Positions 1 through 51,961 of a DNA stretch of 51,961 bases are shown one piece after another. The position numbers and the translations under genes were made by a program. The stretch's first letter is position 1. Each line of letters opens with the position of its first letter. Source of the stretch: Alphaproteobacteria bacterium (lineage in GTDB: Bacteria > Pseudomonadota > Alphaproteobacteria > Geminicoccales > Geminicoccaceae); assembly GCA_027045875.1 (NCBI GenBank), contig JALUAG010000056.1, positions 1 through 51,961 of the forward strand. Direction: 5' to 3'. The notes below the pieces were generated by a model. It saw only the letters and a list, made by a program, of their open reading frames with translations, searched no databases and had not been told where the DNA came from.

Positions 1-52
1 CCGCCCCGGGCACCCCCCGCCTCCTTTCCGAGGCGGGGGGTGCCCGGGGCGG
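1..52. repeat. perfect 23-bp inverted repeat (strong hairpin)
   Basis: Bases 1-23 are the exact reverse complement of 30-52, with a 6-base loop (CTTTCC). It resembles an intrinsic terminator stem, but no T-run is visible on either side because the window begins at its outer edge. On the minus strand it overlaps the still-open reading frame of the CoA-synthetase-like gene. Either that gene ends just outside and the hairpin terminates it, or the hairpin sits in a linker of a longer protein. Confidence 0.7.
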
Positions 53-1433
53 TGGGCGCGGCGAGGAAGCGAAAGCGCGGAGCGGGCGGTGCCAGGGCGG
101 CCGCGGCGATGGCGGCGAGCCCCTCCTCGACGCCGCAGAGGGGCACGAGCCCCATGCCGGCGAGGGCCTCCGCATGCGCCTCGGGCAGACCCTCGGGCAG
201 GGTCGCCAGCACCGCGCCGCGGCGGCCGTTCGCGTGCAGCCCTGCGGCGAAGGCCTCGACGGCGCACCACCAGGCCTCGTCGCGGCAGCGGTCGGGGCGC
301 GGGAAATCGAGCAGCAGGAGCGCGAGGTCCACCGGCGCGGCGGTGGCGGCGGCGAAGAGCGCCCGCAGCCGCTCGGGCCGGTTCCAGACGAAGGTGTGGT
401 AGTCGAGGGGATTGCGGACCGCGACCCGCCCCTCGAGGGCCTCCGCCACCGCCGCCCGGCAGGGTGCGGGGAAGGGCGGCAGCCGGAGCCCGTGACGGGC
501 GGCGGCATCCGCCATCAGCGCGGCCTCGCCGCCCGAACAGCTCAGCGAGACGATCCGCCGTCCCGGCAGCGGGCCGTGGAGATGGAGGAGCTTCAGGCAT
601 TCGAGGAGGGCGGGCAGGGAGGAAAGGACGGGCACCCCGAGACGGGCGAAAAAGGCGCTCGCCACCAGATCCTCGCCGGCCAGCGAGGCGGTGTGACCGA
701 GGGCCGTCTGCCGCGCTTCCGGCGTGCGCGCGAGACGCAGCACGGCCAGCGGCTTGCCGGCGGCGCGGGCGGCGGCGACGGCATCGGCGAAACGGTCGCG
801 GTCGTCGATGCGCTCGATCACGAGGCCGAGGGCGGTGATCCGCGGATCGGCGGCCAGCTCCTCGATCAGGGGCGAGGGGCCGAGCACCGCCTGGTTGCCG
901 AGGGTGATCACCGCGGCGAGCGGCAGGGCGCGGCGCTGCATGGTGGCGGTGACGGCGATGTTGCCGCTCTGGGAGAGGAGCGCCACGCCCCGCTCGAGGG
1001 GGCGCAGGCCGTGCTGATCGGGCCACAGCGCCACCCGCTCGAGGGCGTGGACGAAGCCGTGGCAGTTGGGGCCGAGGAGCGGCATCCTGGCGGCCGCGCG
1101 CCGGAGCGCCGCCTGGCGTCGCGCCCCTTCCTCGCCCGTCTCGGCGAAGCCGGAGGCGAAGGCCACTGCCCCGCCGGCCCCCATGGCCGACAGTTCCGCG
1201 ACCAGCTCCAGCGTGCGGACGGCGTTGACGGCGAGGAAGGCGGCGTCCGGCGCCGCCGGCAGATCGGCGAGCCGGGGCACGCAGGGCACGCCCGCGAGCT
1301 CCCGGTGGCGGGGGTGGACGGCGCGGATGCGGCCCGGAAAGCCGAGGCGCCGGCACTGGCGGACCGCCTCGGCGGCCGCGCTGCCGCCGACCACGGCGAT
1401 CTCGCGCGGGCGCAGCAGGCGGGCGAGGGACAC
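1..1433 (-). CDS. acyl-CoA synthetase (NDP-forming)-like CoA-binding/ligase protein, 3' end outside window
   Basis: The translation starts at a GTG three codons after the stop of the upstream acyl-CoA dehydrogenase and stays open to the window edge (about 477 codons), so the gene is partial. The N-terminus reads as a Rossmann CoA-binding domain (LLRPREIAVVGGSA). Ligase-CoA (succinyl-CoA synthetase-like) segments follow, including LLGPNCHGFVHA, ALLSQSGNIAVT, GHTASLAGED and VSLSCSGGEAALMAD. The family is the ADP-forming acetyl/acyl-CoA synthetases. The ATP-grasp half, if fused, would lie outside the window. As the last visible gene of the carnitine operon it probably activates or deacylates a CoA intermediate, but the substrate is unknown. 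The final codons run through a strong inverted repeat. Confidence 0.75.
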   Translation of the reverse strand, partial: MSLARLLRPREIAVVGGSAAAEAVRQCRRLGFPGRIRAVHPRHRELAGVPCVPRLADLPAAPDAAFLAVNAVRTLELVAELSAMGAGGAVAFASGFAETGEEGARRQAALRRAAARMPLLGPNCHGFVHALERVALWPDQHGLRPLERGVALLSQSGNIAVTATMQRRALPLAAVITLGNQAVLGPSPLIEELAADPRITALGLVIERIDDRDRFADAVAAARAAGKPLAVLRLARTPEARQTALGHTASLAGEDLVASAFFARLGVPVLSSLPALLECLKLLHLHGPLPGRRIVSLSCSGGEAALMADAAARHGLRLPPFPAPCRAAVAEALEGRVAVRNPLDYHTFVWNRPERLRALFAAATAAPVDLALLLLDFPRPDRCRDEAWWCAVEAFAAGLHANGRRGAVLATLPEGLPEAHAEALAGMGLVPLCGVEEGLAAIAAAALAPPAPRFRFLAAPTAPGTPRLGKEAGGARG

Positions 1434-1439
1434 GGGCGT

Positions 1440-2600
1440 TCAGGCTCCGAGCGGGCGCAGCAGGCTGCGGGAAATGATGTGGCGCTGGATCTCGCTCGTG
1501 CCCTCCCAGATCCGCTCCACCCGGGCATCCCGCCAGTGGCGTTCGATGCCGGTCTCCTCCATGAGGCCCATGCCGCCGAAGATCTGCACCGCATGGTCGG
1601 TCACCCGCGCCAGCATCTCGCTGGCATAGAGCTTGGCCTGGGCGATCGCGCGGTCGGAGGGGAGCCCACGATCGACGAGCCAGGCGGCGTGCAGGGTCAG
1701 GAGATCGGCGGCGTCGATCTCGGTGCTCATGTCGGCGAGCTTGAAGGAAGTGCCCTGGAAGCGGCCGACGGGCTGGCCGAACTGGCGGCGGGTGGCGGCC
1801 CATTCGAGGGCCTGGTCGAAGACCCGGCGGGCGCGGCCCACGCACATGGCGGCCACCGTGAGGCGGGTCGCGAACAGCCATTCGTTCATGAGCTCGAGCC
1901 CGCGGTCCACCTCGCCCAGCACCTGCGAGGCCGGCACCCGGCAGTCCTCGAAGGTGAGGATGGCGTTGTGGTAGCCGCGATGGGAGACGCAGCGATAGCC
2001 GGGGCGGACCGTGAAGCCCGGGGTGCCCTTGTCGATCAGGAAGCAGGTCAGGGTCTGGCGGCGGCCGCGCGGGGTCTCCTCCTCGCCGGTGGCGGCGAAC
2101 AGGATGACGAAATCGGCGATGTCGGCGTGGCTGATGAAATGCTTGGTGCCGTCGATGACGAAATCGCCGCCGTCGCGGCGCGCCCGCGTCTTCATCGCGC
2201 GCACGTCGGAGCCCGCTTCCGGCTCGGTCATGGCGAGGCAGTCGAACCTCTCGCCGCGCACCACCGGGTCGAGCCAGATCGGTCGCTGCTCGGGGGTGCA
2301 GGCGCAGAGGATGGCCGAGGGGCGGCCGAACCAGACGGTGAGCCCCATGCTCGCGCGCCCGAGCTCCCGCTCGAGGAGGGTGAAGCTCAGGGTATCGAGG
2401 CCGCCGCCGCCGAACTCCTCGGGGATGTTGGCGGCATAGAACCCCATCTCCCGCACCTTGCGCACGATCTCGCGGCCGGTCTCGGGCGCCACCCGGCCGG
2501 TCCGCTCCACCTCCTCCTCCAGCGGATAGAGCTCCGTCTCGACGAAACGCCGGACCGTATCGACGATCATCTCCTGTTCGGCGGTGAGGGCGAAATCCAT
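1440..2600 (-). CDS. acyl-CoA dehydrogenase (FAD)
   Basis: A 386-residue protein with the normal length and layout of the acyl-CoA dehydrogenase family. The N-terminal helical domain (MDFALTAEQEMIVDTVRRF) is followed by the FAD/substrate beta domain (CLAMTEPEAGSDVRAMKT) and the C-terminal helical domain with GRFQGTSFKLADM. The catalytic glutamate lies in IWEGTSEIQR, near residue 366. I chose the ATG at 2600 because it begins the conserved N-terminus and lies one base after the stop of the upstream gene; a longer frame would read back through that gene. Position in a carnitine operon suggests oxidation of a betainyl-type acyl-CoA such as gamma-butyrobetainyl-CoA. That substrate is inference from context. 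Confidence 0.9.
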   Translation of the reverse strand: MDFALTAEQEMIVDTVRRFVETELYPLEEEVERTGRVAPETGREIVRKVREMGFYAANIPEEFGGGGLDTLSFTLLERELGRASMGLTVWFGRPSAILCACTPEQRPIWLDPVVRGERFDCLAMTEPEAGSDVRAMKTRARRDGGDFVIDGTKHFISHADIADFVILFAATGEEETPRGRRQTLTCFLIDKGTPGFTVRPGYRCVSHRGYHNAILTFEDCRVPASQVLGEVDRGLELMNEWLFATRLTVAAMCVGRARRVFDQALEWAATRRQFGQPVGRFQGTSFKLADMSTEIDAADLLTLHAAWLVDRGLPSDRAIAQAKLYASEMLARVTDHAVQIFGGMGLMEETGIERHWRDARVERIWEGTSEIQRHIISRSLLRPLGA

Positions 2601-2601
2601 C

Positions 2602-4101
2602 TCAGGCGCTCCTGCGGCTTCGGGGCTCGCCGACCCGCCGGCCGACGGCTTCGGGGCGCGGCAGGGAGGCGTGGGCCTCGGCGATGCGGGCGACGCGGGA
2701 ACGCAGCGGCTCCGCCGCCGGGCAGGCGCGGCCCGCGCGGGTATCGACGTGGAGCAGCATCTGCTCCGCCGTGGCGAGCAGGGGACCGCCGTCGCCCGCG
2801 TACATCTCGTGGAACAGGTGGATGCGCTTGTCGTCGGCGGCGAGGATGCGGGTCGCGAGGTCGAGGGGCGCACCCGCCGCCACCTCGCGCAGATGCATGA
2901 TGTGGGTCTCGACCGTGTAGTAGCTGAAGCCCGCATCCAGATAGGCGCGGTCCATGCCCAGATAGCGCAGCAGCGCGTCGGTGGCGTCGCCGAACACCTG
3001 CAGATAGCGGGATTCGGTCATGTGGCCGTTGTAGTCGACCCATTCCGGCTGCACCCGGGTGGCGAACAGGCGAAGGGGCTGCCCGAGATCGTCCTCCTCC
3101 GTCATCACCCGGCTGTGGGAGAGGGCGTAGAGCCGTTCCTCGAAAGCGGCCAGCACCGCGCCGGCGCCGTGGCGATGCTGCTTGAGGGCGAGGAGGATCG
3201 AGACCAGGCAGTCGTCGCGCAGCTCCTCGAGCTCCCGCACGCTGCGATCCCCCGCCTGGGCGTCGCTCTGGGCGACGATCTTCTCGAGGAGCTCGGGCGT
3301 GAGCTCGGGGGCCTCGAGCTTCGACCAGGGCAGCTTCAGGGCGGGGCCGAACTGGGCCATGAAATGGCGCATGCCCGCCTCGCCGCCGCCCAGACGGAAC
3401 ACCTCGAAGGTGCCCTTGATCGCCCAGCGCAGCCCCGGGCCGTAGACGATGGCGCGATCGATCTCGTTCGCGGTGGCGACGTCATCGGCCACCAGATGCA
3501 GCGCCTCGCGCCACAGCGCCTCCATCAGCCGGTCGGCGACGAAGCCGTCGATCTCGTGATGGAGGCGGAGAGGATGCATGCCGAGGGCGGAGAGGAGCGC
3601 TTCGGCCCGTTCCAGGGTGGCGGGTTCCGTCCGCCGTCCGCCGCAGAGCTCGACGAGGGGCAGCAGATAGACCGGGTTGAAGGGATGGGCGACGAGAAAG
3701 CGGCCGGGCCGTGCGAGGTCCCGCTGGAGCCGGCTCGGCAGCAGGCCCGAGGTGGAGGAGGCGAGGAGGGCATCGGGCGGGGCGGCGGCCTCGACCGCGG
3801 CCAGGACGCGGCGCTTGACCTCCTCGCGCTCGGGCACGCTCTCCTGGATCCACTCGGCCTCCGCCACCGCTTCGGCGATGCTGTCCGCGAAGCGCCAGCC
3901 GCCGTGGAACCGCACCGGCGCGAGGGTGAGGCGGCGCCAGGCCCGCTCGGCCCGCTCCAGCAGCCGCTCGAGGCGCGCCGGCGCGTCGGGGTCGGGATCG
4001 TGGAGGACGACGTCGATGCCGTTCAGGAGGAAGCGCGCGGCCCAGCCGGCGCCGATCACGCCGCAGCCGATCAGGGCCGCCTTGGCCGGCAGCGCGGTCA
4101 C
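2602..4101 (-). CDS. lcdH: L-carnitine 3-dehydrogenase fused to betainyl-CoA thioesterase
   Basis: A 499-residue two-domain protein. Residues 1 to about 320 form a 3-hydroxyacyl-CoA-dehydrogenase-like NAD domain with dinucleotide motif GCGVIGAG (residues 12-19), ASSTSGLLPS, HPFNPVYLLPLVELCGG and a C-terminal helical domain. This is the carnitine 3-dehydrogenase family, which oxidises L-carnitine to 3-dehydrocarnitine. From about residue 343 a hot-dog thioesterase begins (WVDYNGHM), as in the known fused LCDH/betainyl-CoA thioesterases of about 497 residues. It would release glycine betaine from betainyl-CoA made by the neighbouring BKACE enzyme. The GTG start lies two bases after the BKACE stop, and the start of the acyl-CoA dehydrogenase follows after one base, so translation is probably coupled. 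Confidence 0.93.
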   Translation of the reverse strand: MTALPAKAALIGCGVIGAGWAARFLLNGIDVVLHDPDPDAPARLERLLERAERAWRRLTLAPVRFHGGWRFADSIAEAVAEAEWIQESVPEREEVKRRVLAAVEAAAPPDALLASSTSGLLPSRLQRDLARPGRFLVAHPFNPVYLLPLVELCGGRRTEPATLERAEALLSALGMHPLRLHHEIDGFVADRLMEALWREALHLVADDVATANEIDRAIVYGPGLRWAIKGTFEVFRLGGGEAGMRHFMAQFGPALKLPWSKLEAPELTPELLEKIVAQSDAQAGDRSVRELEELRDDCLVSILLALKQHRHGAGAVLAAFEERLYALSHSRVMTEEDDLGQPLRLFATRVQPEWVDYNGHMTESRYLQVFGDATDALLRYLGMDRAYLDAGFSYYTVETHIMHLREVAAGAPLDLATRILAADDKRIHLFHEMYAGDGGPLLATAEQMLLHVDTRAGRACPAAEPLRSRVARIAEAHASLPRPEAVGRRVGEPRSRRSA

Positions 4102-4103
4102 GG

Positions 4104-4997
4104 CTACCAGCGGCGTTCGAGGCCGAGCCGGCTGCGCACCTCCTCGGGGCCGAGGATGCGGCAGCCCAGGCGCTCCAGGATCTCGATGGCGCGGGTGACG
4201 AGCTGACCGTTGGTCGCGAACACCCCCCGGTCGAGATAGAGGTTGTCCTCGAGCCCCACCCGGACGTTGCCGCCGGCGAGCACGGAGGCGGCCACGAAGG
4301 GCATCTGCATCCGCGAGATGGCGAAGGCCGACCAGACGGCGTTGGCCGGCAGCCGCTGCACCATCGCGAGGAAGGTGCCGAGATCCGCGGGTGCCCCGTA
4401 GGGGATGCCGTGGCAGAGCTGGATCAGCGGCGGATCCTCGATCAGCCCCTCGGCGATCAGTCGCTCGACGAACCAGAGATGGCCGGTGTCGAACACCTCG
4501 CATTCGGGCTTCACCCCGAGCTCGCGGATGAGGCGGGCGGTTTCCCGGAGCTGGTCCGGGGTGTTGACCATCACGTAGGAGCCGTCGCCGAAGTTCATGC
4601 TGCCGCAGTCGAGGGTGCAGATCTCGGGGCGCAGCTCCTCGACGTGGCGCAGGCGTTCGCGCGGCCCCGCCATGTCGGTGCCCTCGGGATCCGGGGGCAG
4701 GGGCGTCTCGCCGCGACCGAGGGTGAGGTCCCCGCCCATGCCGGCCGTCAGGTTGAGGACCATGTCGCGGCCGGAGGCGCGGATGCGTTCCACCACCTCG
4801 CGGTAGAGGGCGGGATCGCGGGCGCCCTTGCCGGTCTCCGGATCGCGGACGTGGATGTGGGCCACGGCGGCACCGGCATCGACCGCCTCGACGGCGGCGG
4901 CGGCGATCTCCTCCGGGGTGACCGGGATCGCCGGATGCCGCCCCACCGTGTCGCCGGCGCCGGTCACCGCGCAGGTGACGAAGACCTCGAAATTCAT
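4104..4997 (-). CDS. beta-keto acid cleavage enzyme (BKACE/DUF849), 3-dehydrocarnitine:acetyl-CoA type
   Basis: A 297-residue DUF849 TIM-barrel protein. It shows the N-terminal strand [13 protein letters not shown], the zinc-binding [11 protein letters not shown] motif, [26 protein letters not shown] and the terminal [13 protein letters not shown] segment. BKACE enzymes condense a beta-keto acid with acetyl-CoA to give acetoacetate and a new acyl-CoA. Beside carnitine dehydrogenase the expected substrate is 3-dehydrocarnitine, giving betainyl-CoA (the role of CdhC in Pseudomonas). The ATG at 4997 follows a strong GGAGGTGGAG ribosome site. It is the first gene of the minus-strand operon and is divergent from the CdhR-like regulator. 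Confidence 0.92.
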
Positions 4998-5096
4998 CTC
5001 CACCTCCCAGGATCCTCGCCTCCTTCGGCGATAGGGCGATCGGCGCCGGTGCGATATGCTCGAGCCGACGGATTTCATGCCGGAGGCGCCAGAGCG

Positions 5097-6059
5097 ATGT
5101 TCCGCGACCGGCTCGAACGGCCCGAGGCCGGGCTCACCGTGCTGCTGCTGCCGCGCTTCTCGAACCTCTGTCTGGCGGCGGTGATCGAGCCGCTGCGGGC
5201 GGCCAACGAATGCGCCGGACGGCGGCACTACCGCTGGCGCATCGCCTCGCTCGACGGCGGCCATGTCGCCAGCAGCAGCGGCGTGCGCATCGCCGTCAAC
5301 CGGCCGCTCGCCGAGGTGGAGACGGGTGGCGTGCTGATCGTGCTCGCGAGTTACGACTACCGGCGGGCGGGCAGTCCCTCGCTGCGCGCCGTGCTGCGCC
5401 ACCACGCCCGGCACGGCACGGTGCTGGGCGGGCTCGATACCGGCGCCTGGCTCCTGGCCGAGGCCGGGCTGCTGGACGGCTACCGGGCGACCATCCATCG
5501 CGAGGAGCTGCCGGTGTTCGCCGAGCGCTTTCCGCGCGTGCGGGTGGTGGAGGACCGCTACGTGATCGACCGCGACCGGGTGACGGCGGGCGGCGCCACC
5601 GCCGCCCTCGATCTGGTGCTGGCGGAGATCCGCCGCGTCCACGGCCGGCTTCTGGCGAGCGAGGTGGCGACGCTCTTCCTCTATGCCGCGGAGCTGCCGG
5701 CGGATCAGCCGCAGGCGGCGATGCCGGCGCATCTCCTGGGGCGGCTCGATCCGCGCCTCGCGCGGGCGGCGGCGCTCATGCAGCGGCATCTCGAGGCGCC
5801 GCTGCCGGTGGCCGCCATCGCCCGCCGGCTGGGCCTCGGCGAGCGGTCGCTGGAGCGGCTGTTCCGCCGTCATCTCGAGACCACGCCCCGGGCCTACTAC
5901 CGCGAGCTGCGGCTGGCGCACGCCCGCGGGCTCCTGCTCGAGAGCCCGCTTCCGGTGGCCGAGGTGGCGCTGCGCGCCGGCTTCGAGAACCCGGCCGCCT
6001 TCGCCCGCAGCTTCCGGCGCCGCTACGGTCTCGCGCCGCGGCAGCTCCGCCGTCGCTGA
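5097..6059 (+). CDS. cdhR: CdhR-like GlxA/AraC-family transcriptional regulator
   Basis: A 320-residue regulator. Residues 1 to about 200 form a DJ-1/PfpI (GATase1-like) sensor domain ([42 protein letters not shown]). The C-terminal hundred residues carry two AraC helix-turn-helix units ([45 protein letters not shown]). This is the layout of CdhR, the carnitine catabolism activator, and of GbdR. It is divergent from the carnitine operon across a 99-base gap, supporting control of that operon with carnitine or a breakdown product as inducer. That role is inferred from position and domain layout. Confidence 0.85.
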
Positions 6060-6075
6060 CGGAAGGCGCGCCCGC

Positions 6076-6132
6076 TTGACAGGGAGGGGCGTTTGGGCGA
6101 ATGGTCGGTGTGCTATCCAAAGCGCTTTGGAT
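6076..6132 (+). promoter_or_regulatory. promoter with LacI-family-type operator upstream of the solute ABC operon
   Basis: A consensus TTGACA lies at 6076-6081, with only a weak -10-like GAATGG/AATGGT about 17-18 bases downstream. A perfect 18-bp palindrome, ATCCAAAGCGCTTTGGAT, occupies 6115-6132 and would overlap or closely follow the transcription start. An even palindrome with a central CG in AAAGCGCTTT is typical of LacI/GalR-family operators for sugar uptake operons, including alpha-glucoside operons. No LacI-family gene lies in the window, so the repressor would be encoded elsewhere. Confidence 0.7.
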
Positions 6133-6187
6133 GAGCAACGACGCGGTGACGCGCAGCAGGCGTTCCGCACGAGAAGGGAGGAGTTCC

Positions 6188-7489
6188 ATGATCAGCGCGC
6201 AGATCCTGCGGAGGGCGGGGACCGCCTGCCTGGCCGCCGCCACGGTGGTGGGGATGTCGGTCGCTCCGGCCCTCGCCGGCGCGGACATCCTGTTCATGTC
6301 GACCCAGCTGCGTCCCCTCGAGGAGGCGCAGAAGATGCGGGAGGTGATCCTCAAGGACTTCCCCGAGGCGGTGGAGTTCGTGCCCGAGGACACCGGACCC
6401 TTCCTCACCCGCATCAAGGCCGAGGGCGAGACCGGCAAGGTGACGGTGGGGGTGATCGGCGCCCTGCACGGCGACCTGCCGCCGGTGATCCAGTATCTGG
6501 ACGGACTCGACGACGTGATGGCCAAGCTGTCGGCCGACCGCAAGTTCATCCCTGCCTTCGCCGAGCTCGGCAAGCTCGGCACCGACCGCCAGGTCTACGT
6601 GCCCTGGATGCAGGCGACCTACATCATGGCGGCCAACCGCAAGGCCCTCGAGTATCTGCCGGAAGGGGCCGATCTCAACCGCCTCACCTACGACCAGCTC
6701 GCGGCCTGGGCCAAGGCGGTGACCGAGGCCACGGGCGAGCGCAAGCTGGGCTTCCCGGCCGGTCCCAAGGGGCTCATGCACCGTTTCCTGCAGGGCTATC
6801 TCTACCCCTCCTACACGGGCGGCGTGGTGCGCACCTTCAAGAGCGCCGAAGCCAGGGAGATGTGGGCCGCGTTCCGCGATCTCTGGCAGTACGTGAACCC
6901 GCGCTCCACCTCCTACGACTTCATGCAGGAGCCGCTGCTCGCGGGCGAGGTGTGGATCGCGTTCGACCATACCGCGCGGCTCATGAACGCGCTCCGCGAC
7001 AAGCCCGAGGAGTTCGTCGCCTTCGCCGCCCCCGCCGGTCCCAAGGGGCGCGGCTTCATGCCGGTGGTGGCCGGGCTCGCGGTGCCCAAGGGCACCCCGG
7101 ACCGGGAGGCCTCGGCGCGGCTCATCGACTATCTGACCCGGCCGGAGACCCAGGTGGTGACGCTGCGCGAGGTGGGCTTCTATCCCGCGGTCGACGCCAC
7201 CCTGCCCGAGGACCTGCCGGCCGGCATCCGGCTCGCGGCGGCGGCCATCGGCGCCCAGGCCGGGGCGCCGGATGCGCTGCCCTCGCTGCTGCCGGTGGGG
7301 CTCGGCGGCAAGGGCGGCGAGTTCAACAAGGTCTACCGCGACACCCTGCAGCGGATCGTCATCCGCGGCGAGGCCATCGACGAGGCCCTCGCCGTGCAGG
7401 CCGAACGGCTCGCCCGCATCATGCAGGAGACGGGCGCGCCCTGCTGGGCGCCGGATGCGCCGTCGGAAGGCGCCTGTCCGGTCGAGTGA
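6188..7489 (+). CDS. ABC transporter extracellular solute-binding protein (sugar/osmolyte type)
   Basis: A 433-residue secreted protein. The start at 6188 follows GGGAGGAG and gives a clear signal peptide (positive MISAQILRR, hydrophobic stretch, cleavage near ALAGAD). The body matches family-1 extracellular solute-binding proteins for oligosaccharides ([21 protein letters not shown]; a late segment [23 protein letters not shown]). It is the first gene of an operon with two permeases, an ATPase and a GH63 hydrolase. The hydrolase suggests a glucosyl- or mannosyl-glycerate-like osmolyte as ligand, but the sequence alone does not identify it. Carnitine is unlikely for this transporter family. 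Confidence 0.88.
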
Positions 7490-7518
7490 ACGGCAACCTT
7501 CGCGTTCGACGCGGGAAG

Positions 7519-7545
7519 GGCGGGAGACCCGGACGGTCTCCCGCC
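7519..7545 (+). repeat. intercistronic hairpin between binding protein and permease genes
   Basis: An 11-bp perfect stem (GGCGGGAGACC with GGTCTCCCGCC) and a 5-base loop lie in the 78-base gap after the binding-protein gene. Such hairpins often stabilise or partly terminate the message so that the binding protein is made in excess of the permeases. Only GTTTC follows rather than a long T-run, so full termination is doubtful. Confidence 0.65.
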
Positions 7546-7567
7546 GTTTCCCGCGGCGGAGCCGGTC

Positions 7568-8419
7568 GTGACGAGTGAGCGCGCGCTTCCCTATCTGCTG
7601 CTGGCGCCGAGCCTGCTGTTCCTGGCGCTCCTGTTCCTGTGGCCGCTCGGGGAGGCCTTCCTGGTCGCCTTCAGCGATCCCGGCGGCGGCTGGTCGCTCG
7701 CCAACTTCCGCGAGATGGCGGACGATCTCAACTTCGCCGACGCGCTCACCAACACCCTTTTGCTGGTGGTCGTGGTGGTGCCGCTTCAGCTCGCCCTCGC
7801 GCTCGGCCTCGGGGTGCTGCTGGGGTGCATCGACCGCGGCCGCGACACCTTCCTCTACATCTGGACCATTCCCCTCGGCATCTCCGATCTGGCGGCCGGC
7901 ATCGTGTGGCTGGCGATGCTGAGCGAGCGCGGCTATCTGAACTCGCTCCTCGAGGCGCTGGGGCTCGTCGACGGGCCGGTGCTGTGGCTGTCCTACGAGA
8001 CGCCGGTGGCCCTGTTCGTCGCCGTGGTGGTGGCCGAGGTGTGGCGGGCCACCGCCATCGTGCTGGTGATCCTGGTGGCCGGCATGCAGCTCGTGCCCAA
8101 GGAGTACTACGAGGCGGCGGAGGTGTTCGGCGCCAGCGCCTTCCAGCGCTTCCGGCGCATCACGCTGCCGCTCCTCAAGCCCAGCATCCAGACCGCCCTC
8201 ATCCTGCGCACCATCCTCGCCTTCGAGGTGTTCGCGGTGGTGGTGGTGCTGGGCGGGCGCGACCTGCCGGTGCTGGCCGGCGAGGCCTTCGCCTGGCAGT
8301 ACGACTATCAGAACGCCGGCGTGGCCTCGGCCTATGCGGTGCTGATCCTGACCGTGTCGCTGGCCGCCACCTGGCTCTACCTGCGCCTTCTCAGGGTGCG
8401 CGAGGAGAGCCTCGCATGA
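7568..8419 (+). CDS. ABC transporter permease (MalF-like)
   Basis: A 283-residue inner-membrane permease with six expected membrane segments, beginning at LPYLLLAPSLLFLALLFLW. The conserved EAA loop reads YYEAAEVFGASAFQRFRRITLPLLKPS, near residues 178-204, and contacts the ATPase. The start is GTG, and the stop overlaps the next ATG as ATGA. It pairs with the following permease to form the channel of the solute importer. Its MalF/UgpA-type membership is clear; substrate is inferred only from the operon. Confidence 0.9.
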   Translation: MTSERALPYLLLAPSLLFLALLFLWPLGEAFLVAFSDPGGGWSLANFREMADDLNFADALTNTLLLVVVVVPLQLALALGLGVLLGCIDRGRDTFLYIWTIPLGISDLAAGIVWLAMLSERGYLNSLLEALGLVDGPVLWLSYETPVALFVAVVVAEVWRATAIVLVILVAGMQLVPKEYYEAAEVFGASAFQRFRRITLPLLKPSIQTALILRTILAFEVFAVVVVLGGRDLPVLAGEAFAWQYDYQNAGVASAYAVLILTVSLAATWLYLRLLRVREESLA

Positions 8420-9216
8420 GGACGCGGCTCCTCTACGCGACCCTCGCGGTGATCGCCAGCATCTGGGTGCTGGTGCCCATCTACCTGCTGGCGGTGAGTG
8501 CCTTCGGCGGTCCCGAGACCATCAACGCCTGGCCCAAGAGCCTGCTGCCGGAGCGCGTCTCCACCGAGACCCTGGCCTTCTTCTTCGGCGTGCGCGGGGT
8601 GTGGAACGCCATCCTCAACAGCATCCTGGTGGCCGCCCTCACGATGGTCATGTCGATCCTCTTGGGGGCGCCGGCGGGCTATGCGCTGGCCCGCTTCGTC
8701 TTTCCCGGCAAGGACGGCTACCGGCTCCTGGTGCTGCTGACCCGCGCCTTTCCGATCGCCATCCTGGCGCTGCCGCTCACCGTCCGCTTCATCGAGATCG
8801 GCATCTACGACACCCCGCTGGCGGTGGCCCTCGTCCACACGGCCCTCGCCCTGCCGTTCGCCATCCTCGTCTCCTCGAGCCTCTTCATGGGGGTGCCCAA
8901 GGAGCTCGAGGAGGCGGCCTGGACCCTGGGCTGCACCCGCTTCCAGGCCTTCCGCAAGGTGGTCTGGCCGCTCGCCCGGCCGGGCATCGCCGCCACCATG
9001 ATCTTCGCCTTCGTGGTGTCCTGGAACGAGGTCTTCGCGGCCTCGGTGCTGACCCTGCGCGAGCGCACGCTGACCGCCTTCCTGCTCACCAGCCTCAACG
9101 AATCGCCCCTCCATTTCCGCTTCGCGGGCGGCCTCTTCCTGATCGTGCCGGCGCTCATCTTCATCTTCGCCGTCCGCCGCTACCTGTTTTCCATGTGGGG
9201 CATCGCCAACCGCTAG
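8416..9216 (+). CDS. ABC transporter permease (MalG-like)
   Basis: A 266-residue permease of the MalG type. It has an N-terminal membrane helix (LYATLAVIASIWVLVPIYLLAV), an NSILVAALTMVMSILLGAPAGYALARF segment and an EAA loop (LEEAAWTLGCTRFQAFRKVVWPLARPG). The start codon overlaps the stop of the first permease by four bases, indicating coupled translation. The C-terminal RRYLFSMWGIANR resembles the usual end of MalG proteins. It is the second half of the transmembrane channel. Confidence 0.9.
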   Translation: MRTRLLYATLAVIASIWVLVPIYLLAVSAFGGPETINAWPKSLLPERVSTETLAFFFGVRGVWNAILNSILVAALTMVMSILLGAPAGYALARFVFPGKDGYRLLVLLTRAFPIAILALPLTVRFIEIGIYDTPLAVALVHTALALPFAILVSSSLFMGVPKELEEAAWTLGCTRFQAFRKVVWPLARPGIAATMIFAFVVSWNEVFAASVLTLRERTLTAFLLTSLNESPLHFRFAGGLFLIVPALIFIFAVRRYLFSMWGIANR

Positions 9217-9233
9217 GGGACGACGGGAGACCG

Positions 9234-10292
9234 ATGGCGCGCATCCTGGTCCGGGACATCAAGAAGACCTTCGGCAAGTTCGTGGCGCTGAAATCGGTCT
9301 CCATGGAGGTGGCCGACGGCGAGTTCACCGTGCTCCTCGGCCCCTCGGGCTGCGGCAAGACCACGCTGCTGCGCATCATCGCCGGCCTCGAGACCGCCGA
9401 CCGGGGCGAGGTGTGGATCGGCGAGCGGCGCATCGACCGTCTGCCGCCGCGCGCCCGCAACATCGCCATGGTGTTCCAGAACTACGCCGTCTTCCCCCAC
9501 ATGACGGTGTTCGACAACATCGCCTTCGGGCTCCGCATGCAGAAGCGCGGCAGCGAGGAGGAGATCCGCCGCACCGTCGAATGGGCGGCCGAGCTCGTCC
9601 ACATCGAGAGCCAGCTCGAGAAATACACGGGCCAGCTCTCGGGCGGCCAGCGCCAGCGGGTGGCGGTGGCCCGGGCCCTCGCCGTGCGCCCCCAGGTGCT
9701 GCTGATGGACGAGCCCCTGTCCAATCTCGACGCCCTGCTGCGCCTCGAGATGCGGGCCGAGCTCAAGACCATCCTCCGGGAATGCGCCACCACCACCATC
9801 TACGTCACCCACGACCAGGTGGAGGCGATGAGCCTCGCCGACCGCATCGCCATCATGCACGGCGGCGAGATCGAACAGTACGACACCCCCCTCGAGATCT
9901 ACCGCAACCCCGCCACCCTGTTCTGCGGCGGCTTCATCGGCAGCCCGCCGATGAACTTCCTGGAGGCGGAGCGGGTGGCGCCGGGCCGCTACCGGGTCGG
10001 CGGTCTCGAGCTCGAGGGGCCACGCGATGCCGGGCCGAAGCTCCTCCTCGGGATCCGCCCCGAGGATCTGGAGCCGGTGGCCGACGGCGGGGCCGCTCTC
10101 GCCGGCAGCGTCCTGGTGGTGGAACCCCTGGGCTCCCATCTCCTGGCCACCCTGCGCCTCGACGGTCGGCTGCTGCGCTTCGCCGGCGACGCCGATCTGC
10201 CGCTGCACCCGGGTGAGACGCTGCGGCTGCGGCCACGCGCCGACCGGCTGCGCTGGTTCGATCCCGAGAGCGAACGCGCGGTCCGGTCATGA
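9234..10292 (+). CDS. ABC transporter ATP-binding protein (MalK/UgpC family)
   Basis: A 352-residue ATPase. Walker A is GPSGCGKTT, the Q-loop VFQNYAVFPHMTV, the signature LSGGQRQR, Walker B LLMDEP and the switch histidine is in YVTHDQ. After about residue 235 a TOBE/OB regulatory domain follows (LLLGIRPEDLEPV), as in MalK and UgpC. It energises the two permeases upstream. The stop overlaps the ATG of the GH63 gene as ATGA, tying uptake to intracellular hydrolysis. Confidence 0.93.
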   Translation: MARILVRDIKKTFGKFVALKSVSMEVADGEFTVLLGPSGCGKTTLLRIIAGLETADRGEVWIGERRIDRLPPRARNIAMVFQNYAVFPHMTVFDNIAFGLRMQKRGSEEEIRRTVEWAAELVHIESQLEKYTGQLSGGQRQRVAVARALAVRPQVLLMDEPLSNLDALLRLEMRAELKTILRECATTTIYVTHDQVEAMSLADRIAIMHGGEIEQYDTPLEIYRNPATLFCGGFIGSPPMNFLEAERVAPGRYRVGGLELEGPRDAGPKLLLGIRPEDLEPVADGGAALAGSVLVVEPLGSHLLATLRLDGRLLRFAGDADLPLHPGETLRLRPRADRLRWFDPESERAVRS

Positions 10293-11605
10293 ACGGGTGC
10301 GGCGGGGAGGGCCTGCGCGGGCAGGCGATGGCCGTGCTGCGCGCCAACGACCGCGGGGGCTACACGGTCCCGAGCGCCGGCCTCTACCCCTTCCAGTGGA
10401 ACTGGGACAGCTGCCTCGTGGCGCTCGGCTGGGCGCGGTTCGACGAGGCCCGGGCGTGGCGGGAGATCGAGACCCTGTTCGCCGCCCAATGGCCGGACGG
10501 CATGGTGCCCCACATCGTCTTCCATCGCGACGATCCCGCCTACTTCCCGGGGCCGGCGGTGTGGGCCACCGGGCGCCTGCCGGCGAGCTCGGGCATCACC
10601 CAGCCGCCGGTGGCGGCGAGCTGCGTGCGCTGGATGCTGGAGGGCGCTCGCGACCGGGAGCGGGCGCTGGCGGCGGTGCGGCGGCTGTTCCCGAAGCTCC
10701 TCGCCTGGCACGCATGGTTCCATTCCGCCCGCGATCCCGAAGGGCGCGGCTGGGTGGTCACCGTCCACCCCTGGGAGACGGGGATGGACAACAGCCCGGC
10801 CTGGGACGCCCCCCTGGCGGCGGTCACGCCGCCGCCCGACCTCGCCCCCTACGAGCGCCGCGATCTGACCCATGTCGACGCCGCCCAGCGGCCGACGCGG
10901 GCGGAATACGACCGCTACATGACGCTCGTGCAGCTGTTCCGCGAGCTCGCCTACGATCCGGCGGCGATGGTCGCCCGCTCCCCCTTCCTGGTGGTCGATC
11001 CCGCCACCAACGCCATCCTGCTGCGCGCCGACCGGGACCTCGCCGTCCTCGCCGACAGGCTCGGGGAGCGGGACGCCCGCCGCCGCATCGAGGGCTGGAT
11101 CGCCCGCGCCGAGGCGGCGTTGCCGGACCTCCTGGCGGAGCCCGCAAGCGGCCTCTGGAGGGCCTTCGACCTGCGGTGCGGGCGGCCCGTCGAGGCCCGC
11201 ACCCACGCCGGGTTCCTGGCGCTCTACGCCGGTCTCGGCGATGCCCGTCTGGCCGGGCTCGCGCGCGCCTGGGCCGGGGAGACGCGCTACGCCCTTTCGA
11301 GCGTGCCGGCGGCGGACCCCGCCTTCGACCGGCGGCGCTACTGGCGCGGACCGGTGTGGCCGGTGGCCAATTTCCTCATCGCCCGCGGCTTCGCCGAACG
11401 GGGACTGACGGATCTGGCCGATCGGCTGCGGCGGGACACGGCGGCGCTGATCGCGGGGGAGGGGTTCCGGGAGTATTTCGATCCCCTGGACGGGACCGGT
11501 CTCGGCGGCACCCGTTTCAGCTGGACGGCGGCGGTGTGGCTGGCCTGGATCGATCAACCCGAACGCGATCGAGGGCCGAACGAACCGTCCGACCCTCTGA
11601 AATAA
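10289..11605 (+). CDS. GH63-type glucosylglycerate/mannosylglycerate hydrolase-like protein
   Basis: A 438-residue cytoplasmic (alpha/alpha)6-barrel-type protein with no signal peptide. Diagnostic segments are FQWNWDSCLVALGW near residue 36, WPDGMVPHIVF and HPWETGMDNSPAWD near residue 155. A late segment (YWRGPVWPVANFLIARG) is also typical of bacterial GH63 enzymes that cleave glucosylglycerate or mannosylglycerate. Length fits these enzymes (about 420-450 residues). As the last gene of the ABC operon it would hydrolyse the imported osmolyte to sugar plus glycerate or a similar aglycone. Which of the two substrates is used cannot be read from the sequence. Confidence 0.82.
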   Translation: MNGCGGEGLRGQAMAVLRANDRGGYTVPSAGLYPFQWNWDSCLVALGWARFDEARAWREIETLFAAQWPDGMVPHIVFHRDDPAYFPGPAVWATGRLPASSGITQPPVAASCVRWMLEGARDRERALAAVRRLFPKLLAWHAWFHSARDPEGRGWVVTVHPWETGMDNSPAWDAPLAAVTPPPDLAPYERRDLTHVDAAQRPTRAEYDRYMTLVQLFRELAYDPAAMVARSPFLVVDPATNAILLRADRDLAVLADRLGERDARRRIEGWIARAEAALPDLLAEPASGLWRAFDLRCGRPVEARTHAGFLALYAGLGDARLAGLARAWAGETRYALSSVPAADPAFDRRRYWRGPVWPVANFLIARGFAERGLTDLADRLRRDTAALIAGEGFREYFDPLDGTGLGGTRFSWTAAVWLAWIDQPERDRGPNEPSDPLK

Positions 11606-11628
11606 TCGCGTCCGGTTTTACTGGATGA

Positions 11629-11904
11629 CTACTTGTTGACCGCTTCCCGGAGCCCCTTGCCGGGCTTGAAGCGGACCGCGTTGGCGGCCGGAATCGTAAT
11701 GGTTTCGCCGGTTCTCGGGTTGCGACCTTTGCGCGCCGGGCGGTGTGCCACCTCGAACACGCCGAAGCCGGCGATGGAGACTTTCTGGCCCTTCGACAGG
11801 GCCTTCTGAATGCTGCCGAGAACTGCGTGAACAGCCTTGGAAGCGCTGGCCTTGGTCATTCCCGTGGCTTCCGCGACCTCCTTGTTCAGCTCGTCCAACG
11901 TCAT
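11629..11904 (-). CDS. hup: HU-family DNA-binding protein
   Basis: A 91-residue histone-like protein. MTLDELNKEVAEATGMTKASASKAVHAV is the N-terminal dimerisation helix pair, VSIAGFGVFEV the saddle, RKGRNPRTGE the DNA-binding arm with its intercalating proline, and FKPGKGLREAVN the C-terminus. Full length for HU. The ATG at 11904 follows GGGAGTGA. It converges on the GH63 gene with only 23 bases between the stops. The 200-base upstream gap (11905-12104) is relatively AT-rich and presumably holds its promoter. Confidence 0.95.
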   Translation of the reverse strand: MTLDELNKEVAEATGMTKASASKAVHAVLGSIQKALSKGQKVSIAGFGVFEVAHRPARKGRNPRTGETITIPAANAVRFKPGKGLREAVNK

Positions 11905-12104
11905 CGAGTCACTCCCGTTGCATCTGCGACTGCACTTTCGCATTATCATAAATAAGGGCGGATGCAAACTGTTCACGACAAATGAATCGGCGGAAGAACA
12001 TGAAGGCGGTGCCGCTGTGACCACAAAACCATAAGGCGACAATGCGGCCGGGCGCGCGAAAACGCCGCAAACGCAATGGCTTGGTGGAGAAAGGTGAGGT
12101 AAGA

Positions 12105-12740
12105 TCAGGGGCGCGGGGGCGCCAGCGGCACGGCGGTGCCGATCATGCAGTCGCGGGTCACGAGGGCGGCCAGCGCCTCCTCGTCCAGCCCCTCGGTGCC
12201 CGCGGGCCGCAGCGGCAGCACCATGTAGCGGAGCTCGGCGGTGCTGTCGTGGACCTCGATCCGCACCTCGTCCGGGAGCAGGAGGCCGAACTCGGCCAGC
12301 ACCGCCCGCGGCTCGCGCACCACCCGCGAGCGGTAGGCCCGCGACTTGTACCAGTCGGGTGCCGCCCCGAGGAGATAGCGCGGGTAACAGGAACAGAGGG
12401 TGCAGACGATGACGTTGTGGAGATCGGGGCGGTTCTCGACCGCACGGATGGGGATGGCGCCGGCGTCGATGCCGAGCTCGGCGGCGGCCGCGTTCACATC
12501 CTCGAGGACCCGCGCCCTGAAGGCGGGATCGCACCAGGCCCGGGCCACCAGCCGGGCGCCCTGGGCGGGGGTGGCGGCGTCGATGGTCTCGAGGGTGCGC
12601 CGCAGCTCGTCGGCGGTGATGACACCCTTGGCCAGCAGCAGATCGGCCACCGCGTCGGTGAGCGCCATGTGCCAGCTGTAGGGCCCGTCCTCGATGTCGG
12701 GCTGCTTGGGCGGATGGGGATGCGAATGGCCGCTGCTCAC
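12105..12740 (-). CDS. nitrile hydratase alpha / thiocyanate hydrolase gamma-type subunit (cobalt type)
   Basis: A 211-residue metal-binding catalytic subunit. The claw motif is VCTLCSC followed by YPRYLLG; threonine in the second position is the cobalt-type signature, whereas iron enzymes have serine. Further family segments are DWYKSRAYRSRVVREPRAVLAEFG and ELRYMVLPLRPAGTEG. Two of the three motif cysteines are normally oxidised after translation. The GTG start overlaps the stop of the upstream beta-C gene as GTGA. Two small genes upstream correspond to the halves of a beta subunit, as in thiocyanate hydrolase and three-subunit nitrile hydratases. Whether nitriles or thiocyanate are the substrate is open. 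Confidence 0.9.
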   Translation of the reverse strand: MSSGHSHPHPPKQPDIEDGPYSWHMALTDAVADLLLAKGVITADELRRTLETIDAATPAQGARLVARAWCDPAFRARVLEDVNAAAAELGIDAGAIPIRAVENRPDLHNVIVCTLCSCYPRYLLGAAPDWYKSRAYRSRVVREPRAVLAEFGLLLPDEVRIEVHDSTAELRYMVLPLRPAGTEGLDEEALAALVTRDCMIGTAVPLAPPRP

Positions 12741-13039
12741 GCGCGCGTCTCCAGGGGCTCGAGCCAGTGTTCGCACAGATCGGCCACCACCGTGTCCTCG
12801 TGCGGATCGCCGTCCTCGGGCCACAGCTCGCGGCGGGCGAAGCGCACCCGGTAGACGGCGACCGGCGGCCGGTCGGTGCGGCCGTAGGCGAGATCCTCGG
12901 GGTTGGGCATGGGGCCGACGACCTGCAGGATCTCGCCGCGATGGCCGCGCAGGTAGAAGGGCGTGCGCACGTGACCGGGGGGATGCCAGGCGCGCACGCG
13001 CACCCGCTGCCCCGGCCGGAAGATCGGTCCGGCGGTCAC
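12737..13039 (-). CDS. nitrile hydratase beta subunit, C-terminal half as separate protein
   Basis: A 100-residue protein matching the SH3-like C-terminal domain of nitrile hydratase beta subunits: FRPGQRVRVR, HPPGHVRTPFYLRGHRGEI, VYRVRFARRELWPED, and VVADLCEHWLEP at the end. In ordinary enzymes this is fused behind the helical N-terminal half. Here a stop and a GTG start overlap (GTGA) at the junction. The split equals that between the small subunits of thiocyanate hydrolase (ScnB/ScnA) and of toyocamycin-type nitrile hydratase. Confidence 0.85.
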   Translation of the reverse strand: MTAGPIFRPGQRVRVRAWHPPGHVRTPFYLRGHRGEILQVVGPMPNPEDLAYGRTDRPPVAVYRVRFARRELWPEDGDPHEDTVVADLCEHWLEPLETRA

Positions 13040-13344
13040 GCCGCCGCCTCGCGGCGCGCCCGTGCCGCCTCGATGGCGGCGCCCAGCTCGGCCACCTCGA
13101 GCACCCCCTTCTCCAGCAGCACGTTGGAGATGGAGGAGATCCAGCGCTCGAAATAGGAGAGCTCGTCGTAGGCGCCGGGACCCAGATCCTCGATGCCGCG
13201 GCGCAGCTCGTCGAGGGTCATCACTCCCTTGCCCACCAGGAGACGCAGGATGGCGTCCACCTTCTTCTCCCAGGGCGCGTGGGCGTGCTCGACGGGCTCC
13301 ACCGGGCCCGCGGGCAGCCCGCCCATGTCGTGATGCCGGCGCAC
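13036..13344 (-). CDS. nitrile hydratase beta subunit, N-terminal half as separate protein
   Basis: A 102-residue protein matching the helical N-terminal half of beta subunits: HDMGGLPAGPV, WEKKVDAILRLLVGKGVMTLDELRRGIE, YFERWISSISNVLLEKGVL. I chose the GTG at 13344 because GGAGG lies five bases upstream and it includes the conserved HDMGG. It is the first gene of the three-gene minus-strand operon. No separate metallochaperone gene (P47K type or beta-like activator) is seen in the window; one may lie elsewhere or this small protein might double in that role, which is speculation. Confidence 0.82.
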   Translation of the reverse strand: MRRHHDMGGLPAGPVEPVEHAHAPWEKKVDAILRLLVGKGVMTLDELRRGIEDLGPGAYDELSYFERWISSISNVLLEKGVLEVAELGAAIEAARARREAAA

Positions 13345-13658
13345 GACAGCCTCCGTTTCCGTTCGATCCGCCACCGTCGGGACCGCTCGGGCATTCTGGC
13401 GAGCCCCGCCCCCGCATGCAAGACCGGGGAGGCCGCGGGCCGCGGTGCCCCGCCGCCGGCCGTCGGTCTCGTGGGTACCGGAGGGGGCGGCTGGGCGCGA
13501 TCTTCTTTCGAGTTTCTTCATTCTAGACGCTTTCTACTTGAGGAGCCGGCGCGCGGCTTGGCAGATAGGCCGCGGCAGGCGCGCGCCACCACCGTCGGGA
13601 CCTCCACCGGAGGTGCACCCGCCGGAGAAGAACCGCCCGAAGGAGGAAGGAGCAGCCC
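13345..13658. other. divergent intergenic region between the nitrile hydratase and iron-binding protein genes
   Basis: No gene is evident in these 314 bases. A comparatively AT-rich patch around 13500-13545 (TTTCTTCATTCTAGACGCTTTCTAC) probably holds promoter elements for the iron-binding protein. I could not match a clean Fur, RirA or Irr box. A good ribosome site, GGAGGAAGGAG, lies just before the downstream ATG. Confidence 0.5.
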
Positions 13659-14690
13659 ATGTTCGCATCCCGCCGGCAAACCCTCGCGATGGTCTGCGCG
13701 GGTCTCGCCCTCGCCGCCCATCCGGCGGTGGCCGCCCAGCAGGAGGTCAACGTCTACAACGCCCGCCACTACGGCACCGACGAGATCCTCTGGCGGATGT
13801 TCACCGACCGGACGGGGATCCGGGTCAACGTCATCGAGGGCAAGCACGACGAGCTCATCCAGCGGCTGATCGCCGAAGGCCCCAACAGCCCGGCCGACGT
13901 GTTCATCACCACCGATGCCGGCAGGCTCGCCTTCGCCGCCGCCAAGGGCCTCTTCCGACCGGTCCGCTCGCCGGCCCTGGAGGCGACGGTGCCGGCCCAT
14001 CTCCGCCATCCCGACGGGCTCTGGTGGGGGCTCTCGATGCGGGCGCGCATCTTCGCCTATGCGAAGGACCGGGTCCGGCCCTCCGAGATGTCGACCTACG
14101 AGGATCTGGCCGACCCCAGGTGGCGCGGCCGCATCCTCGTGCGCAGCAGCAGCAACATCTACAACATCAGCCTCGTGGCCTCGATCCTGGCCGCCAACGG
14201 ACCCGAGAAGACCCTCGCCTGGTGCCGGGGGCTCGTCGCCAACATGGCGCGCCCGCCGCAGGGCGGCGACACCGACCAGATCAGGGCGGTGGCCGCCGGG
14301 GTCGGCGATCTGGCCATCGTCAACACCTACTATTTCGGCCGCCTCGCCGCCTCCGAGCGGGAGGCCGACCGGGCGGTGGTAAAGGGTCTCGGGGTGTTCT
14401 TCCCCAACCAGCAGGATCGCGGCACCCATGTGAACATCAGTGGCGCCGCGGTGCTCGAGAACGCGCCCAATCCGGAGCACGCGGTGGCGCTGCTCGAGTT
14501 CCTGGCCACGCCCGAGGCGCAGCGCTATTTCGCCGACATCGCCTTCGAATATCCGGTCAACCCCGAGGTGAAGCCCCATCCGGTGCTGCAGGCCTGGGGA
14601 CCGTTCAAGCAGGACACCCTGAACGCGGCCGCCTACGCCGAGCGGGCGGACGAGGCGACCCGGATCATGGATCGCTGCGGCTGGCGCTGA
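13659..14690 (+). CDS. ferric iron ABC transporter periplasmic binding protein (FbpA/FutA family)
   Basis: A 343-residue exported protein with a signal peptide cleaved near VAAQQE. Mature start EVNVYNARHYGTDEILWRMFTDRTGI, then ADVFITTDAGRLAFAAAKGLF, WWGLSMRARIFAYAKD and IVNTYYFGRL. The paired tyrosines in NTYYFG are the iron ligands of this family. Late segments HVNISGAAVLENAPN and FLATPEAQRYFAD are typical. It faces a convergent permease gene, and a shared terminator lies between them. No ATPase gene for the system is present here. Confidence 0.92.
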   Translation: MFASRRQTLAMVCAGLALAAHPAVAAQQEVNVYNARHYGTDEILWRMFTDRTGIRVNVIEGKHDELIQRLIAEGPNSPADVFITTDAGRLAFAAAKGLFRPVRSPALEATVPAHLRHPDGLWWGLSMRARIFAYAKDRVRPSEMSTYEDLADPRWRGRILVRSSSNIYNISLVASILAANGPEKTLAWCRGLVANMARPPQGGDTDQIRAVAAGVGDLAIVNTYYFGRLAASEREADRAVVKGLGVFFPNQQDRGTHVNISGAAVLENAPNPEHAVALLEFLATPEAQRYFADIAFEYPVNPEVKPHPVLQAWGPFKQDTLNAAAYAERADEATRIMDRCGWR

Positions 14691-14714
14691 GCCCGCGGGG
14701 CGCTTCAACGGAGG

Positions 14715-14739
14715 AGGGGCCGCCCGGCGGGCGGCCCCT
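14715..14739. terminator. bidirectional intrinsic terminator between convergent iron-transport genes
   Basis: Stem AGGGGCCGCCC with GGGCGGCCCCT, 11 bp, and a 3-base loop GGC. It lies 25 bases after the binding-protein stop and 21 bases from the stop of the convergent permease. T-runs are short, as is common in GC-rich genomes. Confidence 0.7.
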
Positions 14740-14759
14740 TCACGTTCCCGGACGGACGT

Positions 14760-16448
14760 TCAGGAGAGGGTGGGGCCGCGGCGCCTTTCCGTCATGCGGC
14801 AGAGCATGATCACCGGCAGGAGGCCGGCGGCGGCGATCAGCAGCGAGGGCAGGGCGGCGCCGTCGAGGCGCTCGGTGGTGGCGAGGCGGTAGGCCTCCAC
14901 CGCCAGGGTGTCGAAATTGAAGGGGCGGAGGATGAGGGTCGCCGGCAGCTCCTTCATCACGTCCACGAAGGTCAGCAGCAGGGCGCTCACCAGCGCCGGG
15001 CGCAGCAGCGGGAAGTCGATGCGCCGGAACACCTCGAGCGGCCGATAGCCGAGGGTGCGGGCGGCATCCTCGAGGTTCTCGCCGATCTTGGCGAACCCCG
15101 CCTCGAGCGGGCTGTAGGCGACGGCGAAGAAGCGCACCAGATAGCCGTAGAGGAGGGCGATCAGGGTGCCGCCGATCAAGAGCCCGCGATACTCGAACAG
15201 GCCGGCGAGCAGATTGTCCAGCGTGCCCACCACGATCAGGATGCCGACGCCGATCACCGCCCCGGGCACGGCATAGCCGAGGGTGGCGAAGCGCACGAGC
15301 GCCGCCGCCAGCGGGCCGCGGTCCCGCCGCGCGGTGTAGAGCGCCACCACCGCCGTGACGGTGAGCAGCAGGGCGGCCAACAGGCCGAGGAGGACGGTGT
15401 TCCCGACGAGCTGGGCGAGGCGGGGCGCCGAGGGGGTGGCGTCGCTGGTCACCGCCATCGCCAGCAGTCCCGCCGCCGGCAGCAGGAAGCCGAAGGCGAG
15501 CGGCAGGGCGCAGGCGAGGGTGGCGAGCCAGGCCCGCGGACCCCGCAGGCGCGGCAGCCGCTTGCGGTAGATGTGGGCGGTGCGGGCGGCAAAGCGGGCG
15601 CGACCGCGGAGCAGCCGCTCGCCGGCCAGCACGGCGAAGACGAACAGCAGCAGCACCGAGGAGAGCTGGGCCGCGGCGACGGGGCTGCCGAGCCCGTACC
15701 AGGCACGATAGATGCCGGTGGTGAAGGTGCGCACGCCGAAGAAGGAGACGGCGCCGAAATCGGCCAGCGTCTCCATCAGCACGAAGGCGATGCCGGCGGC
15801 CACCGCGGGACGGGCGAGGGGCAGCCCGACCCGCCGGAAGGCGCCCCAGCCGGTGCAGCCCAGGGTGCGGCTGACCTCGAGGGCGCACTGCGACTGTTCG
15901 ACGAAGGCGGAGCGGGCGAGGGCGTAGACGTAGGGGTAGAGGGCCGTGGTGAGCACGAACACGGCCCCGCCCAGGGAACGGATCTCGGGGAACCAGTAAT
16001 CGCGCACGCTCCAGCCCGTGAGCCCGCGCAGCGCGGTCTGCACGGGGCCCGTGACCTGCAGGAAGTCGGTGTAGGCGTAGGCCAGCACATAGGCCGGCAT
16101 GGCGAGCGGCAGGAACAGCGCCCAGGCGAAGATCTTCCGGCCCGGAAAGCGGTACATGGTGACGAGCCAGGCGGTGCCGGCGCCGAGGATGCCGGTGCCG
16201 AGCCCGACGCCCACCACGAGCCACAGGCTGTTCCAGACGTATTCGAAGAGGACGGTATCGACGAGATGCGCCCACAGCCCGTCGCTGGGCATGAGCACGA
16301 AGCCGAACACCGCCACCACCGGGGCGGCCACCACCAGCGACAGGAGGAGGCTCGGCAGCAGGCGGAGGATGCGCGAAGCCGGGAGGTGATGGCGACCGCC
16401 GCGGGCGAGGAGCCGGGGCCTGTCCTGTGCGAGTTCCGCTGTCGCCAT
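14760..16448 (-). CDS. iron ABC transporter permease (FbpB/SfuB family, tandem permease)
   Basis: A 562-residue protein with two fused permease halves and about twelve membrane segments, beginning at LRLLPSLLLSLVVAAPVVAVFGFVL. Each half has an EAA loop: QCALEVSRTLGCTGWGAFRRVGLPLARPA near residues 190-215, and LEDAARTLGYRPLEVFRRIDFPLLRPA in the C-terminal part. This double layout is typical of ferric-iron permeases. It converges on the matching binding protein rather than forming an operon with it, which is an unusual arrangement. Confidence 0.9.
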   Translation of the reverse strand: MATAELAQDRPRLLARGGRHHLPASRILRLLPSLLLSLVVAAPVVAVFGFVLMPSDGLWAHLVDTVLFEYVWNSLWLVVGVGLGTGILGAGTAWLVTMYRFPGRKIFAWALFLPLAMPAYVLAYAYTDFLQVTGPVQTALRGLTGWSVRDYWFPEIRSLGGAVFVLTTALYPYVYALARSAFVEQSQCALEVSRTLGCTGWGAFRRVGLPLARPAVAAGIAFVLMETLADFGAVSFFGVRTFTTGIYRAWYGLGSPVAAAQLSSVLLLFVFAVLAGERLLRGRARFAARTAHIYRKRLPRLRGPRAWLATLACALPLAFGFLLPAAGLLAMAVTSDATPSAPRLAQLVGNTVLLGLLAALLLTVTAVVALYTARRDRGPLAAALVRFATLGYAVPGAVIGVGILIVVGTLDNLLAGLFEYRGLLIGGTLIALLYGYLVRFFAVAYSPLEAGFAKIGENLEDAARTLGYRPLEVFRRIDFPLLRPALVSALLLTFVDVMKELPATLILRPFNFDTLAVEAYRLATTERLDGAALPSLLIAAAGLLPVIMLCRMTERRRGPTLS

Positions 16449-16619
16449 CTCTTCTGTCGCTTGTCCAGCACCCGACGAGGACGGTATGCGAACCCGGACG
16501 GCGGTCTATGGCGGCCGTCGTTCGGGGCTGCTTGCGCTCCGTCATATAAGCGGCCTCGGCGGCCGAGTCGCCGGGGTCGGAGCTGGAATCGTTTTAAAGA
16601 AAGACTGACTAAAATCCGC

Positions 16620-16991
16620 ATGGGCCGCAAGAGGACAGGTGACGGCCGGAACGGCGAAGCGGCCGGGAACGGGAGCCACCGCGCCGACGGCGGGCCCTTC
16701 TGCGCCCTCTGCCGGCGGCCGCTCGGCGATCCCTCCCGCGCCGAGCGGCACCATCTGGTACCGCGTTCGCGCGGGGGACGCGAGACGGTGCTGCTGCACG
16801 CCGTCTGCCACCGCAAGATCCACAGCCTGTTCACCGAGGCCGAGATCGCCCGCCACTACGCGAGCATCGACGCGCTGCGGGCGCATCCCGAGATCCGGAA
16901 GTTCGTCCGCTGGCTCGCCGGCAGGCCGCCGGATCTGCGGGTGCGGACGCGGGCGGCGCGGACCAAGCGGCGACGGCGGCGGATGTTCTAG
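16620..16991 (+). CDS. small HNH endonuclease-domain protein
   Basis: A 123-residue protein with an HNH/zinc-finger core. The first cysteine pair is CALC near residue 28, then RHHLVPRSRGGRETVLLHAVCHRKIHSLFTE. The basic C-terminus (RTKRRRRRMF) and arginine-rich N-terminus suggest nucleic-acid binding. An AT-rich stretch just upstream (TTTTAAAG, ACTAAAAT) could be its promoter. Its TAG stop shares the bases CTAG with the stop of the convergent tesA gene. Biological role is unknown; free-standing HNH proteins of this size are common in alphaproteobacteria. Confidence 0.78.
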   Translation: MGRKRTGDGRNGEAAGNGSHRADGGPFCALCRRPLGDPSRAERHHLVPRSRGGRETVLLHAVCHRKIHSLFTEAEIARHYASIDALRAHPEIRKFVRWLAGRPPDLRVRTRAARTKRRRRRMF

Positions 16992-17692
16992 CCGTCGCGC
17001 CGGGGTCGCCGGCCGGTGGCCTCCAGCCAGGCGAGGATCTCGGGCAGGATGCGGGCGACGATCCGCTCGATACCGGCGGCGTTGGGATGCAGCCCGTCCG
17101 CCTGGAGATAGCGCGGATCGGCCGCCACCCCGTCGAGGAAGAAGGGATAGAGGGGAAGGTCGTAGCGCGCGGCGAGCTCCCGGTAGACGCCGGCGAAGGC
17201 CCGCCCGTAGGCCTCGCCGAGATTGGGCGGTGCCAGCATGCCGGCCAGCATCACCGCGACGCCGGCGGCCCGCGCCCGCTCGACGATGAAGGCGAGATTG
17301 TCCCGCAGCTGGTCGACGGGCAGCGCCCGCAGCGCGTCGTTGGCGCCGAGCTCCAGGAGGAGATGGGTGGGCCGGTCGGCCAGCACCCAGTCGATGCGCG
17401 CCCGGCCGCCGGCGCTCGTGTCGCCCGAGACGCCGGCGTCGATCACCTCGCAATGGCCGTAGCCGGCGGCCTCGAGGGCGGCGGCGAGGCGGGCCGGAAA
17501 GGCCTCCGCCGTCGCCACCCCGTAGCCGGCGACCAGCGAATCGCCGAGCACCGCGATGCGGCAGTCGGTTGCGGCCGGCGCCGCGGCCGGGAACAGGAAA
17601 AGGGCCAGAAACGCGGCCCAGAGCTTGCCGAACGGGGGGCGGCGACGCAGTTGATGCCGGGGTGGGGAAAGCAGGTGGCGGAGTGTGTCCAT
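16988..17692 (-). CDS. tesA: arylesterase / acyl-CoA thioesterase I (SGNH hydrolase, TesA)
   Basis: A 234-residue exported SGNH hydrolase. A signal-like segment LWAAFLALFLFPAAAPAA precedes mature TDCRIAVLGDSLVAGYGV, which holds the catalytic serine (GDSL). The oxyanion residues are in DAGVSGDTS and LGANDALRALP, and the catalytic Asp/His pair is in DGLHPNAAG. ATG 17692 gives a normal leader. It is divergent from the YbbA/YbbP pair, the usual neighbourhood of tesA. Confidence 0.92.
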   Translation of the reverse strand: MDTLRHLLSPPRHQLRRRPPFGKLWAAFLALFLFPAAAPAATDCRIAVLGDSLVAGYGVATAEAFPARLAAALEAAGYGHCEVIDAGVSGDTSAGGRARIDWVLADRPTHLLLELGANDALRALPVDQLRDNLAFIVERARAAGVAVMLAGMLAPPNLGEAYGRAFAGVYRELAARYDLPLYPFFLDGVAADPRYLQADGLHPNAAGIERIVARILPEILAWLEATGRRPRRDG

Positions 17693-17710
17693 GTGCGGGT
17701 GCGGTATCCG

Positions 17711-18366
<656 letters not shown>

Positions 18367-18370
<4 letters not shown>

Positions 18371-20907
18371 CGGGGGCGACGGCGGGCCGCGAGCCGGGGG
18401 CGGCGGGACCGTGGCGCCTCGCGCTGCGCCTCGCGCGGCGGGATCTGCGCGGCGACCGCCGCGGCTTTCTCGTCTTCGTCGCCTGTCTCGCCCTCGGGGT
18501 GGCGACCATCGCCGCCATCGGCATCGCCGCCGGCAGCGTGCTCGGCTCGGTGGCGCGGGATTCCCGCGCCCTTCTCGGGGGCGATCTGCTGATCACCTCG
18601 GCCGGCCGGCCCCTCGCCGAAGGGGAGCTCGCGGCCCTGCTGCCGCCCGCCACCCGCGTCTCGCGCGGCGTGCGCACCCACGCCTTCGTCGGCGTCGGCG
18701 GCCGCAGCCTCGCGGTCGCCCTGCGGGCGGTGGACGGCGCCTGGCCCCTCTACGGCAGGGCGGAGCTCGAGCCCCCGCTCGACCTGCGCCGCGCCCTCGC
18801 CGATCGCGGCGCGGTGGCCGATCCGCTGCTCGCGAGCCGGCTCGGCATCGCCGTCGGCGACCGGCTGCGTCTCGGCGCGGTGGAGCTCGAGCTGCGGGCG
18901 CTGCTGCGCCGCGAGCCCGATCGCCTCGCCGGCTTCATGGACATCGGCCCGCGCCTTTTGGTGAGCGAGGCCACGCTCGCCGCGAGCGGGCTCATGGGCC
19001 CCGGGGCGGTGGCGAGCTGGACCTATCTGCTGGCCCTGCCGGAGGGGACCGACGCCGAGCGGGTGGCGGAGGCGCTCGAGCGCCGGGCCCGGGACGCGCC
19101 CTGGCGGCTGCGGCGGGCGAGCCGGGTGCTGCCGCGGGTCGCCCATTTCGCGGATCCGCTCACGAGCTACCTCACCGTGGCGGGCCTCGCGGTGCTGCTC
19201 ACCGGCGCCCTCGGCATCGCCCTCGCCGCCGCCGCCTACCTCGACGGCCGCCGGCGGACCATCGCCATTCTCAAGGCGGTGGGCGCCGGCCGGGCGGACA
19301 TCCTGCGGGTCCTGGGGCTGCAGCTCGCGCTCTTGGCCCTGCTCGGCATCGCGGGTGGGCTCGCGATCGGTACCGCGGTGCCGGTGGCGGGACTGGGGTT
19401 CCTCGGCGAGCTCCTGCCCTGGAGGGTGACGCCGCTGGTCACCGCCGGCCCCCTCCTACTGGCCGCCGCCGTCGGCGGGGTGACGGTGCTGCTGTGCGTC
19501 TGGCGCCCGCTCGCACGGGCGGCGGCGGTGACCCCGGCCGTGCTGCTGCGGGGGACGGTCGCCGCCCCCGCCGCCGGCGGCTGGGTGGTGCCGCTGCTGC
19601 TGGCCCTGCTGCTGGCGGTGCTCGCCACCCTCTCGGTGCCGCGGCTGCGCATCGGCCTGGGCTTCGCCCTCGCGGTGCCGCCGGCCCTCGCGCTCCTGCT
19701 GCTGCTGGCCGCCGGCCTGCAGCGGCTGGCCCGCCGGACGGCCGGCCTCGCGCGCGGCCACTGGCGGCTCGCGCTGGCCGCCGTCTGCCGTCCGGGCGGT
19801 GACGCGCGGGGGGTGATCGTGGCCCTGGGGGCGGGGCTCGCCCTCCTCACCATGGTGGTCCTCGCGGAGGCGCGGCTGCGGGTCGAGGTGGCGGACCGCC
19901 TGCCGGCGCGCACCGCCGACATGTTCCTGATCGACATCCAGCCCGACCAGCGCGCCACCCTGCGCCGTCTGGTGGCGGCGACGGAGGGGGCGGTGCTGCT
20001 GCAGAGCGCGCCCGTGGTGCGCGCCCGGGTCACCGGCATCAAGGGACGGCCGGTCGAGATCGAGGCCATCGACGAGGAGGTCCGCTGGACGGTGCAGGCC
20101 GATCGCGCGCTCACCTGGCGGGCGGCGCCGCCGGAGGCGGGTCTCGTGGCCGGCGCCTGGTGGCCCGAGGACTATGCCGGACCGCCCCTCGTCTCGGTCG
20201 AGGAACGGGTCGCCGAGGGCTACGGGGTGACGGTCGGCGACCGGCTGCGCTTCAACGTCCTCGGCCGCAGCATCGAGGCCGAGATCGCCAACATCCGCCC
20301 GCGCATCGACTGGAGCCGGGGACGCATCGACTTCGTCTTCGTGTTCGCCCCCGGCGTCCTCGAACGGGCACCGCAGAGCTGGGTGGCGGCGCTGGCGCTG
20401 CCGCCCGCCGCCGAGGCCGCCTTCCTCGACGCGCTGGCCCGCGAACTGCCCAACGTGACCCCCGTCTCGATGCGCGAGGTGGTGGCGCGGGCGGCCGACA
20501 TCCTGGGCCGGATCGGCCTCGGGGTCCGCCTCGTGGCCGGGCTCGCGCTGGTGAGCGGGGTGCTGGTGCTGGCGGCGGCGGTGACCGCCAGTCGCCGCCG
20601 CCACCGCTACGAGGCGGTGCTGCTCAAGACGCTCGGGGCCACGCGTCGCGAGGTGCTGGCCCTTTACGTTGCCGAATACGCCCTCCTGGGCGGCCTCGCG
20701 GCCCTGGCCGGGCTGATCCTCGGCGGCCTCGGCGCCTGGGTGGTGCTGAGCGCCGTCCTCGATCTCGGCATGGTGCCCGCGACCCTGCCGGTGGCGGCGG
20801 TGCTGGCCGGAGGGCTCGGCCTCGTCTTGGCGGTGGGCATGGCCGGTACCCTGCGGCTGCTGCGCGTTCCGGCCGGCCGGATCCTGGCCGCGGACGCGCC
20901 CGCCTAG
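18367..20907 (+). CDS. ybbP: FtsX-like ABC permease (YbbP family)
   Basis: An 846-residue permease with two FtsX-like membrane modules. It starts with a membrane segment ([28 protein letters not shown]). A large periplasmic domain follows ([15 protein letters not shown]), and further hydrophobic clusters lie near residues 270-450. A second periplasmic domain is followed by a C-terminal three-helix bundle ([43 protein letters not shown]). The KTLGATR element is typical of YbbP. Its TAG stop shares CTAG with the convergent zincin gene. Confidence 0.9.
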
Positions 20908-21320
20908 CCCTCGCCGGAGCCGCCCTCGAGGCGCCGGGCCGCCTCCTCGTCCATGCCGAAATGATGGCCGATCTCGTGGGTCAGCACGTCGAGCACCACC
21001 TCCTCGAGGGCGCAGCCCCGCTGGCACCATTCGAACAGGATGGGCAGGCGGTAGAGGAAGATCATCTCGGGTTCGGCGGGCGGCGCCGCCATGCTTTCCC
21101 GCTGGCCCACCGGCACGCCCCGGTAGAGGCCGGTGAGGTCGAGGGGATCCTCGATGCCCATGTCCTCGAGGGTGGCATCGTCCGGCCAGTCCTGCACCCG
21201 GACCGGGATCTCGGCCACCAGCTCGGCGAAGGGCGAGGGCAGCGCCGCCAGCATCGCCTCGGCGAGGGCGGCGATGTCGTCGGCGCTCGGCGGCCGCGCC
21301 CGGCCGGCGTCAGACGGCAT
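20904..21320 (-). CDS. small zincin-like metallopeptidase (COG3824 type)
   Basis: A 138-residue cytoplasmic protein with the zinc-binding HEIGHHFGMD near its C-terminus, preceded by LEEVVLDVLTHE. Central segments VRVQDWPDDATLEDMGIEDPLDLTGLYRGVP and PEMIFLYRLPILFEW match the minimal zincin-like family found next to many alphaproteobacterial genes. Its start overlaps the end of the RND pump gene by 11 bases. Function is not established. Confidence 0.87.
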   Translation of the reverse strand: MPSDAGRARPPSADDIAALAEAMLAALPSPFAELVAEIPVRVQDWPDDATLEDMGIEDPLDLTGLYRGVPVGQRESMAAPPAEPEMIFLYRLPILFEWCQRGCALEEVVLDVLTHEIGHHFGMDEEAARRLEGGSGEG

Positions 21321-24300
21321 CGTCCGGCATCTTGCGGAAGAACGGTCCTGGCCCGCGCAGCACCATGTAGATGGCCGGGATGACGAGCAGGGTGAGGGCG
21401 GTGGAGACGGCGAGACCGAACACCAGCGACACCGCGAGCCCCTCGAAGATGGGATCGAGGAGGATGAAGGCGGCGCCCAGGATGGCGGTGACCGCGGTCA
21501 GGAAGATGGGCTTGAAGCGCACCGCCCCGGCCAGCAGCAGGGCGCGCTTGAAGGGCCGGCCGGCGGCCCGCTCCATGCGGATGAAATCGACCAGCAGGAT
21601 CGAGTTGCGGACGATGATGCCGGCGAGACTGATGAAACCGATCATCGAGGTGGCGGTGAACTGGGCCCCGAGCAGCCAGTGGCCGGGCAGGATGCCGACC
21701 AGGGTCAGCGGAATCGGGGTCATGATCACGAGCGGCAGCTTGAAGCTCCGGAACTGGCCGACGATGAGCAGATAGATCGCCAGCAGCGCCACCATGAAGG
21801 CGCCGCCGAGGTCGCGGAAGGTGACGTAGGTGATCTCCCATTCGCCGTCCCACAGCAGGGTCGGCCTGGATTCGTCGAGGGGCTGGCCGTAGAAGGTGAT
21901 GCGCGGCGGGCCCAGCGGCCCCCAGTCGTCGCGCCGGGCGATGCCGTCGGCCACCTCCAGCATGCCGTAGATGGGCGCCTCGAAACGCCCGGCGAGCTCG
22001 CCCATCACCATTTCGGTGAACACCGCGTCCTTGCGGAAAAGCGGCAGGCTCGCCCGTTCCCGCTCCACGGTCACCACGTCGCCGAGCTCGACGTTGCGGG
22101 TCTCGATGCCGGCCGGGCCGCGGGCCGCGATCGGGGTCGAGAGGATGCGCTCGGTGATCTGGCGTCCCTTCTCGGGGATGCGGATCACGATCTCCGCCGG
22201 ATCGGCACCGCCGCCGCGGTGGGAGTAGCCGACCACGACCCCGCCCATCAGCGCCTGGATCGTGTCGTAGACGACCTGCTGCTCGACCCCGTAGTAGTCG
22301 AGATTGGGCTGGTCGATGCGGATCCGGAGGCGCTCCGGCGCCACCCCGAAACTGTCGTCGACGTCGACGATGAAATCGACGCTCTCGAACACCTCCCGCA
22401 CCTTGCGGGCGTATTCGCGGCGGGTCTCGGCGTCCGGCCCGTAGATCTCGGCCAGCAGGGTGGAGAGCACAGGCGGGCCGGGCGGCACCTCCACCACCTT
22501 GATGGACGTGCCCTCCGGCACCGGCACCGCCTTCAGCCGCTCGCGGATCTCGAGGGCGATCTCGTGGCTCTCCCGCGCGCGCGCCTCGCGCGGGACGAGA
22601 TTGACCTGGAGATCGCCGAGCTCGGGGCTCTTGCGGATGTAGTAGTGGCGCACGAGGCCGTTGAAGTTGAAGGGGGCGGCGGTGCCGGCGTAGGCCTGTA
22701 CCGAGGTCAGCTCGGGCAGATCGGCGATGGCGTCGGCGAGGGCGAACAGCACCCGTTCGGTGGCCTCGAGCGTGCTGCCCTCGGGGAGATCGACCACCAC
22801 CTGCAGCTCCGACTTGTTGTCGAAGGGCAGCAGCTTGACCTTGACGTCCCTGGTGTAGAACAGGACCAGCACCGCCAGCATGGCGCCGCCCACCAGCAGC
22901 AGGAACAGCAGGGAACGGAACCGGGTGCGGAGGACGGGCCGCGCGATCCGCATGTAGAGGCGCCCCATCCAGTCGATGCCCTCCTCGCCCTCGACCTGCG
23001 CCCTGGCGCGGCGGCTCTCGCCGAGGTGGAGGCGCAGCCAGGGGGCGATGATCACCGCCACGAAGAAGCTGAACAGCATGGCGAAGGAGGCGTTGGCGGG
23101 GATGGGCGCCATGTAGGGACCCATCAGTCCCGACACGAACATCATCGGCAGCAGCGCCGCGATGATGGTGAGGGTGGCGACGATGGTGGGGTTGCCCACC
23201 TCGGCGACGGCGCGGATGGCGATCGCCTTGCGGTCGCCCCCGGGCTCGATCTTCCAGTGCCGGGCGATGTTCTCGATCACCACGATGGCGTCGTCGACGA
23301 GGATGCCGATGGAGAAGATGAGGGCGAACAGGCTGACCCGGTTGATGGTGTAGCCCATCAGCCAGGAGGCGAAGAAGGTGAGCAGGATGGTGGCGGGGAT
23401 GATCACCAGCACCACCACGCCCTCGCGCCAGCCGATGAAGAGGGCGATGATGAGGACGATGGTGACGGTGGCCCCGAGCAGGTGGGAGAGCAGGGAATTG
23501 GCCTTGTCGGAGGCCGTCTTGCCGTAGTTGCGGGTGACCTCCACCCGCACGTCGTCGGGCAGCAGACGGCCGTAGAGGGTCTCCAGCCGCTCGAGGAGCT
23601 CGGCGGTCACCACCACGGCGTTGGCGCCCTCGCGCTTGGCGAGCGCCACCGTCACCGCCGGCAGGCGCCGGAGATCGCCCTCGCCGTCGGGCAGCAGGGT
23701 CCACACCCGGTCGAGGGTCTCCCTGGCGCCCACGACGATGGTCGCCACGTCCTTGACGTAGACCGGGCGGCCGTCGCGGGTGGTGATCAGCAGGAGCCCC
23801 ATGTCGGGCTGGCCGATCATGGTCTGGCCGCCCAGGATCTCGAGGCTCCGGTCGCGCTCGCGCAGGCGGCCCATGAGGAACTGGCGGTTGGCGTTGCGGA
23901 TCTTCTCGACGAGCTGTTCCAGGGTCACCCCGTAGAGCGACATGGCCTCGGGATCGGGCTCGATGCGGATGCGGTCGGGGCGGCCGCCGGCGATGAAGGT
24001 GAGGCCGACGTCCTCCGTCTTGACCAGTTCGTTGAGGAGCTCCTCGGCGAGATTGTAGAGGGCGTTGTCGTCCCAGCGCGCGAGCACGTCCGGCGGCAGG
24101 TCCGGGCGCGGCGACAGGGTCAGGGTGAGCACCGGCACGTCGTTGATGCCGCGCTTGACGATGAGCGGCTCGGGGATGCCCAGCGGCAGCTTGTCGTAGT
24201 TGGCGCGGATGCGCTCGTGGACGCGCAGGATGGCGTCGTCCTCGGAAGTGCCGACATAGAAGCGGGCGGTGACGATCACCCGGTCGTCGCGGGTCTGCGA

Positions 24301-24576
24301 ATAGGTGTGCTCCACCTCCTTGATGCTCTTGACGATGTCCTCGAGGGGCTTGGTGACGAGCTCCACCGCATCGACCGCCTTGAGGCCGTTGGCCTCGACG
24401 TAGATGTCGACCATCGGCACCGAGATCTGCGGCTCCTCCTCCCGCGGCAGCAGGTAGAGGGCCAGCGCCCCGGCGGCGAAGGCCGCCAGCAGGAGCAGGG
24501 GGGTGAGGGGGGAATCGATGAAGATGCGGGTGATGTGGCCCGCGAGGCCGAGCGGGACGCGGCGCTCCTCCGTCAT
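21310..24576 (-). CDS. RND-family efflux transporter (AcrB/HAE-type inner-membrane pump)
   Basis: A 1,088-residue pump with the expected length and twelve membrane segments. The first is LTPLLLLAAFAAGALALYLL; a block from about residue 368 carries TM2-TM6. The paired aspartates of the proton relay are in SIGILVDDAIVVIENIA (residues 428-429). The second half repeats the pattern (GIIVRNSILLVDFIRME). Two large periplasmic loops lie between. The N-terminus SVPMVDIYVEANGLKAVDAVELVTKPLED is of the family. It overlaps the adaptor gene by four bases (ATGA), so both are co-translated. No outer-membrane channel gene is in the window. Confidence 0.95.
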   Translation of the reverse strand: MTEERRVPLGLAGHITRIFIDSPLTPLLLLAAFAAGALALYLLPREEEPQISVPMVDIYVEANGLKAVDAVELVTKPLEDIVKSIKEVEHTYSQTRDDRVIVTARFYVGTSEDDAILRVHERIRANYDKLPLGIPEPLIVKRGINDVPVLTLTLSPRPDLPPDVLARWDDNALYNLAEELLNELVKTEDVGLTFIAGGRPDRIRIEPDPEAMSLYGVTLEQLVEKIRNANRQFLMGRLRERDRSLEILGGQTMIGQPDMGLLLITTRDGRPVYVKDVATIVVGARETLDRVWTLLPDGEGDLRRLPAVTVALAKREGANAVVVTAELLERLETLYGRLLPDDVRVEVTRNYGKTASDKANSLLSHLLGATVTIVLIIALFIGWREGVVVLVIIPATILLTFFASWLMGYTINRVSLFALIFSIGILVDDAIVVIENIARHWKIEPGGDRKAIAIRAVAEVGNPTIVATLTIIAALLPMMFVSGLMGPYMAPIPANASFAMLFSFFVAVIIAPWLRLHLGESRRARAQVEGEEGIDWMGRLYMRIARPVLRTRFRSLLFLLLVGGAMLAVLVLFYTRDVKVKLLPFDNKSELQVVVDLPEGSTLEATERVLFALADAIADLPELTSVQAYAGTAAPFNFNGLVRHYYIRKSPELGDLQVNLVPREARARESHEIALEIRERLKAVPVPEGTSIKVVEVPPGPPVLSTLLAEIYGPDAETRREYARKVREVFESVDFIVDVDDSFGVAPERLRIRIDQPNLDYYGVEQQVVYDTIQALMGGVVVGYSHRGGGADPAEIVIRIPEKGRQITERILSTPIAARGPAGIETRNVELGDVVTVERERASLPLFRKDAVFTEMVMGELAGRFEAPIYGMLEVADGIARRDDWGPLGPPRITFYGQPLDESRPTLLWDGEWEITYVTFRDLGGAFMVALLAIYLLIVGQFRSFKLPLVIMTPIPLTLVGILPGHWLLGAQFTATSMIGFISLAGIIVRNSILLVDFIRMERAAGRPFKRALLLAGAVRFKPIFLTAVTAILGAAFILLDPIFEGLAVSLVFGLAVSTALTLLVIPAIYMVLRGPGPFFRKMPDDAV

Positions 24577-25559
24577 GGGTGGCTTTCCACCGGCAGCAGC
24601 CGGTCACCGGCTTCGAGCCCGGCCAGGATCTCGAGCCGGCCGTCGCGCGCCATGCCGCGCTGGACCACCACCTCCTCGCCGCTCTCGAGGATCACGTAGT
24701 CGACGCCGAAACGCTGGCCCACGTATTCGGGAGGCACCAGGAAGACGGTGCGCTCGCCGGTGTCGAGGGCGACCCGCGCGCGTTCGCCGATGAAGTAGCC
24801 GCCGATGCCGGAGGCCTCGATGTCCACCACCACCCGGCCCGCCTCGAGCTCGGGATAGACCTTGACGATCTTTCCCTTGCCCACCGGCTCGTCGGAGGCG
24901 AGGCCGCGGGGGCCGATCCAGACGGTGTCGCCCTCGGCCACGAAACGGGCATGGCGCTCCGGCAGCCGCGCCCGCAGGATATACTGCTCGGTGGCGATGT
25001 CGGCGAGCACCTCGCCGGGCAGCATCACCGTCCCCTCGGTGACGCGCACCCGGAGGACGCGACCGTCCACCGGCGCCCGCACCTTGCCCTCCTCGAGCTG
25101 CTGCAGCACGACGTCGCGCCGCGCCTCCTCGGCGGCGATCCTGGCCTCGATCACCCGGAAATTGGCGAGCGCCTCGTCGAGGCGCGCCTGGGGTACGGCG
25201 TTGCGCTGCCGCAGGGTGCGGGCGCGCTCGAGCTCGATCCGGGCCAGTTCGCGGTCGGCCTCGAGGGCCTTGAGCTGGGCCTCGATGGCGACCTGTTCGA
25301 GCCGCAGCTTGGGATCGTCGATGCGGGCCAACACCTGACCCTCGGTGACGGTGTCGCCCTCGTCGATGGCGAGTTCCTCGAGGGTGCCGGCGATGCGGGC
25401 GCGGGCCACCGTGCGGTCGACGCTTTCGACGGTGGCGAAGACCACCTTGCGATCGGTGACCTCCACCGGCCGCACGACGAAGGGCTCGGCGGCGCGGGCA
25501 GCGCCGGGGACGCCGAGAAGGCCGAGCAGGGCCGCCAGGGCGAGAAGGACCGATCGCAT
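24573..25559 (-). CDS. RND efflux periplasmic adaptor (HlyD/membrane-fusion family)
   Basis: A 328-residue adaptor with a signal peptide (SVLLALAALLGLLGVPGAARAAEP). Lipoyl-like halves read GTLEELAIDEGDTVTEGQVLARID and GKVRAPVDGRVLRVRVTEGTVM, flanking a coiled hairpin (about residues 75-145, rich in E/A/R/L). Beta-barrel and membrane-proximal domains follow. I chose ATG 25559 because AGAGG lies eight bases upstream; an in-frame ATG at 25577 lacks a ribosome site and abuts the operator. It is the first gene of a three-gene unit with the pump and the zincin. Confidence 0.9.
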   Translation of the reverse strand: MRSVLLALAALLGLLGVPGAARAAEPFVVRPVEVTDRKVVFATVESVDRTVARARIAGTLEELAIDEGDTVTEGQVLARIDDPKLRLEQVAIEAQLKALEADRELARIELERARTLRQRNAVPQARLDEALANFRVIEARIAAEEARRDVVLQQLEEGKVRAPVDGRVLRVRVTEGTVMLPGEVLADIATEQYILRARLPERHARFVAEGDTVWIGPRGLASDEPVGKGKIVKVYPELEAGRVVVDIEASGIGGYFIGERARVALDTGERTVFLVPPEYVGQRFGVDYVILESGEEVVVQRGMARDGRLEILAGLEAGDRLLPVESHP

Positions 25560-25582
25560 GGGCTTTGCCTCTTGCATGTGTA

Positions 25583-25596
25583 TTAGAAGCTACTAA
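25583..25596. promoter_or_regulatory. near-palindromic operator TTAGAAGCTACTAA between divergent genes
   Basis: The 14-bp element matches its own reverse complement at 12 of 14 positions and lies in an AT-rich island in otherwise very GC-rich DNA, between the RND operon and the DUF2892 gene. TTAG/CTAA half-sites resemble those of winged-helix ArsR-type repressors such as the BigR/SqrR group, whose targets include DUF2892 genes. The regulator is not in the window, and the assignment is inference. Confidence 0.5.
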
Positions 25597-25629
25597 ATTA
25601 AAGCCGAGCTTGCAACGGAGGATTCGGCC

Positions 25630-25833
25630 ATGACCATCGACCGCGCCGTGATGCTGTTCGCCGGAATCGTGATCCTGGTGAGTGTCGCCCTCGCCGTGCT
25701 GCACTCCGCGTGGTGGCTGCTGCTGACCGCCTTCGTCGGTCTCAACATGGCCCAGGCCTCGATCACCGGCTTCTGCCCGCTTGCGATCATCCTCAAGAAG
25801 CTCGGTGTCAAGCCCGGTCAGGCGTTCGCCTGA
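25630..25833 (+). CDS. DUF2892 (YgaP transmembrane-domain-like) membrane protein
   Basis: A 67-residue protein with two membrane helices (AVMLFAGIVILVSVALAVLH and WWLLLTAFVGLNMAQASITGF) followed by CPLAIILKKLGVKPG. This is the stand-alone form of the membrane domain that is fused to rhodanese in YgaP. The family is often found with sulfide/persulfide detoxification genes. ATG 25630 follows GGAGG. It is divergent from the RND operon and shares the palindromic element. Confidence 0.85.
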   Translation: MTIDRAVMLFAGIVILVSVALAVLHSAWWLLLTAFVGLNMAQASITGFCPLAIILKKLGVKPGQAFA

Positions 25834-25938
25834 GGATTCGAACGCCGGCGTGACCCGCGGTCTCGGTTGACGGCCGCGGCGGTTCTCTCCAGTGTCGCGG
25901 CGGAGGCCGGCTCCGCAGACCGCAGGGGGAGGAACGGG

Positions 25939-26586
25939 GTGGAATTCGCCTTCGCCGAACTGGATCCCGGGCAGCGCTACAAGCTGCTCACCGCGCTCGT
26001 CGTGCCGCGGCCGATCGCGCTGGTGACCACCCTCGGACCCGAGGGGGTGGCGAACGCGGCGCCCTACAGCTTCTTCAACACCTTCGGCCAGGAACCGCCG
26101 CTCGTGGTGCTGGGCATCGAGCGGCGGGACGCCACCACCGCCAAGGACACCGGCCGCAACATCGACATCACCGGCGAGTTCGTCGTCAATCTGGTGGACG
26201 AGGATCTGGCCGAGGCGATGAACCTCTGTGCGGTGGACTTTCCGGCCGGCATCAGCGAGCCCGAGATCGCCGGGCTGGAGCTCGCTCCGAGCCGCTTCGT
26301 CCGTCCCGGCCGCATCGCCCGCGCCCCGGCGGCCCTCGAATGCCGCCTCTTCACCCTGATGCGCATCGGCGCCCGCCGCGAGCTCGTCATCGGCGAGGTG
26401 GTGGGTGCCCATGTGCGCGACGGGCTCCTCGATCGCGAGCGGCTGCGGATCGACTACGACCGCTACCGGCCGGTGGGGCGCCTCTGCGGTGATCTCTACT
26501 GCCGGACGCGCGAGCGCTTCGCGCTGCGGCGGCGGAGCTACGCCGAGTGGTGCGCCGAGGAGGGGATCGCGCCCGAGGGCCCGTAG
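25939..26586 (+). CDS. flavin reductase-like FMN-binding split-barrel protein
   Basis: A 215-residue protein of the flavin reductase/DIM6 group. Segments VVPRPIALVTTLGPEGVANAAPYSFFNTFGQEPPLVVLGI and KDTGRNIDITGEFVVNLVDEDLAEAMNLCAVDFP form the FMN barrel. GTG 25939 is chosen because GGGGGAGGAA precedes it and it starts just before the conserved region; a longer frame from 25867 has no ribosome site. Such proteins reduce or carry FMN, but the partner is unknown here. Confidence 0.85.
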   Translation: MEFAFAELDPGQRYKLLTALVVPRPIALVTTLGPEGVANAAPYSFFNTFGQEPPLVVLGIERRDATTAKDTGRNIDITGEFVVNLVDEDLAEAMNLCAVDFPAGISEPEIAGLELAPSRFVRPGRIARAPAALECRLFTLMRIGARRELVIGEVVGAHVRDGLLDRERLRIDYDRYRPVGRLCGDLYCRTRERFALRRRSYAEWCAEEGIAPEGP

Positions 26587-26597
26587 GCGGCGTCGGC

Positions 26598-26900
26598 TCA
26601 GACGAAGCCGCGGTGACGCGGCCGGCACCAGACGAGGAGGACGATCCCGGGCAGCCCCAGCACGAGGAAGGCGGGCAGGCCGAGGAGGAACTGGATGGGC
26701 ATCCAGACGAGACTGCCCACCGATTTCTCGATCAGGGCCTGGAAGCCCACGAGGCTGTTGGCGTGGATGTTGTACCAGATGGAGCCCAGCGACACCGGAC
26801 GGTAGGCCCCCGCGGCCCAGATCATGAGGAGCTGGGCGACGCCGGCGGCGGCGGCCAGGATCAGGAGCAGGATGCCGAGGCTGTGGCCGAACTGGCGCAT
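26598..26900 (-). CDS. small integral membrane protein of unknown function
   Basis: A 100-residue protein with two strong hydrophobic segments (SLGILLLILAAAAGVAQLLMIWAAGAY and VWMPIQFLLGLPAFLVLGLPGIVLLVW) and a short basic tail (RPRHRGF). The middle (SIWYNIHANSLVGFQALIEKSVGSLVW) is probably periplasmic. The pattern is reminiscent of small DUF-type membrane proteins of alphaproteobacteria, but I do not recognise a named family. ATG 26900 begins the conserved-looking part; upstream codons run into the tRNA gene. Confidence 0.65.
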   Translation of the reverse strand: MRQFGHSLGILLLILAAAAGVAQLLMIWAAGAYRPVSLGSIWYNIHANSLVGFQALIEKSVGSLVWMPIQFLLGLPAFLVLGLPGIVLLVWCRPRHRGFV

Positions 26901-27017
26901 GGGTCGGGAAGGGTTCCCTGAGGGCCGATCTCGGCCGGCAGGATGACGAAGAAGGGGGGGCGTCGCAACCGCTTGTTCGCACGGGGTGTACGGCGCTATA
27001 TGCAGGGCCGGCACCGC

Positions 27018-27105
27018 GGAGGGATGGCCGAGTGGTCTAAGGCGCACGCCTGGAGAGCGTGTAGGGGGCAACTCCTCGCGGGTTCGAATCCCGCTCCCTC
27101 CGCCA
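27018..27105 (+). tRNA. tRNA-Ser (anticodon GGA)
   Basis: A class-II tRNA: acceptor GGAGGGA pairs with TCCCTCC. The D-arm contains GCCGAGTGGTCTAAGGC. The anticodon loop CTGGAGA (anticodon GGA) sits between ACGC and GCGT. A long variable arm (AGGGGGCAACTCCT) is present, and the T-arm is GCGGGTTCGAATCCCGC. CCA is encoded at 27103-27105. Base composition drops immediately downstream, and an integrase remnant follows, so its 3' end is a plausible integration site. Confidence 0.97.
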
Positions 27106-27213
27106 GTTGAATGGCTCAACTGTTTGAAATACCTGTATATTGGTTGGTGTCCTCTTTGGCACCATGTTTCATCAATGGTACCACCGTTCGTCCGAAGCTA
27201 CCGACGGATCGGG

Positions 27214-27404
27214 ACCGAAGCGGTCTGCCGCCGGGCCGCGAGAAGAGCCGGCACCGGGTGCTGGGCCATGTCTCCGGCGCGCTCGGCGGCATTATCGGTC
27301 TCTATCGGTGCTACCGCTACGAGCGCGAGAAGCGGCAGGCGCTCGCGGAATGGGCGGAGAAGGTCACGACCCTGGTCCGAGGCCCCAAGGCAGACCGCGT
27401 TCGT
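27214..27404 (+). pseudogene. remnant of a tyrosine integrase (C-terminal tail only)
   Basis: An in-frame stretch of roughly 57 residues matches the end of alphaproteobacterial phage-type integrases: GLPPGREKSRHRVLGHVSG, GGIIGLYRCYRYEREKRQALAEWAEK, then VTTLV. The HRVLGHVSG region corresponds to the helix preceding the catalytic tyrosine, and GLY stands near where IYxRY is usual. Nothing upstream, back to the tRNA about 110 bases away, looks like the rest of the enzyme, so the 5' part is deleted. Downstream codons lose all resemblance to the family. Boundaries are approximate. Confidence 0.65.
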
Positions 27405-27970
27405 TCCGCAACCTCCATGGGAAGGCGGCCTCGAGACGTCGGGACACCGAATGCCGGAGCATCCGCTCCACCGGCGCCCGACCCCGTGAGCATCTCCCCG
27501 ACCCCCATGTCGCCGGTACTGAAAACGACCAGCGCGCGCGGACCTCTTGCGCTTCCGGTTCGGGTAGGAAACGGCGGCGAACTGGTGATCGGGGACCCGC
27601 CGGCCGGCGCGCCGTGAGCGCGACCTCGCCCACCCGTCCCCATTCCCCGGTTCACTCCCGGGGAACCGTCCCCGATGGCGGGGCCGGAACCCCTTTGGTG
27701 GGGTGCGGATCGTCCGCCGATGACCGGGGCCGGGCGTACGGGAGAGCCCCTTGAGTGTGCCGACGCGGAGGAACCTCCGCCGTCCGCGGTGGTGGCGACC
27801 CGACACGCGGGGCGTTGGCGAAATGGGCGAGGCGTCGGTGTGCGCCGGCCGGGACAGACGTGACCCCGGCCATGCGACGGGCGGTGGGGCGCTCGGCGGC
27901 GATATTGACCGGAAATCGGAGGCTTCGTAGAAGGCGGGGTCCGCACGCCGGGTGCCGGGGAGGAGCGAAA
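27405..27970. other. gene-poor stretch after the integrase remnant
   Basis: Open frames run through here on both strands because of high GC, but none has a ribosome site, a recognisable domain or a conserved-looking translation. I see decayed sequence only. A good ribosome site (GGGGAGGAG) appears at the end, just before the next gene. Confidence 0.5.
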
Positions 27971-28642
27971 ATGGCCGGGGTCGAGCTCGAGCGGATCTTC
28001 GAGGACTGCCTGGCGGCGCTGGGGATCGACAGGGCCGGGCTGGCGCGCCGTATGGGGTTCGGAGACGTCGAGACGACGGTGCGAATCGTCGACCGCTTCG
28101 TCGCCCATCCCATCGGCAAGGGGCCGCTGGCGCGGCGCCTGATCGCCGCCCTCGGCCGCGAGGGCGAGCGTTTCGAGGTGGCGCTCGATCTGTGGCTCGA
28201 GGGGCGCGAACCGTTTCCGAAGAAGGAGCGGACCTTCTGGCCGGCGGTACGGATCATGACCTTGCCACCGCCCCGGCGCAGCGTCTCCAGCATGATGGTC
28301 ATGGGGCACTTCCTCACCCGGCGGGTATCTCCGGACTGGTCGGAACTTCCGCTGGAGGAGGGCTGCGAGCGGGTACGGGCCTTCTATGCCGTCTGGTGCA
28401 GACGCCATCCGGAAGTCCGCAGCCCCGGCTTCGTCTGGGCCCGCAACCGCGACGAATTCTGGGAGTTCGACGCCGAAGGCGAGGTTCTCGGTCGCTACGG
28501 CCGAGGTTACCCCATCGACGCCGTCGATCTGCTTCCGGGCGGCCGTCGGGCCCGCGACCTGCCGCCCGATCCCGCCTGGTACGCCGACTGTCCGCGGTGC
28601 CGGCTCCCGAAGTCGCGCGAGCCGGCCGAGGGCCGGGAGTGA
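27971..28642 (+). CDS. hypothetical protein, possibly with an N-terminal helix-turn-helix-like region
   Basis: A 223-residue protein. The ATG is preceded by GGGGAGGAGCGAAA. The N-terminus LERIFEDCLAALGIDRAGLARRMGFGDVETTVRIVDRFV has the spacing of a helix-turn-helix. The C-terminal half has an aromatic-rich globular segment (FYAVWCRRHPEVRSPGFVWARNRDEFWEFDAEGEVLGRYGRGYP) and a Cys pair in DCPRCR. I do not recognise the family. It lies on the opposite strand to, and converges with, the seven-gene operon, with 120 bases between stops, so it could be cargo of the same island. Confidence 0.6.
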   Translation: MAGVELERIFEDCLAALGIDRAGLARRMGFGDVETTVRIVDRFVAHPIGKGPLARRLIAALGREGERFEVALDLWLEGREPFPKKERTFWPAVRIMTLPPPRRSVSSMMVMGHFLTRRVSPDWSELPLEEGCERVRAFYAVWCRRHPEVRSPGFVWARNRDEFWEFDAEGEVLGRYGRGYPIDAVDLLPGGRRARDLPPDPAWYADCPRCRLPKSREPAEGRE

Positions 28643-28762
28643 ACTACCGTTGCGTATCGTCCGGCTCCGCCGCATCACAACGAGGCTCGTACGAAATCTC
28701 CGGATGGCCCGATTAACGTGCTGGGGCCCGGCATGGCGCTCTGGAAAGGACGTCGTCCCTCC

Positions 28763-31700
28763 TCACCCGACCGGATCGTTTCCTGAAGTGCGAAAGCGGA
28801 GACGGTAGGCGGCGGGATAGATTTCGATTCGTCCTTGTTGCCGTAGCTCAAGAAGCTCGCGACCGCGATATTCGCGAGGCTCTCCTTGGAGATCCGCCAG
28901 CACGAGCGAGATGCTGTCGGGAGATTTCTCGACACGCAGCCAGATCTCGGCGGGCATCTCGAGCGGAGTTCGTTCCGGTCGACGATCGCGGACCCAATAC
29001 CGCTGTACACACTTTCCGCTGGCGGAAAGGAGCTCCCACAAGGCACGATGGTCCTCGGACTGCCGCAGACGCTCTCCGGCAGGGCCAACGAACAGATGCT
29101 CCCCCTTCTTGGTCATTCCCAGCCGAGATGCGAATCTGTCGAGCAAGGGCGGACGGCCACGCCGAGATGGAACGGGAGCACGTTCCTCGTCGTCGTCACC
29201 CACTTCAGTCGCTTCAATGCGAGCTGACGGTGTATTCCCCACGTCGGCCTCTGCAGCCCGCGTTTCCGGCGGGCCGCCAGCGCCGTCCACCGATGCTTCT
29301 TCTTTTGGTTGTTCGGAACCGGGGCACACCGGACGCGCTCCCGGTTCTCCTTCCAGCCGCGCATCGCCGGAAGTCGGAGGACCTTCCTGTGGTGTCTCCA
29401 AGCGAAACTTTTCTTCCATGTATGCGGTGATCTTGGCGTTCGATCGCTCGAAAGCGAACAGAAGCGCGTCACGCAATTCAGTTTGCATGAAGACGCGATG
29501 AAGCTCGTCGGCCAGAGCCGTCGAGAGGTCCGCGCTGTTCAGGTCCCGGACGAAGATCTGTTCATCGCACCAAGCCAGCTTCCGAAGCACTGGTGTCCCG
29601 GCTGGCCTGCCATCGACGTACGGAATCAAGGTCAGCTCTTTCACGACGCACCATCGCGCACGGGCCAGTCGGCACGCAGCTTCCCGAACGCGCTGGGTCT
29701 CGGGTTCTGTTGCCAGTATTACACGCTTCAAAGTGTTGGCCCAAGTGCGCAGCCATTCCGGGAGGTCCCGCTCTTCAGCGGGCCGCGGGTCGCCGGTCGG
29801 CCGAAAGCGCATGTGCTGGTCCAGACGCGAAAGAAGACAGAACGGCGGTTCCCGCAGAAACTGCTCCGGCACTTCGCGCAGATCCGCCGTAATCTCCCTG
29901 AATTCCGGGAACAACATCTCGGGCGCCAAGCCCGGCCGTTCGACGAACGAGAAACGGAAATCCTCCGTCGACGTCCAGGTCTGCCCGAGACTGAGCCATG
30001 AACCGAGCCGGTTCCAGACGTCGGCCGGATAACGGACCAACACCCTGCGTATCCGCTGGGCTTCCGCTGGCCGCAGTCGTCGGCCGCGCTCATATGTGCG
30101 CAGCCAGGCAAGGATCGTGTCGACATTCGGTCGATGCGGAACACGGAGAACGTCCCACAGCCCGAGATGGGCGAGCCGTGGATGGAGGAGCGCGATCCCG
30201 GGGATCGCATCCGGATTTTCGCGAAATACGCCGGGACTCGGTCGCCATTCTCCGTCCTCTCCAAGAACGAGCGGCTTCGCACGGAAAGTCTCGATGATCA
30301 CTTCGCGTTCGTCGGTCGAGACGGTACCGACGGCGAACGCGAGAGCCCGGTAGAGCCGCTCTGCCTCTTCAATGCGGCACTCTCCCGTACTCGACAGCTG
30401 TTCGAGCCGTTGCAGCCATCGACCGGGATCGCTCGGCTCGGACAATACACCGAGCAGATCGAGGAACGGTGCGAGCTCCTGGTTGTCTATGTTGTATGCG
30501 AGGAAGGGTTCTACGCCTTGCAGTGGCTCCGTATCCCGGGTTCTTCGATAGAGCTCGTCGGGCTTTTTCGGGGTTCCTTCCGTATCTCGAAAGCAGGGTT
30601 TTTCTCTCAGCCGTACGATCCACGAGGCGGGCACGCGGTCGGACGTGTGAACGGGTTGGTGGCGCCCCGTAGTGGCGATCTGTTCTATTCTCACATGACA
30701 CTTGTCCGAAAGTCCCACGTACTCGTCACAAAGGAGGGCACCGATTTCCGCCCAGACCGCGGGGTTCGCTTCAGCCGACTCGGACCAGTATCCCCATAGC
30801 TGAGAAGGGTAATTGTAATCGTTCCAGATGAAGCTTGCGGTTACATAGGGGTAAAAGACATTGTCGCGAAAGCCTCTCTTGGCCAGTTGGGAGCGAAGAT
30901 GTTCCCTACCCTCGATTCGTCTCGACTCTTGCCGCGGATGAGGAAAACGCCGGAGCTTCGACTTGTGGCTGAGACTCCATTCCCACCACTTCTGGCGCAA
31001 TTCGGCCGGTAGATTTTCCGTGTAGCGCGCATGCAGGATGACCTGGTTGCACATTTCTGCCGGAAGAAGTCGGGTCAGCACGCCATTCGGATCGATCAGC
31101 ACTTCATCAGTCGCACACCGTCGATCGCCTGTTCGGACATAGTATGGAAAGTCGTCCGGAACCTCGGCATCGAGTCGTGCGGCGATGTGCGCGATCCGAA
31201 CGGCTTCAGCGACGCCTGGCGCGTCGAAGCCCGAGACGAGGAGCGAGATGACCCGGTTCGGCCTGCTCGCGGTCGCAAGGCCGACGCGGTTCAAGAATTG
31301 CCACGCGAGTTCGGCTGTGCTCGGTTTACCGGACGGACTGCGGCTTTTCTCTCGAAGATCCTCCAGGTAGGCGATCCACTCCTCGTCGATCACCGCGATA
31401 TGCCTGCGGATCAGTATCGCGTCTTCATCCGGCAGCCCGAAGCCCTTTTGGGGTAGCCGCAGGCATTCCCGGGCCCTGTGCAATCTTTCCGAACCGCGGA
31501 CGGGCACGATAGCCAGGTCGTCCGGGGCGGGGAACCACGTATATCTTCCGCTCCCGAAATCGATCTCGCTCCATAGGGCCAACAGGTCACCCCAGGAGGA
31601 AGGCTTCGGCAGTCTGTATCGCTTCAGTGCGTCGAGGAGGTCGTTCTTTCCGAACCGCCGGACGAGTTTCCATTCCGCGAGACGTCGACGATCGGCGGCG

Positions 31701-32953
31701 CTGACGTGGCGGCTCACGACATGCGGCGTCTTGACCCCGAACAGCGACGCGATTTCCCGCTCGCTCCATGCCCGCTGGAGCATCTGAGGCGCCGCAATCG
31801 CCTGTCCGGCCTCTACCAGTATTCCAGCCTCCGTGAGTACGATCGGCCTGTTGGTGATCGCCTGCGAGAACGCCGCCCGTATCGCCTCCTCACAGCTCCC
31901 GGCGAGAGATGCAGTTTCCGATGCCGGATCCGGCAACAGACCATAGGCACGAGCACGCTCCTCGCCGCTCGAGGCCCCGTCTTGCAGCCAAGCCAACATC
32001 GCCTCTGCGGCCAGCCGTCCAAGGCGCTCGAGCAACCATCGGTTCGTGACCGAGGTCGCGGGATCCTTGATCTGCACGCGTGCCGGATCCTGAAGAAACG
32101 GAGCGTTGCAAGCGAAAGGCAGGCGTGTAGCGACTTCCGTCGGCAGAACTGTGAAAAACCGCCCGTCCCTACCGAGGACCAGTTCGACTCCGCAGGGTGG
32201 CAGGTCGAAATTGTCGTCGACCCCCCGTTCCTCGCGGATCTCGGCCAGCGCCTCGGGTGGGAACGCTTGCCGCTCGGAGCGGACAAGAAGACACTCTCTG
32301 TTGGCTTCCCCGCGAAGCCGATACCGATCACTGGACGGACAGGGCCCCGGACCGAGCCGCTCCCAGAGAATTTCCCGGTCTCCCACACGGAGAGCACGTA
32401 CATTGTGAAAAAACAGCAAGGACAAGGGCTCTCGCAGCCACTCATCCATGTTCCTCGCGAGCTCTTCACGGACATGCGGGTCGCGAAACCGCACACGCAA
32501 TACCGTCTCCGAACCCTCCGGGCGCAGATCGTTCGTCCAGACAGGCTCGGTAAAGCGGTGCTTCTCGAAGAAGAGCGACAAGCTCGGTGTGGCGAGCTCG
32601 ACTCGGTCTCCGAGACTAAAGGCGCTCTTGAAGCCGATACCTCGAAAACCGATCGTGTGTAGTGTTCTCTTGTTGGAATATCCGAACTGGCAAAGGGATC
32701 GGAAGTCGCCTTCGGTGAAATCTCTACCATCGTGTCGAAAGATGAATATATCTCCGTCGATGTCCACACTCGCCGCGTTGGCCCCCGCATCGTCTGCGTT
32801 CTGAAGAAGTTCCGAGAGCACATGTCTCGGGTTCTGGACTTGTCGAAACAGTTGCCACCACGGCCCCGCGAGGGCAGGATCCCGTTCAAGCTGCTCCCAA
32901 CGCCGACGCGCCTCTATACGAACACCCTCGAAGTATGCAGGCGGCGCGGGCAT
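28763..32953 (-). CDS. sacsin-like GHKL-ATPase giant protein, last gene of the defence-like operon
   Basis: A 1,396-residue protein. The N-terminus is an HSP90/sacsin-type GHKL ATPase: N-box ELLQNADDAGA (residues 48-58) and the glycine lid GFRGIGFKS (102-110). The long middle is mixed alpha/beta without a recognised domain. A low-complexity acidic/proline linker lies around residues 1190-1260, followed by a small C-terminal domain (PLLDRFASRLGMTKKGEHLFVGPAGERL). No DUF3883 motif is seen in this protein. ATG 32953 lies four bases after the DUF499 stop and has GAGGAGG upstream, so it is co-translated. G+C here is visibly lower, about 60% by eye, than in the flanking chromosome. Large sacsin-N proteins recur in defence islands; the exact role is unknown. 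Confidence 0.85.
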   Translation of the reverse strand: MPAPPAYFEGVRIEARRRWEQLERDPALAGPWWQLFRQVQNPRHVLSELLQNADDAGANAASVDIDGDIFIFRHDGRDFTEGDFRSLCQFGYSNKRTLHTIGFRGIGFKSAFSLGDRVELATPSLSLFFEKHRFTEPVWTNDLRPEGSETVLRVRFRDPHVREELARNMDEWLREPLSLLFFHNVRALRVGDREILWERLGPGPCPSSDRYRLRGEANRECLLVRSERQAFPPEALAEIREERGVDDNFDLPPCGVELVLGRDGRFFTVLPTEVATRLPFACNAPFLQDPARVQIKDPATSVTNRWLLERLGRLAAEAMLAWLQDGASSGEERARAYGLLPDPASETASLAGSCEEAIRAAFSQAITNRPIVLTEAGILVEAGQAIAAPQMLQRAWSEREIASLFGVKTPHVVSRHVSAADRRRLAEWKLVRRFGKNDLLDALKRYRLPKPSSWGDLLALWSEIDFGSGRYTWFPAPDDLAIVPVRGSERLHRARECLRLPQKGFGLPDEDAILIRRHIAVIDEEWIAYLEDLREKSRSPSGKPSTAELAWQFLNRVGLATASRPNRVISLLVSGFDAPGVAEAVRIAHIAARLDAEVPDDFPYYVRTGDRRCATDEVLIDPNGVLTRLLPAEMCNQVILHARYTENLPAELRQKWWEWSLSHKSKLRRFPHPRQESRRIEGREHLRSQLAKRGFRDNVFYPYVTASFIWNDYNYPSQLWGYWSESAEANPAVWAEIGALLCDEYVGLSDKCHVRIEQIATTGRHQPVHTSDRVPASWIVRLREKPCFRDTEGTPKKPDELYRRTRDTEPLQGVEPFLAYNIDNQELAPFLDLLGVLSEPSDPGRWLQRLEQLSSTGECRIEEAERLYRALAFAVGTVSTDEREVIIETFRAKPLVLGEDGEWRPSPGVFRENPDAIPGIALLHPRLAHLGLWDVLRVPHRPNVDTILAWLRTYERGRRLRPAEAQRIRRVLVRYPADVWNRLGSWLSLGQTWTSTEDFRFSFVERPGLAPEMLFPEFREITADLREVPEQFLREPPFCLLSRLDQHMRFRPTGDPRPAEERDLPEWLRTWANTLKRVILATEPETQRVREAACRLARARWCVVKELTLIPYVDGRPAGTPVLRKLAWCDEQIFVRDLNSADLSTALADELHRVFMQTELRDALLFAFERSNAKITAYMEEKFRLETPQEGPPTSGDARLEGEPGARPVCPGSEQPKEEASVDGAGGPPETRAAEADVGNTPSARIEATEVGDDDEERAPVPSRRGRPPLLDRFASRLGMTKKGEHLFVGPAGERLRQSEDHRALWELLSASGKCVQRYWVRDRRPERTPLEMPAEIWLRVEKSPDSISLVLADLQGEPREYRGRELLELRQQGRIEIYPAAYRLRFRTSGNDPVG

Positions 32954-32957
32954 CGTC

Positions 32958-35900
32958 TCAGTCCTCCTCGAAGGTCGCCTCCGTGAATTTGAGGGCGGAG
33001 GCGTTTTCCTGGACGATGCGACGGGTTCTCTCGTCGAAGCCCTCGGCATGGCTGGCCTCGATCTGGATGACGACCCTGGCCGTGGCCTTCGGATCGGCGA
33101 CGAGATGGGCCAGCACCTCCTCCCAGATCGGCCCCGCCCGCTTGACGAACTGATCCGCCGGCACGTCGAGGGTGGCGATGAAAACCCGTTTGGCCCGGGG
33201 CTGCCGAGGCGGCGTGGCGGGTCCGGTCCTCGCTTCGACCCCCGGCGGCGGCCCGCCGGCCATGGCCGCTTCGGCCGCTTCTTCCTCGGCTTCGCGCTGT
33301 TTCTTCGCGGCCTCCAGCTTCACCACCAGCCCCGATCGCGCCACCAGGGCCTGGCTGCCGAACACGAGCCCATGGTAGCGCCCGTCCTCGCCGACACTTT
33401 CGGCGTAGGCGAACTCCGCGGTGAAACGGGAGACGCCCGCCTTGACGGCTTCGATCAGGACATCGGGCGAGGCCAGACGGGGCAGATAGAGATAGCTGGC
33501 GAAATCCTCGATGAGCCGGGCGATTGCGACATGCGGCTGATCCCGCCAGAGATTCCACCTGTCGACCGCATCCGCGAAGGTCGCCGGGCCGAGTGTGCGG
33601 ACCAGCGCCTCGTCGCTCTCGAAACGTCGGACGGCACGGTCCACGATCGAACCGTCACCCCGCAACTCCCGGACCTGCCAGTCCAAAGGCGGCGGCTCGC
33701 CCTCCCCCTGATACGGTGCCATGGCCCAGATCCAGGTTCGACGCAGCCGCTCGGCGACTGCCTTTTCCCAGTTGATGGCTTCGTTCCGGGCCTGACGCTC
33801 CTGGAAGGCATCGAGATTGAGAATCTCCCGCTCGTCGACGATCGACCGCCAGGCCAGCCACTGGCGAACCGCCTTCTCCGCTTCGGGCAGCCTTCGCGCA
33901 TCCGGCGCCACGAACAGGAGCATGTTCCGATACCGGCGAAGATGGTCGCCACGCCGGGTCAGCAGTAGTTCGGCCGCTTCCCGCGCCTTCTCGCCGTTCT
34001 TCGGCTGGCTCACGGCTTCGGGAGGCAACAGCACGAGCCGCAATTCCGGCTCGTCCGGAACGTCCGCCGTATCGGGCGGGGCGATCTGCACGCGGATCCC
34101 CCGAGAAGCCCTGCCCTCCAGCTCCCGGAGCCGTTTCAGCAGGGCTTCGCGGACGGAATCCCGGTCGAGATCGTTGGCCCGGGCTTCGGCCGTGCGCCGG
34201 ACATTGGGCTGGGTCGAGAACCAGTAGCGACTGCCGTCGACATAGAGATAGCTCGACTGCTCGGCGAGTCTTCTGAGCGCGTCGCCGAACACTCCCGGGT
34301 TTTCTCCCGGCTGCACCGTGCCGAGACGGATGGTCCGGTCCTCGATCCCCGGATTGGGAGTGCCGGCCCGCGGCGCGGAGGCGAGAAAGATGGCCCGGGC
34401 CACCCGTCGGGTGGCGGCGAGACGGCCGAGACTGGGGTAGTCACGGTCGATGCGAGCCGCCAGAGCGGAGCCGCCGTCGATATCGGCATCGATGATCGCG
34501 TCCCAGGGTTGCGGCAGGTAATCCGAGAGGCGGCTTCGCACCGTCTGGTCGTCGAGCGGCAGGAAGCCAGGCATGATCAGCAGACTCCTGTCACCACCTT
34601 CCCAGAGGCTGTGCACCACCGTCGCCATCATCCGCAGCAGCCCGCGGGTGCGCTGGAAACGTTCCAGCCCGCCCCAGTCGTTGTTGAGCCGTTCGAAGAA
34701 CTCGGGATGGATCGGATAGGCGCGTTCCATGCGCTCGCGGTAGGGCTGCTCGCCGGCCTCGGTCGGGAACAGGGCACCGTTTTCGCGATAGAGCTTCAGA
34801 TACGCCCGGATCACCGCGTCCCGCCTGGCGAAGTGGGTTTTGTCGGTGATCGGCTCGAACAGCCGGCGACGGACGATCTCGAAGCCTTCCTCGGCTGTGG
34901 CCGGTCGCCAGCTCGCCTCGATGCGCCCGAAGGTGTGCTGCAGGATTCGGAGCGCTTCCTGCCCCGCCTCGCCACCGATCTCGATGTCCGATTCGGGCAG
35001 CGTGGCCACCAGCAATGCCCCCTGGACACTCTTGACCGCCTCGCAGAGCGCCTGGGCGAAGGTGAGGTTGGTCTCGAAACCGCCAGCGGGAAGGTCGCTC
35101 TTGCCCCGGAGATGACGCAGGAAGGCCACCCATTCATCGATCAGCAGGACGCAGGGACTCGCGCGTGTCAGCAGCTCGGCGAGCTTGCCGGAGCCGGGCG
35201 CGGTGCCCGCCCGGTCGGAAGCCTCGACCATCGCATACCCCTCGGCGCCCAGAAGCTCCGCGGCGAGATGGCCCCAGATGGTGCGCACCTCGATCCCCTC
35301 GCGGTGGCGATGCGGCTGCGCCGGCGAAAAATCGGTACCGACGAACACCGCCCGCTTGACCGGGAGCCACTCCGTGGCTCCGAGCTTCTCGAAGATCGCT
35401 TCCACGCCGGGAAGATCGGCCGGGTTGGGATGCCCGGCCAGATGATACAGGGCGAGCATGGAGTGGGTCTTGCCGCCGCCGAAGGTGGTCTGCAGCTCGA
35501 CCACCGGATCGCCTTCGCGGCCGAGCAGGCGCGAGACGGCGCGTTCCAGGAGCCGGGTCAGACCGAAGGTCATGTAGGTGCGGCGGAAGAACTCGACCGG
35601 ATCGCCGTATTCGGGTCCGGCCGAACCGCGCGCCACCTGCGCGAGATCGGCGGCGAACTCGGCGACCGTATATTTCCCTTTGGCAACGTCCTCGTGCGGC
35701 ATGACCACATCCCGCCAAGGCGCGAGCCCCGCCTTCGGCATTCCTTCGAGGGTGAGCTGACCCTTTCTGCGCTCCTCCACCCGTCGCTGCTCGGCGAACA
35801 TGGTGCGCATGACTTCCTGGCGCATGCTTTCGATCCGGCGCGCCTCGCGGTCGGCCGAAATCGCCCGCAGAAGGCGTTCCATGGAATCGAGGGCGCGATG

Positions 35901-36227
35901 GGTGTCCTCGTAGCTGAAGGCTTCCTGGTGGGCCCAGCGGTTGCGGACATCGCGCAACTCGCTCACGAGACTGCGCTCGGCGTGCCCCAGGGTCTTGCGG
36001 AAAACGTCGTTCCAGTTTTCCCAGACGAATTTCAGGAGCGCGGCGATGTCCCATTCGACGAGCTTGCGCTCGGCCAGCAGGGGGTCCTCGACATAACGCT
36101 GGAGGAAGGAGGGCTGCAGCCGACCGTCGTCGAGCGCCGCCCGGACTTCCCGCTCGACGAAGGGCGCGAGCCCGGCCTTCAGCGCATGCAGCCCCCGATC
36201 GATCCTTTCACGATTGCTCAGTGCCAT
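32958..36227 (-). CDS. DUF499 AAA-type ATPase with N-terminal Swt1-like HEPN domain
   Basis: A 1,089-residue protein. Residues 1 to about 125 resemble the Swt1-type HEPN module (GLHALKAGLAPFVEREV and RNRWAHQEAFSYEDTHRALDSMERLL), with the RxxxxH ribonuclease motif at 95-100. The DUF499 ATPase follows: Walker A TTFGGGKTHS at 247-256, Walker B CVLLIDEW near 359-366, and LVATLPESD. A charged coiled stretch (KKQREAEEEAAEAAMAG) lies near the C-terminus. GAGGGA precedes the ATG. DUF499 ATPases are known companions of DUF1156 methylases. The HEPN motif makes this a candidate RNA-cleaving effector, and a nucleotidyltransferase gene sits directly upstream. Confidence 0.9.
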   Translation of the reverse strand: MALSNRERIDRGLHALKAGLAPFVEREVRAALDDGRLQPSFLQRYVEDPLLAERKLVEWDIAALLKFVWENWNDVFRKTLGHAERSLVSELRDVRNRWAHQEAFSYEDTHRALDSMERLLRAISADREARRIESMRQEVMRTMFAEQRRVEERRKGQLTLEGMPKAGLAPWRDVVMPHEDVAKGKYTVAEFAADLAQVARGSAGPEYGDPVEFFRRTYMTFGLTRLLERAVSRLLGREGDPVVELQTTFGGGKTHSMLALYHLAGHPNPADLPGVEAIFEKLGATEWLPVKRAVFVGTDFSPAQPHRHREGIEVRTIWGHLAAELLGAEGYAMVEASDRAGTAPGSGKLAELLTRASPCVLLIDEWVAFLRHLRGKSDLPAGGFETNLTFAQALCEAVKSVQGALLVATLPESDIEIGGEAGQEALRILQHTFGRIEASWRPATAEEGFEIVRRRLFEPITDKTHFARRDAVIRAYLKLYRENGALFPTEAGEQPYRERMERAYPIHPEFFERLNNDWGGLERFQRTRGLLRMMATVVHSLWEGGDRSLLIMPGFLPLDDQTVRSRLSDYLPQPWDAIIDADIDGGSALAARIDRDYPSLGRLAATRRVARAIFLASAPRAGTPNPGIEDRTIRLGTVQPGENPGVFGDALRRLAEQSSYLYVDGSRYWFSTQPNVRRTAEARANDLDRDSVREALLKRLRELEGRASRGIRVQIAPPDTADVPDEPELRLVLLPPEAVSQPKNGEKAREAAELLLTRRGDHLRRYRNMLLFVAPDARRLPEAEKAVRQWLAWRSIVDEREILNLDAFQERQARNEAINWEKAVAERLRRTWIWAMAPYQGEGEPPPLDWQVRELRGDGSIVDRAVRRFESDEALVRTLGPATFADAVDRWNLWRDQPHVAIARLIEDFASYLYLPRLASPDVLIEAVKAGVSRFTAEFAYAESVGEDGRYHGLVFGSQALVARSGLVVKLEAAKKQREAEEEAAEAAMAGGPPPGVEARTGPATPPRQPRAKRVFIATLDVPADQFVKRAGPIWEEVLAHLVADPKATARVVIQIEASHAEGFDERTRRIVQENASALKFTEATFEED

Positions 36228-36339
36228 GGGCGTCCCTCGATTCCAGCAATGTTCGGAGCTCCGCGATCAGCGGCGGCAGTTTCACGGTATTCATTTTCCA
36301 CGAAATCTTTCGGGGCGATCCTGTTCGAAAGCGCACACG

Positions 36340-36648
36340 TCACACTCGGATCGCATACTGTTCTTCGGCGCCGTCCAACACCTCGTCCCGGAAATGCCGG
36401 CTGAGATCGCGGGGTGTGCGGAGATCCACCTTGCGCCCGCCCAAGAGCGTCGAGAGCTCCGCCTCGATCTGTGCGAGACCGATCAGTCCCGGCTCCTGTC
36501 CGGCCTCGAACTCCACCAGCAGGTCCACGTCGCTCGCCTCGTCCGCCACGCCCTTCAGCACCGAGCCGAACAATGCCAGACGCCGGATGTGATGCCGCCG
36601 GCACAGATCGGCCAGCGCGCGTTGATCACGGAACAGTCGCGTCGTCAT
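36340..36648 (-). CDS. minimal nucleotidyltransferase (MNT/MntA-like)
   Basis: A 102-residue protein with the full pol-beta-like catalytic set: GS at 28-29 ([10 protein letters not shown]), DxD at 40-42 ([10 protein letters not shown]) and a third aspartate near 75 (KVDLRT). ATG 36648 has GGAGAGATG before it. MNT proteins usually pair with HEPN toxins and inactivate them by adding AMP. Here no free HEPN gene adjoins; instead the next gene, DUF499, carries its own HEPN domain. The gap to that gene is 112 bases. Confidence 0.9.
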
Positions 36649-36687
36649 GCGACATCTCTCCTCGGCAAACCTCCGCTGGCGGGCCGT

Positions 36688-39585
36688 CTACAACAGTTCG
36701 CCCTGTGCCGGGGCAGCCTCCCGATGCAGGGCTTTCGCCTGCCGTCGCAGATCCGGGAACACCCGGGCGAGACCGTCGACCATCAGCGCATCTTCCGCGC
36801 GCTTTTTCCCTTCGGCGATCCGGTAGACCCGGTAGGCGAGTTCCAGCACGGGATCGGCGAGCTCTCCGAGATCGGCCAGCAATGCCGCCGCCGCCGCTTC
36901 ACCCTGCTCGAGCCGCCTCGCGAGATGCCAGAGCGCCTCCCAGGCAACGACCCGGTCGTCGTTTTTCGGGTCCCAGTCTCCGGGCAGTTCGGTGGGCTTC
37001 AGAAGGCGCACCTTGCCGCCCCGAGCCTCGAGGATCCCCGCCTCGGCCACCCCCGCGACCGAGACGTCCCGCGCCTTGGCCATGGTCTCGGCGAGGCCGA
37101 AGGGTCCGGGTTCGAAACCGTACTGCTCGTACCAGGAGACCGCGAAGCGGGTCCAGGAATCGTAATCCCCTTCCTGTTCGGCGAGGATCGCATCGAGCCG
37201 GTCGTTGATCAGCGCCAGCGCCGTCTTTACCTTCATCTCGTTATCGTTCGCCTCGCGCACCGCCTCGAAGCGCGAGAAGACGGCCATGCCCGGGCCGATC
37301 AGCGCCTGATGGAGATCCACGGGGGCGATGGCGCTGCGCTGGAGTTCGCGGACCGCCTCGGGAAGTTCCCGTTCCAGCGCCCGCAGGAACTCCCCTCGCG
37401 AGGCCACCGGTGCATCCGCCGGCCGCTTGCGGCAGACCAGTACGATCGAAGAGGCGAGGGCGTTCGAGCCGATCTCGATCATGCGTCCCTGACGTTCGGT
37501 CCGCATCGGCCAGGTGCCGTCCACCTGGAAGCCGGCGGCCAGCACCGCTTCGAGGAAGGTCGCCCAGCCCGTGGATGTGACGCCTTCCTGCTCCAGCTCC
37601 CTCTGCTTGAAGGCGTAGAAGATGGCGGCGGGAATATCATCGCGCGAGCTGCGTGCCATGTTGGCGAGTGCCCGGTTCATGCCTTCGAGGAAGAACTCCT
37701 CCGCCTGCTCCTTTCCGCCGTGTCGGTACGGCGTGGCGACCAGTTCCTCCCTCTTCGGTACCTGCATCGTGGCGAAAAGGTCGGGAAGCCGGCCGCGTAG
37801 CATCCGCCGCAGCCAGACGTAGAAGAAATCGGAGAGATCGGCGTAGCCTACATTGTCGTAATACGGAGGGTCGGTTGAAATGCACACCCTGACCCGCGGA
37901 TCGAAGACGCGCGCATCCGCATGGCCTACATCGCCGATACCCGAGTATGGAAGATCGCTAACCGCCTTCGCTATCCATTGAATCGATGCATCCTCCCAAT
38001 TTCCACAGCTGCCGGAAAATGGGTTCGCTTCTGCGAAATCCCAAACCATGGGGAGAGCTTGTCGAGCGAATGTTCCTCTCGTTGCCTCAACGCTGTTTCG
38101 CCATCTGGTGAGGGATGACCATGCGTCGGTCGCTCGACTGACGGCAAACGCCAGATACACCGCGACGGCGTCGGCGTAGGCGGTGGCGCCGCGGCCGCCT
38201 TCGGCGAGAGGAGCATCGTCGTCGGCAAGCCCGGCCGCCCTTGCGTCCTCCAGCACCCGCTCGCGCGCTTCCACCACCAGATCGGCGAAGGCGTTCAGCG
38301 CCACGAGCTGACGTGGAGTGAACAGGTCGCCGAAGGTCGTGAGGCCATACAGAGGCGGTGAGAACCAGCGGGGATTTTCCGGCATTGCCACGTTAGGGCT
38401 CCAGCCCGGCCGGGCACTTTCAGCAATGCTTTCATGATGCGCATTGGGAAACGAGTAAACACGGTGTCGGTCTCCCTCCGCCACAATGCTCATCAAGCGT
38501 GAACTCATCCGCCCCGAAACGGCCTCCGTGTAAATGTGCCGTGGCTCGATGGGAGTGCCCGTAAGACAGCAGACGAAATTTGCACCACGGCTCGACTTCG
38601 TGCCTTTCTTGGCATCCGCCGGCGGCTTCCCGTGCGAGGCGCGGGTCCGGACCTCGAAGCGCCAGCCGTCCTGAGCCTCGGGATCGCGGACGATCTCCAC
38701 CCATGCCTCCTTCCCCTTCTTGGTGGACAGCATGAAGGAGGAGACGAGCGGCACCATGGCCCCTCGGGCCGCCGGATCGGGGCTTCGGACGGTGCGCGCC
38801 CAGAGCCAGGCGATCACCGTGAGCTCGCGGCCCTCGTAGGGCTTCAGATCCGGTCGCGTGGCGGTGATCTCCGGGGTGATCTGGATCTTCGGATAGAGAT
38901 GGCCGATCCGCCGTTCCGCCTCCTCCCGCATCCAGCGGCCGTAAAAGCGCACATCCTCGGCGAGGCCTCGTGCCCCCTGCCAGCGTCGGCCCGCCAATTC
39001 GCCTTCGTTCCGGGCATCGGGATTGACCGGCGGCAGGTCGCGGAAGCGGGGCGGGAACTCGACCAGTGCCTTGGTGATCAGCACCGCCACCGGGTTGAGA
39101 TCGGAGGCGATGGCGCGAAGGCCGAGGCGCTGGGCTTCGAGGGGGATCGATCCGCCGCCGCAGAAGGGGTCGAAGACCGGCGGCGCGTGTTCGGCGAGAT
39201 AGGCGAGTACCGCCTCGGGATCCTCCACCGGCGGCGGTTCCTCGCCGCGGTTGCGGGCGATCGAGCGGGCGATCTCGAAGCGGGCCGCGTTCAGGATGGC
39301 CTCGTCAGTGGACGCCTCCCAGGTGACCAACCGGGAAAGCAGGGCATGGAGCCGTTCGCGTTCCTTCTGCTGGTCGCGGGGTGTCGGGAAGTGCTCGGGC
39401 CAGGCGGAAGGATCGTCGACGAGCTGGGAGAAGATGACGGCCCGGCAGGCGGCCAGCGGCCGCCGTGCCCACCACAGATGAAGGGTGCTGGGATGGCCGT
39501 GGCGGATCGATTTCTCGCGCACGCTGGCCTTGTTGATGGCATCTAGCGGCAACGCCACCTCGATGAGCTTCTTTCTGGAGGTCAT
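36688..39585 (-). CDS. DUF1156-type DNA adenine methyltransferase
   Basis: A 965-residue protein. The N-terminal DUF1156 signature is IEVALPLDAINKASVREKSI, then GHPSTLHLWWARRPLAACRA. SAM-binding motif I is DPFCGGGSIPLEAQRLG (139-155) and catalytic motif IV is DPPYYDNVGY (572-581), indicating amino-group (N6-adenine or N4-cytosine) methylation. Motif I precedes IV by more than 400 residues, so the target-recognition region probably lies between them. The C-terminal third (CRKRPADAP onward) is an extra helical region. It would mark self DNA. It lies 39 bases upstream of the nucleotidyltransferase gene. Confidence 0.93.
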   Translation of the reverse strand: MTSRKKLIEVALPLDAINKASVREKSIRHGHPSTLHLWWARRPLAACRAVIFSQLVDDPSAWPEHFPTPRDQQKERERLHALLSRLVTWEASTDEAILNAARFEIARSIARNRGEEPPPVEDPEAVLAYLAEHAPPVFDPFCGGGSIPLEAQRLGLRAIASDLNPVAVLITKALVEFPPRFRDLPPVNPDARNEGELAGRRWQGARGLAEDVRFYGRWMREEAERRIGHLYPKIQITPEITATRPDLKPYEGRELTVIAWLWARTVRSPDPAARGAMVPLVSSFMLSTKKGKEAWVEIVRDPEAQDGWRFEVRTRASHGKPPADAKKGTKSSRGANFVCCLTGTPIEPRHIYTEAVSGRMSSRLMSIVAEGDRHRVYSFPNAHHESIAESARPGWSPNVAMPENPRWFSPPLYGLTTFGDLFTPRQLVALNAFADLVVEARERVLEDARAAGLADDDAPLAEGGRGATAYADAVAVYLAFAVSRATDAWSSLTRWRNSVEATRGTFARQALPMVWDFAEANPFSGSCGNWEDASIQWIAKAVSDLPYSGIGDVGHADARVFDPRVRVCISTDPPYYDNVGYADLSDFFYVWLRRMLRGRLPDLFATMQVPKREELVATPYRHGGKEQAEEFFLEGMNRALANMARSSRDDIPAAIFYAFKQRELEQEGVTSTGWATFLEAVLAAGFQVDGTWPMRTERQGRMIEIGSNALASSIVLVCRKRPADAPVASRGEFLRALERELPEAVRELQRSAIAPVDLHQALIGPGMAVFSRFEAVREANDNEMKVKTALALINDRLDAILAEQEGDYDSWTRFAVSWYEQYGFEPGPFGLAETMAKARDVSVAGVAEAGILEARGGKVRLLKPTELPGDWDPKNDDRVVAWEALWHLARRLEQGEAAAAALLADLGELADPVLELAYRVYRIAEGKKRAEDALMVDGLARVFPDLRRQAKALHREAAPAQGELL

Positions 39586-39663
39586 GGGTGATGAAGGCCC
39601 TTCGGTATGCTGATCAGACGACGATATCCCGCGCGGTGCGGGCTTGCGACGAATCTCCCGCGT

Positions 39664-40701
39664 TCAGGCCGGAGCGGCGATCGGAAGATCGACACCACAC
39701 CGCCGGGCGATCTCGCGGGCCAGTCTGTCGAAATCCCTGTAGCACGCCTGCGCCGCCTGCATGTGGGAGCCGATGGCACCGTCGGCCGGGCGCAGAAAGA
39801 ACATCGGCTTTCGTGCCTCCATGGCGAGGGGCATGAGGCTCCGGTAGTGTTTCAGCAGGGCCAGGCAATGCCGGTCGTCGTCCCATCCGGTGTCTTCTTC
39901 CCGTAGCCGCTCGCCGAGGACATATTCGCGGTAGGTCCCCGGTATGCGTCTCGCCCAACGCTCGTACGCCTTGACGGGCCGGTCGAGCCGCACGGCGTGC
40001 TGCATGACGACGTAGCCCAGCGGTTTCATGTCGGGTCGCGGAAGCGGGATGCGACGCAGTGTCTCTTCTTTCGCGATGGCCTCCTCCCGTCGCTTTGCCC
40101 ACTGTTTCCGCCACTCACGCAGTGTCGGGCCGAGGTTTCGCAGACCCTGGAGGGAGAAGAGATCCGGCGCCAGCGGGACGACTACGAACTGGCTGGCCAC
40201 CAGGGCCGCCCGGTTGATGGCGCCGAGATTGGGGCCGACATCGACGAGTACCAGGTCCGCCTCCGTCTTCTCCGCCGCCTTAAGGAGTGCACGGTAGAAA
40301 GCCGTCGTCGCCCGCAGTGCCGCCATGTCGCCATCGACGCATTTCGGCCAGGCTTCGGAAAGCCGATCCTCGAAGCGCGACAGGCCCATGTCGCCGACGA
40401 GAAGATGGACGCTGGTGCCGCGGTCGTCGTCGACCAGTTCCTCGACATGCGGGGAGGCGATGTCCCCGGTGCCTTCGAGGATGGGCTGGACGACACCGAG
40501 CAGGGTGCAGGGATGGTCATCGTCGGGCCAGAGCTCCTCGAGGCGATCCTCGTCGAGGAACATGGCGCTGAGATTGGATTGTGGATCGAGGTCCGCCGCC
40601 AGTACCCGCAGTCCGAGTTCCGCGTACATCCAGGACAGATGGTAAACCAGGGAGGTCTTGCCGACGCCACCCTTGTTGTTGAAGAAGGTGATGGTCTTCA
40701 C
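39664..40701 (-). CDS. ParA/MinD-family ATPase
   Basis: A 345-residue ATPase with the deviant Walker A KGGVGKTS at residues 10-17, switch I-like DLDPQSNLSAMF and Walker B-like LVLVDVGPNLGAINRAAL. The C-terminus includes HMQAAQACYRDFDRLAREIARR. It resembles plasmid and chromosome partition ATPases of the Soj type but has no ParB gene or parS cluster nearby. Its ATG overlaps the stop of the AlbA_2 gene by four bases, so the two are probably co-translated and may act together. Its place in a methylase-helicase operon is unusual. Confidence 0.9.
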   Translation of the reverse strand: MKTITFFNNKGGVGKTSLVYHLSWMYAELGLRVLAADLDPQSNLSAMFLDEDRLEELWPDDDHPCTLLGVVQPILEGTGDIASPHVEELVDDDRGTSVHLLVGDMGLSRFEDRLSEAWPKCVDGDMAALRATTAFYRALLKAAEKTEADLVLVDVGPNLGAINRAALVASQFVVVPLAPDLFSLQGLRNLGPTLREWRKQWAKRREEAIAKEETLRRIPLPRPDMKPLGYVVMQHAVRLDRPVKAYERWARRIPGTYREYVLGERLREEDTGWDDDRHCLALLKHYRSLMPLAMEARKPMFFLRPADGAIGSHMQAAQACYRDFDRLAREIARRCGVDLPIAAPA

Positions 40702-41957
40702 GACCGCCTCCTCACGGTGACCAGGAACTGTGTCGTCTCGAATGCGAAGTCGGGCGGCGGGTTGCCGTTGTCCTCCAACGCCCTGCGCGCGAGGGGGACA
40801 CCGTAGCCGAACCGCTGGACGAACCCGAGAACCTTCATCGCCTCGGCGATCTGCGGATTGCGGTAATCGGTGACCCGACCGAAATTGTCCGGCGTCACCT
40901 GCCCGTAGAGGCCACCCGGATTGGCGATCTCGACCCGGTCCGTGAACCAGTTGATGCGAACCGGCGCCCGACTGATCTCGTAGTCGCGGTGGATGAGGGC
41001 ATTACGGGCGAACTGCCGGAGAGCGTCCAGAGGATAGTCCGGAACGCGTCGCTCGTGGCTTCCCGAGGCGATCTCGACGGCCACCTGGATGTGGACCTTG
41101 AACAGTTCGTCGAGTTCCGAGGCGATTTCGGGCAGCGTGCCGGTGAGCGTCTTCGCGTCCTTCACCGGCTCGCCGAGTTCGGTACCTTCGATGCGCAGGA
41201 ATTGCACATACGCTCCGGGCACCCAGCGCTGGGGATCCTTCCCCATGATCAACGCCGACGCGTAATTGGGCCTTCCGGCGGTGGAAAAGCGAAGCGCGAG
41301 CAGCTGATCGTCGATGCTCCGCTCGTTGGCTTCCAGAATGTCGCGTGCGATGGCCGACGGCAGATAGACGCTTTCGAACCACACCAGATCGAGGTCCTCG
41401 AGCGTCGCGTCGGGTATGGGGCGCAGGTCGAACGGGAGATCACCTGCCCTTCGACGCTCCGCCAGTCGGCGTTCCTCTTCCGGTGTCGCCTGCCGGTTGG
41501 TGCTGCCGACACGCACCCAGACGCGTCCCTGATAACGTACCGGCGGGTTCGGGTTCGGAAACACGACGATCACGGCGAGCTCGCAACCGTCGAGCTCGAG
41601 ACGGCGGACCTGGAGCGAAGGAAGCGGCAGGATCGAGCCCTCGTCGCGGATCGAGGCCAGATCCCGAAGTAGCTTGTCGGTGACCTTCAGTCCCGCACAG
41701 GAACCGTCGTCCTTCAGGCCGACGAAGATGACACCCGGTTTGCCCCGTTCCGCCAAATCGTTCGAAAAGGCGCAGATCGTCCGGCGGATCCCGCTTCGGT
41801 CGGAGAACGACGGTTTGCGCTCGACCCCGACGCCTTCGGGCGCGGATCGCGCAAGTTCGATGAGTTCTTCGTCGGTGCACATCCTCCCGGCCCCTGCGCA
41901 GAACGCCTCAGCCATGGCATCCACGTACCCGAGCGACGGGATACGTGGCAGCCGCAC
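40698..41957 (-). CDS. AlbA_2 (Schlafen-like) domain protein with C-terminal HATPase_c_4-like region
   Basis: Up to 419 residues. The AlbA_2 domain spans about residues 27-150 (DEELIELARSAPEGVGVERKPSF; ICAFSNDLAERGKPGVIFVGLKDDGS; VWVRVGSTNRQATPEEE). The C-terminal part has the RecG-related/HATPase_c_4 layout: ARNALIHRDYE, VEIANPGGLYG, YRNPQIAEAMKVLGFVQRFGYGV. The start is uncertain: GTG 41957, ATG 41915 or ATG 41882 are all in frame. The last has GGGAGG immediately before it, which is too close for a normal ribosome site. Family members act as regulators or nucleic-acid-binding effectors. Confidence 0.82.
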   Translation of the reverse strand: MRLPRIPSLGYVDAMAEAFCAGAGRMCTDEELIELARSAPEGVGVERKPSFSDRSGIRRTICAFSNDLAERGKPGVIFVGLKDDGSCAGLKVTDKLLRDLASIRDEGSILPLPSLQVRRLELDGCELAVIVVFPNPNPPVRYQGRVWVRVGSTNRQATPEEERRLAERRRAGDLPFDLRPIPDATLEDLDLVWFESVYLPSAIARDILEANERSIDDQLLALRFSTAGRPNYASALIMGKDPQRWVPGAYVQFLRIEGTELGEPVKDAKTLTGTLPEIASELDELFKVHIQVAVEIASGSHERRVPDYPLDALRQFARNALIHRDYEISRAPVRINWFTDRVEIANPGGLYGQVTPDNFGRVTDYRNPQIAEAMKVLGFVQRFGYGVPLARRALEDNGNPPPDFAFETTQFLVTVRRRS

Positions 41958-42038
41958 GCACGACCATAGGCCGGGAAACGATCTGCGGCACCCGGAATTC
42001 CTTGGTCACACATACTCCTCGCACGGTATTGCTTTCTG

Positions 42039-45000
42039 TCATGACGCACCCGGCTCTCTTGCCCGTGCCAGCAGCTCCGACAGCTTGATCGTCACCGCCG
42101 CTTCGCCGGGGCCAGGTTCGCGGAACGGATAACCGCGAACGTACTGCGGCGGGCCGGCGGTGCCGTTGTCGATCTCCACGATCGCCAGGATCCAGCGCTC
42201 GGGGGCGTTCAGTGCCGCGATCACCTCGTTGCAGGTGAGGGTGACGCGATCGGCACCGGCCACCCGACCCTTGACCTCCAGCAACCACAAGGTCTTCGTT
42301 CGTGGATCGTAGGATTCGACGTCCCAGCCCTGGTTGCGGTGGCCGACATCGCGGGGCGTGCGGCCGAGGGCCCGCTCGGCGGCCATCACCGCCTCCATCG
42401 CCAGCCGCTCGACCTGCTTGCGCGCCGCCGCATCCGTGGTCCTGCCCGGGTCGCCCGCCGCGAGCGCCGCCGGCACCACGAGGGCCGCGGCGACGAGCCG
42501 CGGAAGGCCGGCGCCGATCCGGCGCTCGCGATCGAGTTCCGAGAGACGATGTTCGAGCCGCCTTTCGAGCTCCTCGGCCCGTGCCCGGGCATTCTGGCTG
42601 GAAAGCCGCGTCTTCTTGCCGGCCAGTTCATCCATCCGCAGTTCATTGGCCCGGTGGTACCAGTGCTGGATCTCGGCCTGGAGCCGTTTCCTGACCTCGC
42701 GCTCGACCTTGTCGATCTCGGCCAGGCGCCGGTTGCGCACCTCGTCCAGGTGACGGGGAACCAGCTCGCGGGCGGCGTAGGCCCGCGCACGGCGTTCGAT
42801 ACCATCGCGCAGCCAGTCGGCCTCGCACAGCGCCTTGATGCGCGGGAGTTCCTCCTCGGTCGGCGGGCGGAGATCGAGATGCGGTGCTGGGCCGGCGCCT
42901 TCGGCACTGCCGTCCTCGTACAGGCGGACGAATTCCAGGCGCTCGGAGATCACCAGCGGATCGCCGCGGGGACCGGTGCGGCCGTCATGGACGGCATGGC
43001 GAAAGGCGAGCAATAGCGCCGGTCGATCATCCGTGCCTTGAGGGTCGACCAGGATGGTGCCCTGATCGAGGCTGGACCGGGTGTGCTCGCGCACCAGATC
43101 GGCGATGGCTTCGAGCAGGGGGTGGCCGGGACAGACGAATTCGGCCCGCGGCGGCCCGGGCACCCGTTCGCGCTCGAAGCAGATGCGTTCGTAACGCTCG
43201 ACCACCACCTGGCGGCCACCGATCTGGCGATCGCGGGCACGTACCGCCGCTGGCACGCGCGAGACCTCGAAGCGCCCCGGCTCGCGTCGCCGGATGCGGC
43301 CGCCGACACGGGCGAAGGCCTCCATGAAGAAACGTTGGACGAAGCGTGGCTGAAGGCGGCGAGCGGAGGCGCGCTCCATCTCCAGGCGAATGCTCTCGAC
43401 CTCCGCCGCGCTCAGATGCTGATGGGCGAGCGCGCTCTCGGACAGCAGATCCTCGAGCCGTTTGCGGTCGACGGCACCGTCGATCACCCGCTCGAGTTCC
43501 TCCTTGCGGGCCGGATCGTCACCGTAACGAATGGCCTCGACCAGAAGCTCGCGCAACGGTCGGTCTTCGAACAACCGGCCCAGCACATCGAATACCCGGC
43601 CGCCCAGGGCCTCGCGCGCCGCTTCCAGCTTCTCCAGGAGGCGCCGGTAGACCATGCCCTCGCGGGTGTCGGCGGCGACCAGGTTCCAGAGATGACAGAC
43701 CTCGGTCTGCCCGATGCGATGGATGCGGCCGAACCGTTGCTCGATGCGGTTGGGGTTCCAGGGAAGGTCGTAGTTGATCATCAGATGGGCGTTCTGGAGA
43801 TTGACGCCTTCGCCGCAGGCATCGTTGGCGACCAGCACCCGCACGTCGGGGTCGTTGCGGAACCCCTCGATCAGCGCCTTGCGGTGCTCGCGGGTGAGCC
43901 CGCCGTGGATGACCGCCACCGCCTCCGGCCGTCCGAGGACACCGCGGATGCGCTCCGACAGATAATCGAGAGTATCGCGCGGTTCGGCGAAGATCACGAG
44001 CTTGCGCATGCCGCCGTGGGGATCGCGCATCAGCGGTTCGTCGAGGATGTCGACGAGCCGTCGCCATTTGGTATCGACGCCCGAGCGGGAGAGCTTGCGA
44101 GCTTGTGCTTCCAATCGACGCAGGGTCGCCAGTTCGGCTTCGAGCTCGGCGATGGTGCGGGCGGCGGTCGCCCGATCGAGGACCTCCTCCTCGAGCTCTT
44201 CCAGCTCCGCTTCGGGCAGATCCTCGATTTCGTCGGGATCCGGAACAGCCGCCGGGAAAGTTTCTGCAACTAAGGTCTCGGCCGCGCGTCTCTTCACCCG
44301 TTCCTCCTCCACGCGACGTTCGATCCGCTCGCGACGTCGTTCGAGACTGCGGAGAATGGCGCGCGGCGAGGAAGCCAGCCGACGCTGGAGGATCTGCAGC
44401 GCGAAGCCGACATTCAGCCGTCGGCGATCGTCACCTTCGGCGGCGATGCGATCGGCACGGTTCATCTCCTCGCGGACATAGCTGGTGACCGCCTCGTAGA
44501 GCGACGCCTCCTGCGGCGACAGCTGGTATTTGACGGTGTAGGCCCGACGCTCCGGGAACAGCTTGCGGCCGGCAAAGGTAACCAGTTCCTCCTTGATCAT
44601 CCGCCGCATGAGATCGGAGGGATCGGCAGTGTGCACGCCTTCACGATAGCGACCGGCGAAGCGATCCTCGTCGAGAAGGCCCATGAACAGCTGGAAATCC
44701 GCTTCCTTGCCGTTGTGCGGGGTGGCGGTCATCAGCAGGAAATGCCGGCAACGGCGGGCGAGCTTCTGGCCGAGCTGGTAGCGTTTGGTATAACGCACCT
44801 CGCCGCCGGTATAGCTCGCCGACATGCGGTGGGCTTCATCGACCACCACGAGATCGAATTCGGCGGCGGCCTCGAGCTTGACCACCGTTTCCTCGTTGCG
44901 GGCGAGCTGGTCGAGGCGGGCAATCCAGAGGTCGCGTTCGGCGAAAGGGTTGCCGCTGCGCGAGGTCTCGATCTGGGCGCGGGAGAAAATGTCGAATTCG

Positions 45001-45530
45001 AGGCCGAACTTCTCGTAGAGCTCGTCCTGCCACTGCTCCACCAGATTGCCGGGGGCGACCACGAGACAGCGCTGGAGATCGCCGCGGATCATCAGCTCCT
45101 TGATCAGGAGCCCGGCCATGATGGTCTTACCCGCGCCGGGATCGTCGGCGAGCAGAAACCGCAGCGGTCGCCGGGGCAGCATCTCGCCATAGACGGCGGT
45201 GATCTGGTGGGGCAGGGGCTCGATCGGCGAGGTGGTCACCGCCAGATAGGGATCGAACAGCCAGGCCAGACGCATGCGGAGGGCTTCGAGGGCGAGCTGG
45301 AATTCCGAGGCCGGTGCGCGGAGCGCGAACCGCCGGCCTTCCTCGGCGAGCGACAGGCCAAGGAGATCGCCGGCAAAGAGCAGACGTTGCCCGAGCCTGC
45401 CATCGCCGGTTCGGAAGGTCACCTCGAACGTGTCCCGACCGAGACGGTCGACATGCAGGACGGTTACCGGCCCGTCGTGATCGAGGCCGGCGACCCTGGC
45501 ACCGACGCGAATGTCTTCCGGTTGGAGCAT
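42039..45530 (-). CDS. SNF2-type helicase/translocase with C-terminal DUF3883 (PD-(D/E)xK-like) domain
   Basis: A 1,163-residue protein. ATG 45530 is chosen because CGAGGAAG precedes it and it starts the conserved N-terminus; a longer frame to 45644 is unsupported. Walker A is DDPGAGKT (129-136), DEAH at 231-234, motif III TATPHNGK, and the second RecA domain has FGRIHRIGQTEVCHLWNLVA. A charged coiled region rich in E/R separates the two lobes. The C-terminal domain has D1075, E1085 and K1087 in YDPRTKTLWLLEVKGR, a PD-(D/E)xK-like arrangement. It is the first gene of the seven-gene operon, and its upstream 0.87 kb holds no clear gene. Confidence 0.92.
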   Translation of the reverse strand: MLQPEDIRVGARVAGLDHDGPVTVLHVDRLGRDTFEVTFRTGDGRLGQRLLFAGDLLGLSLAEEGRRFALRAPASEFQLALEALRMRLAWLFDPYLAVTTSPIEPLPHQITAVYGEMLPRRPLRFLLADDPGAGKTIMAGLLIKELMIRGDLQRCLVVAPGNLVEQWQDELYEKFGLEFDIFSRAQIETSRSGNPFAERDLWIARLDQLARNEETVVKLEAAAEFDLVVVDEAHRMSASYTGGEVRYTKRYQLGQKLARRCRHFLLMTATPHNGKEADFQLFMGLLDEDRFAGRYREGVHTADPSDLMRRMIKEELVTFAGRKLFPERRAYTVKYQLSPQEASLYEAVTSYVREEMNRADRIAAEGDDRRRLNVGFALQILQRRLASSPRAILRSLERRRERIERRVEEERVKRRAAETLVAETFPAAVPDPDEIEDLPEAELEELEEEVLDRATAARTIAELEAELATLRRLEAQARKLSRSGVDTKWRRLVDILDEPLMRDPHGGMRKLVIFAEPRDTLDYLSERIRGVLGRPEAVAVIHGGLTREHRKALIEGFRNDPDVRVLVANDACGEGVNLQNAHLMINYDLPWNPNRIEQRFGRIHRIGQTEVCHLWNLVAADTREGMVYRRLLEKLEAAREALGGRVFDVLGRLFEDRPLRELLVEAIRYGDDPARKEELERVIDGAVDRKRLEDLLSESALAHQHLSAAEVESIRLEMERASARRLQPRFVQRFFMEAFARVGGRIRRREPGRFEVSRVPAAVRARDRQIGGRQVVVERYERICFERERVPGPPRAEFVCPGHPLLEAIADLVREHTRSSLDQGTILVDPQGTDDRPALLLAFRHAVHDGRTGPRGDPLVISERLEFVRLYEDGSAEGAGPAPHLDLRPPTEEELPRIKALCEADWLRDGIERRARAYAARELVPRHLDEVRNRRLAEIDKVEREVRKRLQAEIQHWYHRANELRMDELAGKKTRLSSQNARARAEELERRLEHRLSELDRERRIGAGLPRLVAAALVVPAALAAGDPGRTTDAAARKQVERLAMEAVMAAERALGRTPRDVGHRNQGWDVESYDPRTKTLWLLEVKGRVAGADRVTLTCNEVIAALNAPERWILAIVEIDNGTAGPPQYVRGYPFREPGPGEAAVTIKLSELLARAREPGAS

Positions 45531-46404
45531 ACGACAGCTTCCTCGCGAGCCATGCTTTCCGCGCACCGGCGCGGCCTTATGCGAACATGTTACGCGATAG
45601 GGTACCGCGAAAGCCAGCATGCGGCGGCGGGGAAGGCATTCCACCGCGGCTGCAGGTCGTCCACCGCCGGAATACGACGGCCGCGGGAGGATGTCGGACG
45701 AGGATCCCGAGCCGCCCGCGGATCCGCTTCGGAGTGTTGGTGAGCGGACGTCGACCCACTCGGCTTCGGCGCGGAGCGCCCGTCAGCGCCAGAAAGTTGC
45801 GGTTATCCCCGCTGTCGTGGCGCCGCAACCGGCCCGGTTCGTGGTCGCGTGGTCGGTTTCGTGGAGCGGGACGAATCCCCGGTTCTCGGGGTTCCACGGT
45901 TCCAGCGGCGGTGTCACAACGGTTTTCGGAAATCGGCCAGAGGTTCCCTTCGGGTTCCCGCGGTTCCGCGCATGCGGCCTTGCGTGGGCGGTTCCGGGCG
46001 ACCGCTCATGATGCAGGCATCGCGGCAGATCCGCGGCCCGGCACGCGGCGATCTCGGGCCGGCGCCGATCACCAACGGCGAGGCGTCTTCCTCGAACACG
46101 CCGACCGCGTTCGGCACCGGAAAGCCCGGCAAATCGTCGAAGCCGCCGGGCGAGCTGTCGTGGTGGAGCGGTGCGCCAGCCAGGGCCAGGCGGGTCCGAC
46201 ATATAGTGCGACGCGGCGGACATGGCGCGGTACTGCGCCATGTCCCGGATGATCCGGATCTCCATCGGTCGGTGCCACGCTCGGGAACCGACGGTCACGG
46301 CGGTCACCGCGATCACATGGACGCCTCTAAGAACCCCATTGTTGGCGTTGGACAACGGCTTGGGGCCGTGATTCGGAGGACTCGGGCGGTTTTGGAGGTG
46401 AGGA
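45531..46404. other. gene-free region upstream of the defence-like operon
   Basis: It probably contains the operon promoter near 45540-45620 (GC is lower here, e.g. GCGAACATGTTACGCGATAGGG). I found no reading frame with a ribosome site and a recognisable domain. Fragments on the minus strand such as MPGFPVPNAVGVFEEDASPLVIG look like coding remnants but run into unrelated sequence. An 11-bp hairpin lies near the right end, at 46218-46245. Confidence 0.5.
46218..46245. repeat. 11-bp inverted repeat
   Basis: GGACATGGCGC and GCGCCATGTCC flank a 6-base loop (GGTACT). The stem is perfect. It has no T-run and no gene ends beside it, so a terminator role is uncertain. Confidence 0.6.
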
Positions 46405-47580
46405 ATGCGTCTCGGGCAGTTCGGGTTGTTCGATCTCGATCGGCAGTGCGAGGAGCTCTCGGGGGCCGGCGACCCGCTCGTGAAGCTGGCTGATGTTGTG
46501 GACTTCGAGCTGTTCCGGCCGGAGCTCGAGCGGGCGCTGGCCTTTTCGGATCGGTCCAAGGGCGGGCGGCCGTCATGGGATGCCGTCCTCATGTTCAAGG
46601 CCTTCGTGCTGCAGGCGCTCTACGGGCTTTCGGACGAGGCGCTCGAATTCCAGATCCGGGATCGTTCGAGTTTCCAGAGGTTTTTCGGCCTCACCCCGGG
46701 CGATCCGGTGCCGGATGCGCACTTGAGCTGGCAATGGCGCGAGCGGCTCACCCGATCCGGCACCTTCGAGCGGCTGTCCGAGCGCTTCGACCGGTACCTG
46801 CAAGAGCGGGGCTACATCGCCCAGGGCGGCCAGATTGTCGATGCCGCCATCATCGAGGCGCGAAGGCCACGGCTCACGGTGCGGGAGAAGGAGATCATGA
46901 AGCGCGGCGAGGTGCCCGCCGACTGGAGCGAAGCGCGCACCCGTCAAATCGATCGCGATGGCCGATGAACGCTCAAGCGGGGTCGCAAGCGGGGAGACGA
47001 CGACAGCCTGAAGCGGGAGCCCGAGACCTTGGCGGTGCCGGTCTTCGGCTACAAGAACCACCTCAACATCGACCGCACGCACGGGATCAAACGGCGGTTC
47101 GACGTCACCCACGCGGCGGCCTTCGACGGCCGTCGCCTCGGCCGGATCCTCGACTTCGAGAACACAGCGTCGGTGGTGTGGGCGGATTCGGCCTATCGCA
47201 CCTGCGCCAATCTCGAGCTCCTCGCCCGCAAGGCCATGAGGCCCGCCTTCCAGTACCCGGCACCCGGAGGCCGACCGATGCCGGCGCACATCGAACGTGG
47301 CAACCGTACCCGCCGGGCCGTGCGCTGCCTCGTCGAGCACGTCTTCGCCGCCATCAAAGGGCGCTTCCGCTTCCGGGTCCGTTCCGTCGACCTGGCCCGG
47401 GCCGAGGCCCGCATCGCCCTCGTCGATCTCGCCTGCAACCTGACCCGCCTCGTCTTCTGGGAGATGCGCACGCATAGGCGAAGTCTGCCCGGATCCCGCG
47501 GACTCCGCCTCGAAGGCCCCGCAAAACGGGGGCGAAGAGACGGAAGCCGGACAGAAACACATGTCTCCCCACCGCACTGA
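46405..47580 (+). pseudogene. IS5-family transposase interrupted by an in-frame TGA
   Basis: Both parts lie in the same frame: residues 1-187 (GGRPSWDAVLMFKAFVLQALYGLSDEALEFQIRDRSSFQRFFGL, first DDE aspartate in GGQIVDAAIIEA) and the part after the stop (VPVFGYKNHLNID, second aspartate in VVWADSAYR, RAVRCLVEHVFAAIKGRFRFR with the glutamate). A TGA at 46966-46968 splits them exactly where related transposases have tryptophan (DGRW before the basic stretch), so a single TGG-to-TGA change explains it. The element ends are not firm: CCCATTGTTGGCG near 46336 and its rough complement CGCAACAACGTGGG near 47623 are candidates, with TAAG on both outer sides. Confidence 0.85.
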
Positions 47581-48045
47581 AAGCCTAAGATCTCGCAGCC
47601 CCTCGTCCCCCTCCCCGGAAGTCGCAACAACGTGGGTAAGGAGAAGTGTCCACGCGTGAGTTGCTTTCAGGTGAGCCGCTGCGGGTACGTCCGCAATTTC
47701 TCATGGCGGTAGGCTCCGGCGCTGGCGCCGGATTTCATCGCATCGCCGAAGATCGTCCATGAGGACACACCGAAGTCCGCATCACGTGGCCGGGCCCTGA
47801 CGGTTTCGGCAAAGCATGCGACGGAGGTAGGATTCCCCAGTCCTTGAGAGCGCGACGAGGCTGTTCGGGATGTTTGCCCGAGGATCCGCGCGGCACCGGG
47901 CTCCGAGGGAGCCGTCGAGCCGGACTTACGGCACCGACAGGCTTCCAGGATAAAGCGCGTCTACATTCATGATTCATGGCTGCCGTCCACTACCAATATC
48001 TGGCGCGGAACGCGCCCTGAACCTGAGCTATGCAACCGACATATC
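47581..48045. other. non-coding or decayed stretch after the insertion sequence
   Basis: It includes the probable right end of the insertion element (around 47636) and a short inverted repeat TCCGGCGC-TG-GCGCCGGA near 47715-47732. No convincing gene is seen on either strand. Confidence 0.45.
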
Positions 48046-48606
48046 CTAGCCGTCATTGCGTATCGCTCTTATCGGACGGGCCTTCGTTCCTCGTCGACGG
48101 TTTCCGGCGCTGGCTCGCTCGGCCGCCGTCACGTATCTCGCTACGCGCCGTCGATCGCCATCTTCGTCTGGTGGCCGCTCGACAGCCGCCGAGGGCGCGG
48201 ACGGAGCCCTCTCGGTTCCGTCGAGCAACTTGACGATCGACTCCACGAGAATGAGCCGTCGGCGGCCGATACTGACACTCGCCAGTTCTCCCCACCTGAT
48301 CAGCGTATAGAGCCACGCCCGTGAGATCCCGAGCAGCCGGCAGGTCTCGGCAACGCTCAGGGCCGCTCGATCCGCGGGCACACCGATCGGCCACCTGGGC
48401 TCGACACGAGCCGGACTTGCGCGAGAATCGGAAACGGGCGGAGGTGGGCCGGCCTCGGCCATGTGCGAGGTCGAGCTATTTTTCGGTACGTCGGACAGTG
48501 GGGGAACTCTGATGACGCGCAAGCTCGCGCGATGCCTTTCAACGCGAAGGCGGGACACTATCACGTGTGGCATGGGTACCTCTGGAGCGATGTTCGATCG
48601 CTCCAT
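48046..48606 (-). CDS. excisionase-like helix-turn-helix protein (AlpA/MerR-type)
   Basis: Up to 186 residues with a single recognisable domain: ALSVAETCRLLGISRAWLYTLIRWGELASVSIGRRRLILVESIVKLLDG, the winged helix-turn-helix of excisionase and AlpA-type proteins. The flanking parts are low complexity. The start is uncertain: ATG 48606, ATG 48573 (AGAGG five bases upstream) or ATG 48462 are in frame; 48573 is best supported. Such proteins direct excision or activate the integrase of genomic islands. No intact integrase accompanies it here. Confidence 0.6.
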   Translation of the reverse strand: MERSNIAPEVPMPHVIVSRLRVERHRASLRVIRVPPLSDVPKNSSTSHMAEAGPPPPVSDSRASPARVEPRWPIGVPADRAALSVAETCRLLGISRAWLYTLIRWGELASVSIGRRRLILVESIVKLLDGTERAPSAPSAAVERPPDEDGDRRRVARYVTAAERASAGNRRRGTKARPIRAIRNDG

Positions 48607-48936
48607 TTAGATCCAGACCAGGAATTGTCGAGCGGAACTATCTCTAGTATTCCGGTGGCCCGAAGGGGCAACGTTGTCAAGTTGCGAGGACCGGCGCGCC
48701 GACTGTCGTTCACGAGTGTAGATACGTCGCGTGGCAAAATGTCATCTTCGGTAACTGTTTCCTCCGTTTCCACCGCATGCACGCGGTGCGTAAGGGTGCT
48801 GTGACCACGAAGGACGGGCGGCGGCGCCTCGATATCTCTCGTGTTTGTGCAGAGAACAGTAAATTGGTCGAAAAAGTCCCGCCCATAGTCCCAGATCCAA
48901 CGCACCGTGTGTCCGCAATATGTGAACTGTTGATTT
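48607..48936. other. stretch between the excisionase-like gene and tRNA-Leu
   Basis: Lower GC than the chromosome. Minor frames exist on both strands, but none has a recognisable domain or a good ribosome site. No copy of a tRNA 3' end was seen here. Confidence 0.4.
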
Positions 48937-49025
48937 TGGTGGCCCCTCCGGGAGTCGAACCCGGACGGCCCGATCGGGCCAGCGGATTTTAAGTCCGCTG
49001 CGTCTACCGGTTCCGCCAAGGGGCC
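48937..49025 (-). tRNA. tRNA-Leu (anticodon UAA)
   Basis: Read on the minus strand: acceptor GGCCCC pairs with GGGGCC. The anticodon loop CTTAAAA (anticodon TAA) sits between GCGGA and TCCGC. A long variable arm (TGGCCCGATCGGGCCG) is followed by T-arm CCGGGTTCGACTCCCGG. CCA is encoded at 48937-48939. Its 3' end points into the island, as expected for an integration site. Confidence 0.96.
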
Positions 49026-49096
49026 GGGCGCCGCCAATCTAGCGCAGCGCCGCGGCCGTTCCTACTGCCGGTTGCGGGCGCGCGCCCGTTCCCGCC

Positions 49097-51427
49097 TCAG
49101 GCCGCCCGCTTCGCCCGCTGGAGGATCGGCCACAGCCGCCCCGGGGTGGCCGGCATGTCCACGTGGCGGATGCCGAGGGGGCGCAGGGCGTCCACCACCG
49201 CGTTCATCACCGCCCCGCAGGAGCCCACCGTGCCCGCCTCGCCGCAGCCCTTCACCCCGAGCGGGTTGTTGCGGCAGGGCACCTCGATGGTGGAGAAGTG
49301 GATGAAGGGCAGATCGTCCGCCCGCGGCAGCGCGTAATCGACGAAGGAGCCGGTCACCAGCTGGCCGCTGTCGGGATCGTAGACGGTGTGCTCCAGGAGC
49401 GCCTGGCCGATGCCCTGGACGACGCCGCCGTGGACCTGTCCCTCGACCAGGAGCGGGTTCAGCACCACCCCGAAGTCGTCCACCACATGGTAGTCCACCA
49501 CCCGCACGGTGGCGGTTTCGGGGTCGATCTCCACCTCGGCGATGTGGCAGCCGTTGGGGAAGGTCCAGGCGGGGAGCTGGATCTCCGCCTCGGCGTCGAG
49601 CCCGTTCTCCATCCCTTCCGGGGGCTCCGGCATCGCGCGGGCGATCGCCGCCAGCTCCATGATGCCGATCGCCTTGTCGGTGCCGGCCACCCGGAACACC
49701 CCGTCGGCGAAGCGGATGTCCGCCAGCGCCGCCTCGAAATGCTGGGCGGCCAAGGCCCGGCCCTTCTCGATCACCTTCTCCGAGGCCTCGAGGATGGCGG
49801 TGCCTTCGGCGGTGAGCGAGCGCGAACCGCCGGTGCCGCCGCCCTTGGGCAGGGCGTCGGTATCTCCCTGGACGATGCGGATCCGCTCGAAGGGCACGCC
49901 GAGGCGCTCGCACAGCACCTGGGCGTAGGCGGTCTCGTGGCCCTGGCCGTTCGATTGCGTGCCCACGTAGACCGCCACCGTGCCGTCCTCGCGGAACGCC
50001 ACCCTGGCCGCCTCGCCGGGGTCCCCCATGGTGGATTCGATATAGTAGCACATGCCGATGCCGCGCAGCTTCCCGCGCGCCCGCGCCTCGGCCTTGCGCG
50101 CCTCGGCGCCCGCCCAGTCGGCCTTCGCCATGCAGGCCTCCATGAGGCGGGCGAACTCGCCCGAATCGTAGGTCTCGCCGGCGGCGGTGGTGAAGGGCAT
50201 GGCCTCCGGCGGGATGAAGTTGCGGCGCCGGAGCTCCGGCCCCGGCAGGCCGAGCTCGGCCGCCGCCGTCTCCATCAGCCGCTCGATGCAGTAGATGCTC
50301 TCGGGCCGCCCCGCCCCGCGATAGGCATCGACCGGCACCGTGTTGGTGACCACGCCGGTCACCCGGTAGCAGAGCGCCTTCACGTCATAGACCCCGGGCA
50401 GCACCTTGAGGGCGGCGCCGGTGGGGATGAAGGGGGCGAAGAAGTAGTAGTAGGCGCCCATGTTGGCGGTGACGTGGACCCGCATGCCGAGGATGCGGTG
50501 ATCGGCGTCGAAGGCCATTTCGGCCACCGTCACATGGTCGCGCCCCTGGGTGTCGGAGAGGAAGCTCTCGCCCCGTTCGGCCACCCATTTGACCGGCCGG
50601 CCCAGCCGGCGGGCGGCCCAGGCGGCCATGCCGTATTCGGGATAGACGAAGCTCTTCATGCCGAAGCCGCCGCCCACGTCGGGGGTGAGCACCCGCACCT
50701 TCTCCTTGGGCATGCCGAGCACCGCCTCGGCGATGACGTCGCGGTGCATCCAGCCGCCCTGGGTGGGGGCCCAGACGGTCATCCGGTCCTCCGCCGCATC
50801 GTATTCGGCGACGCAGGCGCGGGGCTCCATGGCGTTGCACACCACCCGGTTGTTGACGAACTCGAGCCGGGTGACGTGGGCGGCCCGGGCGAAGGCCTCC
50901 TCCACCGCCTTTTCCTCGCCGTACTGCCAGTCGAAGGCGATGTTGCGGTCGATCGTCTCGTGCACGCGGACCGGGCTCTCGGCGGCGGTGGCGGTGTCCA
51001 CCACCGGCTCCAGCTCCTCGTAGTCGACGCTCACGAGCTCCGCCGCGTCCCGCGCCTGCTGGAGGGTCTCGGCGACGACGAAGGCGACATTGTCGCCCAC
51101 GTGCCGCACCTTGTCGCGGACCAGCATGGGATGGGGCGGCGCCGGGGCCTTGCTGCCGTCGCGGTTGGTCATGGGGATGAAGCAGGGGATCTGCGCCCGG
51201 CCCTCGGGGTCGAACTCGGCGGCGGTGACCACCGCCAGCACCCCCGGCGCGGCGGCCGCCTCGGCGGTGTCGATGGCGCGGATGCGGGCATGGGCGTGGG
51301 GCGAGCGGACCACCACCATCCAGGCCTGCCCGGGCCGCGAGACGTCGGTGGTGTAACGCCCGTGGCCGGTGACCAGACGCTGGTCCTCGACGCGGCGCAC
51401 CGGCTGCCCGATTCCGAACTTGGCCAT
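49097..51427 (-). CDS. xanthine dehydrogenase-family molybdenum hydroxylase large subunit (form-II CoxL-like)
   Basis: A 776-residue protein. The N-terminal aldehyde-oxidase hammerhead domain contains PVRRVEDQRLVTGHGRYTTD. Molybdopterin-binding segments include VGGGFGMKS (251-259) and NAMEPRACVA. The active-site loop is AYRGAGR (368-374), the form-II type; the form-I CO dehydrogenase loop (AYxCSFR) is absent. The catalytic glutamate is in KGCGEAGTVGS near residue 737. ATG 51427 is chosen by the conserved N-terminus and a GAGGA ribosome site. The FAD and iron-sulfur subunits are not in the window. The substrate is unknown. Confidence 0.9.
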   Translation of the reverse strand: MAKFGIGQPVRRVEDQRLVTGHGRYTTDVSRPGQAWMVVVRSPHAHARIRAIDTAEAAAAPGVLAVVTAAEFDPEGRAQIPCFIPMTNRDGSKAPAPPHPMLVRDKVRHVGDNVAFVVAETLQQARDAAELVSVDYEELEPVVDTATAAESPVRVHETIDRNIAFDWQYGEEKAVEEAFARAAHVTRLEFVNNRVVCNAMEPRACVAEYDAAEDRMTVWAPTQGGWMHRDVIAEAVLGMPKEKVRVLTPDVGGGFGMKSFVYPEYGMAAWAARRLGRPVKWVAERGESFLSDTQGRDHVTVAEMAFDADHRILGMRVHVTANMGAYYYFFAPFIPTGAALKVLPGVYDVKALCYRVTGVVTNTVPVDAYRGAGRPESIYCIERLMETAAAELGLPGPELRRRNFIPPEAMPFTTAAGETYDSGEFARLMEACMAKADWAGAEARKAEARARGKLRGIGMCYYIESTMGDPGEAARVAFREDGTVAVYVGTQSNGQGHETAYAQVLCERLGVPFERIRIVQGDTDALPKGGGTGGSRSLTAEGTAILEASEKVIEKGRALAAQHFEAALADIRFADGVFRVAGTDKAIGIMELAAIARAMPEPPEGMENGLDAEAEIQLPAWTFPNGCHIAEVEIDPETATVRVVDYHVVDDFGVVLNPLLVEGQVHGGVVQGIGQALLEHTVYDPDSGQLVTGSFVDYALPRADDLPFIHFSTIEVPCRNNPLGVKGCGEAGTVGSCGAVMNAVVDALRPLGIRHVDMPATPGRLWPILQRAKRAA

Positions 51428-51961
51428 GGCTGCATCCTCCCCTGTTTCCTCCGCGCCCGGCGCGGCTTCGCGGCGTCGCCACTCTACTGCGCGCGCGGCG
51501 GCGGGCAAGGGGGAGGGGCGTCAAGCGGTCGGTTCGACCGGTGCTCACGACGGCAGCCGCGAACGCTTCCCCTCGACCCCCGGGAGGAAAGGCGGCCGGC
51601 GGCCGGGCGAGATTCACCCGGGCAACAGGATCGCCCCGGCACAGGAGCCGCCGCCCCGCCCGGTCCGGCAGCGTCGTTCGGTGGCGGCCACGCGCCGGAC
51701 CGAACACGGCGACGCGCGTCCCACGCTCGCGGCCGCGTGCGGACGGTTCGGCTCACGGGACGCGTCCCGATCCCTTCTCGAACAGGTCAAGTCGCTGAAC
51801 GCACGCTCGCGGAACGCAGCGTCAAGATGACGATACCTTCCCTAAATCCGCCGGCATGGAGGTGACGTCCGGGCTCCTGGTCCGCCGGCAGCGAGGCGAG
51901 TCGGAGGTCCGGCCTCGCGCCTCGCACCGCGCGGTCTTCCGGTTTTGGTTCCGCCAGCGGC
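51428..51961. other. terminal region without a convincing gene
   Basis: Upstream of the molybdenum hydroxylase gene, presumably with its promoter. A short frame starting at an ATG near 51856 stays open to the window edge on the plus strand, but its codons give no recognisable protein. I cannot decide whether it begins a gene. Confidence 0.4.

What the first reader, a model, noticed from the sequence alone, without database searches (positions are those of the whole stretch)
12105..13344. Cobalt-type nitrile hydratase/thiocyanate hydrolase with a split beta subunit
Three genes, each joined by a GTGA overlap, encode beta-N, beta-C and the metal subunit. This is the order of scnB-scnA-scnC and of three-subunit nitrile hydratases, but the two small proteins (102 and 100 residues) are shorter than I recall for the ScnB/ScnA subunits. 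It could be a compact thiocyanate hydrolase or a specialised nitrile hydratase.
Basis: partly seen in the sequence, partly recalled or inferred. Interest (0 to 1): 0.58.

Follow-up and report, generated by a model that had tools for sequence, protein, structure and literature searches.

The report
Three-part cobalt nitrile hydratase operon
Three small overlapping genes encode what is most likely a cobalt nitrile hydratase whose second subunit is made as two separate proteins, a known enzyme type that here turns out to be an old and conserved arrangement rather than a recently broken gene.

Summary
On the minus strand, 13344-12105, three genes overlap by GTGA and encode the N half of the nitrile hydratase (NHase) beta subunit (102 aa), its C half (100 aa) and the alpha subunit (211 aa, claw CTLCSC). 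It is the only such set found in the genome.

Best reading: a three-subunit Co-type NHase of the AnhD-AnhE-AnhA kind, characterised in Streptomyces canus (PMC7329996), where the N-half protein doubles as maturation chaperone. By family score it is not a thiocyanate hydrolase (207 bits, cut-off 291), but it also narrowly misses the NHase-alpha cut-off (244 against 250).

The split is old: all 22 close family homologues (window included) have it. In a 101-row tree one 100/100 branch divides 51 split rows and one fused thiocyanate hydrolase from 47 fused rows and two secondary splits. Split loci mostly carry an Arg signature shared with thiocyanate hydrolase and have no activator gene nearby; fused ones have Trp at the alpha site and usually an activator. 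The reciprocal swaps at that site (NHase W116R, thiocyanate hydrolase R136W) are already solved structures, so the Arg does not by itself mean thiocyanate.

The member is new, the kind known; the physiological substrate is open.

The parts
13036..13344 (-). betaN gene, 102 aa: N-terminal half of NHase beta (AnhD-like); carries R48 (beta-Arg position, role recalled), R49 and R67
   Evidence: PF21006 3.8e-21; alignments
12737..13039 (-). betaC gene, 100 aa: C-terminal half of NHase beta (AnhE-like); carries the second invariant Arg (R26 in P0002 numbering, which counts one codon before the start)
   Evidence: PF02211 1.1e-22
12105..12740 (-). alpha gene, 211 aa: metal subunit (AnhA-like)
   Evidence: PF02979 5.9e-77; predicted fold matches NHase alpha first, Foldseek E 4.3e-22
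12378..12404 (-). metal claw C113-T-L-C-S-C118-Y-P-R121; R121 is the position of P. thermophila NHase W116 / thiocyanate hydrolase R136
13036..13039 (-). GTGA overlap betaN/betaC
   Evidence: sequence
12737..12740 (-). GTGA overlap betaC/alpha
   Evidence: sequence

Best explanation
The three genes make one three-subunit Co(III)-type nitrile hydratase, (betaN-betaC-alpha)2, that hydrates a nitrile or cyano compound to its amide. Alpha binds Co(III) through C113, C116, S117 and C118, two of the cysteines being oxidised; betaN R48 and betaC R26 hold the oxidised cysteines (ligand and Arg roles from general knowledge of NHases). BetaN does double duty: it forms half of beta and, because no separate activator was found in the genome, also acts as the chaperone that helps load cobalt into alpha and swaps alpha into the complex, as AnhD does in Streptomyces canus. 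Shown here: genes, families, claw, conserved arginines, no activator found, place in the split clade. Shown elsewhere in a relative: AnhD's chaperone role and nitrile hydration. Inferred for the window: metal, oxidation, stoichiometry, chaperone role, and that the substrate is a nitrile.
For: Families and claw; fold; one alpha and one NHase_beta_N gene found in the genome; no TIGR03889 activator in G000 or in the 5 family relatives given, while the same search rings in 4 of 4 genomes given as positives; AnhD role and AnhD-AnhE-AnhA order in PMC7329996 (abstract, Introduction, docking section, first part of the Discussion read); window and the Streptomyces three-gene loci L103 and L113 on the same side of a 100/100 branch; TIGR01323 (NHase alpha) outscores TIGR03887 (thiocyanate hydrolase) 244 to 207 bits. 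A natural variant, L089, has betaN and alpha in one open frame and its over-cut-off betaC elsewhere in the genome, in line with betaN and alpha working as a unit.
Against: TIGR01323's curated cut-off is narrowly missed (244.4 against 249.85), and neither beta half alone reaches TIGR03888's. Neither an amidase nor a cobalt transporter is among the genes that I identified beside it; in the genome CbtA was not found and NicO stays below cut-off. The pocket arginines are those of thiocyanate hydrolase. S. canus itself was not in the data; L103 and L113 are only Streptomyces stand-ins, and PMC7329996 says that the S. rimosus three-subunit enzyme matures differently.
Confidence: 0.75

Rival explanations
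1. A compact thiocyanate hydrolase: SCN- to COS and NH3.
For: Split beta; the R121/R49/R67 arginines are all present in T. thioparus thiocyanate hydrolase; thiocyanate hydrolase falls on the same side of both trees.
Against: TIGR03887 207 bits against cut-off 291, while scnC of L112 scores 359; lacks the segment before the claw and the long N-terminal part of ScnB; the Arg also occurs in most of the split clade, Streptomyces L103 and L113 included.
Confidence: 0.07
2. A split-class hydratase whose natural substrate is a small polar or anionic cyano compound (cyanamide, cyanate, N-cyano compounds), not an ordinary organic nitrile.
For: Arg signature R/R/R at alpha 121, betaN 49, betaN 67 in 86 of 112 split-type rows; amidase not among the leading families of the downstream neighbours; relative ScNHase acts on acetamiprid and thiacloprid (PMC7329996, docking section).
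Against: ScNHase also hydrates 'BN' (I read it as benzonitrile), and the pocket inference is from sequence alignment only. R67 is not exclusive: three fused rows dropped from the first count have it (L112, L224, L226), and so does the two-subunit Fe-type enzyme 4fm4.
Confidence: 0.13
3. An ordinary two-subunit NHase broken by a recent nonsense or frameshift event.
For: Secondary splits do exist: L117 and L193 lie inside the fused clade, keep Trp and keep their activator.
Against: Split in all 22 close homologues, codon-constrained halves, 100/100 branch.
Confidence: 0.01

Closest known systems
ScNHase, AnhD-AnhE-AnhA of Streptomyces canus CGMCC 13662 (PMC7329996)
   Same: Three genes in the order betaN-betaC-alpha, no activator gene, Co-type
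   Different: Host lineage; window substrate untested; no direct sequence comparison with S. canus itself
Toyocamycin nitrile hydratase (ToyJ and partners), Streptomyces rimosus
   Same: Three-subunit NHase (as described in PMC7329996)
   Different: Sequence not compared here; works in an antibiotic pathway (recalled); PMC7329996 reports that ToyJ alone is active and matures by itself
Thiocyanate hydrolase, Thiobacillus thioparus (2dd4)
   Same: Split beta, claw CTLCSCYPR, the three pocket arginines, same side of the tree
   Different: Longer subunits (157, 126, 243 aa), extra segments, has an activator gene (PMC7193024 passage); its relative L112 clears TIGR03887
Canonical Co-type NHase (P. 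putida, P. thermophila, G. pallidus)
   Same: Claw ligands, beta arginines, fold
   Different: Single-chain beta, Trp after the claw, dedicated activator gene

Membership tests
Nitrile hydratase superfamily (alpha PF02979, beta PF21006 + PF02211) | All three domains over the curated cut-offs, with the CxLCSC claw | tested here: met
   257.7, 75.7 and 80.8 bits against 27.2, 21.5 and 27.7; CTLCSC
NHase alpha equivalog TIGR01323 | Score over 249.85 bits | tested here: not met
   244.4; two family relatives (244.2, 244.6) also miss it, six other split-type alphas reach 250.6-267.5
NHase beta equivalog TIGR03888 | Score over 152.2 bits | tested here: not met
   75.2 (betaC) and 68.3 (betaN), each covering its own half of the model
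Co-type NHase | CTLCSC rather than CSLCSC; Co(III) in the centre | tested here: inconclusive
   Motif met (the type rule is recalled); the metal needs an experiment
Three-subunit (AnhDEA-type) NHase | betaN and betaC as separate genes in the order N-C-alpha | tested here: met
Three-subunit (AnhDEA-type) NHase | No separate activator gene in the genome | tested here: met
   genome 99.93% complete, 110 contigs
Three-subunit (AnhDEA-type) NHase | betaN acts as chaperone; nitrile hydration | not testable with these tools
   shown for S. canus (PMC7329996)
Thiocyanate hydrolase (TIGR03887) | Gamma subunit over 291.45 bits | tested here: not met
   207.4 bits
Thiocyanate hydrolase | Arg at the gamma-136 position | tested here: met
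   R121; shared by most of the split clade, so not diagnostic

The most novel reading that the evidence does not exclude
Split-beta, activator-less, Arg-pocket enzymes are a separate old class from which thiocyanate hydrolase arose, in which the betaN protein is still both subunit and activator; ordinary NHases either derive from it by beta fusion plus a dedicated activator and a Trp pocket, or the reverse. Its physiological substrate is a small polar or anionic cyano compound rather than an organic nitrile.
Probability: 0.15. Interest if true: 0.6.

Novelty: new member of a known kind. Interest (0 to 1): 0.34.

Why it matters
The natural role of NHases was called unknown (PMC2603476, 2008), and almost all known ones have two subunits and a dedicated activator (PMC7329996, abstract). 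This operon is one of a large split clade in which subunit architecture, lack of a nearby activator and one pocket residue mostly go together, on the same side of the tree as thiocyanate hydrolase. The alpha R/W site has been swapped both ways in solved structures (3vyh NHase W116R, 3vyg thiocyanate hydrolase R136W, titles), so natural Arg NHases such as this one are a ready test of what that residue does to substrate choice.

Tried and rejected
Thiocyanate hydrolase: rejected on family score, missing segments and branch. Recent split: rejected on conservation and tree. Substrate from neighbours led nowhere. In 150 downstream genes (up to two per locus, from 79 of the 80 genome-contig loci, called by a simple GC3 rule of mine) the leading Pfam families were lipid A acyltransferase (16), EamA transporter (15) and DUF1223 (12), which I read as lineage synteny; only 25 of 135 families were printed, the last with 2 members, so amidase has at most 2. 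The 141 upstream genes listed were not scanned as a set; one of two upstream genes in a hand-picked ten is an amidase (L100:6142-7272). In the stretches fetched for the host family (25 loci, 4.8-17.5 kb, some cut by contig ends) the ABC binding protein occurs in 8, the permease in 7, HU in 4 and the glucosylglycerate hydrolase-like gene in 2, so none is tied to the enzyme.

That thiocyanate hydrolase is nested inside the split NHases is not shown: the AU test does not reject all other split rows as one clade without it (p 0.199; the first run, did not finish), and the alpha-only tree gives it other neighbours. A thiocyanate hydrolase search in 299 genomes at E <= 1e-70 rang nowhere, controls included, so it says nothing. 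Promoter and terminator scan: 0 promoter-like sites and one terminator-like site, at chance level. The betaN model is poor (pLDDT 65) and was not used. My first residue tally covered L001-L119 with the window's own locus twice; the counts in the report are.

Full report
What is there. The three genes lie on the minus strand: betaN 13344-13036, betaC 13039-12737, alpha 12740-12105, each start overlapping the previous stop as GTGA. Their Pfam families are the N half of the NHase beta subunit, the C half, and the alpha subunit, all over the curated cut-offs. One alpha and one beta-N gene were found in the genome. The best solved relatives of alpha are NHase alphas (3hht, 203 bits); thiocyanate hydrolase gamma gives 172 bits. 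The AlphaFold model of alpha (pLDDT 80) matches NHase alpha chains first. An HU gene follows at 11904-11632 and a solute-binding protein gene runs divergently from 13659.

Not a recent break. In the host family 27 of 31 genomes have an alpha, 22 of them (window included) at 68-100% identity. All 22 have betaN, betaC and alpha in that order as separate open frames. Codon-position differences against a congener show constraint in all three genes. One (L088) is a second place in the same chromosome as L087 and was dropped. Of the other 79, 76 are split, none has a single-chain beta, and 3 had no separate beta found: L057 and L096 begin at a contig end, and L089 has betaN and alpha in one open frame, with its only over-cut-off betaC elsewhere in that genome. 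By record title the 80 include Alpha-, Beta- and Gammaproteobacteria, Rubrobacter, Streptomyces, Chloroflexi, Binatota, Rokubacteria and SAR324. The closest named ones are an unclassified Pseudomonadota MAG and a Geminicoccaceae MAG; the host's own name was not established.

Two architectures. To avoid selecting by similarity to the window I took every full-length alpha but the window's own from a search of 299 genomes of the phylum: 51 loci, with about 3 kb on each side where the contig allowed; six partial, weak matches were dropped. 44 of 51 have a single-chain beta; 41 of these 44 have a further beta-N-like activator gene within 3.5 kb, and the three without include two Fe-type (CSLCSC) loci. 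Seven are split: six have Arg after the claw and no activator nearby, one (L193) has Trp and an activator. Residue after the claw: fused W 40, H 2, F 2; split R 6, W 1 (Fisher p 3.9e-7 for Arg, 3.1e-5 for no activator, but related sequences are not independent cases). 'No activator' here means none nearby; whole genomes were searched only for the window, 5 family relatives (none found) and 4 positives, two of which (G164, G046) hold both architectures.

Over all sets together (79 genome contigs, 8 plasmid, 25 family and 51 phylum loci): 115 loci without single-chain beta, with R 105, K 4, W 3, I 2, G 1 after the claw, and no second betaN nearby in 112 (exceptions L051, L117, L193); 48 loci with it, W 43, H 2, F 2, R 1, the R being the thiocyanate hydrolase L112. 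Of the 25 family loci 24 are split (23 in order N-C-alpha, 1 in order C-alpha-N), one is fused with Trp and activator.

Tree. 101 rows (51 of 51 phylum loci, 8 of 8 plasmid loci, 12 of 25 family loci, 28 of 80 genome-contig loci, window, solved thiocyanate hydrolase), alpha, betaN and betaC together, 401 columns. One 100/100 branch separates 52 rows (51 split, thiocyanate hydrolase and window among them, and fused L112) from 49 (47 fused, and split L117 and L193). The window sits with its family. The alpha-only quick tree gives the same division. The label needs 4 changes, not one. L117 and L193 are secondary splits that keep Trp and activator, so splitting beta does not by itself bring Arg or the lack of an activator. 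The tree is unrooted; which state is older is open.

Pocket signature. Alpha R121 aligns with R136 of thiocyanate hydrolase gamma and, by motif register, with W116 of P. thermophila NHase; 3vyh and 3vyg are by their titles the structures of the reciprocal swaps (the paper was not seen). For some searches I dropped beforehand the three split rows with Trp (L104, L117, L193) and, the fused rows L112, L224 and L226; L088 was still in. So counted, R121 is R 106, K 4, I 2, G 1 of 113 split rows against W 41, H 2, F 2 of 45 fused; betaN R67 is R in 107 of 110 against 2 of 45; betaN R49 is R in 96 of 110, fused rows having mostly H or F (34 of 45). The dropped rows: L104 W/R/Q, L117 W/H/H, L193 W/W/Q; L112 R/R/R; L224 and L226 W/H/R (positions 121/49/67). 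With the Trp rows put back and L088 out, 86 of 112 are R/R/R; no fused row but L112 has R at 121. Thiocyanate hydrolase has R at all three. R67 also occurs in the two-subunit Fe-type enzyme 4fm4. BetaN R48 and betaC R26, which I recall as the two catalytic beta arginines, are invariant in 110 of 110 and 45 of 45.

How it most likely works. PMC7329996 (abstract, Introduction, docking section and first part of the Discussion read) describes ScNHase: order anhD-anhE-anhA, no activator in the genome; AnhD forms AnhD2A and activates apo-enzyme; AnhE does not act so. It hydrates acetamiprid and thiacloprid, not indole-3-acetonitrile. The window has the same parts and likewise no activator found. I carry the mechanism over by homology; for this operon it is inference. 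The betaN-alpha open frame of L089 fits a lasting betaN-alpha unit but is one case. Seven amidases exist elsewhere in the genome, so an amide could be used further; none is in the operon.

Known or new. The kind is known, the individual is new. Ten literature searches in an open-licence library, seen as listings plus the parts of six papers named here (PMC7329996; PMC2603476 part 1 of 3; passages of PMC7193024, PMC13243292, PMC3323583 and PMC10098168), showed me no statement of the architecture-Arg-activator pattern; most subscription journals are not in it. PMC3323583 set aside a Roseobacter CCS2 beta subunit as 'truncated', and PMC10098168 calls NHases two-subunit enzymes and names three ordinary enzymes as beta queries. 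Both suggest, as my inference, that the split clade is under-described.

Noticed in passing
L089:7596-8627: BetaN and alpha domains in one open frame (Rhodospirillaceae MAG), with the only over-cut-off betaC elsewhere in the genome: a betaN-alpha fusion, the pair that acts as AnhD-AnhA in the S. canus enzyme.
   Followed up: partly
L051:1951-2940: Two tandem betaN genes before betaC and alpha, the only one of the 79 genome-contig loci with a second betaN nearby; could be subunit and activator after duplication.
   Followed up: partly
L117:3735-4405 and L193:2317-3047: Secondary splits of an ordinary beta subunit inside the fused clade, with Trp and activator kept.
   Followed up: yes
L112:3068-3916: Roseomonas plasmid protein with the ScnB and ScnA domains of thiocyanate hydrolase fused in one chain, beside scnC; annotated only as SH3-like.
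   Followed up: partly
L113:4615-5502 and L115:3865-4629: Aquaporin genes directly after split NHase genes in Streptomyces and Rhizobium plasmids, with a nickel/cobalt transporter or CbtA/CbtB genes nearby.
   Followed up: no
L026 / L031 / L142: In one family genome (G011) the alpha gene is read in two overlapping frames: a frameshift or an assembly error.
   Followed up: no
window 13659-16448: Binding protein (+) and double-length permease (-) of an ABC transporter face each other beside the operon, with no ATPase gene between; they occur in 8 and 7 of the 25 stretches fetched for the family.
   Followed up: partly
window 10289-11605: Glucosylglycerate hydrolase-like gene (396 bits, below the cut-off of 550) after what look like ABC transporter genes.
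   Followed up: no
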